Part shown: positions 1 through 20,486 of the stretch, piece after piece
Position numbering within the stretch: position 1 is the stretch's first letter
Layout: each line of letters begins with the position of its first letter
Source of the DNA: a virus
Reading direction: 5' to 3' (one strand)
Virus record (IMG/VR): IMGVR_UViG_3300021091_004087
Span: 1-20,486 of that record
DNA length: 20,486 bases
Notes under the pieces: model-generated
The model's input: the letters and a program-made list of their open reading frames with translations, nothing else
Databases searched by the model: none
What the model was told of the DNA's origin: nothing
Translations under genes and position numbers: made by a program

Positions 1-1
1 T

Positions 2-74
2 GGGCGAATAGCTCAGTGGTAGCAGCTTCCCGTTTACACCGGGACGGTCGGGGGTTCGAATCCCTCTTCGCCCA
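2..74 (+). tRNA. tRNA-Val (anticodon TAC)
   Basis: The acceptor arms GGGCGAA (2-8) and TTCGCCC (67-73) pair perfectly. The anticodon stem TCCCG (28-32) closes a seven-base loop TTTACAC whose central triplet at 35-37 is TAC. A T-arm with GGTTCGAATCC is present. CCA is not encoded. A late promoter lies only 3 nt after the tRNA, so the tRNA belongs to a transcript arriving from upstream of the window. Confidence 0.95.
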
Positions 75-77
75 CTT

Positions 78-85
78 TATAAATA
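78..85 (+). promoter_or_regulatory. T4-type late promoter for dps
   Basis: This is an exact TATAAATA, the T4-family late consensus recognised by the phage late sigma factor. It lies 18 nt before the dps start, so a late RNA starting near position 91 would have a leader of about 13 nt. A weak 5-bp pairing (ATACC 83-87 with GGTAT 98-102) exists but is not convincing as a control hairpin. Confidence 0.75.
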
Positions 86-103
86 CCTAAAAAATATGGT
101 ATA

Positions 104-538
104 ATGGAAAAGTTATTCAAACTTCTGTCTGATACTCAGGCAAGTCTTTTTGTTTTATTTCAGAAAACTTGGGTGTATCACTGGAATGTAACTGGATCTG
201 AGTTTTATCAGTTTCATACTGTTTTTGGAGAGCAGTATGAGGCAATGTTTGAAGAGATTGATCGTCTCACCGAGCACATGAGATTTCTAAAAATCAAACC
301 AGTTAGTACTCTTAAAAGAATCACAGAAGTTTCACAAGTTGAAGAAGCAAATAGTTCTTTGGGTGCTATGGGAATGGTGAATGATTTAATTAAGTGTAAT
401 CAGCAAATTGTAGACCTTTTAACACAGGTATCTGACGAAGCAGAAGCACAAAAATCAAAGGGCACTATTAATCTTGTTGATGATTTGAATGAAGCACACG
501 GAAAATTTATTTGGATGTTAAGATCCTTTACTGAATGA
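104..538 (+). CDS. dps: Dps/ferritin-like protein
   Basis: This 144-aa protein has the size and residue pattern of the Dps family (DNA protection during starvation). Dps proteins oxidise and store iron with peroxide, usually as dodecamers in the cytoplasm. The signature YHWNVTG is at 25-31. Ferroxidase-type residues His26, His38, Asp53 and Glu57 keep the Dps spacing; the extra acidic ligand seen in some homologues is not in its usual place. The basic N-terminal tail used for DNA binding in some Dps proteins is short here. A late promoter immediately upstream suggests expression late in infection, perhaps to protect DNA from oxidative damage in a photosynthesising host; that role is inference. 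Confidence 0.85.
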   Translation: MEKLFKLLSDTQASLFVLFQKTWVYHWNVTGSEFYQFHTVFGEQYEAMFEEIDRLTEHMRFLKIKPVSTLKRITEVSQVEEANSSLGAMGMVNDLIKCNQQIVDLLTQVSDEAEAQKSKGTINLVDDLNEAHGKFIWMLRSFTE

Positions 539-544
539 GATACA

Positions 545-802
545 ATGGAAAACTTAAGAATCAGATGTCGTTCCTGTGGTAAGGAGATGGAAGGGTATCA
601 AACTAAAACTGTGACTTGTGGATGTCCAAATATGGCATCTATTCGTGGAGACAAGATTTCGGCAGTTGACTTATCACAGATAGTTATGTTAAACTCTTAT
701 CATACAAAAACAAAGTCTGGTGTTCTTACAAATGAAGACCTCGCTTTCCAGGAAGCAAGAAGACAAAGAAAAGTAAGACGATTAGATTTTGAAGTCCGTT
801 GA
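545..802 (+). CDS. Small zinc-ribbon-like protein
   Basis: This is an 85-aa protein of unknown function. The N-terminal part carries CxxC (Cys8, Cys11) and CxC (Cys25, Cys27), which could form a single zinc site. The C-terminal third is charged and basic (QEARRQRKVRR), as in nucleic-acid-binding proteins. It starts 6 nt after the dps stop and is probably cotranscribed with it. Similar small zinc-ribbon proteins are common in T4-like cyanophages, but no specific function can be assigned from sequence. Confidence 0.75.
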   Translation: MENLRIRCRSCGKEMEGYQTKTVTCGCPNMASIRGDKISAVDLSQIVMLNSYHTKTKSGVLTNEDLAFQEARRQRKVRRLDFEVR

Positions 803-813
803 GGACTTTTATT

Positions 814-900
814 GGTAGCGTGGCAGAGTCCGGTTTATTGCGCTTGTCTTGAAAACAAGTGAGGGTAACACCTCCACTGGTTCAAATCCAGTCGCTACCG
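814..900 (+). tRNA. tRNA-Ser (anticodon TGA)
   Basis: The acceptor strands GGTAGCG (814-820) and CGCTACC (893-899) pair perfectly. The anticodon stem CTTGT/ACAAG encloses the loop CTTGAAA with TGA at 850-852. The long variable arm (AGTGAGGGTAACACCTCCACT region) is typical of serine tRNAs and confirms the identity. The discriminator base is G900; CCA is not encoded. Confidence 0.95.
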
Positions 901-917
901 TTACAAATATTACAAAA

Positions 918-934
918 TTTAAGATTGTCTTAAA
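918..934 (+). other. Short hairpin after tRNA-Ser
   Basis: TTTAAGA (918-924) and TCTTAAA (928-934) form a perfect 7-bp stem with a TTG loop 18 nt after the tRNA. No clean U tract follows, so it may be a weak terminator or a tRNA 3'-processing boundary rather than a strong terminator. Confidence 0.35.
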
Positions 935-958
935 CACTTTCTTGAAATCAACACATAC

Positions 959-989
959 TTGACAAAGTAAAAATACTCACTAGTATAAC
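959..989 (+). promoter_or_regulatory. Probable sigma70-like early promoter
   Basis: TTGACA at 959-964 is an exact -35 box. The -10 could be TAGTAT (981-986, spacer 16) or TATAAC (984-989, spacer 19). Two ACTAGT hexamers (979-984 and 988-993), separated by ATA, overlap the -10 region. The promoter would drive the chain of small overlapping genes beginning at 1012. Confidence 0.55.
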
Positions 990-1011
990 TAGTAGTATTC
1001 ATCTCAAACTT

Positions 1012-1161
1012 ATGGATCAACACACCTACGACAATTGGGTGAAGATCAAGGAAACTTTCGAAGCTTCTGGAAATCTAGATAATATGTTTTATAAGAGAGC
1101 AGTTGAAATTGTAAAAACCCGAAGAGACCCTCTGGCAAAGTTTCTTGGAGATGAAAAATGA
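1012..1161 (+). CDS. 49-aa hypothetical protein
   Basis: The frame is open from ATG 1012 to TGA 1159-1161 and encodes 49 residues beginning MDQHTYDNWVKIKETFEASG. It is hydrophilic, probably helical, with no recognisable domain. It is supported as a gene by the probable early promoter just upstream, by its ATGA overlap with the next gene, and by its place at the head of a chain of translationally overlapping small genes. Function is unknown. Confidence 0.6.
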   Translation: MDQHTYDNWVKIKETFEASGNLDNMFYKRAVEIVKTRRDPLAKFLGDEK

Positions 1162-1364
1162 TGGAACCTTTTGATGATGATTATGTGACTCGCACTGAAG
1201 TTCAGGAGATGATCGATGCAGCAATACGACGACACAACCGTAATGCTTCTATCATTAGTATGTGCGTTGGTTGGGTGGTTCTTGCTCTATTTGCTGAGGG
1301 ACTTCTAAGACTTGTAGGTGTGATTCCACCACTACTTCCTTTTCTTAAAATTACATTAAACTAA
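1158..1364 (+). CDS. Small membrane protein
   Basis: This 68-aa protein has an acidic N-terminus (MMEPFDDDYVTRTEVQEM), a short basic stretch (RRHNRN, about residues 24-29) and a hydrophobic C-terminal half (about residues 32-64) that can make one or two membrane segments. Its ATG overlaps the upstream stop as ATGA; a second ATG at 1161 is an alternative start. The layout suggests a membrane-anchored protein with a small cytoplasmic head. Function is unknown. Confidence 0.65.
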   Translation: MMEPFDDDYVTRTEVQEMIDAAIRRHNRNASIISMCVGWVVLALFAEGLLRLVGVIPPLLPFLKITLN

Positions 1365-1477
1365 TGATATCTTTAACAGAAGAAGATTTACAAGAACTCC
1401 AAAAAAGAGTTTTACATCAAAAAATAGAAGAATTATTTGAGGAACCATCTACTTACGAGGACGAAGAAGATGAGTAG
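1364..1477 (+). CDS. 37-aa acidic small protein
   Basis: The ATG overlaps the previous stop as TAATG. The 37-aa product is a predicted amphipathic, very acidic peptide (ends TYEDEEDE) with the LQELQKRVLHQKIEELFEE pattern of a short coiled coil or helix. It resembles nothing I can name. The overlaps on both sides support translation by coupling within an operon of small genes. Confidence 0.5.
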   Translation: MISLTEEDLQELQKRVLHQKIEELFEEPSTYEDEEDE

Positions 1478-1559
1478 CACTATTTTCAACGCAATCTGTA
1501 TTTTTAGTCTCATAGCAATTTTCCTAAATTGGGGACTCCATAATGCCTACCCACAATAA
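1470..1559 (+). CDS. 29-aa single-pass membrane peptide
   Basis: The ATG at 1470 overlaps the end of the acidic peptide gene by 8 nt. The 29-aa product has one hydrophobic segment (about residues 5-20, IFNAICIFSLIAIFLN) and a short polar tail ending NAYPQ. It could be a real phage microprotein in the host membrane. Its evidence is the overlap chain only, and no family is recognised. Confidence 0.45.
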   Translation: MSSTIFNAICIFSLIAIFLNWGLHNAYPQ

Positions 1560-1740
1560 GAAGTATCAGTTTGCGATGTCTGCCTTTGTGAGAATTCACG
1601 GGCATAGTGTAGTCCATAATCACGACATCAAGCAGTTTTGTTTAGAATGGTCTGAGTGGGGTGTAGATGCCCCTCTAGCAGGTTTGAATGAAGTAGACCA
1701 ATACTTTTACTATGAATATAAGAATTGGAGGGGAAGATGA
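1543..1740 (+). CDS. 65-aa hypothetical protein
   Basis: This 65-aa soluble protein is rich in His, Trp and Tyr (HGHSVVHNHD near 19-28, WSEWGVDAP, YFYYEYKNWRGR at the C-terminus). It starts inside the end of the upstream 29-aa reading frame and ends in an overlap with the next gene. The His cluster might bind a metal, but that is speculation. No domain is recognised. Confidence 0.6.
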   Translation: MPTHNKKYQFAMSAFVRIHGHSVVHNHDIKQFCLEWSEWGVDAPLAGLNEVDQYFYYEYKNWRGR

Positions 1741-1859
1741 TTTTTCACATCGTAGAAACACTTGCAACAAGTTCAGTTTGGTTAGGACTTTGTGGATTTG
1801 GCATTATCGTTGTTCCTATTCTTGGAATTATGATTATACATAGTAAAAAAAGCGTATGA
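1737..1859 (+). CDS. 40-aa membrane peptide
   Basis: The frame runs from ATG 1737, overlapping the upstream TGA, to TGA 1857-1859, which overlaps the next ATG as ATGA. The product has a short N-terminal segment, then a long hydrophobic stretch (about residues 14-34, VWLGLCGFGIIVVPILGIMI) and a basic tail HSKKSV. It is probably a single-pass inner-membrane peptide with the tail in the cytoplasm. Function is unknown. Confidence 0.5.
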   Translation: MIFHIVETLATSSVWLGLCGFGIIVVPILGIMIIHSKKSV

Positions 1860-2419
1860 ACGGTGAGTGGTGTTATTTTAAATCGTATTTTTCTCCTGAT
1901 TATTGTCAGTCAATTATAGAAAGATCTAAAAACCTTCAATTTCAAAATCCTAATCTTGGAGAAGATGGTTTAACAAATAATGAAGGGTACCGAAAAAGTA
2001 AAATTGCTTGGATTTATTCGGATCTTTTTCCTGAACTTTATGAATCTTTATGGGAAATGGAAAAAATAGTAAATAATGAATGGTTTGGATTTGATATTGA
2101 TAATTTAGAATATGTCCAATTGGCAGAATATGATGGTAGTTATAATGGTTGTTATGGAAAACATCAAGATGTATTTTGGATTAATAATTCACCAAGACAT
2201 AGAAAATTAAGTGCTGTAGTTCAATTGACCGATCCATCTAAATATGAAGGTGGAGATTTGAGATTATTTGGTTGTTCAGAGTATCCAGATCCTATTGAAA
2301 TTAAACAACAAGGAACAGTAATATTTTTTCCTTCTTTTACATATCATCAAGCAGATTCTGTTTTAAGTGGAACTCGTCATAGTTTAGCTGCTTGGTTTGA
2401 GGGACCTAAATGGAAGTGA
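1856..2419 (+). CDS. 2OG-Fe(II) oxygenase
   Basis: This 187-aa protein has the core of a prolyl-4-hydroxylase/PiuC-type 2-oxoglutarate and Fe(II)-dependent dioxygenase. The metal triad is His103-x-Asp105 (KHQD) and the distal His164 (TYHQADS); Arg174, ten residues later in GTRHSLAAWF, should bind the 2OG carboxylate. EGGDLRL at 131-137 is the usual strand between them. Such oxygenases are common in T4-like cyanophages; substrates are mostly unknown, with protein or nucleotide hydroxylation as possibilities. It is the last gene of the overlapping small-gene chain, and a new early promoter begins 9 nt after its stop. Confidence 0.85.
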   Translation: MNGEWCYFKSYFSPDYCQSIIERSKNLQFQNPNLGEDGLTNNEGYRKSKIAWIYSDLFPELYESLWEMEKIVNNEWFGFDIDNLEYVQLAEYDGSYNGCYGKHQDVFWINNSPRHRKLSAVVQLTDPSKYEGGDLRLFGCSEYPDPIEIKQQGTVIFFPSFTYHQADSVLSGTRHSLAAWFEGPKWK

Positions 2420-2428
2420 CACATTTAC

Positions 2429-2457
2429 TTGACAGAAGAAGTAAAAAGTATTATAAT
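2429..2457 (+). promoter_or_regulatory. Consensus early promoter before tRNA-Pro remnant
   Basis: TTGACA (2429-2434) and TATAAT (2452-2457) are separated by 17 bp, a perfect sigma70 arrangement. Transcription would start near 2464, only about four bases before the tRNA-Pro-like sequence at 2468, as expected for a promoter built for a tRNA gene. Confidence 0.85.
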
Positions 2458-2467
2458 TAATAACTAA

Positions 2468-2484
2468 CGGGGTGTAGCGCAGTT
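2468..2484 (+). pseudogene. 5' remnant of a tRNA-Pro gene
   Basis: CGGGGTGTAGCGCAGTT matches the first 17 bases of the complete tRNA-Pro downstream (2887-2903) at 14 of 17 positions; the three differences are all in the acceptor stem. CGGGGTG is also the usual bacterial tRNA-Pro acceptor strand. The sequence then breaks off in the D arm, and the HNH promoter element begins. This looks like the 5' end of a former tRNA gene displaced by insertion of the HNH gene. Confidence 0.65.
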
Positions 2485-2487
2485 TTT

Positions 2488-2522
2488 TATAAATATTTGG
2501 GAATACAAATTGTAGTCCCAAA
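2488..2522 (+). promoter_or_regulatory. Late promoter with start-blocking hairpin (HNH 1)
   Basis: An exact TATAAATA occupies 2488-2495. It is followed at once by a hairpin: TTTGGGA (2496-2502) with TCCCAAA (2516-2522), one A/G mismatch, then TACA/TGTA around a 3-nt loop. The right arm reaches the A of the start codon. RNA from the upstream early promoter should fold this stem, while late RNA starting near 2501-2502 would lack most of the left arm. No clear Shine-Dalgarno sequence is visible. Confidence 0.7.
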
Positions 2523-2896
2523 TGAAAACAAGAATTTGTAAAACATGTGGAAACGAAAAATCTCTTGACTTGTCAAAATTTCCATCTGCTGGTATAATAA
2601 AAGGAGTTCAATATTACAGGCACAATTGTATTCCTTGTTACTCTAAACAAAAACTTGAGGAGGGTTCTTTAAGAATGCAAAAGTTTAGAGAATATAAAAA
2701 AACTTTATCATGCAATAGATGTGGTTATAATGATTATAGAGCACTTGAATTTCATCACCCCAATGATGATAAAGATGATTATGATCCTTGCGTTATAGCA
2801 AGAACAAGGTCTTGGGAAAATGTTATTAAAGAACTAAATAAATGTGAGGTTCTTTGTTCAAATTGTCATCGAATAGAACACTTTGCCGGGCATTAG
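2522..2896 (+). CDS. HNH homing endonuclease (first copy)
   Basis: This 124-aa protein has two zinc-binding CxxC pairs near the N-terminus (Cys6/Cys9, Cys36/Cys39) and an HNH nuclease core: Cys64-x2-Cys67, LEFHHP with His78-His79, and CEVLCSNCHRIEH with Cys112, Cys115 and His116. It is a free-standing homing-endonuclease-type gene, not inside a recognisable intron. Its last codons and TAG stop lie inside the first ten bases of tRNA-Pro, and a broken tRNA-Pro 5' end lies before it, which points to a tRNA gene as the insertion target. Expression is probably restricted to late infection by the promoter-hairpin element upstream. Confidence 0.85.
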   Translation: MKTRICKTCGNEKSLDLSKFPSAGIIKGVQYYRHNCIPCYSKQKLEEGSLRMQKFREYKKTLSCNRCGYNDYRALEFHHPNDDKDDYDPCVIARTRSWENVIKELNKCEVLCSNCHRIEHFAGH

Positions 2897-2960
2897 CGCA
2901 GTTTGGTAGCGCGTTCCGTTTGGGGCGGAAAGGCCAAAGGTTCAAATCCTTTATGCCCGA
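2887..2960 (+). tRNA. tRNA-Pro (anticodon TGG)
   Basis: The acceptor strands CGGGCAT (2887-2893) and ATGCCCG (2953-2959) pair perfectly. The anticodon stem TTCCG/CGGAA holds the loop TTTGGGG with TGG at 2921-2923. The T loop is GGTTCAAATCC. The first ten bases overlap the end of the HNH coding sequence. A small hairpin CCAGT/ACTGG (2964-2979) follows and could mark a processing site. Confidence 0.95.
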
Positions 2961-2984
2961 TTGCCAGTTTCTTCACTGGTACAC

Positions 2985-3013
2985 TTGACATAAAACCTCA
3001 AGTATTCTATAAT
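2985..3013 (+). promoter_or_regulatory. Consensus early promoter
   Basis: TTGACA (2985-2990), a 17-bp spacer and TATAAT (3008-3013) form an exact sigma70-type promoter. The start site would be near 3020, giving a leader of about 17 nt to the gene at 3037. It should also feed early RNA into the second HNH gene. Confidence 0.85.
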
Positions 3014-3036
3014 ATCTGAGTAAACAAAACAAACAA

Positions 3037-3252
3037 ATGTCTCTGATTACAAAATTCAAGAAAGATGTTAGCACTCTTCGTCTTGCTGCTAACGGGGAAA
3101 TCTACCTTGATGTAAAGAATCCGAAACTTTATAAAAAGGTCCGTCGCTTTTATGAAAATGAAGGTGTCGTGTTTTCTGGTGACCCCCTTGACGATTATGA
3201 AATTTTGATTGATTATATCGTTCAAGATCTTGAAACCGTTGAGGTTGCCTGA
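3037..3252 (+). CDS. 71-aa hypothetical protein
   Basis: This 71-aa soluble protein (MSLITKFKKDVSTLRLAANG) has a mixed alpha/beta pattern and an acidic C-terminal half. It lies directly behind a consensus early promoter, so early expression is expected. It ends in a TGATG overlap with the next gene, suggesting coupled translation. No domain or named family is recognised. Confidence 0.7.
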   Translation: MSLITKFKKDVSTLRLAANGEIYLDVKNPKLYKKVRRFYENEGVVFSGDPLDDYEILIDYIVQDLETVEVA

Positions 3253-3518
3253 TGAAAGTTGTCAGGAAACCTACTGTACTTCTTGAGCGTTTTCCTTACC
3301 GATATGTTCAAGTGGGTATTTTAGAAATCAATGGTAAACCTGATTATCGTATTCAGAAAGTAGATTCCTACACTGGTCGATATAGGGATATGTATCTTCT
3401 AGATAATGAGATGCAACTTATGACTGCTATGGAGGACCATTCCTACACTTGTTGGTTGGATCCTGATAGAGTCCCTGCTTATGTGAAAGGCGATGATAAA
3501 GACACGGAGAGTCTTTAA
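3252..3518 (+). CDS. 88-aa hypothetical protein
   Basis: This 88-aa protein starts at the ATG that overlaps the upstream stop codon. It is soluble, rich in Tyr and charged residues (ERFPYRYVQVGILE, DSYTGRYRDMYLLDNEM), and probably a small beta-rich domain. No catalytic motif is visible. It is cotranscribed with the 71-aa gene from the early promoter at 2985. Confidence 0.7.
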   Translation: MKVVRKPTVLLERFPYRYVQVGILEINGKPDYRIQKVDSYTGRYRDMYLLDNEMQLMTAMEDHSYTCWLDPDRVPAYVKGDDKDTESL

Positions 3519-3533
3519 AAGTACTGGTCGGTG

Positions 3534-3788
3534 ATGAAATCCCCCTTAATGAAAAACACCGATGTAATGCGTTACATCGGTAATATTCTTCTCCTCTCAG
3601 GATACTTTGTCCTTTTATGGGGAGATCCAAAAACTGGATTACTTGTAAAGTGTATTGGTAACATCTTTGTTGTTCCTTTTGCTATCAAGTATAAGTTTTG
3701 GGACATTCTTGTATTATGTGCTTTTTATGGTGCTATTGAAGTTCCAAAATTAATCCAATTATCCTTTCCTAATTTGTTTGTAAATTAG
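3534..3788 (+). CDS. Small multi-pass membrane protein
   Basis: This 84-aa protein has about three hydrophobic segments (near residues 14-29, 36-50 and 55-70), including YIGNILLLSGYFVLLWG. I prefer the ATG at 3534 over the GTG one codon earlier; ATG 3549 is also possible. It likely sits in the host membrane. Its function is unknown. The next reading frame begins 12 nt later with a good ribosome-binding sequence. Confidence 0.65.
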   Translation: MKSPLMKNTDVMRYIGNILLLSGYFVLLWGDPKTGLLVKCIGNIFVVPFAIKYKFWDILVLCAFYGAIEVPKLIQLSFPNLFVN

Positions 3789-3800
3789 GTGGTGGAGTCG

Positions 3801-3830
3801 ATGACCCCTTATGGACAATATCTTATATAA
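3801..3830 (+). pseudogene. 5' piece of a small gene split by HNH 2
   Basis: ATG 3801 is preceded by AGGTGGTGGAG, a strong ribosome-binding sequence, but the frame (MTPYGQYLI) stops after nine codons exactly where the HNH control element begins. A matching open 3' piece follows the HNH gene (4279-4371). Joined near CTTAT/AAAAATTC, the two would give a protein of about 36 aa. This is an inference from frame, RBS and position. Confidence 0.45.
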
Positions 3831-3852
3831 ATAAACACAGTTATATAGGATA
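3819..3852 (+). promoter_or_regulatory. Late promoter inside RBS-hiding hairpin (HNH 2)
   Basis: The arms 3819-3830 (TATCTTATATAA) and 3841-3852 (TTATATAGGATA) pair over 12 bp with one T-G wobble and a 10-nt loop. The right arm contains the AGGA ribosome-binding site (3847-3850) just before ATG 3854. The exact late promoter TATAAATA (3826-3833) straddles the left arm and loop. A late RNA starting near 3839-3840 would therefore lose the left arm and expose AGGA, while early readthrough RNA would hide it. Confidence 0.75.
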
Positions 3853-3853
3853 A

Positions 3854-4288
3854 ATGGCAACTAGAGAACAAAAGTTAGAAGCAAAAAGACGCTACTATCA
3901 AAAAAATAAAAACAAACTAAATGTAGAATCAAGAGAACTCAACATTAGATTGAGATATGAAAAGAAAAATTTTATCATAGAATCTCTTGGATCTAAATGT
4001 CGTGGGTGTGGGACTACTGATTGTCTAGAAATAGATCATATCAATCCTGGACTAAAAAAAGATAGAAAATGTCTTTATGTTTGTTCTTGGGACAGAATCA
4101 AAAGTGAAATGGATAATCTCCAACTTCTCTGTAGTGCCTGTCACCAAGAAAGATCTCAGTTGCAAAAAGATGCTTCTTGGTTTTATTTTAAAAATCTTCC
4201 TCTAGAAGAGCAAAATAATCTAATGGAGCAATTCAAAAAAAAGGGTTCTACTTTACCTTCTTGGTGCCCGCAAGATAAGGCACAATAA
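3854..4288 (+). CDS. HNH homing endonuclease (second copy)
   Basis: This 144-aa protein has a basic, Lys/Arg-rich N-terminus (about residues 1-40) for DNA contact. The HNH core follows: CRGCG (Cys49, Cys52), LEIDHINPG with the catalytic-type Asp61-His62, an Asn-containing helix (DNLQLLCSACH, Asn88), and Cys93, Cys96 and His97. It is not closely similar to the first HNH protein outside the core, so the two are separate insertions rather than a recent duplication. It appears to interrupt a very small gene. Late-only translation is predicted from its upstream hairpin. Confidence 0.85.
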   Translation: MATREQKLEAKRRYYQKNKNKLNVESRELNIRLRYEKKNFIIESLGSKCRGCGTTDCLEIDHINPGLKKDRKCLYVCSWDRIKSEMDNLQLLCSACHQERSQLQKDASWFYFKNLPLEEQNNLMEQFKKKGSTLPSWCPQDKAQ

Positions 4289-4371
4289 AAATTCTTGCTG
4301 GTGCGGATGGGGTTACCCCGCCTGGTTTCCAATTTCCAGTTAAAGAATTGGTGGCGAGCCTGAGTACATAA
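4279..4371 (+). pseudogene. 3' piece of the small gene split by HNH 2
   Basis: A frame different from the HNH frame is open from 4279 to TAA 4369-4371 and reads like a real protein end (ILAGADGVTPPGFQFPV then KELVASLST). It has no start codon of its own or RBS, and it runs into a good terminator. It fits in frame with the nine-codon start at 3801 if the HNH element is removed. The ancestral protein is not identified. Confidence 0.45.
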
Positions 4372-4399
4372 AGGTGGGTTGCATAAACCCACTTTTTTT
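4371..4399 (+). terminator. Rho-independent terminator
   Basis: GTGGGTT (4374-4380) and AACCCAC (4386-4392) form a 7-bp stem, extendable by AAG/TTT pairs, followed by a run of seven T. It closes the early transcript that starts at 2985 and separates it from the sugar cluster. Confidence 0.85.
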
Positions 4400-4421
4400 A
4401 GTATAATACATAAAAATATGT

Positions 4422-4429
4422 TATAAATG
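4422..4429 (+). promoter_or_regulatory. Possible late promoter for the sugar cluster
   Basis: TATAAATG differs from the T4 late consensus TATAAATA only at the last base. It is the only promoter-like element seen between the terminator at 4399 and the 15-gene cluster, although a TATAAT at 4402-4407 without a clear -35 box is also present. Confidence 0.4.
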
Positions 4430-4481
4430 AAAAGTTACATTTATTATAGGCATTACAGGTCAAGATACATCACAGGTATAA
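4427..4481 (+). pseudogene. Remnant of a GDP-mannose 4,6-dehydratase start
   Basis: In one frame the bases read KVTFIIGITGQDTSQV and then stop. GITGQD-S is the hallmark N-terminal NAD-binding sequence of GDP-mannose 4,6-dehydratase (usual form ITGITGQDGSYLAE). ATG 4427 is out of frame with it by one base, as if one A had been added in ATGAAAAGTT. Nothing else of gmd remains before the next gene at 4488, so this is probably a decayed fragment. It is short, and chance similarity is possible. Confidence 0.45.
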
Positions 4482-4487
4482 AACAAG

Positions 4488-5084
4488 ATGAAAACTCTTA
4501 AAGAAATTTTAGAAGAATGTCATTTAAATATATGGGATGAGGTTAATTTAAAAATTGATCAAAATTATGGTACAGACAAAGGAGAACCAAAATCTTATAT
4601 TGATGAATATTATGAAGAAAATTTCAAAAAATATAGAGAAAAAAATATAACTTTAGTTGAAATAGGTGTTAGGAGTGGAGCATCTCTCAAATTGTGGTCT
4701 GAATATTTTTGTAAAGAAGCAAAAATATATGGACTTGATAATTTATATGATACTAATAATCACTCTGTACCCATTAATGAAGATTGGGTATTGGGAGATA
4801 ATGTTGAATATATTATAGGCGATGCTTATACTGAAGAAATTTGCAATAAGATTGGAAAAATTGATATATTGATTGATGATGGCCCACACACTCTCGAAAG
4901 TCATGTTAAACTTCTTGAACTATATTTACCAAAAATGAATACTGGCGGTACAATTGTAATTGAAGATATTTCATATGATCCAAATCTTATTTACAATAAT
5001 GTGCCAGATTATTTAAAAGAAACGTCATATGTTTGTGATTATGGTAATTATGATGATAAATTAATTATAATTGAAGGATTTTAA
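4488..5084 (+). CDS. Class I SAM-dependent methyltransferase
   Basis: This 198-aa protein carries the GTDKG...YYEENF start of the sugar O-methyltransferase/Methyltransf_24-like group. Motif I is LVEIGVRSGASLKLW (about residues 56-70), an acidic ribose-binding residue sits in IYGLDN, and IDILIDDGPHTLESH (about 125-139) contains the typical DDGPH metal or catalytic stretch. It probably methylates a sugar or glycan made by the neighbouring enzymes. It opens the cluster, and 93 nt without a gene follow it, the largest gap in the cluster. Confidence 0.75.
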   Translation: MKTLKEILEECHLNIWDEVNLKIDQNYGTDKGEPKSYIDEYYEENFKKYREKNITLVEIGVRSGASLKLWSEYFCKEAKIYGLDNLYDTNNHSVPINEDWVLGDNVEYIIGDAYTEEICNKIGKIDILIDDGPHTLESHVKLLELYLPKMNTGGTIVIEDISYDPNLIYNNVPDYLKETSYVCDYGNYDDKLIIIEGF

Positions 5085-5177
5085 TAATATATTAGAAATT
5101 GCATTACAATCTACTTTATCTATTTGGTACACGTTTTTGGATCTAATATCAAATAAATTATAGGAAGAATAAATTAC

Positions 5178-5912
5178 ATGTCTTATTCTGTAGCAATAAC
5201 AACTTTTAATAGAAGATTTGATCTATTTAAAAATATTTTTACAAAGGTAAAAACCCAAAGACCAGATATTGAACTTTTGGTCTTTATTAATGGACTTACT
5301 AATTTGCCTTTTGATGAAGAATACAGAAAAAATATTTTGGAGTTTATTGCTCCATTTAAAAATACTTTTCCAATTGTTTTTCCAGAATTTAAATCTAATT
5401 CTAAATTCTGGAATATGGCATGTCAAATGATAACGAATGATAATGTTCTCATTTTGCAAGATGATATTGATATGGAGGATACTTTTTTTGATGATTTTGA
5501 TACATCTTATGTGCCAATTTCTGATCATTGCATTTATATTAATGGTTCTTTTGGTGGTCTATATTTAAACAAGTATAAAGTTGATGAACTTAACTGGTTT
5601 GATGAACGATATATTGGAATTGGGCATGAGGATGGAACTTTTATTAGAGCATATGGTGTAAAATATGGATGTATGCCAATTTTAAATGTTTCATCTTTAA
5701 ATAATTGTTATAGTTTAGATTGGCAACAAGATCTAATTAAAAATGAAATTCGCCTTGATGGGCAAAAGTTGGATATTCAAAGTGGTAGATTTTCAAGATT
5801 TAATGAAGAAATATCTTCATTCATAAATTCTGGTCAAGAAGTTTATGATTGTCCTCCACAAAGACAGTATCCTTATGAAAGATTTTACTGGAAATATAAA
5901 TATGACTTGTGA
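5178..5912 (+). CDS. GT-A (GT2-like) glycosyltransferase
   Basis: This 244-aa protein begins SYSVAITTFNRRFDLFKNI, the standard GT2 opening strand and loop. The metal/nucleotide motif is QDDID (residues 94-98). WFDERYIGIGHEDGTFIRAYG near 155-175 resembles the acceptor/catalytic region of galactosyl- and GalNAc-transferases (G-x-EDxxFxxR). It is cytosolic with no membrane segment. It likely adds one sugar in the cluster's glycan; donor and acceptor cannot be predicted. Confidence 0.7.
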   Translation: MSYSVAITTFNRRFDLFKNIFTKVKTQRPDIELLVFINGLTNLPFDEEYRKNILEFIAPFKNTFPIVFPEFKSNSKFWNMACQMITNDNVLILQDDIDMEDTFFDDFDTSYVPISDHCIYINGSFGGLYLNKYKVDELNWFDERYIGIGHEDGTFIRAYGVKYGCMPILNVSSLNNCYSLDWQQDLIKNEIRLDGQKLDIQSGRFSRFNEEISSFINSGQEVYDCPPQRQYPYERFYWKYKYDL

Positions 5913-5942
5913 TTTAACTTGTAAAAAATATAGGTAACTTTT

Positions 5943-6737
5943 ATGAAAATTTTTGATTGTTTTATGTTCTTGAATGAACTTGATATTCTTGAACTTAGGA
6001 TGAATATCCTTAATGATTATGTTGATTATTTTGTAATTACTGAATCTGATTTAACTTTTTCTGGTAATCAAAAATCATTTATTTTTGAAGAAAATTCTGA
6101 TAGGTTTGAAAAATTCAAAGATAAAATTATTTACAATAAAATTATCGTACCAAAAAATATTTCTATTACTTGGGATAGAGAAATATTTCAAAGAAATTCT
6201 TCGATCAATATATTGAAAAATTATGCTGAAGATTGTGATCTTATTCTTACTAGTGATGTGGATGAAATACCCTCAACAGAAATTCTTCAATATATTGATG
6301 ATTGGTATAATCAAAATGAGTTATTTCATCTTCAGCAAAAAATGTTTGTATATTATTTAAATAATTATTCTAATGATCATTGGTTTGGGACAAGAGCATG
6401 TAGTTATGGATATTTAAAAAATAAAAATATTGATGATATTCGCCAGCATACTGAAAATGAGGATAAATTAACTGGATCTATAATTACTAATGCTGGGTGG
6501 CATTTTACTTATCTTGGTGGAGAGGATCAAATAAAAATAAAAATTAATTCCTTTAGTCATCAAGAACATAATACCGAATATGTTAAAGGTAACATTAAAA
6601 AATCTATAAATCTAAATGTAGATGTTTTTGGTAGAACTAGTTCATATAAGGTAGTTGAAATTGATGATACTTATCCAAAATATATCCGAAATAATTTGAA
6701 AAAATATTCTCATTTAATTAAAGATGTTAGCAACTGA
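5943..6737 (+). CDS. Glycosyltransferase family 17
   Basis: This 264-aa protein matches the GT17 pattern: an N-terminal FDCFMFLNELDILELRMN, ITESDLTFSG (about 32-41), LTSDVDEIPS with the DxDE motif at 105-108, and a C-terminal GWHFTYLGG (about 184-192). GT17 includes eukaryotic beta-1,4-mannosyl-glycoprotein GlcNAc-transferase III; bacterial and viral members are poorly characterised. AGGTAACTTTT precedes the ATG. The last 14 nt overlap the next gene. Confidence 0.8.
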   Translation: MKIFDCFMFLNELDILELRMNILNDYVDYFVITESDLTFSGNQKSFIFEENSDRFEKFKDKIIYNKIIVPKNISITWDREIFQRNSSINILKNYAEDCDLILTSDVDEIPSTEILQYIDDWYNQNELFHLQQKMFVYYLNNYSNDHWFGTRACSYGYLKNKNIDDIRQHTENEDKLTGSIITNAGWHFTYLGGEDQIKIKINSFSHQEHNTEYVKGNIKKSINLNVDVFGRTSSYKVVEIDDTYPKYIRNNLKKYSHLIKDVSN

Positions 6738-7617
6738 AATTCTTAATGGTCAGGGGATTGGGAATCAATTATTTTGTTATGTAACTACAAGATCTATTGC
6801 CCATGATAGAGGACTGGAATTTGGTATTAAAGATACCGGATGGAGTGGGGATAAAAGATATAATCAAAGTGGATTTTATTGGTTTGATTTGGATATGGGA
6901 ATTCAAGTTCAAGATAATATGAAAATTTATTATGAAAAAGATAAAAGATTAAAATTAGAAACCTGTTGGCATGATATGGCACATGGTTGTGATATTAGAA
7001 AATATGATCCAGATCTTGTTAATATTCCTGATAATACAATGATTTTTGGAAATATGCAAGACGAAAAATATTTCATTCATAACAAAAGTCTTGTTAAAGA
7101 ATGGTTAAAAGTTAAACCAGAATATGATACTTATGATTATTATGATGATAATATTTGTATTTTAAATTTTAGAGGCGGAGAATATGTAGGATTTGGTGAG
7201 TTATATTTGACAAGAAAGTATTGGATTGATGCAATGAATAATATGACTAAAATCAATCCAAATATGGAATTTGTAGTAATTACTGATGATATAAAAGCAT
7301 CACAAGATATGCTTCCAGAAATTCCAGCATATCACTTTACTGTAGATAAAGATTATGCTATAATTAAAAATTCTAAACATGTAATCTTATCAAATTCTAG
7401 TTTTCCATTTTTTGCTGTTTTTACTAGTGATACTATTAAGAATATTATTGCGCCTAAGTATTGGTCAAGACATAATGTTTCTAATGGTTATTGGTCAATG
7501 GCACAAAATATGTATCATGGATGGACCTATCAAGATAGGGAAGGAAATCTTCAAACCTATGATGAGTGCTTAAAGGAATTTGAAGACTATTCAGTTCAAA
7601 ACAATCTTTATGTATAA
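6724..7617 (+). CDS. Divergent GT11-like (fucosyltransferase-like) protein
   Basis: This 297-aa protein has the GT11 N-terminal signature GQGIGNQLFCYVTTRS (residues 9-24) and a C-terminal LSNSSFPFFAVF that matches the NSTFSWWGAWL region of alpha-1,2-fucosyltransferases. The usual donor-binding HxRRxD is replaced by NFRGGEY (Arg150), so its donor may not be GDP-fucose. It overlaps the GT17 gene by 14 nt. A second, canonical GT11 lies at 13220. Confidence 0.65.
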   Translation: MLATEILNGQGIGNQLFCYVTTRSIAHDRGLEFGIKDTGWSGDKRYNQSGFYWFDLDMGIQVQDNMKIYYEKDKRLKLETCWHDMAHGCDIRKYDPDLVNIPDNTMIFGNMQDEKYFIHNKSLVKEWLKVKPEYDTYDYYDDNICILNFRGGEYVGFGELYLTRKYWIDAMNNMTKINPNMEFVVITDDIKASQDMLPEIPAYHFTVDKDYAIIKNSKHVILSNSSFPFFAVFTSDTIKNIIAPKYWSRHNVSNGYWSMAQNMYHGWTYQDREGNLQTYDECLKEFEDYSVQNNLYV

Positions 7618-7630
7618 TTGTAAAAGATAT

Positions 7631-8131
7631 ATGAAAATCGGATTTAATTGCAGTTCTTTCGATTTATTTCATGCTGGGCATGTTACCATGCTTAAAATGG
7701 AAAATGAAATGTGCGACTATTTAAAAGTAGCCCTTCAGGTTGACCCAACAATTGATAGACCTGGAGTTAAAAATAAACCAGTACAATCTGTATACGAACG
7801 TTATGTTCAACTTCAAGCATGTAAATATGTTGATGAAATTTTAGTTTATGAAACTGAAGAAGATTTACTTAACCTAATTCAAACTCAAACAATTCATATC
7901 CGTTTTTTGAGTGAAGAGTATATAGATAGAGACTTTACTGGAAAACAATATTGTATTGATAATAATATAGAGTTATTTTATCATTTGAGAAAACACAAAT
8001 ATTCTTCAACTGAAATCAGAAATAGAGTATATAATCTTGAAAAGAAAAAAAGAGAAGAGAATGGAGATATATCTACTTTGGATCAATATTCTCCAGAACT
8101 CTTAGAAAAATATTCTTTAAGGAATGATTAA
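7631..8131 (+). CDS. Cytidylyltransferase-like (TagD-type) protein
   Basis: I start this 166-aa protein at ATG 7631, because MKIGFNCSSFDLFHAGH aligns with the beginning of glycerol-3-phosphate cytidylyltransferases; an upstream in-frame start would add 17 residues with no homology. HAGH is the HxGH nucleotide-binding motif, DRPGVKNKPVQSVYERY (about 40-57) matches the substrate/dimer region, and KYSSTEIRNRV near 140-150 corresponds to the RTxGISTTxI motif, with the TxGI part altered. It likely makes a CDP-activated alditol or related donor. Confidence 0.75.
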   Translation: MKIGFNCSSFDLFHAGHVTMLKMENEMCDYLKVALQVDPTIDRPGVKNKPVQSVYERYVQLQACKYVDEILVYETEEDLLNLIQTQTIHIRFLSEEYIDRDFTGKQYCIDNNIELFYHLRKHKYSSTEIRNRVYNLEKKKREENGDISTLDQYSPELLEKYSLRND

Positions 8132-8133
8132 TA

Positions 8134-9060
8134 ATGACAATCTTAGTTACTGGTGGCGCAGGATTTATTGGTAGTAATCTTCTTCATCATTTGATTAATA
8201 ATATAGATGAGGAAATTGTATGTATTGATAAATTAACTTATGCCGCAAATAGAAATAATGTTCCCGATGGCATGAAATTTTATGCTACTGATATTGCTGA
8301 TGAACATAACTGTGAATATATCTTTAAAAAGCATAAACCAAAGACAATTTTTCATCTTGCTGCTGAAAGTCATGTAGATAATTCAATTAAAGATTGTTCT
8401 CAGTTTCTTCATACAAATATTAATGGAACTGTAAATCTTCTCAATTTATCTGTAAAATATGAAGTTGAAAAATTTATGCACATTTCAACAGATGAAGTTT
8501 ATGGATCGATAGAAAAAGGATATTTTACTGAACTTTCAAATTATAACCCAAGGAATCCATATTCAGCATCTAAATCTGCAAGTGATCATTTTGTGATGGC
8601 TTATCATACCACTTACGGATTACCAACAATTATTACAAACTGTTCTAATAATTATGGACCTAGGCAAGATGCTGAAAAAATGATTGCAAAGACAATTACA
8701 AATCTTATGCAAGGTAAAAAAGTTCCTGTTTATGGTGATGGAAACCAAGTAAGAGATTGGTTGTATGTACAGGACCATTGTGAAGCACTTTCAACAATTG
8801 CTGAAAGGGGTTGTATTGGTGAAAAGTATAATATTGGTGGAGAATGTGAAATTAAAAATATTGATCTAGTTAGGATGATTCTTGATCGTATGAATATGAA
8901 GGAAAATATGATAGAATATGTTCAAGATAGACCTGGGCATGACCTTCGTTATTCGACTGATATTACTAAAATTCGTCATGAATTGAAATGGTCACCAAGA
9001 TTTTCTGTAGAACAAGGACTTGATAAAACAATTGAATGGTATGAACGCAATAGGAACTAA
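8134..9060 (+). CDS. rfbB: dTDP-glucose 4,6-dehydratase-like enzyme
   Basis: This 308-aa extended SDR has the NAD-binding GGAGFIG (7-13), the acidic IDKLTYAANRNN stretch (31-42) typical of RmlB, the FHLAAESHVDNSI segment (73-85), the catalytic TDE triad in ISTDEVYG (117-124) and Tyr143-x3-Lys147. RmlB converts dTDP-glucose to dTDP-4-keto-6-deoxyglucose. It is slightly shorter than most RmlB proteins (about 330-360 aa). Its end overlaps the RmlC-like gene by 20 nt, supporting a shared pathway. Confidence 0.85.
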   Translation: MTILVTGGAGFIGSNLLHHLINNIDEEIVCIDKLTYAANRNNVPDGMKFYATDIADEHNCEYIFKKHKPKTIFHLAAESHVDNSIKDCSQFLHTNINGTVNLLNLSVKYEVEKFMHISTDEVYGSIEKGYFTELSNYNPRNPYSASKSASDHFVMAYHTTYGLPTIITNCSNNYGPRQDAEKMIAKTITNLMQGKKVPVYGDGNQVRDWLYVQDHCEALSTIAERGCIGEKYNIGGECEIKNIDLVRMILDRMNMKENMIEYVQDRPGHDLRYSTDITKIRHELKWSPRFSVEQGLDKTIEWYERNRN

Positions 9061-9580
9061 TTTAAAAGATGCTTATATCATCACAAACAATAAGTTTGAG
9101 GATGATCGTGGTTTTTTTATGGAATCATTTAACTTAAAAGAATTTGAAAAAATTACTAATGTGAATAATTTTGTTCAAGACAATCACTCCAAATCTTCCA
9201 AGGGTGTTTTGAGAGGGCTTCATTATCAAATAAAGCATGAGCAAGGTAAATTAGTTCGTTGTATTTCTGGTGCAGTTTATGATGTAATTGTGGATTTGAG
9301 GAAAAGTTCTGAAACTTTTGGAAAATGGTTTGGAATCAAACTATCTGAAAATAATATCCAATTATGGGTTCCTGCAGGATTTGCTCATGGATTTTATACT
9401 CTTACAGATTTTGCAGAAATACAATACAAGGTAACTGATTATTATTATCCAGAATATGACAGAACATTAATTTGGAATGATCCAAATTTAGATATTAAAT
9501 GGGGGATAAATGAAACTCCCATACTTTCTGAAAAGGATTTGAAAGGAAAAACTTTTGAGGAATGTGAAAAGTATGATTGA
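9041..9580 (+). CDS. rfbC: dTDP-4-dehydrorhamnose 3,5-epimerase-like enzyme
   Basis: I chose ATG 9041, which gives 179 aa, the normal RmlC length. The RmlC cupin features are present: FEDDRGFFMESF (19-30), NHSKSSKGVLRGLHYQ with catalytic His61, GKLVRCISGAVYDVIVDLR (69-87), VPAGFAHGFYTL (110-121), and LSEKD near 162-166. It epimerises dTDP-4-keto-6-deoxyglucose at C3 and/or C5. No RmlD reductase is clearly identified; the next gene could fill a reductase role. Confidence 0.85.
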   Translation: MNAIGTNLKDAYIITNNKFEDDRGFFMESFNLKEFEKITNVNNFVQDNHSKSSKGVLRGLHYQIKHEQGKLVRCISGAVYDVIVDLRKSSETFGKWFGIKLSENNIQLWVPAGFAHGFYTLTDFAEIQYKVTDYYYPEYDRTLIWNDPNLDIKWGINETPILSEKDLKGKTFEECEKYD

Positions 9581-10400
9581 AAAAATTTCTGTCTATGGTG
9601 GAACAGGATTTATTGGAGGTTCTTTTTGTAACCTTTTTTCTGAACAAGTTATAAAAATTCCCAGGGATTCTAGAAAACCACAATCCAAAGATATTCTTTA
9701 TTTTATTAGTACAACTACGAATTATAATGTATTTGAAGATCTTCATGTAGATATTAATACTAATTTGAATCTCCTTATGGAAGTGCTTCAGTATTGTAAA
9801 AGTGAAGATATTGTATTTAATTTTGTAAGTTCTGGATTTGTATATGGATTGGATGTGATAGATGCAAAGGAAACTGATATTCCAGATCCTAGAGGATTTT
9901 ATTCCATTACAAAAAGAACAGCAGAACAATTATTAATTTCATTTTGCGAAACTTTTGGATGTAAATATCGTATTTTCCGTCTTGCCAATGTGTATGGAAC
10001 TGATAAGACAGTTTCTCCGAAAAAGAATGTTCTTGGATTCTTGATAAACAAATTGAAAAATAATGAGGACGTTCAACTTTATGATGGGGGACTTGTTCTC
10101 CGTGATTATATGCATGTAGATGATGTTTCTAGAGCAATTAAATGTATCATTGACGGTGGATCGGAGAATGCAATATATAATATTGCTACTGGACAACCAC
10201 AATACTTTCGTGATATAATTCAATTAGCAGTTGATAAATTATCTGATTGTAGAAGTAAGATTATATCTTCGGAAACTCCAGAATTTTACGCAAAAACTCA
10301 AGCAAAAAACTTTTCTTTAAATATTGAGAAGTTAAATAATTTAAATTTTAAACCAACTATTTCACTTGATATTGGAATTGACCAACTATGTACCAATTGA
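9573..10400 (+). CDS. NAD(P)-dependent sugar epimerase/dehydratase (SDR)
   Basis: This 275-aa extended SDR, read from ATG 9573, has VYGGTGFIGGSF (GGTGFIG at 9-15), FVSSGFVYG (84-92) and the catalytic Tyr110-x3-Lys114 (YSITK). LRDYMHVDDVSRAI near 181-194 is the usual sugar-nucleotide-binding region. It could be a 4-ketoreductase or epimerase for the sugar made by the RmlB- or RfbH-like enzymes; paratose/abequose synthase-type roles fit the context but are not proven. It overlaps both neighbours by 8 and 13 nt. Confidence 0.75.
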   Translation: MIEKISVYGGTGFIGGSFCNLFSEQVIKIPRDSRKPQSKDILYFISTTTNYNVFEDLHVDINTNLNLLMEVLQYCKSEDIVFNFVSSGFVYGLDVIDAKETDIPDPRGFYSITKRTAEQLLISFCETFGCKYRIFRLANVYGTDKTVSPKKNVLGFLINKLKNNEDVQLYDGGLVLRDYMHVDDVSRAIKCIIDGGSENAIYNIATGQPQYFRDIIQLAVDKLSDCRSKIISSETPEFYAKTQAKNFSLNIEKLNNLNFKPTISLDIGIDQLCTN

Positions 10401-11686
10401 TTGATAATTTTATTAAGTCTACGAAAGAAATTGATAGTGATATCTTTCCTTTTCTAGCAAACAAAAAGAATTTTAATCCAGAAACTGATTCAGTTTATTA
10501 TTCTGGTCCTTATTGGGATGATGAAGAAATTGTTGAAATGATTCATTCAATTCTAAAAGGAAAATGGTTATCTTCTGGAGAAAAAGTCCATAAGTTTGAA
10601 AAACAATTTTCTAAAAAATTTGGATTTAACCACTCAGTAATGGTAAATTCTGGTAGTTCTGCTAATCTTGTAATGTTTGCAGCACTCAAGAAACATTTTG
10701 GGTGGAAAGATGGAGATGAAATTATTGTTTGTGCATGTGGATTTGCTACTACAGTTGCTCCTATTGTTCAAAATGGATTGAAACCAATTTTTGTTGATAT
10801 TGATTGGTCTGATTTAAATTGGGATTTGAATCAAGTAGAACAAAAAATATCTGCAAGAACTGTAGCAGTAATTTCCTCACCTGTTCTTGGAAATCCTTAT
10901 GATATTGATAAAATTGTTCAAATTTGTAAGGAAAAAGGAATTCAATTGATTGCTGATAATTGTGATAGTCTTGGTAGCAAATGGAAAGGTAATTATTTGA
11001 CCGATTATGCAGTTGCCTCATCTTGTTCTTTCTATCCAGCACATCATATTTGTACTGTGGAAGGTGGAATGGTCTCTTCTAATATTAAAGAAGTTGTAGA
11101 TCTTGCTCGAAGTTTTGCTTGGTGGGGTCGTGACTGTTATTGTGTTGGTCAGCAAAATCTTCTTTCTTGTGGAACTTGTGGTAAAAGATTTGATAATTGG
11201 TTGGAAGGATACGATGGAATCGTTGATCACAAATACATCTTTTCCAATATGGGATATAATCTAAAACCTCTTGATCTTCAGGGGGGACTTGGATCTGTTC
11301 AACTTACTAAGTTTGATGAGATTCATCGTATTCGTAGAGAGAATAAAAATACAATTGGGAATATTCTTGAAACTATTTCTGGTGTGAGAGTTGTTGAGGA
11401 ACGAAAGGAGGCAGAAACTAGTTGGTTTGGTGTTCCTATTATTTGTGAAACAAAACAATTAAAGGAAACATTAGTTCAACATTTGGAAAAAAATAAAGTT
11501 CAAACACGTAATTATTTTGCTGGAAATATTCTTCTACATCCTGGATATAAACATCTTGATGATTCAAGTAAATATCCAAATGCAAATCAAGTATTAAATA
11601 AAGTATTTTTCTTAGGATCTTCCCCAACAATTACTAGATCCATGATTAATTATATTTCCGATGTTATTAAAAAATATAATCAATGA
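10388..11686 (+). CDS. rfbH: RfbH/E1-type sugar-nucleotide 3-dehydrase
   Basis: This 432-aa protein belongs to the DegT/DnrJ/EryC1 fold and specifically to the E1/RfbH branch. The PLP-binding lysine is replaced by histidine (SFYPAHH, His220), as in CDP-4-keto-6-deoxyglucose-3-dehydrase. The [2Fe-2S] cysteines fit: Cys192-X57-Cys250-X1-Cys252, then Cys261 after eight residues where the family has seven, with Cys264 also near. E1 removes the C3 hydroxyl of a CDP-4-keto-6-deoxy-hexose using electrons from a ferredoxin-reductase partner (E3), leading to 3,6-dideoxyhexoses. No E3-like gene is in the window. Confidence 0.85.
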   Translation: MYQLIDNFIKSTKEIDSDIFPFLANKKNFNPETDSVYYSGPYWDDEEIVEMIHSILKGKWLSSGEKVHKFEKQFSKKFGFNHSVMVNSGSSANLVMFAALKKHFGWKDGDEIIVCACGFATTVAPIVQNGLKPIFVDIDWSDLNWDLNQVEQKISARTVAVISSPVLGNPYDIDKIVQICKEKGIQLIADNCDSLGSKWKGNYLTDYAVASSCSFYPAHHICTVEGGMVSSNIKEVVDLARSFAWWGRDCYCVGQQNLLSCGTCGKRFDNWLEGYDGIVDHKYIFSNMGYNLKPLDLQGGLGSVQLTKFDEIHRIRRENKNTIGNILETISGVRVVEERKEAETSWFGVPIICETKQLKETLVQHLEKNKVQTRNYFAGNILLHPGYKHLDDSSKYPNANQVLNKVFFLGSSPTITRSMINYISDVIKKYNQ

Positions 11687-12357
11687 TTAATTTATCTGAA
11701 GTAACTTTAATATGTGTATCTTCTGTACAAATGGATAAAGTTTTTTATTCATTTCAAAAAAGTATTGAAGGTATAAAATTTGGTGAAGTCAAATTAGTAT
11801 CTCATAAAAACCCAGATAATTTACCTGATTTTATTTCTTTTGAAGAAACTTATCAAATAAAATCTAAAGATGAATATAGTTATTATTGTATATACAATTT
11901 AACTAATCATGTAAATACCTCGCACTGTTTAATAATTCAACCTGATAGTTTTGTAATTAATCCTGAAATGTGGGATAATTCTTGGTTAGAATATGATTAT
12001 ATTGGAGCTCCTTGGGAATATTCTAAAGGTGCTTATATTGATCCATGGGGAAATCATCAAAGAGTTGGTAATGGTGGATTTTCTCTTAGAAGTAAAAAAC
12101 TTTTAGATGTACCTAAAAATGCATATGTTCACTTTGATGTTAATTATGGAAATTTTTATAAACATATGAATGCTAACAATTTTGCTGAAGATGGAAATAT
12201 ATGTGTTCATAATAGGCACATATATGAAGCGTTAGGTTGCAAATTTGCACCTATTGAAGTAGCAGCAAAATTTTCCCATGAAAAACAAACTACAGAAACA
12301 CAAGGTATAAAACCTTTTGGATTTCATTCTATTCTTCCTCCAGGTACTCAATTATGA
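11683..12357 (+). CDS. DUF5672-type glycosyltransferase-like protein
   Basis: This 224-aa protein shows the DUF5672 pattern: IIQPDSFVINP (about 84-94) in place of a DxD region, YDYIGAPW (104-111), RVGNGGFSLRSKKLL (127-141), an EDGNICVHNR stretch and APIEVAAKFSHE near the C-terminus. The family has a GT-A-like fold and is usually found among surface glycan genes; no activity is well established. The ATG overlaps the rfbH stop by 4 nt (ATGA). Confidence 0.7.
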   Translation: MINLSEVTLICVSSVQMDKVFYSFQKSIEGIKFGEVKLVSHKNPDNLPDFISFEETYQIKSKDEYSYYCIYNLTNHVNTSHCLIIQPDSFVINPEMWDNSWLEYDYIGAPWEYSKGAYIDPWGNHQRVGNGGFSLRSKKLLDVPKNAYVHFDVNYGNFYKHMNANNFAEDGNICVHNRHIYEALGCKFAPIEVAAKFSHEKQTTETQGIKPFGFHSILPPGTQL

Positions 12358-13223
12358 AATTTATAGTTTGGAGACATAAACTTCATGAATCAACTCATAG
12401 TTATATCCACAGTTCATATAATAAAGCATTCCAATATCTTGGATATGAAACTTATTGGGTAGATAGTAGAGATGATTTGAGTTCGATTGATTTTTCAGAT
12501 GTAGTATTCTTTGTTGAAGGATCTTGTAGTAATGATGTACCAAGATTTGCAAATTGTAAATATATTGCACATCATGTTGATAATGAAGAATTAATTTCTT
12601 CTGGTATTCCTTTTGAAAATATTTTAAATATTGGCAATTATCTTCCCAGAGAAGAAGTTCATGAAAAAATTGAGGATCTTGCATATTGGGATAAAAATAC
12701 TAGAACTCTTTACCAATGTTGGGGAACTGATTTACTTCCTCATGAGATTGATATTAATGGATATGTCCCTTTTAATTCTTCAAGAAAAACTCTTAATTAC
12801 GTTGCAATGCTCTATGAGCAAGGTCCTTGGTGGGCAGAAGAATTTGCAACTTTATTAGATCGTGATTTTGGAGTAGAATTTAAAGTTTTTACTCAGCATG
12901 TAAGTCATGAAGAAAATATTCAATTGATAAGAGAATCGTTTTTATGTCCAGATTTTAGAAGTGATTGGCATTTAGAGTGTGGATATATTCCATGTAGGAT
13001 GTGGAAAAATATTAGTTATGGGAGAATTACTGGAACTAATTCTCCATACGTCAAACGAGCATTGGGAGATTATGTCGTATTTGGTGGAATACCGCAGACA
13101 TTGTATCAAAATCTTTTGAATGCTGAACGGAATCAAACAATTAATATGAAAGATGCTATGATGTTTGTAAGAGAAAATCACACTTTCATTAATCGCGTAA
13201 ATAATATTTTAAAGTTCTTATGA
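12354..13223 (+). CDS. Putative GT-B-like glycosyltransferase
   Basis: This 289-aa protein begins MKFIVWRHKLHESTHSYIHS and has a C-terminal stretch RMWKNISYGRITGTNSPYVK plus ALGDYVVFG that resembles the donor-binding end of GT-B or CgeB-like enzymes. I do not see a decisive catalytic motif. It overlaps the DUF5672 gene and the fucosyltransferase gene by 4 nt each, so it belongs firmly to the glycan operon. Assignment as a glycosyltransferase is mainly from context. Confidence 0.55.
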   Translation: MKFIVWRHKLHESTHSYIHSSYNKAFQYLGYETYWVDSRDDLSSIDFSDVVFFVEGSCSNDVPRFANCKYIAHHVDNEELISSGIPFENILNIGNYLPREEVHEKIEDLAYWDKNTRTLYQCWGTDLLPHEIDINGYVPFNSSRKTLNYVAMLYEQGPWWAEEFATLLDRDFGVEFKVFTQHVSHEENIQLIRESFLCPDFRSDWHLECGYIPCRMWKNISYGRITGTNSPYVKRALGDYVVFGGIPQTLYQNLLNAERNQTINMKDAMMFVRENHTFINRVNNILKFL

Positions 13224-14002
13224 TTGGATTTAATCACCTAGGTCGTCATGGAAGACTCGGAAATCAAATGTTTCAATATGCTGCACTTAGAGGTATTGCT
13301 GCATTAAAGGGATATGACTTTTGTATACCATACTCTGAATTTAAAGATCAGTGGAATGATCATCAATTGTTTGAGGCATTTAATCTACTTAAATTAAATA
13401 AAAAACAAATACTTCCTGGAAATTATTATCAGGAAAAACAATTTAATTATGATCAAGACTATGTTGATAATTGTCCTGATAATGTAAATTTATATGGATA
13501 TTTTCAAACAGAAAAATATTTTTCTCATATTTCTGACAGTATAAAGCAAGATTTTACTTTTAAACCAGAAATTTTAGATCCTTGCAAAGAAGCATTTAAT
13601 TTTGATCAACTCATTTCTCTTCACATTAGAAGAACTGATTTTGTTGAAAAGTCTGACGATCATCCTCCATGTTCTTTAGAATATTATCAAAAAGCACTTG
13701 AACAATTTGATTCCAATATTCAAGTAATGATTTTTTCTGATGATATTGAATGGTGTAAGAATCAAAAGTTATTTGAAGATGATCGATTTATTTTTTCCGA
13801 GAATGGGTGGAATTTAATTGATTTATGTTTAATGAGTATGTGTACTCATCATATTATTGCAAATAGTACTTTTAGTTGGTGGGGGGCATGGTTATCTGGA
13901 TCGGATAAAGTTATAGGACCTTCTAAATGGTTTGGTAATTCCGGATATACTGCATCACATAATGCAATAGATATTATTCCTGAAAGGTGGATGAAAATCT
14001 AA
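13220..14002 (+). CDS. Alpha-1,2-fucosyltransferase-type GT11
   Basis: This 260-aa protein has all GT11 landmarks: GRLGNQMFQYAALRGIA (residues 11-27), YGYFQTEKYF (92-101), LHIRRTDF with the GDP-fucose-binding His135-x-Arg137-Arg138-x-Asp140, a FSDDIEWC segment, and NSTFSWWGAWL toward the C-terminus. It should transfer fucose from GDP-fucose in an alpha-1,2 linkage. No complete GDP-fucose pathway is in this window, although a gmd-like remnant lies at the cluster start, so the host or another phage locus may supply the donor. Confidence 0.88.
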   Translation: MIGFNHLGRHGRLGNQMFQYAALRGIAALKGYDFCIPYSEFKDQWNDHQLFEAFNLLKLNKKQILPGNYYQEKQFNYDQDYVDNCPDNVNLYGYFQTEKYFSHISDSIKQDFTFKPEILDPCKEAFNFDQLISLHIRRTDFVEKSDDHPPCSLEYYQKALEQFDSNIQVMIFSDDIEWCKNQKLFEDDRFIFSENGWNLIDLCLMSMCTHHIIANSTFSWWGAWLSGSDKVIGPSKWFGNSGYTASHNAIDIIPERWMKI

Positions 14003-14754
14003 TGGCAGAATTTTCTATATGTATCCCTACTTATGAATATAGTGGTAATGGAGTTAAATATTTAAAAAAAATATTTGATACTCTTGGAAGTCAAACTTTT
14101 GATGATTTTAATATTGTAATTTCAGATCATAGTAAAAATAATGAAATCTATCACTTTTGTGAAGTTAGTAGCAATGAATTTGAAATAATATATGTAAAAA
14201 ATGAAAATGGTGTTGGTAAATTGGGACCCAACACTAACTGTGCCTTAGAATTTGCTACTGGTAGAATTATTAAACTCATCTATCAAGATGATTTTTTCTT
14301 TGACAATCGAGCATTGGAAAAAATTAAAAATGCTTTTGATGTTTCTGATAAGAAATGGTTAATGAATGGATTTATTCATACTGAAGATGAAGTAAATTTT
14401 TTCCGTCCTTTGATTCCTAGATGGACTGATATGCTTTTGGAAGGTAGAAATCTTATGGGAAATCCATCTGCGTTTTCTATTCTTAATGAATGTAAACTAT
14501 ATACTGATGAAAATTTAAATCTTTTAATAGACACTGAATTTTATCATAGACTTAGGTGTGAATATGGTATGCCTTATATTGTGGATGATATACTAACTGC
14601 TAATAGGGAACATCCTAATCGTATGAGTAGTGGTGGAATTCAATATGATATGCAAATTAATCATCCAGAGGGTGGTTGGTTGGTCAATAGAAATGAATAC
14701 GAGTATGTGATTCAAAAGCATAAAAATAATAGGAAGTATCCAGATGAAAATTGA
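14002..14754 (+). CDS. Glycosyltransferase family 2
   Basis: I start this 250-aa protein at ATG 14002, which overlaps the previous stop as TAATG. It opens FSICIPTYEYSGNGVKYLKK, and then has FNIVISDHSKNN and GKLGPNTNCALEFATGRIIKLIYQDDFFF, where QDD is the GT2 metal site. A possible acceptor-region aspartate lies in LLIDTEFYHRL. It is a soluble GT-A enzyme of the surface-sugar operon; linkage and sugar cannot be inferred. Confidence 0.8.
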   Translation: MAEFSICIPTYEYSGNGVKYLKKIFDTLGSQTFDDFNIVISDHSKNNEIYHFCEVSSNEFEIIYVKNENGVGKLGPNTNCALEFATGRIIKLIYQDDFFFDNRALEKIKNAFDVSDKKWLMNGFIHTEDEVNFFRPLIPRWTDMLLEGRNLMGNPSAFSILNECKLYTDENLNLLIDTEFYHRLRCEYGMPYIVDDILTANREHPNRMSSGGIQYDMQINHPEGGWLVNRNEYEYVIQKHKNNRKYPDEN

Positions 14755-15571
14755 TTTTAAAGATGCAACTTTTATAATTCCAATAAGAATTGAATCTGAT
14801 GATAGACTTCGAAATGTAATTACTACATTATGTTTTTTAGCATCTAATTTTGATACAAAGATTATCGTTCATGAAGTAGATAATGAATCAATTTTTAAAA
14901 GAGATGCTTTACCACAAATAAAAGAATATCTTGAGGATGATATTTCATTTCTTAATCATATATTTGAACCATCTGATTCACTTTCATTTCATAGACAAAG
15001 AGTTTTGAATGATATGCTAATGATGACAGATACTTCTGTAGTCATTAATTATGATTGTGACATTTTACTTCCCATAGAATCTTATGTGACTGCATATAAT
15101 CTACTTCTAAGTAAAGAATCTGAAGTAGTTTATCCTTATGGCGATGGTGATTATCAAAAACAAATATTTGCAGACGATGAACTTGTATCTGATTTTTTAA
15201 ATAATAATTTTGATTTTAAAATTTTAGAAAAAAAATCAAAAACGTACATGTCCAAGTATGGGTTTGTTCAATTTTTTAATCGCCAAGTTTATATTGACGG
15301 TGGAATGGAAAATGAAAATTTTGTTGCTTATGCTCCAGAAGATGTAGAAAGATTTTACAGATTCACAACTTTGGGTTATAATGTATCTAGAGTTGAGTCA
15401 CTAGTTTATCATTTAGAACATAAGAGAACCGAGAACTCTTGGTTTAATAATCCTTATATGAAATCTAATAATGATGAATGGGAAAAAATTAAAAAAATGA
15501 AATTTGAAGAATTAAAAAGATATATTTTAAATCAAAATTATTATAAGAACCGCATTTATGGACAAAAATAA
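14744..15571 (+). CDS. GT2/GT27-like glycosyltransferase
   Basis: This 275-aa protein has a GT-A opening FKDATFIIPIRIESDDRLRN, the DxD-like VVINYDCDILLP (about residues 98-109), and a C-terminal VAYAPEDVERFYRFTTLGYNVSR region in which GxxxEDxExxxR-like spacing matches the catalytic half of chondroitin-synthase and galactosyltransferase domains. YHLEHKR follows, with the metal-binding histidine. It overlaps the genes on both sides by 11-14 nt. Confidence 0.75.
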   Translation: MKIDFKDATFIIPIRIESDDRLRNVITTLCFLASNFDTKIIVHEVDNESIFKRDALPQIKEYLEDDISFLNHIFEPSDSLSFHRQRVLNDMLMMTDTSVVINYDCDILLPIESYVTAYNLLLSKESEVVYPYGDGDYQKQIFADDELVSDFLNNNFDFKILEKKSKTYMSKYGFVQFFNRQVYIDGGMENENFVAYAPEDVERFYRFTTLGYNVSRVESLVYHLEHKRTENSWFNNPYMKSNNDEWEKIKKMKFEELKRYILNQNYYKNRIYGQK

Positions 15572-16343
15572 ATCAGCATATAAACTTAAAAACATTGCTC
15601 CCATATATTATCTTAATCTGGATGGTCAACCAGAACGTAAGGAATATATGGAAGAGCAGTTTAAGTATTGGGAAATTGAAAATTATACTCGTATCTCTGC
15701 TTATGATGGTCGTGAAGATGACTTAAGTGACATCATCAAAGGTCGTTATCCAGAGACAATGACTTCTGGTGAGATTGGATGCACTACTTCACATCTCAAA
15801 GCAATTAAGCATTGGTATGAAACATCTGATTCTCCTTATGCGATTATTATGGAGGATGATGTAGATCTTCAAATTGTAAGGTTTTGGAATTTTACATGGG
15901 CAGATTTTGCATCCAAGATTCCTTATGATTGGGATGTGATTCAGTTAGCAATTATTTGCACAGGTAATCTTCATGTAAAACTTCATAAGCGGTTTATTAA
16001 TGACTTTTCAACCGCTGCTTATATGATTACTCGTCATCATGCAGAAAAACTTTTGAGACTTCATGTTCGTGGTGATAAGTATAAGTTAGATCAAGAAGTT
16101 AAACCAAGACCTGTTGCTGATGATTTGATTTATAATTCTGGAAATACTTTTTCAATTCCTCTTTTTCTTTATCGTATTGCTTTAGGTTCTTCTATTCATC
16201 CTGAACATGTGGATGTGTTTCATCGAGCAAGTCATGATGGTTTACTAAATTTTTGGCAACAACAAGGATGTCAAATGGAAATTAAAGACTTAATGAATTA
16301 TGATCCTTATCTTGGGCGGGTTACTGAAGCATCTCAACAATAG
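15558..16343 (+). CDS. Glycosyltransferase family 25
   Basis: This 261-aa protein has the GT25 hallmarks: IYYLNLDGQPERKEYMEEQF (16-35), SGEIGCTTSHLKAI (70-83) and AIIMEDDVDL (95-104) with the EDD metal site. GT25 includes lipooligosaccharide galactosyltransferases. Its codon choice looks less A+T-rich than the preceding genes, more like the phage core. GT25 genes are frequent in T4-like cyanophages, so this may be a resident gene beside which the cluster was added. A terminator follows 33 nt after its stop. Confidence 0.85.
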   Translation: MDKNKSAYKLKNIAPIYYLNLDGQPERKEYMEEQFKYWEIENYTRISAYDGREDDLSDIIKGRYPETMTSGEIGCTTSHLKAIKHWYETSDSPYAIIMEDDVDLQIVRFWNFTWADFASKIPYDWDVIQLAIICTGNLHVKLHKRFINDFSTAAYMITRHHAEKLLRLHVRGDKYKLDQEVKPRPVADDLIYNSGNTFSIPLFLYRIALGSSIHPEHVDVFHRASHDGLLNFWQQQGCQMEIKDLMNYDPYLGRVTEASQQ

Positions 16344-16376
16344 TACGCATTTATACTCATGTTTTCATATTCACAC

Positions 16377-16405
16377 AAAGGGGTCTTGACACCCCTTTCT
16401 TTTTG
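16377..16405 (+). terminator. Rho-independent terminator of the sugar cluster
   Basis: AAAGGGGT (16377-16384) and ACCCCTTT (16391-16398) form an 8-bp stem with a 6-nt loop CTTGAC, followed by CTTTTTG. It ends the long sugar transcript. Its loop and right arm also contain the -35 box of the next promoter. Confidence 0.8.
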
Positions 16406-16414
16406 CTATATAAT
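16386..16414 (+). promoter_or_regulatory. Consensus early promoter for hli
   Basis: TTGACA (16386-16391), a 17-bp spacer and TATAAT (16409-16414) form an exact sigma70-type promoter. The start site near 16421 gives a 20-nt leader to hli. The -35 box lies within the terminator hairpin of the upstream unit. Confidence 0.88.
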
Positions 16415-16440
16415 TCTGTTGTAAATCTTTACAAAAGATA

Positions 16441-16650
16441 ATGACTGTTACCAAAAATGAGTTCGGGCAAATGAATATGTTTGCTAAAGAACCATCGATG
16501 TATATGACCAAGGAAGACCTTGAGCGTTACGGCATCGAACCTTATGCTGAGAAAGCGGAGCGTTTAAACGGACGTACTGCGATGATGGGATTTTTGGCAG
16601 CAATTATTTCATATGCATTGACAGGAAAACTTTTCTTCGGCATTATTTGA
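16441..16650 (+). CDS. hli: High-light-inducible protein
   Basis: This 69-aa protein has a polar N-terminal extension and a single membrane helix with the chlorophyll-binding signature AEKAERLNGRTAMMGF (residues 36-51; Glu40, Asn43, Arg45), followed by AAIISYALTGKLFFG. Hlips bind chlorophyll and carotenoid near photosystem II assembly intermediates and protect against excess light. Phage copies are thought to keep host photosynthesis running during infection. It has its own consensus early promoter. Confidence 0.95.
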   Translation: MTVTKNEFGQMNMFAKEPSMYMTKEDLERYGIEPYAEKAERLNGRTAMMGFLAAIISYALTGKLFFGII

Positions 16651-16657
16651 GTTTTTA

Positions 16658-16712
16658 ATTTCATATACCATACATTATAAATAATATAAAATATATGTGT
16701 GGTATATGAAAT
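16658..16712 (+). promoter_or_regulatory. Late promoter in loop of start-hiding hairpin (HNH 3)
   Basis: The arms 16658-16675 (ATTTCATATACCATACAT) and 16695-16712 (ATGTGTGGTATATGAAAT) pair over 18 bp with one T-G wobble. The 19-nt loop (16676-16694) starts with an exact TATAAATA late promoter (16676-16683). The right arm contains the start codon ATG 16706. RNA from the hli early promoter should sequester the start; late RNA from about 16689-16690 contains only the right arm. Confidence 0.8.
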
Positions 16713-17206
16713 CTCTTTACAACATCGGTGATAAAATACACCGACTTACTATCAAAGGAAAAACAGTTTGCACTACTCCAAGTGGAAGAAATCGTTCTCA
16801 TTATATTTGTGAATGTGAGTGTGGAAATGAAGTGAAGGTTGAGGGATATAACCTCAATAATGGTCGTTATAAATCCTGTGGATGTAAAAGAGCATCTGCT
16901 GGTGGAATATCAAACACAAAAAAATATAGAATGTGGAAATCTGCACAAGAGCGTGCTATTAAAAAAGGATTAGAATTTTCTATACGAGTGGAAGATATTA
17001 AAATACCAAAAACTTGCCCTTTATTGAACATAACACTTATTGAAGGTGATAGAGAATGTACTCCTTCACTTGATAGAATTGATAGTAAAAAAGGATATAC
17101 TCCAGACAATGTGTGGGTTATATCTCATAGAGCAAACCAAATAAAAAATGATGCTACACTTGAAGAATTAAAACTTATAACAGAAAACCTATCAAAAATA
17201 ACTTGA
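16706..17206 (+). CDS. HNH-like homing endonuclease (third copy)
   Basis: This protein is 166 aa from ATG 16706; a GTG at 16697 would add three residues. The N-terminal zinc module is YICECECGNEVKVEGYNLN (Cys35, Cys37, Cys39) with SCGC (Cys58, Cys60), a pattern common in phage homing proteins. The nuclease-like part is SLDRIDSKKGYTPDNVWVIS with Asp123 and Asp126, Asn135, then HRANQIKND (His141, Asn144, Lys147); the usual DHID is DRID here. It lies between hli and the ferredoxin genes without obvious intron sequence, so it is likely free-standing. Confidence 0.75.
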   Translation: MKSLYNIGDKIHRLTIKGKTVCTTPSGRNRSHYICECECGNEVKVEGYNLNNGRYKSCGCKRASAGGISNTKKYRMWKSAQERAIKKGLEFSIRVEDIKIPKTCPLLNITLIEGDRECTPSLDRIDSKKGYTPDNVWVISHRANQIKNDATLEELKLITENLSKIT

Positions 17207-17208
17207 CA

Positions 17209-17295
17209 ATGACCGAACTTTTCTTTACAATGACAAGCGTTGCCTTCTTTGTTCTATTGGCAGCATCCGTAGAAAAAATTTGCGAAACTTACTGA
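17209..17295 (+). CDS. 28-aa single-pass membrane peptide
   Basis: The frame opens 2 nt after the HNH stop and ends 6 nt before the ferredoxin ATG. The product has a hydrophobic helix (about residues 4-21, LFFTMTSVAFFVLLAASV) and an ending EKICETY. Its size and topology resemble small photosystem or cytochrome b6f subunits, but the sequence does not match one I recognise. It is supported by its snug fit in a photosynthesis/redox operon. Confidence 0.45.
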   Translation: MTELFFTMTSVAFFVLLAASVEKICETY

Positions 17296-17301
17296 AATTT
17301 T

Positions 17302-17592
17302 ATGACTTTCAACGTTACACTTCAAACTCCTGATGGTACTGAAACCACCATTCAATGTGCTCCTGATCAATATATTCTTGAAGCAGCAGAAGAGGCAGGT
17401 GTTGACCTTCCTTCTTCGTGTAAAGCAGGTGCTTGTTCTGCTTGTGCAGGAAAACTCATCTCTGGTACCGTAGATAATGAGGAACAATCATTCTTGGATG
17501 ATGACCAACTCGCTGAAGGTTGGGTGCTGACTTGTGTAGCATATCCCACTAGCGATTGTGTGATTCTTACTGAACAAGAGGAAAACCTGTGA
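17302..17592 (+). CDS. petF: Plant-type [2Fe-2S] ferredoxin
   Basis: This 96-aa protein has the canonical cluster spacing Cys40-X4-Cys45-X2-Cys48-X29-Cys78 ([14 protein letters not shown] ... LTCVAYP). The length is normal. It carries electrons from photosystem I to acceptors such as FNR or bilin reductases, and phage copies can supply phage-directed reductases. It begins an overlapping run of genes (TGATG with the next). It could in principle feed the RfbH-like Fe-S enzyme of the sugar cluster, but that is speculation. Confidence 0.95.
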
Positions 17593-17999
17593 TGATTAAT
17601 AATATTCTTCTTGCTGCTGCCGTAGCAATTCCTGTTACTCCTCTTTGTGCTCCAATTCTTGCTGGAGAGGTTACTTCTCCAAAACCAGTTGTAGTAGCAT
17701 CTGTTCCAACCGCTGGTACATTTAGTGCTCTTAGTTCTGGAGGATCTAATCCTCCTTCAATGTCTCTTGGTGTTCGTTCCACTCCAAATAACATTGCTTG
17801 TCGGAATACTGCTCGTTCTAAGTTTTTTGAACTTGGTGCTCGTGATATGTCTGATAGCAATAATAATTCACAGTGGGCAACAGTTGGTAATATGAAAGTG
17901 CTTGTCTGGTGTCGTGATACTCAAGCAATCATCTCTGTTGCTGGAGATAATTATGACTCTGTAACAGAAGTTCGTGATGTTCTCGGAAAGGCATTCTGA
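17592..17999 (+). CDS. Hypothetical protein with N-terminal hydrophobic segment
   Basis: I start at ATG 17592, which overlaps the ferredoxin stop as TGATG, giving 135 aa. Residues 3-22 (NNILLAAAVAIPVTPLCAPI) look like a signal peptide or membrane anchor, followed by a Ser/Pro/Val-rich linker and a folded C-terminal part with two cysteines (NIACRNTARSK and VLVWCRDTQ). It may be exported or membrane-tethered. The ATG also couples to the next gene by TGATG at the 3' end. No family is recognised. Confidence 0.65.
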   Translation: MINNILLAAAVAIPVTPLCAPILAGEVTSPKPVVVASVPTAGTFSALSSGGSNPPSMSLGVRSTPNNIACRNTARSKFFELGARDMSDSNNNSQWATVGNMKVLVWCRDTQAIISVAGDNYDSVTEVRDVLGKAF

Positions 18000-18256
18000 T
18001 GAGTGCTGATATGCTTGGGCAATTTGCAATTGCTCTTGAAACTCTTGGATGGGATAAAGACGATGAAATCTCAGTTGAAATTGGTGGTGTAGCAGTTACA
18101 GGAACTTCTACTAGTCCAAATGCAAATCCTAAATGGGCAAAACCTTTTGGAACAGTCACTTATCAAAACGACGCTTTCATCGTAATTAAAAATAAATCAA
18201 GGAACCCAGTTGTTCCTTCACAACCAAATCCTGAACTTAAACAAAAACACTCTTAA
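17999..18256 (+). CDS. 85-aa hypothetical protein
   Basis: This 85-aa soluble protein begins MSADMLGQFAIALETLGWDKDD and has an EISVEIGGVAVTG strand pair, a short Asn/Ser-rich middle and a Pro/Gln/Lys-rich tail. It is translationally coupled to the upstream gene (TGATG). Position between ferredoxin and hli suggests a photosynthesis- or stress-related role, but nothing in the sequence shows it. Confidence 0.65.
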   Translation: MSADMLGQFAIALETLGWDKDDEISVEIGGVAVTGTSTSPNANPKWAKPFGTVTYQNDAFIVIKNKSRNPVVPSQPNPELKQKHS

Positions 18257-18267
18257 GGAGAAAAACA

Positions 18268-18387
18268 ATGAACAAAATTTTTACTGAACGTGCTGAGCGT
18301 ATTAATGGTTGGGCGGCGATGATTGGGGTTATTTCCGCTATCGGTTCTTATGCTGTGACTGGGCAAATTATTCCTGGCGTATTCTGA
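18268..18387 (+). CDS. hli: Short high-light-inducible protein
   Basis: The gene encodes only 39 aa: MNKIFTERAERINGWAAMIG then VISAIGSYAVTGQIIPGVF. It is almost only the Hlip helix. The chlorophyll-binding ExxNxR motif is ERINGW, with Trp15 where Arg is usual; NGW and the TGQIIPG ending occur in short marine and phage Hlips. AAGGAG (18255-18260) is a strong ribosome-binding site 7 nt before the ATG. The TGA overlaps a possible upstream ATG of the peroxiredoxin gene. Confidence 0.92.
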   Translation: MNKIFTERAERINGWAAMIGVISAIGSYAVTGQIIPGVF

Positions 18388-18398
18388 TGGAGGTTAAA

Positions 18399-18926
18399 AT
18401 GCGTAAAGAACAATACCAAATTCCTCAGGTTGAATTTGTATTTCGTGAGTCTGGTGAATTTGTAACCCGTACTTCGTCTGAACTTTTCGATGGAAAGCGT
18501 GTGGTCATTTTTAGTCTCCCTGGTGCTTTCACTCCTACTTGCAGTGCCTATCAGTTACCTGGATTCGAAGAGAAATACGACGACTTTATTGGTAGTGGCA
18601 TCGACGCTATTTACTGCATCTCTGTTAATGATGGGTTTGTGATGAATGCCTGGGCACAAGACCAAAACATCGAAAAGGTAAAACTTATTCCAGACGGAAA
18701 TGCATATTTCACACGTTCTATGGGTATGCTCGTCACTAAGTCTAACCTTGGTTTCGGTGATCGCTCTTGGCGTTATGCTGCGGTCGTGGATAACGGAATC
18801 ATCGAAAAACTATTCGTTGAGGAGGGGCAACGGGACAATGCCGACACCGACCCTTACGAAGCGACTACTCCAGAAGTGGTTCTCGATTATGTGACTTCTA
18901 CCGTTAAAGTTGGTACTACTGTCTGA
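18399..18926 (+). CDS. Peroxiredoxin (Prx5/PrxII type)
   Basis: I choose ATG 18399 because GGAGG (18389-18393) lies 5 nt upstream; this gives 175 aa. ATG 18387 would add four residues. The peroxidatic site is PGAFTPTCSAYQLPG with Cys48, Thr45 and Pro41, and IYCISVNDGFVMNAW (71-85) is typical of the Prx5 subgroup. A conserved Arg lies in DRSWRYAAVVDNG. It reduces peroxides using a thioredoxin- or glutaredoxin-type donor. With the neighbouring hli, ferredoxin and dps it suggests a phage oxidative-stress set. Confidence 0.9.
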   Translation: MRKEQYQIPQVEFVFRESGEFVTRTSSELFDGKRVVIFSLPGAFTPTCSAYQLPGFEEKYDDFIGSGIDAIYCISVNDGFVMNAWAQDQNIEKVKLIPDGNAYFTRSMGMLVTKSNLGFGDRSWRYAAVVDNGIIEKLFVEEGQRDNADTDPYEATTPEVVLDYVTSTVKVGTTV

Positions 18927-18947
18927 TATAACACTTAATATATCTTT

Positions 18948-18979
18948 ACTCTGCTTCTAAATAAGAGGCAGAGTTTTTT
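18948..18979 (+). terminator. Strong rho-independent terminator
   Basis: ACTCTGCTTCT (18948-18958) and AGAGGCAGAGT (18964-18974) form an 11-bp stem with one T-G wobble and a 5-nt loop, followed by six T. It closes the hli-ferredoxin-peroxiredoxin unit. Confidence 0.9.
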
Positions 18980-18985
18980 AGTATC

Positions 18986-19150
18986 ATGCCAAGAGGACAA
19001 TTGACTAAAGATATCATAAGATGTGAGGTTCTCAAAATAAAAGCAGAATTAGATAAAGAGTGGATGAATAAATCTGGATATGATCCAAAATGGTTGGCAC
19101 ATCAGTATCTCAACAAGGTCCTGGACAAAATCGAGGAATACAGGGCTTGA
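18986..19150 (+). CDS. 54-aa hypothetical protein
   Basis: The frame from ATG 18986 to TGA 19148-19150 encodes 54 aa (MPRGQLTKDIIRCEVLKIKA ... LAHQYLNKVLDKIEEYRA). It is a highly charged, helical, basic/acidic protein without a known domain. The ATG is only 7 nt after the terminator T tract, so a transcript must read through or start within it; no promoter is clear. The psbA -35 box overlaps its stop codon. Confidence 0.6.
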   Translation: MPRGQLTKDIIRCEVLKIKAELDKEWMNKSGYDPKWLAHQYLNKVLDKIEEYRA

Positions 19151-19180
19151 CAGGCGTGGCAGACCGTAGTATGATAAATA
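19147..19180 (+). promoter_or_regulatory. Composite early/late promoter of psbA
   Basis: TTGACA (19147-19152), a 17-bp spacer and TATGAT (19170-19175) form a good sigma70-type promoter. GATAAATA (19173-19180), matching the NATAAATA form of T4-like late promoters, overlaps the -10 box. Both would start RNA at nearly the same place, around 19182-19187, giving a leader of about 160 nt to psbA. Confidence 0.65.
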
Positions 19181-19181
19181 G

Positions 19182-19346
19182 GTAAACAAATGTTACGGAT
19201 TCCTGACAATTCGTTACATTGTTCCTCTTTCTAACCGAGACCTATGGGGAGGTAAAACACAGTCTCTCATACCCACACTGGAGGGTGGTGTGGGATATAA
19301 TGTATTCGTTCAGTTCCCCCTGAGCACTACTTACCCTTTAACGAAA
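19182..19346 (+). promoter_or_regulatory. Structured psbA leader
   Basis: The leader of about 165 nt holds two predicted elements: GAGAC (19237-19241) with GTCTC (19262-19266), or the competing ACCT/AGGT (19240-19243/19250-19253), and a stable hairpin CCCACAC (19272-19278) with GTGTGGG (19288-19294). No good Shine-Dalgarno sequence precedes ATG 19347. PhotoRC-type RNA motifs are known upstream of psbA in cyanobacteria and their phages; membership of this leader would need a covariance-model search. Confidence 0.45.
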
Positions 19347-20354
19347 ATGACTGCTTCTATTGCACAACGCAATTCTACTAACCCATGGGAATCTTTTTGC
19401 CAGTGGGTTACTTCTACCGACAACCGACTTTATGTGGGGTGGTTCGGTGTTCTGATGATTCCTTGTCTGCTTGCTGCTACGACTTGCTTCATCATCGCCT
19501 TCATCGGTGCTCCCCCTGTGGACATTGATGGTATTCGTGAACCCGTTGCTGGTTCACTCATGTACGGAAATAACATCATCTCTGGTGCTGTTGTTCCTAG
19601 TTCCAATGCTATTGGACTGCACTTTTACCCAATCTGGGAAGCCGCTTCACTTGATGAGTGGCTATATAATGGTGGACCATTTCAATTGGTCGTCTTCCAC
19701 TTTCTGATTGGTATCTATGCCTACATGGGTCGTGAATGGGAACTTTCTTACCGACTTGGTATGCGTCCTTGGATTTGTGTTGCCTACTCAGCACCCGTTG
19801 CTGCTGCTTCTGCAGTGTTCCTTGTATATCCCTTTGGGCAAGGTTCCTTCTCTGACGCCATGCCTCTTGGAATTTCAGGTACATTTAACTACATGCTTGT
19901 TTTCCAGGCGGAACATAATATCCTCATGCACCCCTTCCATATGCTTGGGGTGGCTGGTGTATTTGGCGGTTCTCTTTTCTCTGCTATGCATGGATCTCTG
20001 GTCACAAGTTCGCTCGTTCGTGAAACCACAGAAGTAGAATCGCAAAACTACGGTTACAAGTTTGGTCAAGAAGAAGAAACTTACAACATTGTTGCTGCTC
20101 ATGGTTATTTTGGTCGTCTGATCTTTCAATATGCTTCGTTCAACAACTCTCGTTCGCTACACTTTTTCCTTGCTGCTTGGCCTGTTGTCGGTATCTGGTT
20201 TGCTGCCCTGGGCGTTAGCACAATGGCATTCAACCTCAACGGTTTCAACTTCAACCAGTCCCTGCTGTCTTCTGACGGTCGTGTAATTAACACTTGGGCT
20301 GATATTCTTAACCGAGCAAATCTTGGTTTTGAGGTTATGCATGAACGGAACGCT
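19347..20354 (+). CDS. psbA: Photosystem II D1 protein, exon 1 (3' end outside window)
   Basis: This is D1, the photosystem II reaction-centre protein that carries P680, pheophytin, QB and most manganese-cluster ligands. The start [17 protein letters not shown] aligns with the normal N-terminus. Recognisable stretches include [51 protein letters not shown] and [22 protein letters not shown]. Exon 1 is exactly 336 codons and ends at Ala336, the residue before His337. Reading on gives RFVGVLA and TAG at 20376-20378, which lacks His337, Asp342 and the normal C-terminus; that extension is intron sequence. Phage D1 replaces fast-turning-over host D1 during infection. Confidence 0.93.
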
Positions 20355-20486
20355 AGATTTGTTGGTGTTCTTGCCTAGTAATAGGCATTAGTAAAATCGG
20401 GTTAAACGGGGAAACTCTCTATGAGACAATCCCGTACCAAGTCAGAAAGGGTTTAAGTTTTCTGAAAGGTCTAACGACTAGGTAGT
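20355..20486 (+). mobile_element. Group I intron in psbA (5' part, cut by window end)
   Basis: P1 pairs exon GAACGCT (20348-20354) with the guide GGTGTTC (20364-20370), with the diagnostic U-G at the splice site. P2 is TGCCTA/TAGGCA (20372-20377/20382-20387) with a GTAA tetraloop. P4 is CGGG (20398-20401) with CCCG (20431-20434) in P and Q elements (AATCGGGTTAAAC; AATCCCGTACCAAG). P5 is TCTC/GAGA (20416-20419/20423-20426), P6 region TCAGAAA/TTTCTGA (20442-20448/20459-20465), R is GGTCTAACGACTA (20468-20480), and P3 can form TTAGT/ACTAG (20388-20392/20477-20481). P7 3', P8 and the 3' splice site lie outside. Confidence 0.88.

Follow-up and report, generated by a model that had tools for sequence, protein, structure and literature searches.

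Endonuclease genes associated with tRNA genes have been described in phages T4/T6 and T5. SegB of T4/T6 is a free-standing gene which sits in a tRNA cluster with a predicted late promoter and a hairpin before the gene (PMC2988022), cuts within tRNA genes and promotes inheritance of the tRNA region (PMC13096335, PMC2988022). The same review also describes late promoters for I-TevI, SegB and Aeh1 MobE, with a hairpin that hides the translation start in early read-through RNA only (PMC2988022), and autorepression of I-TevI through an operator that lies across its late promoter and resembles the homing site (PMC2988022). In phage T5, F-TflI (encoded by hegC) and F-TflII (hegD) are free-standing HNH genes in the tRNA region; the test applied here to the window places the stop codon of each within the 5' end of the tRNA gene that follows, at +11 in tRNA-Ser(GGA) for F-TflI and at +20 in tRNA-Gln(CUG) for F-TflII.

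The locus described here lies in a window of 20,486 nucleotides, the whole stretch analysed (positions 1 to 20,486 of IMG/VR virus record IMGVR_UViG_3300021091_004087). The system appears to be of a kind already known, the free-standing genes for homing endonucleases that lie in the tRNA regions of phages. With reasonable rather than high confidence, it can be read as a free-standing, homing-type HNH cassette of T4-like cyanophages that would be expressed late, target tRNA-Pro(UGG) and travel with its own allele of this tRNA. The window's gene shares with SegB a position at tRNA genes, a predicted late promoter and a hairpin. However, SegB has a GIY-YIG fold, the available part of its description mentions no stop-codon overlap with a tRNA, and cleavage by the window's protein is putative. 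The T5 genes share the overlap with the next tRNA but belong to another HNH subfamily by sequence, and the 70 nt upstream of them carry neither TATAAATA nor an anticodon-like inverted repeat, both of which precede the gene in the window. A close counterpart in an isolated cyanophage is the S-CAM3 'putative endonuclease' AOV59190, which has the same leader, HNH family and tRNA-Pro overlap, although with 47% protein identity, a CGGGGCG tRNA-Pro allele and no remnant of an older tRNA. Synechococcus phage S-SRM01 has the same downstream gene and flank and one tRNA-Pro, but no HNH gene; its tRNA-Pro is of the CGGAGTA type and starts about 9 nt after the preceding gene.

In the window, a 2OG-Fe(II) oxygenase gene (1856-2419) stands between conserved upstream genes and the tRNA-Pro, and the features from 2429 to 3036 all lie on the plus strand. 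A sigma-70-type promoter, TTGACA-17-TATAAT (2429-2457), matches the consensus at 12 of 12 positions and is followed by 18 nt (2468-2485) that correspond exactly to the 5' end of a tRNA-Pro with the CGGGGTG acceptor allele; both are assigned to a tRNA-Pro that was replaced. The left part of the cassette holds TATAAATA (2488-2495), a T4-type late promoter -10 element conserved in the Pro family, and an inverted repeat, TTTGGGA-N13-TCCCAAA (2496-2522), whose arms correspond to the anticodon loop of tRNA-Pro(UGG). The HNH endonuclease gene (2522-2896, 124 aa, zinc-knuckle/HNH type) runs into a complete tRNA-Pro(UGG) of the CGGGCAT allele (2887-2960, identified with ARAGORN), the anticodon loop of which is TTTGGGG (2919-2925). 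The HNH gene does not supply its own stop codon: it reads into the tRNA, where the conserved T8-A9-R10 provides one, and its TAG (2894-2896) is formed by tRNA positions 8-10, where acceptor stem and D arm meet, in agreement with the stop that the sequence-only reading had placed in this region. It follows from the overlap that maturation of the tRNA by RNase P should strip the message of the HNH stop codon. Downstream, the resident right flank (2961-3036) consists of the hairpin TTGCCAGTTTCTTCACTGG and the promoter of the next gene (TTGACA-17-TATAAT, 2985-3013, a consensus match), and the gene that follows, here called dn71, occupies 3037-3252. Flank comparison places the same right flank 3' of HNH-free tRNA-Pro genes in S-SRM01 and in many IMG/VR loci. 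An assembly artefact is unlikely because a second IMG/VR contig (L001) has the identical arrangement, with proteins 100% identical to those of the window.

Assignment of the protein rests on a match to the PHROG 2255 HNH endonuclease profile (phrog_2255; residues 2-122, E 5e-26) and on conserved residues; an AlphaFold2 model has a pLDDT of 87. Eight positions expected to be zinc ligands and HNH residues (C64, C67, H78, H79, C112, N114, C115 and H116) are invariant in 15 sequences. The protein has no Pfam match above thresholds, a sequence search for a remote homologue of solved structure returned none, and comparison of the model by Foldseek, with a beta-beta-alpha-metal fold in view, gave weak matches only, including Hpy99I and Cap5. 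A scan of bacterial and archaeal genomes yielded 20 distant relatives.

The architecture recurs across a family of phage genes. A protein search recovered five IMG/VR loci (L001-L005, 59-100% identity at the best segment), in all of which the HNH gene has the same leader and terminates within the start of a tRNA-Pro(UGG) gene; since these loci were found by protein search alone, they count in favour of the reading as an HNH-tRNA cassette. A scan with the leader pattern gave 34 matches, 31 of them leaders of genes of this HNH family, and wherever such a locus reaches the 3' end of the HNH gene, the gene abuts or runs into tRNA-Pro(UGG). The stop is taken from tRNA positions 8-10 in one frame and from positions 13-15 in another, and in L032 and L323 the HNH gene stops just upstream of the tRNA. 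At least seven acceptor sequences follow the HNH genes of the Pro family (CGGGCAT, CGGGGTG, CGGGGCG, CGGGGCT, CGGAGTA, CGGAACG and CGGAATG). The HNH gene and the CGGGCAT tRNA are found together again in L002, L003, L037 and L039, and the tRNA behind the HNH relatives in L002, L003 and L037 is nearly identical to that of the window; this recurrence indicates that an HNH-tRNA unit replaced the old tRNA. In L028, an HNH gene about 74% identical to that of the window precedes a CGGAGTA tRNA. Linkage between HNH clades and tRNA alleles is thus loose rather than strict, and the two therefore appear to recombine apart at times.

Loci without the HNH gene show what the site looks like when empty. A search with dn71 gave 80 loci, 77 of which have a tRNA-Pro in front of that gene, and HNH-free relatives carry a single tRNA-Pro, often of the remnant (CGGGGTG) type. 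In four of them (L101, L114, L050 and L084) an intact tRNA-Pro lies directly behind a TTGACA...TATAAT promoter, and none of the compared loci has a tandem pair of tRNA-Pro genes at the site. The sequence-only reading had suggested asking whether relatives lacking the HNH gene have one CGGGGTG-type tRNA-Pro behind this promoter, and had named a tandem arrangement as evidence against itself; on these points the comparison is mostly in its favour. Empty and occupied loci with closely similar upstream flanks can be paired (L114/L041, L101/L011, L203/L036 and L224/L042), i.e. the cassette is present or absent at an allelic site, as in free-standing homing endonuclease genes. In L041 and L114 the sequences part inside the -10 box, where agtagtATAA is followed by ATATTTGGG in the former and by TTACTTCTG...CGGGGTG in the latter. 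An isogenic empty site with the 2OG gene, the promoter and a CGGGGTG tRNA was sought by way of the 2OG gene and was not found; the search returned L237 and L238, the nearest relatives with the same 2OG gene (91% identical), which have no tRNA-Pro at the site. HNH-free relatives of this sort had also been named in advance as contrary evidence, and they do exist, although the rule that a tRNA-Pro stands at this site holds in the great majority of loci. Because 77 dn71 loci carry the tRNA, a loss specific to the L237/L238 lineage appears to be the simpler reading.

The 18-nt remnant, CGGGGTGTAGCGCAGTTT (2468-2485), is exactly the first 18 nt of a common tRNA-Pro, of which a 20-mer, CGGGGTGTAGCGCAGTTTGG, is present in 111 IMG/VR stretches. 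Within 3 mismatches its sole other match in the window is the 5' end of the complete tRNA, and a chance origin was rejected, as shuffles of the window gave 0 matches of this type. Since the final T could be part of the T run that comes next, the figure of 17 bases given in the sequence-only reading is a fair one. Remnant and complete tRNA have TAGCGCAGTTT in common; their first 18 bases show 3 differences, each of them in the acceptor stem, where the reading from the letters alone had also placed the differences. Among 113 distinct loci the remnant is limited to the phage of the window (window and L001). A group I intron or a split tRNA is not favoured as an explanation: nothing is missing from the downstream tRNA, and the remnant lacks a 3' counterpart.

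The position of the left junction also sets the window apart. Flush insertion is the rule among the cassettes: in other Pro-family members the left end starts near TATAAATA and carries no D-arm sequence, and the junction precedes the tRNA by between 0 and about 27 nt, falling within a TATAA -10 box in several loci, which makes the D-arm position in the window a one-off. Here the join reads CAGTTT followed by TTTATAAATA, or includes a TTT overlap, and comparison with the borders of other cassettes found no homology beyond approximately this TTT. The earlier proposal that an HNH-tRNA unit recombined in at the D arm is therefore retained as to replacement of the old tRNA by the unit; homologous recombination at the shared D-arm block was rejected, since the left ends of other cassettes have no such sequence. 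For the same reason the junction between TTT and TATAAATA looks like the product of illegitimate repair, the break having probably occurred in the old tRNA beyond its position 18. The right side is read as an exchange within or just after the tRNA-Pro, because the flank beyond 2960 is of the resident type seen in S-SRM01.

These observations suggest a mobile unit composed of the leader (late promoter and inverted repeat), the HNH gene and its own tRNA-Pro. In a co-infection, we infer, the enzyme made late would cut the tRNA-Pro gene of a phage lacking the cassette, and repair off a cassette-bearing genome would copy in the HNH gene together with the tRNA, so that tRNA function would be restored with a different allele. 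Such repair would usually proceed through homologous flanks and leave no trace. In the ancestor of the window, the left end of the break would have kept 18 nt of the old tRNA and been joined to the leader at TTT/TATAAATA with short or no homology; as the first 18 nt were kept, the break would have lain downstream of tRNA position 18. The remnant would then be a rare record of one replacement event, one that puts the break inside the tRNA gene. Several observations speak against the homing model: TTTGGGA is common to the leader and to many of the carried tRNAs, which would have to escape their own enzyme; HNH clades and tRNA alleles are only loosely linked; the closest 2OG-bearing relative lacks a tRNA-Pro at the site; and the match of leader to anticodon, described below, fails in some families.

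The leader itself resembles those of T4-type endonuclease genes. Because TATAAATA conforms to the T4-type late promoter consensus, late transcription of the HNH gene from it would be expected, and in the Pro family the motif is conserved directly 5' of TTTGGGA. Computed as RNA, the leader repeat forms a hairpin that takes in the first bases of the start codon (fold z -3.7), whereas RNAs with their 5' end at 2499 or 2503, close to where late transcription would be expected to begin, leave the start codon unpaired, and in the one from 2503 the leader stem is lost. This computed behaviour fits the T4-type rule in which the start is hidden in read-through RNA and free in late RNA. The leader may also serve autoregulation of the HNH gene, as the operator does for I-TevI; I-TevI is intron-encoded, and the match of the window's leader to its presumed target extends over only about 7 nt, with a repressor function that is putative.

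The left arm of the repeat, TTTGGGA, corresponds to an anticodon loop of tRNA-Pro(UGG), while the window's own tRNA has TTTGGGG, and 28 Pro-family leaders have TTGGGA in this arm. Sister HNH genes located before tRNA-Thr(UGU) carry TTTGTAA or TTGTAA in the leader, which is the loop of tRNA-Thr, so that within one protein family the motif switches with the tRNA, from TTTGGGA with Pro to TTGTAA/TTTGTAA with Thr. Further leader motifs are CTCATAA before tRNA-Met in L086 and ACTTCCAA before tRNA-Gly in L373. Across the whole class the match between leader and anticodon loop gives a permutation p of 0.0002 when tRNAs are shuffled among 27 family/tRNA units, a value to be read in the light of units that are not fully independent and of a leader window picked after the motif had been seen. 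The match is absent in most Asn, several Gly and some Pro families; as a universal rule it was rejected on these grounds. The longer leader consensus is not specific to the anticodon loop, as the D loop matches too. It is a tentative suggestion, and one we hold as rather doubtful, that the leader of each endonuclease copies the anticodon-loop sequence its enzyme recognises and provides an operator, lying over the late promoter, for autoregulation. In that case one could read the target of an uncharacterised phage endonuclease from its leader, a switch of target between tRNAs, such as from Pro to Thr, would need the leader to change in step, and these elements would also drive the wholesale replacement of one tRNA-Pro allele by another at the locus.

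Overlap with tRNA genes extends well beyond the Pro family. In a sample of 517 loci, 110 of 195 HNH ORFs end at most 30 nt from the 5' end of a tRNA and 74 of the 195 end exactly at +7, i.e. with the stop at tRNA position 8, rates that overstate the genome-wide frequency as the sample is enriched for tRNA-Pro, the window's leader and the window's HNH family. The tRNAs concerned are Pro, Met, Asn, Thr, Gly, Cys, Val, Arg, Ser, Tyr, Asp, Ala and Ile. The overlapping HNH genes fall into 16 protein clusters, and most of them have TATAAATA upstream of the start, often inside an inverted repeat. Elsewhere, a putative homing endonuclease of Bas26 ends at +7 in tRNA-Glu, an HNH gene of a Salmonella T5-like phage ends at +7 in tRNA-Ala, and T5.069, GIY-YIG-like by eye, has its stop at +21 in tRNA-Asn; since GIY-YIG-like genes also stop in tRNAs, the overlap is not limited to HNH proteins. 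The class is one of apparently widespread endonuclease genes of phages for which a tRNA gene provides, in its 5' end, the stop codon; its members probably spread by cutting that tRNA gene in rival phages. A literature search found no description of HNH genes ending inside tRNA genes, although the primary paper on the T5 enzymes (Akulenko 2004) may mention the overlap. The class yields concrete target predictions for many unannotated HNH genes, and the isolated phage S-CAM3 carries one of them.

Separately, HNH genes of other families (L013, L015, L028, L030, L032, L060, L086, L097, L155 and L373) were seen to run into tRNA-Gly, Asn, Thr, Met and Ser, sometimes several on one cyanophage contig, and GIY-YIG-like genes (T5orf172-like, by eye) at 7007-7525 in T5 (L523) and 8188-8679 in L524 stop inside tRNA 5' ends.

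The breadth of this class bears on whether the HNH gene is an ordinary gene moved by general recombination, with tRNA clusters acting as permissive hot spots for the insertion of small genes. General mosaicism is common in these phages and the interval before tRNA-Pro also holds non-HNH genes, such as the window's 2OG oxygenase. However, in an earlier subset 56 of 112 HNH ORFs ended inside a tRNA 5' end as against 11 of 2705 other ORFs (those of at least 90 aa), the arrangement is common to 16 HNH protein clusters and many kinds of tRNA, and leader motif and tRNA change together, which leaves this explanation improbable, if still of some weight. The conservation of the overlap across families and tRNA kinds could also be taken to mean that the protein acts on RNA or regulates tRNA-Pro, with translation coupled to RNase P processing, and the overlap necessarily sets 5' maturation of the tRNA against translation of the HNH gene. 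Yet the stop (at +7, +12 or elsewhere) is simply the first one met by an open frame entering the tRNA, so that no selection for coupling is needed, and the T5 enzymes F-TflI and F-TflII, whose genes have the same overlap, are described as site-specific endonucleases (reference 28 in PMC3326045). A role of this kind is very improbable.

The 18-nt piece has an alternative origin of its own, as a partial copy made at the time of insertion (e.g. by template switching of a repair polymerase on another tRNA-Pro) or as what is left of a second tRNA-Pro that had decayed earlier. The failure to recover an isogenic empty site and the lack of any tRNA in 2OG-bearing L237 are in keeping with such an origin. 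Against it, the consensus promoter stands at the expected distance, HNH-free loci have the same order of promoter and tRNA, no locus has two tRNA-Pro genes at the site, and the piece is exact and hence recent; we regard this origin as quite improbable. Replacement of a resident tRNA-Pro by a homing-type HNH-tRNA cassette is the reading preferred over these alternatives.

Exchange of tRNA-Pro alleles is also seen without the HNH gene. Where two HNH-free loci are at least 85% identical upstream (41 pairs), mean identity was 0.69 in the tRNA compared with 0.89 upstream and 0.86 downstream, and the pair L186/L190 has identities of 0.99 upstream, 0.95 downstream and 0.62 in the tRNA. Very different tRNA-Pro alleles at one site between nearly identical flanks were noted among dn71 loci, L186/L190 included. 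The exchange fits two histories equally well: the site may have been converted by an HNH-tRNA unit that later lost its HNH gene, or the changes may reflect escape from cleavage. The homing reading would link the odd and fast-changing tRNA genes of phages, their endonuclease-rich tRNA regions and the way in which such genes spare their tRNA. If cleavage is borne out, gene conversion driven by endonucleases, and not selection on codon usage, would explain some of the turnover of phage tRNAs.

Two further genes of the window were noted in passing. A second HNH gene (3854-4288; Pfam HNH, E 1.5e-6) has TATAAATA in its leader and no tRNA at its 3' end. A third possible HNH-type gene (16645-17206), recognised by eye and with no Pfam match, is likewise not at a tRNA, and its leader contains a long near-palindrome, TTCATATACCATACAT...TATAAATA...ATGTGTGGTATATGAA, around a late-type promoter.

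Follow-up and report, generated by a model that had tools for sequence, protein, structure and literature searches.

A tRNA-seated HNH nuclease gene of a T4-like cyanophage with a predicted start-hiding leader hairpin that may double as a DNA operator

THE LOCUS

The window, as we call the whole stretch of DNA analysed here, is a 20.5-kb fragment from a virus record with T4-like cyanophage content (psbA, an hli-like gene, tRNA genes and late-promoter boxes), and its BLAST neighbours are among the Synechococcus myoviruses. It holds three HNH genes, named HNH1, HNH2 and HNH3 in what follows, whose leaders and surroundings are listed in Table 1. The start of HNH3 is most likely ATG 16706 rather than GTG 16697. 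The ORF translations of 4488-16343 read as a surface-sugar island, with sugar-nucleotide, glycosyltransferase and epimerase-like genes following one another over a long distance. At 17203-17231 an 11/12 sigma-70 promoter overlaps the HNH3 stop and is apparently an early promoter for the downstream ferredoxin-like gene.

Table 1. Features of the three HNH loci in the window
Feature	Position	Strand	Remarks
Sigma-70 type early promoter	2429..2457	+	TTGACA-17-TATAAT; 12/12 consensus match; presumed function
tRNA-Pro 5'-end remnant	2468..2485	+	CGGGGTGTAGCGCAGTTT; read in the sequence; same start as tRNA-Pro genes of related loci
Late promoter box	2488..2495	+	TATAAATA; start expected near 2501 from T4 spacing
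Left half-site	2496..2502	+	TTTGGGA; identical to anticodon loop of tRNA-Pro(UGG); in hairpin left arm
Right half-site	2516..2522	+	TCCCAAA; in hairpin right arm; takes in A of HNH1 start codon
HNH1 gene	2522..2896	+	124 aa; stop codon TAG is tRNA nt 8-10
tRNA-Pro (anticodon TGG)	2887..2960	+	overlaps HNH1 end
Sigma-70 type promoter	2985..3013	+	12/12; upstream of genes preceding HNH2
HNH2 hairpin (12-10-12)	3819..3852	+	arms 3819-3830/3841-3852; late box 3826-3833 in/beside left arm
HNH2 gene	3854..4288	+	144 aa
Sigma-70 type promoter	16386..16414	+	12/12; of hli-like gene upstream of HNH3
HNH3 hairpin (18-19-18)	16658..16712	+	arms 16658-16675/16695-16712; late box 16676-16683 in loop
HNH3 gene	16706..17206	+	166 aa

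HNH1 is an HNH nuclease by sequence, matching phrog_2255 (E 5e-26) with the Cys/His residues conserved; the Pfam HNH match is marginal and appears in only 2 of 13 HNH1-family members. No match to the GIY-YIG family, to which SegB belongs, was found for HNH1, which matched HNH PHROGs instead. Its profile matched none of the solved structures, and its AlphaFold model (mean pLDDT 79) had no significant match in the PDB; Hpy99I and Cap5, among the best matches of that model, had E above 1 and were set aside. A clear Shine-Dalgarno site is absent from the HNH1 leader.

PROMOTERS AND HAIRPINS OF THE HNH LEADERS

The late promoter motif of cyanophages is NATAAATA (PMC2984593). Directly 3' of the HNH1 box TATAAATA (2488-2495) lies TTTGGGAATACAAATTGTAGTCCCAAA-TG, and an inverted repeat with 14-nt arms, 93% complementary, occupies 2495-2508 and 2510-2523. 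An earlier note on this DNA described the box followed by an 11-bp hairpin with one mismatch that reaches the start codon; the box, the mismatch and the reach are all there, but the stem is longer, 13 bp with one 1x1 mismatch, and both the A and the U of the start codon are inside its right arm. RNA of 2493-2524 folds at -12.6 kcal/mol (z = -4.1), and none of 200 shuffles folded equally well. The box on its own occurs 5 times against 3.6 expected, which is not significant in a window this rich in AT; its combination with the hairpin is significant.

Since the sigma-70 promoter at 2429-2457 is perfect, early RNA should carry the entire HNH1 hairpin; no terminator-like site was found between promoter and gene for HNH1 or HNH3. 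The HNH1 hairpin was itself considered as a terminator and ruled out, having no T-run and no terminator prediction. RNA from 2501, the T4-type start 6 nt past the box, cannot by computation form the hairpin, most of the left arm being gone, just as the note had held for a start near 2501-2502. Its further statement that every HNH gene in the window sits behind an early promoter and has such a switch holds as well, with 12/12 promoters and hairpins at HNH1, HNH2 and HNH3. The late box lies immediately upstream of or inside the left arm, the arrangement of T4-type homing-endonuclease control. In the computed folds the start or ribosome site is hidden on read-through RNA and the hairpin is missing from late RNA, but this is not so in a sister clade on tRNA-Thr (below).

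In HNH2 the right arm includes the AGG of the ribosome site, and in HNH3 (z -6.35) it covers ATG 16706. The HNH2 stem has 9 G-U and no A-C pairs, its covariation being reached in 0 of 500 shuffles; the HNH3 stem has 10 G-U and 3 A-C pairs. Covariation in both stems exceeded that of all 500 shuffles and of slid controls. Such a preponderance of G-U over A-C pairs is expected from RNA pairing and not from a DNA dyad alone. A search of the flanking DNA for copies of the HNH2 and HNH3 arms gave nothing convincing, only 8-10-nt matches.

START-OPENING COSTS AMONG LATE-PROMOTER GENES

As a measure of start hiding we took the extra energy needed to expose the start region in read-through RNA relative to RNA starting 6 nt past the box. 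The median cost in kcal/mol was 5.4 for relatives of HNH1 on tRNA-Pro (the Pro clade), 10.9 for HNH2 and 11.8 for HNH3, against 0.3 for the sister HNH clade on tRNA-Thr(UGU) (the Thr clade), 0.05 for a Leu-like clade and 0.65 for S-CAM3 ORFs. These last were a first control set of 32 ORFs with HNH genes among them; the larger set described below had the nucleases sorted out. All Pro-clade members have the hairpin in contact with the ATG, and for 79% of them the cost is at least 4 kcal/mol. An ordinary gene of the window, Dps/ferritin-like, came out at 4.1 kcal/mol by this measure, but 11 ferritin-family genes of related loci were below the 4 kcal/mol cut-off.

The survey took in ORFs 80 aa or longer that have NATAAATA 12-45 nt in front of them, drawn from related loci and the S-CAM3 genome, with a cut-off of 4 kcal/mol. 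The comparison with non-HNH late-promoter ORFs that the earlier note had proposed came out as a clear enrichment: 47 of 60 HNH-family ORFs (78%) reached the cut-off versus 25 of 95 other NATAAATA ORFs (26%). Seven of those 25 high-scoring 'controls' proved to be nucleases themselves (an HNH_3 gene, a GIY-YIG gene, two further HNH genes, two PD-(D/E)XK genes and one SegE-like gene). Sorted into nucleases and non-nucleases, the ORFs give 54/73 for the former versus 18/82 for the latter (~22%). With the families that first drew attention left out, the counts are 7/13 versus 18/82 (Fisher p 0.036). Both comparisons ignore relatedness, and 54/73 and 7/13 are approximate, about six low-scoring nucleases having been counted from family tallies rather than per protein.

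The two highest scores belong to an HNH_3 gene (L024:1961-2386; 19.7 kcal/mol) and a GIY-YIG gene (L073:4646-5317, minus strand; 18.6 kcal/mol), each with a start-hiding hairpin around its late promoter. In a PD-(D/E)XK gene (PF11645; L242-L256, e.g. L242:250-680) TATAAATA is followed by ACCAGT...ACTGGT-ATG; this leader is kept in at least three upstream contexts, and tRNA-Ser(UGA) starts directly after the stop. The high-scoring non-nucleases include phrog_3316 genes with terminator-like hairpins in front and a cyanophage lysozyme gene (L029:3564-4193), in which the late promoter is followed by a hairpin over the start region that is also terminator-like. The late-only switch, put forward as general for mobile nucleases, is thus enriched in them, and is neither a rule nor exclusive to them.

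For the three HNH genes of the window the late-only switch is well supported: sequence, fold and conservation across contexts back it, and for HNH2 and HNH3 covariation does too. An RNA switch in the strict sense has good support in HNH2 and HNH3 and is plausible in HNH1; the Thr clade lacks one.

THE SEAT AT THE tRNA GENE

HNH genes of the Pro clade have their stop codon in or near tRNA-Pro(UGG), usually at tRNA nt 8-10, where T8-A9-G10 is near-universal; in two loci (L092, L111) the tRNA begins just downstream of the stop. The tRNA-Pro(UGG) sequences beside complete HNH genes vary between loci. In the window an 18-nt tRNA-Pro remnant (2468-2485) directly precedes the HNH1 unit and differs in acceptor sequence from the intact tRNA-Pro at 2887-2960.

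Isolates of S-CAM3 provide both states of the site. The unit is present in KU686199 and absent from KU686198, with the left flank identical over 563/563 nt and the right flank 99.5% identical over 1048 nt. The empty allele has 15 nt (GTGACTCCTCACTGA) between the identical left flank and tRNA-Pro, where the occupied allele instead carries TTAATG together with late promoter, repeat and HNH ORF. Such a pair of alleles sharing near-identical flanks is expected of a homing endonuclease gene. The tRNA-Pro genes of the two alleles differ near the 3' end only, and the T-stem is disrupted in the occupied one (L056:3354-3424 versus L203:1030-1100). This looks like a gene-conversion patch ending inside the tRNA, and the tRNA-Pro of the occupied allele may be impaired. 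Several cyanophages have tRNA-Pro with no adjoining HNH gene. The S-CAM3 alleles and these HNH-free loci support homing at the tRNA gene, with a direction of change that we infer from the sequences. No informative empty allele for the Thr clade was found among isolates.

HNH1 relatives in unrelated phages of Klebsiella, Salmonella, Streptomyces, Vibrio and Escherichia (L209, L197, L211, L213, L214) are likewise at tRNA 5' ends (Lys, Ala, Cys, Tyr, Pro), without the repeat; several share their stop with tRNA nt 8-10, and some are unannotated.

THE REPEAT AND THE ANTICODON LOOP

We scanned viral contigs for the DNA pattern TATAAATATTTGGGA-N4-34-TCCCAAA, using no protein information. It occurred in 24 contigs and had an HNH1-family gene directly behind it in 23 of them. 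All 23 have the 13-nt spacing, whereas the remaining contig, with a spacer of 25 nt, lacks a start codon at that place. HNH1 relatives keep the leader behind quite different upstream DNA, and the promoter, the inverted repeat and the HNH gene are found together as a unit in many settings. The HNH1-family repeat, of 7-13-7 nt, is near-fixed while protein identity among the sampled members drops to about 45-50%.

Leaders of the Thr clade carry TTTGTAA-N13-TTACAAA. In tRNA-Pro(UGG) the anticodon loop (nt 32-38) reads TTTGGGA and in tRNA-Thr(UGU) TTTGTAA, each identical to the left half-site of its clade, and the right arms, TCCCAAA and TTACAAA, are the exact complement of nt 32-38 in both clades. 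With nt 32 allowed as C or T, the loop 7-mer of the clade's own tRNA was present in every unique leader, 30/30 for Pro and 11/11 for Thr. Loops of other isoacceptors matched at most 2-3 of these leaders, except that of Ile(UAU), CTTATAA, which is matched by the promoter box itself. The two clades amount to two independent instances of the match, which is absent from the tRNA-seated relatives outside T4-like cyanophages and from the PD-(D/E)XK unit. The tRNA holds one half-site, not the 7-13-7 pair. From the match in the two clades we take the anticodon loop as the presumed target of the enzyme.

Two resemblances were not used as support. In a Leu-associated clade (A3) the leader holds TTCTAAA, similar to the Leu(UAG) loop in reverse complement; in most members neither a tRNA-Leu downstream nor a 7-13-7 repeat is present, and the clade was not counted. 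A Vibrio relative seated on a Tyr tRNA (L213) has a short CTGTA palindrome of other geometry, treated as chance.

Around the repeat the other signals move. In the Pro clade the late promoter ends 1 nt before the repeat, and the start codon is in contact with it; Thr-clade promoters end within the repeat (+16/+18), and their start codons follow 11-15 nt after it. Since promoter and start shift and the 7-13-7 geometry does not, the repeat is best taken as a candidate DNA binding site. The arms and cores of both clades are almost purely Watson-Crick and tell little about RNA pairing, and covariation is uninformative in the Pro clade because its stem hardly varies.

INTERPRETATION

The HNH1 leader is probably the control unit of a free-standing HNH homing endonuclease gene, combining a start-hiding hairpin with a DNA operator that resembles the homing site. 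The unit, made up of late promoter, 7-13-7 inverted repeat and HNH ORF and located at the tRNA-Pro 5' end, recurs across contexts, is carried or lacked as a whole by sister isolates and has its stop in common with the tRNA. Early RNA from the host-type promoter would read through HNH1 into the tRNA; on it the repeat would fold and hide the start codon, and neither would nuclease be made nor would ribosomes run into the tRNA. Late RNA would begin inside the left arm and be translatable. On the DNA the same repeat would serve as an operator whose half-sites copy the anticodon loop of the target tRNA, and the nuclease, in binding its target sequence at its own promoter, would lower its own late transcription, as I-TevI does. 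A wider proposal, which we advance tentatively and rate at a little under even, is that of a tRNA-homing HNH family whose DNA specificity tracks the anticodon loop of its own tRNA and whose late promoter lies embedded in a 7-13-7 repeat built from that loop sequence, a 27-nt element that would travel with the gene and encode target choice, autorepression and, in one clade, early silencing.

The strongest competitor, to our minds an unlikely one, gives the repeat the sole task of hiding the start on read-through RNA and treats the likeness to the anticodon loop as accidental. The strong folds and hidden starts of the Pro clade, HNH2 and HNH3, the G-U pairs and covariation of the latter two and the known T4 precedent all agree with it, and a late-only switch by start hiding, the role given to the repeat in the earlier note, is well supported for HNH1-HNH3. 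It probably does not exhaust the role, however: the HNH1 family conserves a 7-13-7 repeat that in the Thr clade is 11-15 nt from the start codon and hides nothing, the arm sequence changes with tRNA identity, and a hairpin needs no near-invariant stem across proteins 45-50% identical. With the repeat retained in the Thr clade and the start left uncovered, a DNA operator accounts for it better than translation control alone.

The converse, that the repeat is only an autorepressor site and the Pro-clade hairpin a by-product of its position, is less probable still. The geometry fixed independently of promoter and start, the nearly pure Watson-Crick arms of both clades and the exposed Thr starts fit it well, but the hairpin is at the ATG in every Pro member, with the energies given above, and hairpins at the ATG are found independently in HNH2, HNH3 and the PD-(D/E)XK unit.

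We consider it very improbable that tRNA-Pro (or tRNA-Thr) itself pairs with the right arm of the leader and so controls initiation: the exact complementarity to nt 32-38 in both clades would allow this, but both half-sites are kept at a fixed spacing that such pairing does not need, late RNA of the Thr clade starts within the right arm, and the nuclease's own target is a simpler reason for the match. Chance, in the sense that hairpins close to the start are common in AT-rich leaders containing TATAAATA, could draw on the 26% of other late-promoter ORFs at the cut-off and on the 3.6 boxes expected in the window, and is equally remote given the 23/24 pattern matches before one gene family in different contexts, the z values of -4.1 (HNH1) and -6.35 (HNH3) and the 78% versus 26% of the survey.

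RELATION TO KNOWN SYSTEMS

A late promoter within a start-hiding hairpin has been described for I-TevI, I-TevII and I-TevIII, segB, e and soc of T4 and for mobE of Aeh1 (PMC2988022, PMC3014915). The suggestion that the generality might be undescribed thus fails as regards the principle, known from the T4 I-Tev genes, segB and mobE (PMC2988022). In the literature open to search, most subscription journals lying outside it, we found neither this switch described for cyanophages, nor HNH genes whose ends lie in tRNAs, nor their promoters with half-sites taken from an anticodon loop.

As in T4 I-TevI, the position of the late promoter would leave late RNA without the left arm, and read-through RNA is predicted to hide the start region. 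The operator of I-TevI, similar to its homing site, lies across the late promoter (PMC2988022), and the HNH1 promoter may likewise overlap a sequence like the presumed target. The I-TevI enzyme is of the GIY-YIG type and encoded inside a group I intron, however, whereas HNH1 is free-standing, of the HNH type and tRNA-seated, and its target-like sequence, with putative operator and homing roles, itself forms the hairpin arms.

T4 SegB is closer in situation, being a free-standing nuclease by tRNA genes with a late promoter and a hairpin (predicted in segB), and it cuts tRNA genes. Unlike HNH1 it is a GIY-YIG and not an HNH enzyme, and the cleavage motif of this tRNA-region nuclease, RAWTSGAAC (PMC13096335), is not an anticodon loop. 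Aeh1 mobE, like HNH1 a free-standing HNH gene of a T4-like phage, is the case in which the hairpin was shown to hide the RBS (PMC2988022, PMC3014915), but it sits in a ribonucleotide reductase gene and not on a tRNA, and no target-derived arms are described for it in those two papers. Gene e of T4, for lysozyme, has its late promoter inside a start-hiding hairpin, with a comparable leader in the cyanophage lysozyme gene of L029, but unlike HNH1 it is an ordinary lysis gene and not mobile.

IMPLICATIONS

Only a few examples of late-only control of mobile nucleases, in phages T4 and of Aeromonas, had been known before. Among T4-like cyanophages the arrangement is widespread, being found in HNH and PD-(D/E)XK families and in isolated GIY-YIG genes, and it moves with the unit. 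The anticodon-loop half-sites predict that the enzyme would recognize this sequence and repress itself through it, and the natural occupied and empty alleles of S-CAM3 permit a direct test. Early silence may have its reason in the seat itself: translation of the nuclease gene would carry ribosomes on into a tRNA in use by the phage.

Follow-up and report, generated by a model that had tools for sequence, protein, structure and literature searches.

Early and middle RNAs of the T4 endonuclease genes I-TevI, I-TevII, I-TevIII and segB, and of mobE in Aeromonas phage Aeh1, carry a structure that hides the ribosome-binding site (RBS), whereas the shorter RNA made from a late promoter cannot form this structure (PMC2988022); for Aeh1 mobE, the RBS-hiding hairpin was shown by experiment (PMC2988022, PMC3014915). 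In T4 gene e (lysozyme), a hairpin silences the long early RNA, and the late RNA, which starts inside the hairpin, is translated (PMC3014915). The I-TevI gene overlaps the core of its intron, and sealing of its RBS also allows that core to fold undisturbed (PMC2988022). The late motif of cyanophages is NATAAATA (PMC2984593), and the TATA box sits approximately one helical turn upstream of the late start (PMC2988020).

Here we describe an element in the window (the whole 20,486-nt stretch of DNA that was analysed) that, judging from its sequence and those of its relatives, is very probably a timing switch, combining an RBS hairpin with an embedded late promoter, that governs a mobile HNH endonuclease gene in a T4-like cyanophage (Table 1). 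The mechanism is already known, matching that of T4 I-TevI, SegB and Aeh1 mobE. The record contains psbA, tRNAs, and PhotoRC-II and wcaG RNAs, and is therefore a fragment of a T4-like cyanophage, with Synechococcus phage S-SRM01 as the nearest annotated genome over the window. The late motif NATAAATA precedes genes in the window, as in gp55-dependent late transcription of T4-like cyanophages; the gp55 gene itself is absent from this 20-kb fragment. The HNH protein matches the PF01844 profile and has the conserved Cys4 and HNH residues (C49, C52, D61, H62, N64, N88, C93, C96 and H97 are invariant in the copies compared). Occupied and empty versions of the insertion site both exist, and the gene is a candidate mobile (homing) endonuclease gene. 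IMG/VR contigs were used for comparison because tblastn of the protein against annotated phages gave only remote matches.

Table 1 Coordinates of the HNH gene, its flanking RNA elements and two sister elements in the window
Feature	Position	Strand	Details
Sister element, first HNH gene (2522-2896)	2488-2523	+	TATAAATA 2488-2495; hairpin 2495-2502/2516-2523 over gene start
Hairpin left arm	3819-3830	+	TATCTTATATAA; missing from predicted late transcript
Late promoter TATAAATA (cyanophage late motif NATAAATA)	3826-3833	+	Exact; in left arm and loop
Loop, 10 nt	3831-3840	+	ATAAACACAG; predicted late start ~3839-3840 (inferred)
Hairpin right arm	3841-3852	+	TTATATAGGATA
Shine-Dalgarno AGGA	3847-3850	+	Inside right arm; homologues have GGGA, GGAG or GGGG
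HNH endonuclease gene, 144 aa	3854-4288	+	Pfam PF01844, E = 1.5e-6; PHROG HNH families
wcaG RNA (RF01761)	4262-4365	+	80.3 bits, E = 6.8e-14; 5' element overlaps HNH gene 3' end
Pseudoknot helix A, 5' strand GTGCC	4264-4268	+	In last HNH codons
Pseudoknot helix B, 5' strand GCAAGA	4270-4275	+	Coding
Pseudoknot helix A, 3' strand GGCAC	4279-4283	+	In last HNH codons
Pseudoknot helix B, 3' strand TCTTGC	4293-4298	+	Just past stop codon
Sister element, Endo VII/HNH-like gene (16706-17206)	16661-16709	+	15-bp hairpin 16661-16675/16695-16709, TATAAATA 16676-16683, over gene start

As the initial annotation had it, a 12-bp stem covers the RBS and contains, in its left arm and loop, an exact late promoter: all 12 pairs can form, including one U-G (3823 with 3848). 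The AGGA lies only 3 nt before the ATG, which counts against reading the element as an RBS-hairpin switch, and Shine-Dalgarno pairing matters less in cyanobacteria. The hairpin folds with -8.6 kcal/mol (z = -4.4 over 42 nt and -3.2 over 62 nt; 0 of 200 shuffles were as stable), and the computed cost of opening the RBS is 8.95 kcal/mol in the long RNA versus 2.58 kcal/mol in the late RNA. Its stem is AU-rich, it is the weakest of the three such elements in the window, and a global inverted-repeat scan missed it because it offers no 9-nt exact seed. Given that 60 of 1,000 shuffles with promoter and coding start held fixed reached the computed opening difference, the single-sequence evidence is only suggestive. 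The same count would also fit an account in which the late promoter alone is functional and the hairpin is a by-product of the AT-rich promoter region, as would the frequency of TATAAATA, which is close to chance given the AT-richness of the window (five sites against 3.6 expected; all five on the plus strand, 13-40 nt upstream of an ORF). Conservation in homologues, set out below, clearly lifts the hairpin above chance.

In the proposed switch, RNAs from upstream starts (early or middle read-through) would carry both arms, and the hairpin would hide the Shine-Dalgarno sequence, leaving the HNH gene transcribed but hardly translated. A late sigma factor of the gp55 type would then fire at TATAAATA inside the hairpin; since this sequence spans the left arm and loop, the late transcript, with a predicted start near 3840, would lack the left arm and could not form the stem. 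Its RBS would be open and the endonuclease would be made late. The late start site, the translational silencing and the timing are inferred; the element resembles the systems described above to differing degrees. As in I-TevI (and I-TevII and I-TevIII), NATAAATA lies in the left arm or loop, 20-23 nt upstream of the start codon, with the RBS in the right arm and a late RNA without the left arm, and the computed behaviour is the same (RBS opening in long versus late RNA, by the same method, 14.7 versus 1.3 kcal/mol for I-TevI and 17.0 versus 5.8 kcal/mol for segB), in keeping with the RBS-hiding function first assigned to the hairpin. Unlike I-TevI, which lies in a group I intron, the HNH gene is free-standing and sits at a wcaG RNA. 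The segB gene, a free-standing endonuclease gene among tRNA genes, likewise has CATAAATA 22 nt before its start and a hairpin over the RBS, but it encodes a GIY-YIG fold at a tRNA locus, whereas the gene at 3854-4288 encodes an HNH protein at wcaG, and it is the first HNH family of the window that lies at a tRNA (tRNA-Pro). Aeh1 mobE, likened here by description rather than by sequence, is also an HNH endonuclease gene with its RBS hidden in a hairpin, but sits in a ribonucleotide reductase gene. The initiation region of T4 gene e shares the hairpin and the late start inside it; gene e is not mobile.

A protein-guided search recovered ten close further loci (70-98% amino acid identity); two of these (L003 and L004) share one hairpin sequence, which, with the window, gives ten distinct elements. 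In every one of them a hairpin whose loop is 10 nt long precedes the start, and ATAAATA and its spacing are invariant (10 of 10 distinct copies), as expected if, as first proposed, RBS sequestration and an embedded late promoter go together. Standard pairs occupy 90% of pair cells in the ten copies, versus 82.2 ± 1.7% in shuffled alignments (0 of 500 reached this) and 29-58% when the stem alignment was slid. Both-side changes, the covariation that the initial annotation had suggested looking for, amount to 15 cells, versus 6.1 ± 1.7 in shuffles (0 of 500); they touch six stem pairs, a number reached by 59 of 500 shuffles and, alone, not exceptional. No close homologue keeps the gene and loses the stem, the case that the same annotation had named as contrary to it; the worst are L010 and L011, with one internal mismatch each. 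Upstream flanks differ among several copies and similarity begins at the stem; the hairpin therefore travels with the gene. Comparison of the copies shows that the hairpin exists and covaries, that the promoter is conserved and that the hairpin moves together with the gene.

The copies also bear on two other roles that the hairpin might have. The inverted repeat could be a DNA operator that the endonuclease binds to repress its own late promoter, in the manner of I-TevI, which has an operator besides its hairpin (PMC2988022), and the repeat does overlap the late promoter. However, an operator should conserve its sequence, whereas here stem pairs change together, the sense strand tolerates G-U pairs, and cousins with similar proteins have unrelated stems; we therefore consider it very unlikely as the explanation of the repeat, although an operator role in addition to the hairpin switch could exist. 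In 9 of the 10 copies, G-U pairs give the sense strand a better fold than the antisense strand, a preference that favours RNA over a DNA palindrome. Alternatively, because some T4 endonuclease mRNAs are subject to RNase E processing (PMC2988022), the hairpin might be mainly an RNA processing or stability signal that does not block ribosomes. The paired part, however, covers the purine-rich RBS and ends beside the ATG in the copies, and we rate this the least probable of the explanations considered. A role as a transcription terminator was ruled out, the stem being AU-rich and followed by no T-run.

The switch layout extends beyond the close homologues. In HNH relatives at 35-44% identity, the position of NATAAATA is unchanged although the stem sequences are unrelated (L207, for instance, has GGAGTATCTCATTATAAATAACCAGAGATACTCC); one distant relative (L222:1001) keeps a strong RBS hairpin and has no intact NATAAATA octamer, and remote relatives without the late motif mostly have no hairpin either. 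Both sister elements of the window show the RBS-hairpin and late-promoter layout in their own families, such that all three endonuclease genes of the window have it, with RBS opening costs in long versus late RNA of 12.1 versus 4.9 kcal/mol at 2522 and 21.8 versus 3.5 kcal/mol at 16706. The early suggestion that one architecture recurs with unrelated stem sequences is borne out by these two elements and by the distant relatives. Across all 160 ORFs preceded by NATAAATA in the loci collected by that stage, the opening difference had a median of 9.7 for endonucleases (n = 57) and 2.9 for others (n = 103; Mann-Whitney P = 2.5e-15); the size of this effect is approximate because the sample includes contigs fetched for relatives of the window's three endonucleases, the endonucleases were assigned by similarity and Pfam/PHROG matches, some after the ranking had been seen, and ORF starts were set mechanically. 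An earlier switch criterion of at least 7 lost pairs let through too many genes (70 of 119 others) and was dropped in favour of RBS opening energies. In these contigs, the layout is thus much more widespread among endonuclease genes, of several folds, than among other genes with a late promoter. That the hairpin is a by-product of the promoter region is, accordingly, highly improbable, a shade more so than the operator: against it stand the homologue covariation, the far smaller opening difference of other late-promoter genes on the same contigs, and the presence of a hairpin at every one of the window's three endonuclease genes.

Hairpins near late motifs were also seen at other genes. The ATG of a Dps-like gene after a tRNA (window 78-104; ~30 loci) is preceded by the late motif and by a short, weak hairpin, which is less stable than those of the endonucleases, yet recurrent. 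In phrog_3316 genes of unknown function (L119:9383, L170:873, L142, L088, L106 and others), NATAAATA lies directly 5' of a hairpin that resembles a terminator, has a T-run and extends up to the ATG; a late start would therefore fall inside the terminator.

At its 3' end, the HNH gene overlaps a wcaG RNA, a feature that the initial annotation had missed. The gene end, ...CTTGGTGCCCGCAAGATAAGGCACAATAAAAATTCTTGC, can form an H-type pseudoknot adjoining the conserved TGGTGCGG of wcaG. The window's wcaG is a full-length match to RF01761, but the first stem of the Rfam family is a simple hairpin, whereas the 5' element here is a pseudoknot to which HNH codons contribute part of the sequence. wcaG lies 3' of the HNH gene in all ten close homologous loci, and all copies of the gene but one decayed copy (L011, where wcaG falls below the Rfam gathering score and the pseudoknot is lost) end inside a 5' element of the pseudoknot form; the final codons and the stop of these copies are therefore RNA structure. 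Pseudoknot pairing holds in 99.3% of cells across 13 distinct sequences with and without the inserted gene, with both-side changes in 6 cells versus 1.3 in shuffles (0 of 500). In L010, one C-G pair has become U-G, a change that keeps the pair but creates a stop, so that the last residues are lost.

Intact pseudoknot sites without the gene occur at L130, L182, L184, L187 and L189. In a survey of all loci collected (the first wcaG survey had 80), 88 of the 113 distinct wcaG copies have a simple hairpin instead; insertion at any wcaG was ruled out, nearly all HNH copies lying at the pseudoknot form. An unrelated GIY-YIG-like gene, also behind a hairpin with the late motif, ends in the same wcaG pseudoknot (L119, L132, L179 and L183) with nearly the same C-terminal residues as the HNH gene; in both, the C-terminus (SW.PQDK.Q) is RNA structure (window 4262-4365; L002-L010, L119, L132 and L179). 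This gene has no Pfam match of its own; a likely relative (L002:675) has a NUMOD3 motif. Our literature search found no paper joining wcaG with an inserted endonuclease, which does not prove that none exists; the 3' end is apparently new, and the joint layout of a 5' seal with a 3' overlap with structured RNA is the part that we judge worth following. Separately, small hairpin or pseudoknot modules followed by TGGTCGG/TGGTGGAGTC...GACCCC form tandem repeats upstream of wcaG and also occur after stop codons, both in the window (3499-3600 and 3755-3815) and upstream of most wcaG loci; they resemble repeated versions of the wcaG design and have no Rfam match.

A comparable 3' overlap is seen at a second gene of the window, the first HNH gene (2522-2896), which ends inside tRNA-Pro (2887-2960). 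All of its homologues examined (L015-L019, L074, L096 and L155) end inside tRNA-Pro(TGG), the 5' part of which supplies the last codons and stop of this family. Upstream of the same gene, the window also contains a tRNA-like remnant (GGGGTGTAGCGCAGTTT), and the 3' end of the third endonuclease gene had no RNA family match. By analogy with the I-TevI intron, early sealing of the RBS may also keep ribosomes off the wcaG RNA and tRNA-Pro. More tentatively, and as an idea that we would not yet favour, cyanophage endonuclease cassettes with unrelated folds might park at RNA elements, borrow the first strand of the RNA as last codons and stop, and be sealed early so that the RNA folds, a renewed form of the I-TevI/intron compromise in which a regulatory RNA and a tRNA take the place of the intron.

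Together, the covariation provides comparative evidence for a mechanism so far tested in few T4-type genes, and overlap with a wcaG RNA or a tRNA represents an unusual kind of endonuclease insertion site. Where a coding end overlaps such an RNA, there is a testable reason for strict timing. The results suggest that endonuclease genes of T4-like cyanophages commonly have this layout and retain it as the stem sequences turn over.

Follow-up and report, generated by a model that had tools for sequence, protein, structure and literature searches.

The locus studied here is the start of an HNH endonuclease gene that follows hli in a phage of marine cyanobacteria. It is the third HNH gene of a 20,486-base IMG/VR virus record, which was analysed whole and is called the window, and which shares synteny with S-SRM01 and other T4-like cyanophages. 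A long inverted repeat with a late promoter motif inside it covers the start of the gene. The question is whether this repeat keeps the endonuclease silent early in infection and releases it late. The features of the locus are listed below.

16386-16414, plus strand: sigma-70-type promoter TTGACA-17-TATAAT 5' of hli, matching the consensus at all 12 positions and presumed to give rise to early RNA
16441-16650, plus strand: hli (high-light-inducible protein) gene 5' of the insert, an ORF annotated as hli at the equivalent place in S-SRM01
16658-16675, plus strand: left arm of the hairpin, ATTTCATATACCATACAT, missing from the predicted late RNA and with compensatory changes in relatives
16676-16683, plus strand: T4-type late promoter TATAAATA, exactly bases 1-8 of the loop
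16689, plus strand: predicted late transcription start inside the loop, placed by T4 spacing (-13 to -6)
16695-16712, plus strand: right arm of the hairpin, ATGTGTGGTATATGAAAT, containing the start region and the ATG at 16706
16706-17206, plus strand: third HNH endonuclease gene, 166 aa (PHROG endonuclease 1.4e-30, HNH 6.3e-16)
17203-17231, plus strand: sigma-70-like promoter TTGACA-17-TACAAT, 11 of 12 matches, serving the small ORF that follows and petF

The hairpin before the third HNH gene

Of the 18 pairs in the stem (16658-16675 with 16695-16712), 17 are Watson-Crick and one is U·G; the stem begins 7 nt after the hli stop. The loop spans 16676-16694 (19 nt). The ATG at 16706-16708 lies within the right arm, in frame, and opens the 166-codon ORF. 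These results bear out the first-pass annotation, which had described an inverted repeat of 18 bp with one wobble, the promoter at the very start of a 19-nt loop and the ATG in the right arm. Its placing of the late start in the loop agrees with the position predicted from T4 spacing. A second ATG at 16695 is out of frame with the HNH ORF. A GTG at 16697 is in frame and is absent from the relative L006. The Shine-Dalgarno of the gene is weak (GUGUGGUAU).

The local RNA fold was -21.5 kcal/mol (z -6.9) and none of 200 shuffles was equally good. The stem was the top contiguous stem of the window with a score of 17, and dinucleotide shuffles of the whole window reached a maximum of 14 (0/60). The late motif of cyanomyoviruses has been given as NATAAATA (PMC2984593). 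The frequency of TATAAATA alone was not unusual in the window, with five copies observed against 3.6 expected. The unusual part was its placement, as three of the five copies sit 28-34 nt upstream of the three HNH genes.

Profile and fold identify the third gene as an HNH endonuclease, presumably an active one. Pfam and NCBIfam profile searches with its protein gave no family match and a PDB sequence search gave nothing useful. The predicted model (pLDDT 83.5) resembles Gme HNH (VIA Z 5.2) and, across residues 67-156, the HNH enzyme PacI (VIA Z 6.6); Foldseek returned a weak PacI match only. The structural Z values are modest, so the identification is mainly profile-based.

RNA from the hli promoter would carry both arms, as had been supposed. 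The promoter matches the consensus at 12 of 12 positions and a scan between it and the hairpin found no terminator. The sole terminator found precedes hli, and the -35 of the hli promoter falls in the loop of a terminator-like stem at 16377-16398. Folding of the early and late transcripts, which the first-pass annotation had proposed, predicted the start to be buried on the long RNA and open on the late RNA. Opening the start region was predicted to cost 21.3 kcal/mol on the upstream RNA compared to 2.8 kcal/mol on RNA from the predicted late start. The median drop in opening energy was 8.5 for 26 endonuclease leaders and 1.6 for 48 other late-promoter genes (Mann-Whitney P 1.3e-8), which is an effect size and not a frequency because the 26 leaders were mostly chosen for having the layout. 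For the L013 and L110 leaders the predicted opening energy was the same for both RNAs.

At the downstream junction the stop codon of the third HNH gene lies inside the -35 (TTGACA) of the promoter at 17203-17231. This promoter serves a conserved 28-aa ORF (17209-17295) and petF. The same element is present in S-SRM01, which has no HNH gene at this site, and the insert therefore ends exactly where the promoter stays intact. Another order was seen in L013-L018, where the hli coding sequence directly follows the HNH stop. The hli frame of L017 reads back into the HNH 3' end, which may supply the hli start.

Transfer with the gene and conservation of the stem

Comparison of carriers and empty sites indicated that the hairpin travels with the HNH gene and not with hli. 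Between carrier contigs the hairpin and HNH gene together were 95.8-97.8% identical, compared to 79-86% on the hli side and 71-81% on the downstream side. S-SRM01 and S-T4 are without the HNH gene, and in these empty sites no such hairpin separates hli from the small ORF that follows. A pattern scan of IMG/VR for the hairpin returned nine contigs, all of them known carriers of this HNH family. Possible signs of homing are a cassette more alike than its flanks and the existence of empty sites.

Most IMG/VR relatives of the third HNH gene (L002-L019) retain TATAAATA in the loop while the stem letters differ. In ten aligned leaders of this family 94% of cells were paired and both sides had changed in 7 of 15 pairs. 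Slid controls of the same alignment gave 25-55% paired. Leaders of the second HNH family had 98% of cells paired, with both sides changed in 3 of 12 pairs, and the buried Shine-Dalgarno-like element in this family is AGGAT or GGGAT. L006 has two mismatches in its stem. With scoring neutral between the two types, the stem exceptions in 39 leaders comprised 30 G·U cells and 3 A·C cells; these cells are not independent, related sequences inflate them, and by alignment columns the figures are estimated at roughly 11 and 3. The excess of G·U over A·C points to RNA of the coding (plus) strand rather than duplex DNA. Among leaders whose late motif could be recognised, nearly all place the predicted late start either within the loop or a few bases short of where the left arm ends. 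In the leaders examined the right arm mostly ends at -7 to +6 relative to the start codon.

The layout recurs across endonuclease families that are not related to one another and in cyanophage isolates, as judged from their leaders. The first-pass annotation had suggested a search for the promoter inside hairpins before HNH genes of other cyanophages, and it was found in S-SKS1, S-CAM3 and most of the IMG/VR relatives. S-SKS1 has an HNH gene after psbD with the leader TACCTTCGTT/AACGAAGGTA around TATAAATA, and the S-CAM3 relative of HNH gene 1 has the layout. In S-SRM01, where psbA is annotated in two parts, an endonuclease ORF separates them and lies close to a match to a group I intron. The leader of this ORF is AGGATAAAAGTG/CACTTCTATCCT, with TATAAATA starting the loop.

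HNH genes 1 and 2 of the window share the arrangement of late promoter and hairpin, which the first-pass annotation had overlooked. Their features are as follows.

2488-2495, plus strand: late promoter TATAAATA of HNH gene 1, a motif match
2495-2523, plus strand: hairpin ATTTGGGAATACA/TGTAGTCCCAAAT covering the start of HNH gene 1, retained in L041-L044 and S-CAM3
2522-2896, plus strand: HNH gene 1 (ATG 2522), PHROG HNH 5e-26
3819-3852, plus strand: hairpin TATCTTATATAA/TTATATAGGATA of HNH gene 2, burying the Shine-Dalgarno-like AGGAT and with compensatory changes
3826-3833, plus strand: late promoter TATAAATA of HNH gene 2, with a predicted late start at about 3839, in the loop
3854-4288, plus strand: HNH gene 2 (ATG 3854), Pfam HNH 1.5e-6

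The predicted late start of HNH gene 1 (about 2501) falls within the left arm; late RNA would therefore lose much of this arm and retain only part of it.

A number of other observations were made in the window. The 3' end of HNH gene 1 extends 10 nt into a tRNA-Pro gene (2887-2960), and a stretch resembling a tRNA 5' end, GGGGTGTAGCGCAGTTT, lies 5' of HNH gene 1 (2468-2484). The gene is placed as if a tRNA gene had been split and its 5' end restored. The S-CAM3 relative likewise overlaps a tRNA-Pro. Rfam wcaG RNA (4262-4365) overlaps the 3' end of HNH gene 2, and Rfam PhotoRC-II RNA (19214-19308) is upstream of psbA. A copy of TATAAATA at 78-85 precedes the gene at 104-538, which we take to encode a Dps/ferritin-like protein.

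Frequency among cyanophage late-promoter genes

The frequency of the layout was estimated in a sample collected blind to endonucleases, comprising about 1.95 Mb around psbA and baseplate gene 6. This sample had 72 TATAAATA sites before an ORF, 17 of homing type and 55 others. A spanning hairpin (score >= 11, P <= 0.02) was present at 5 of the 17 homing-type genes and at 0 of the 55 others (Fisher P 4e-4), the homing-type labels having been assigned by similarity after the site list was seen. PHROG backs most of the labels tested. The homing-type gene L069:1871-2584 had no PHROG match, and L140:17663-18310 matched only PHROG families without known function. The enrichment had a P of 0.005 when the 27 gp25 genes were left out. 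The hairpin is not obligatory, as 12 of the 17 homing-type genes in the blind sample are without one. When run on T4 with a simpler shuffle, the detector singled out only segB and gene e among the genes tested.

A terminator directly before the late promoter, or running into it, was present at 9 of the 17 homing-type genes, one of which also had a hairpin. The corresponding counts were 1 of 27 for gp25 genes and 7 of 28 for the others. An intrinsic terminator adjoining or fused to TATAAATA was seen at L222:3125-3161, L104:11345, L107:2218, L069:8009, L086:3009 and L118:4139. This set consists of cyanophage endonuclease genes (F-CphI, GIY-YIG-like), and the terminator is apparently a second block to early read-through.

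An endolysin-like gene (PHROG lysis, C39 peptidase) at L005:4836 and L006:2643 has a terminator, TATAAATA and a small hairpin, which recalls T4 lysozyme timing. The late genes other than endonucleases that scored for a hairpin, namely this C39-peptidase/endolysin-like gene in L005 and L006 and MDAQEFRSL in L004, were set aside as a different arrangement, since in them TATAAATA itself forms the left arm, downstream of a strong terminator.

Timing model and comparison with known systems

The HNH gene probably carries the hairpin as its own timing device, one that silences translation early and releases it late. Early RNA from the sigma-70 promoter before hli would read through the hairpin. On this RNA the arms would pair and bury the ribosome-binding region and the AUG, and the endonuclease would not be made early. 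Late in infection the late sigma factor (gp55) would initiate RNA from TATAAATA, inside the loop. This RNA would be without the left arm, leaving the start single-stranded and allowing the endonuclease to be made. The sequences support the stem, the promoter motifs, the geometry, the conservation with compensatory change, the joint transfer and the enrichment at homing endonuclease genes. We infer the use of gp55, the start at about 16689, the early read-through, the translation block and the nuclease activity.

Other explanations of the repeat were considered. It could act as DNA, as a palindromic operator bound by the endonuclease or some other dimer, which would thereby repress the late promoter as I-TevI does its own. 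Such a role could coexist with that of an RNA hairpin. As the explanation of the repeat it is improbable, given that the stem exceptions are mostly G·U on the coding strand, that the position of the right arm follows the start codon and that pairing is retained while the stem letters change. An I-TevI-type operator would be expected to resemble the homing site, and a comparison of the leader with the flanks of the insertion site found no similarity (P 0.22-0.99). We give just as little credence to a hairpin that leaves translation timing alone and mainly sets the fate of the RNA, either by stopping read-through or by affecting how the hli message is processed or how stable it is. Long hairpins can serve as RNase sites or 3' barriers, and the hli stop is very close upstream. 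However, the stem has no T-run after it, which rules it out as a terminator, and the only hit of the terminator scan was before hli. The hairpin moves with the HNH gene and not with hli, and other families keep it beside other genes (psbD in S-SKS1, psbA in S-SRM01).

A chance palindrome in A+T-rich DNA with TATAAATA unused is barely credible. The motif alone does occur at chance frequency, but none of the 60 window shuffles reached the stem, compensatory change is present and three HNH genes of one window share the layout. This explanation was rejected as refuted by conservation.

With the timing device as the preferred reading, a mobile gene that inserts into a photosynthesis operon expressed early (hli, psbD, psbA) would bring its own silencer for the operon RNA. 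The presence of the layout in the isolated phages S-SKS1, S-CAM3 and S-SRM01 makes the timing model directly testable. A wider proposal is put forward tentatively, at somewhat less than even chances. As a class, homing endonucleases of cyanophages may be confined to late infection by either of two interchangeable insulating leaders that travel with the gene, a promoter-in-loop hairpin or a terminator-fused late promoter. HNH, Endo VII-like and GIY-YIG genes, unrelated to one another, would then have reached the solutions of the T4 genes, with the leader moving in the selfish cassette.

The logic of hairpin timing has been described for I-TevI, I-TevII, I-TevIII, segB and Aeh1 mobE (PMC2988022) and for T4 e, soc and 49 (PMC3014915). 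A literature search, with subscription papers outside its reach, found no description of such hairpins for cyanophage HNH genes, and neither covariation nor transfer with the gene was found described. The likeness to I-TevI claimed by the first-pass annotation was supported in all parts that sequence can test. Its presentation of a free-standing gene as a new twist was overstated, because T4 segB and Aeh1 mobE are already free-standing with such regulation (PMC2988022).

In T4 I-TevI, I-TevII and I-TevIII, as here, a hairpin hides the start on early or middle RNA and late RNA is without the 5' arm (PMC2988022). I-TevI differs in being intron-encoded and in having a consensus Shine-Dalgarno, where the third cyanophage HNH gene is weak. 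I-TevI in addition represses its own gene, and the cyanophage leader gave no sign of such autorepression. T4 SegB, a homing endonuclease that is likewise free-standing, has its late-type promoter within the left arm, and the detector finds AGAACATAAATA/TATTTATGTTCT there; it differs as a GIY-YIG enzyme of an enterobacterial phage, encoded in a cluster of tRNA genes. In Aeromonas phage Aeh1, MobE is a free-standing HNH gene with an RBS hairpin and a late promoter, an arrangement that has been put to experimental test (PMC2988022, PMC3014915). It belongs to another phage group. The leader of T4 gene e (lysozyme) shares the logic at a lysis gene (PMC3014915) but is not mobile. F-CphI of cyanophage S-PM2 is a free-standing homing endonuclease with TATAAATA just upstream; it differs in having no spanning hairpin, and an intrinsic terminator runs into its late promoter. 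By its sequence, covariation and joint transfer, late-only expression of selfish endonucleases is probably no T4 curiosity and appears to recur in T4-like phages of marine cyanobacteria. Judged by its sequence, the leader of the third HNH gene is a well-supported cyanophage instance of the known I-TevI/SegB/MobE logic.
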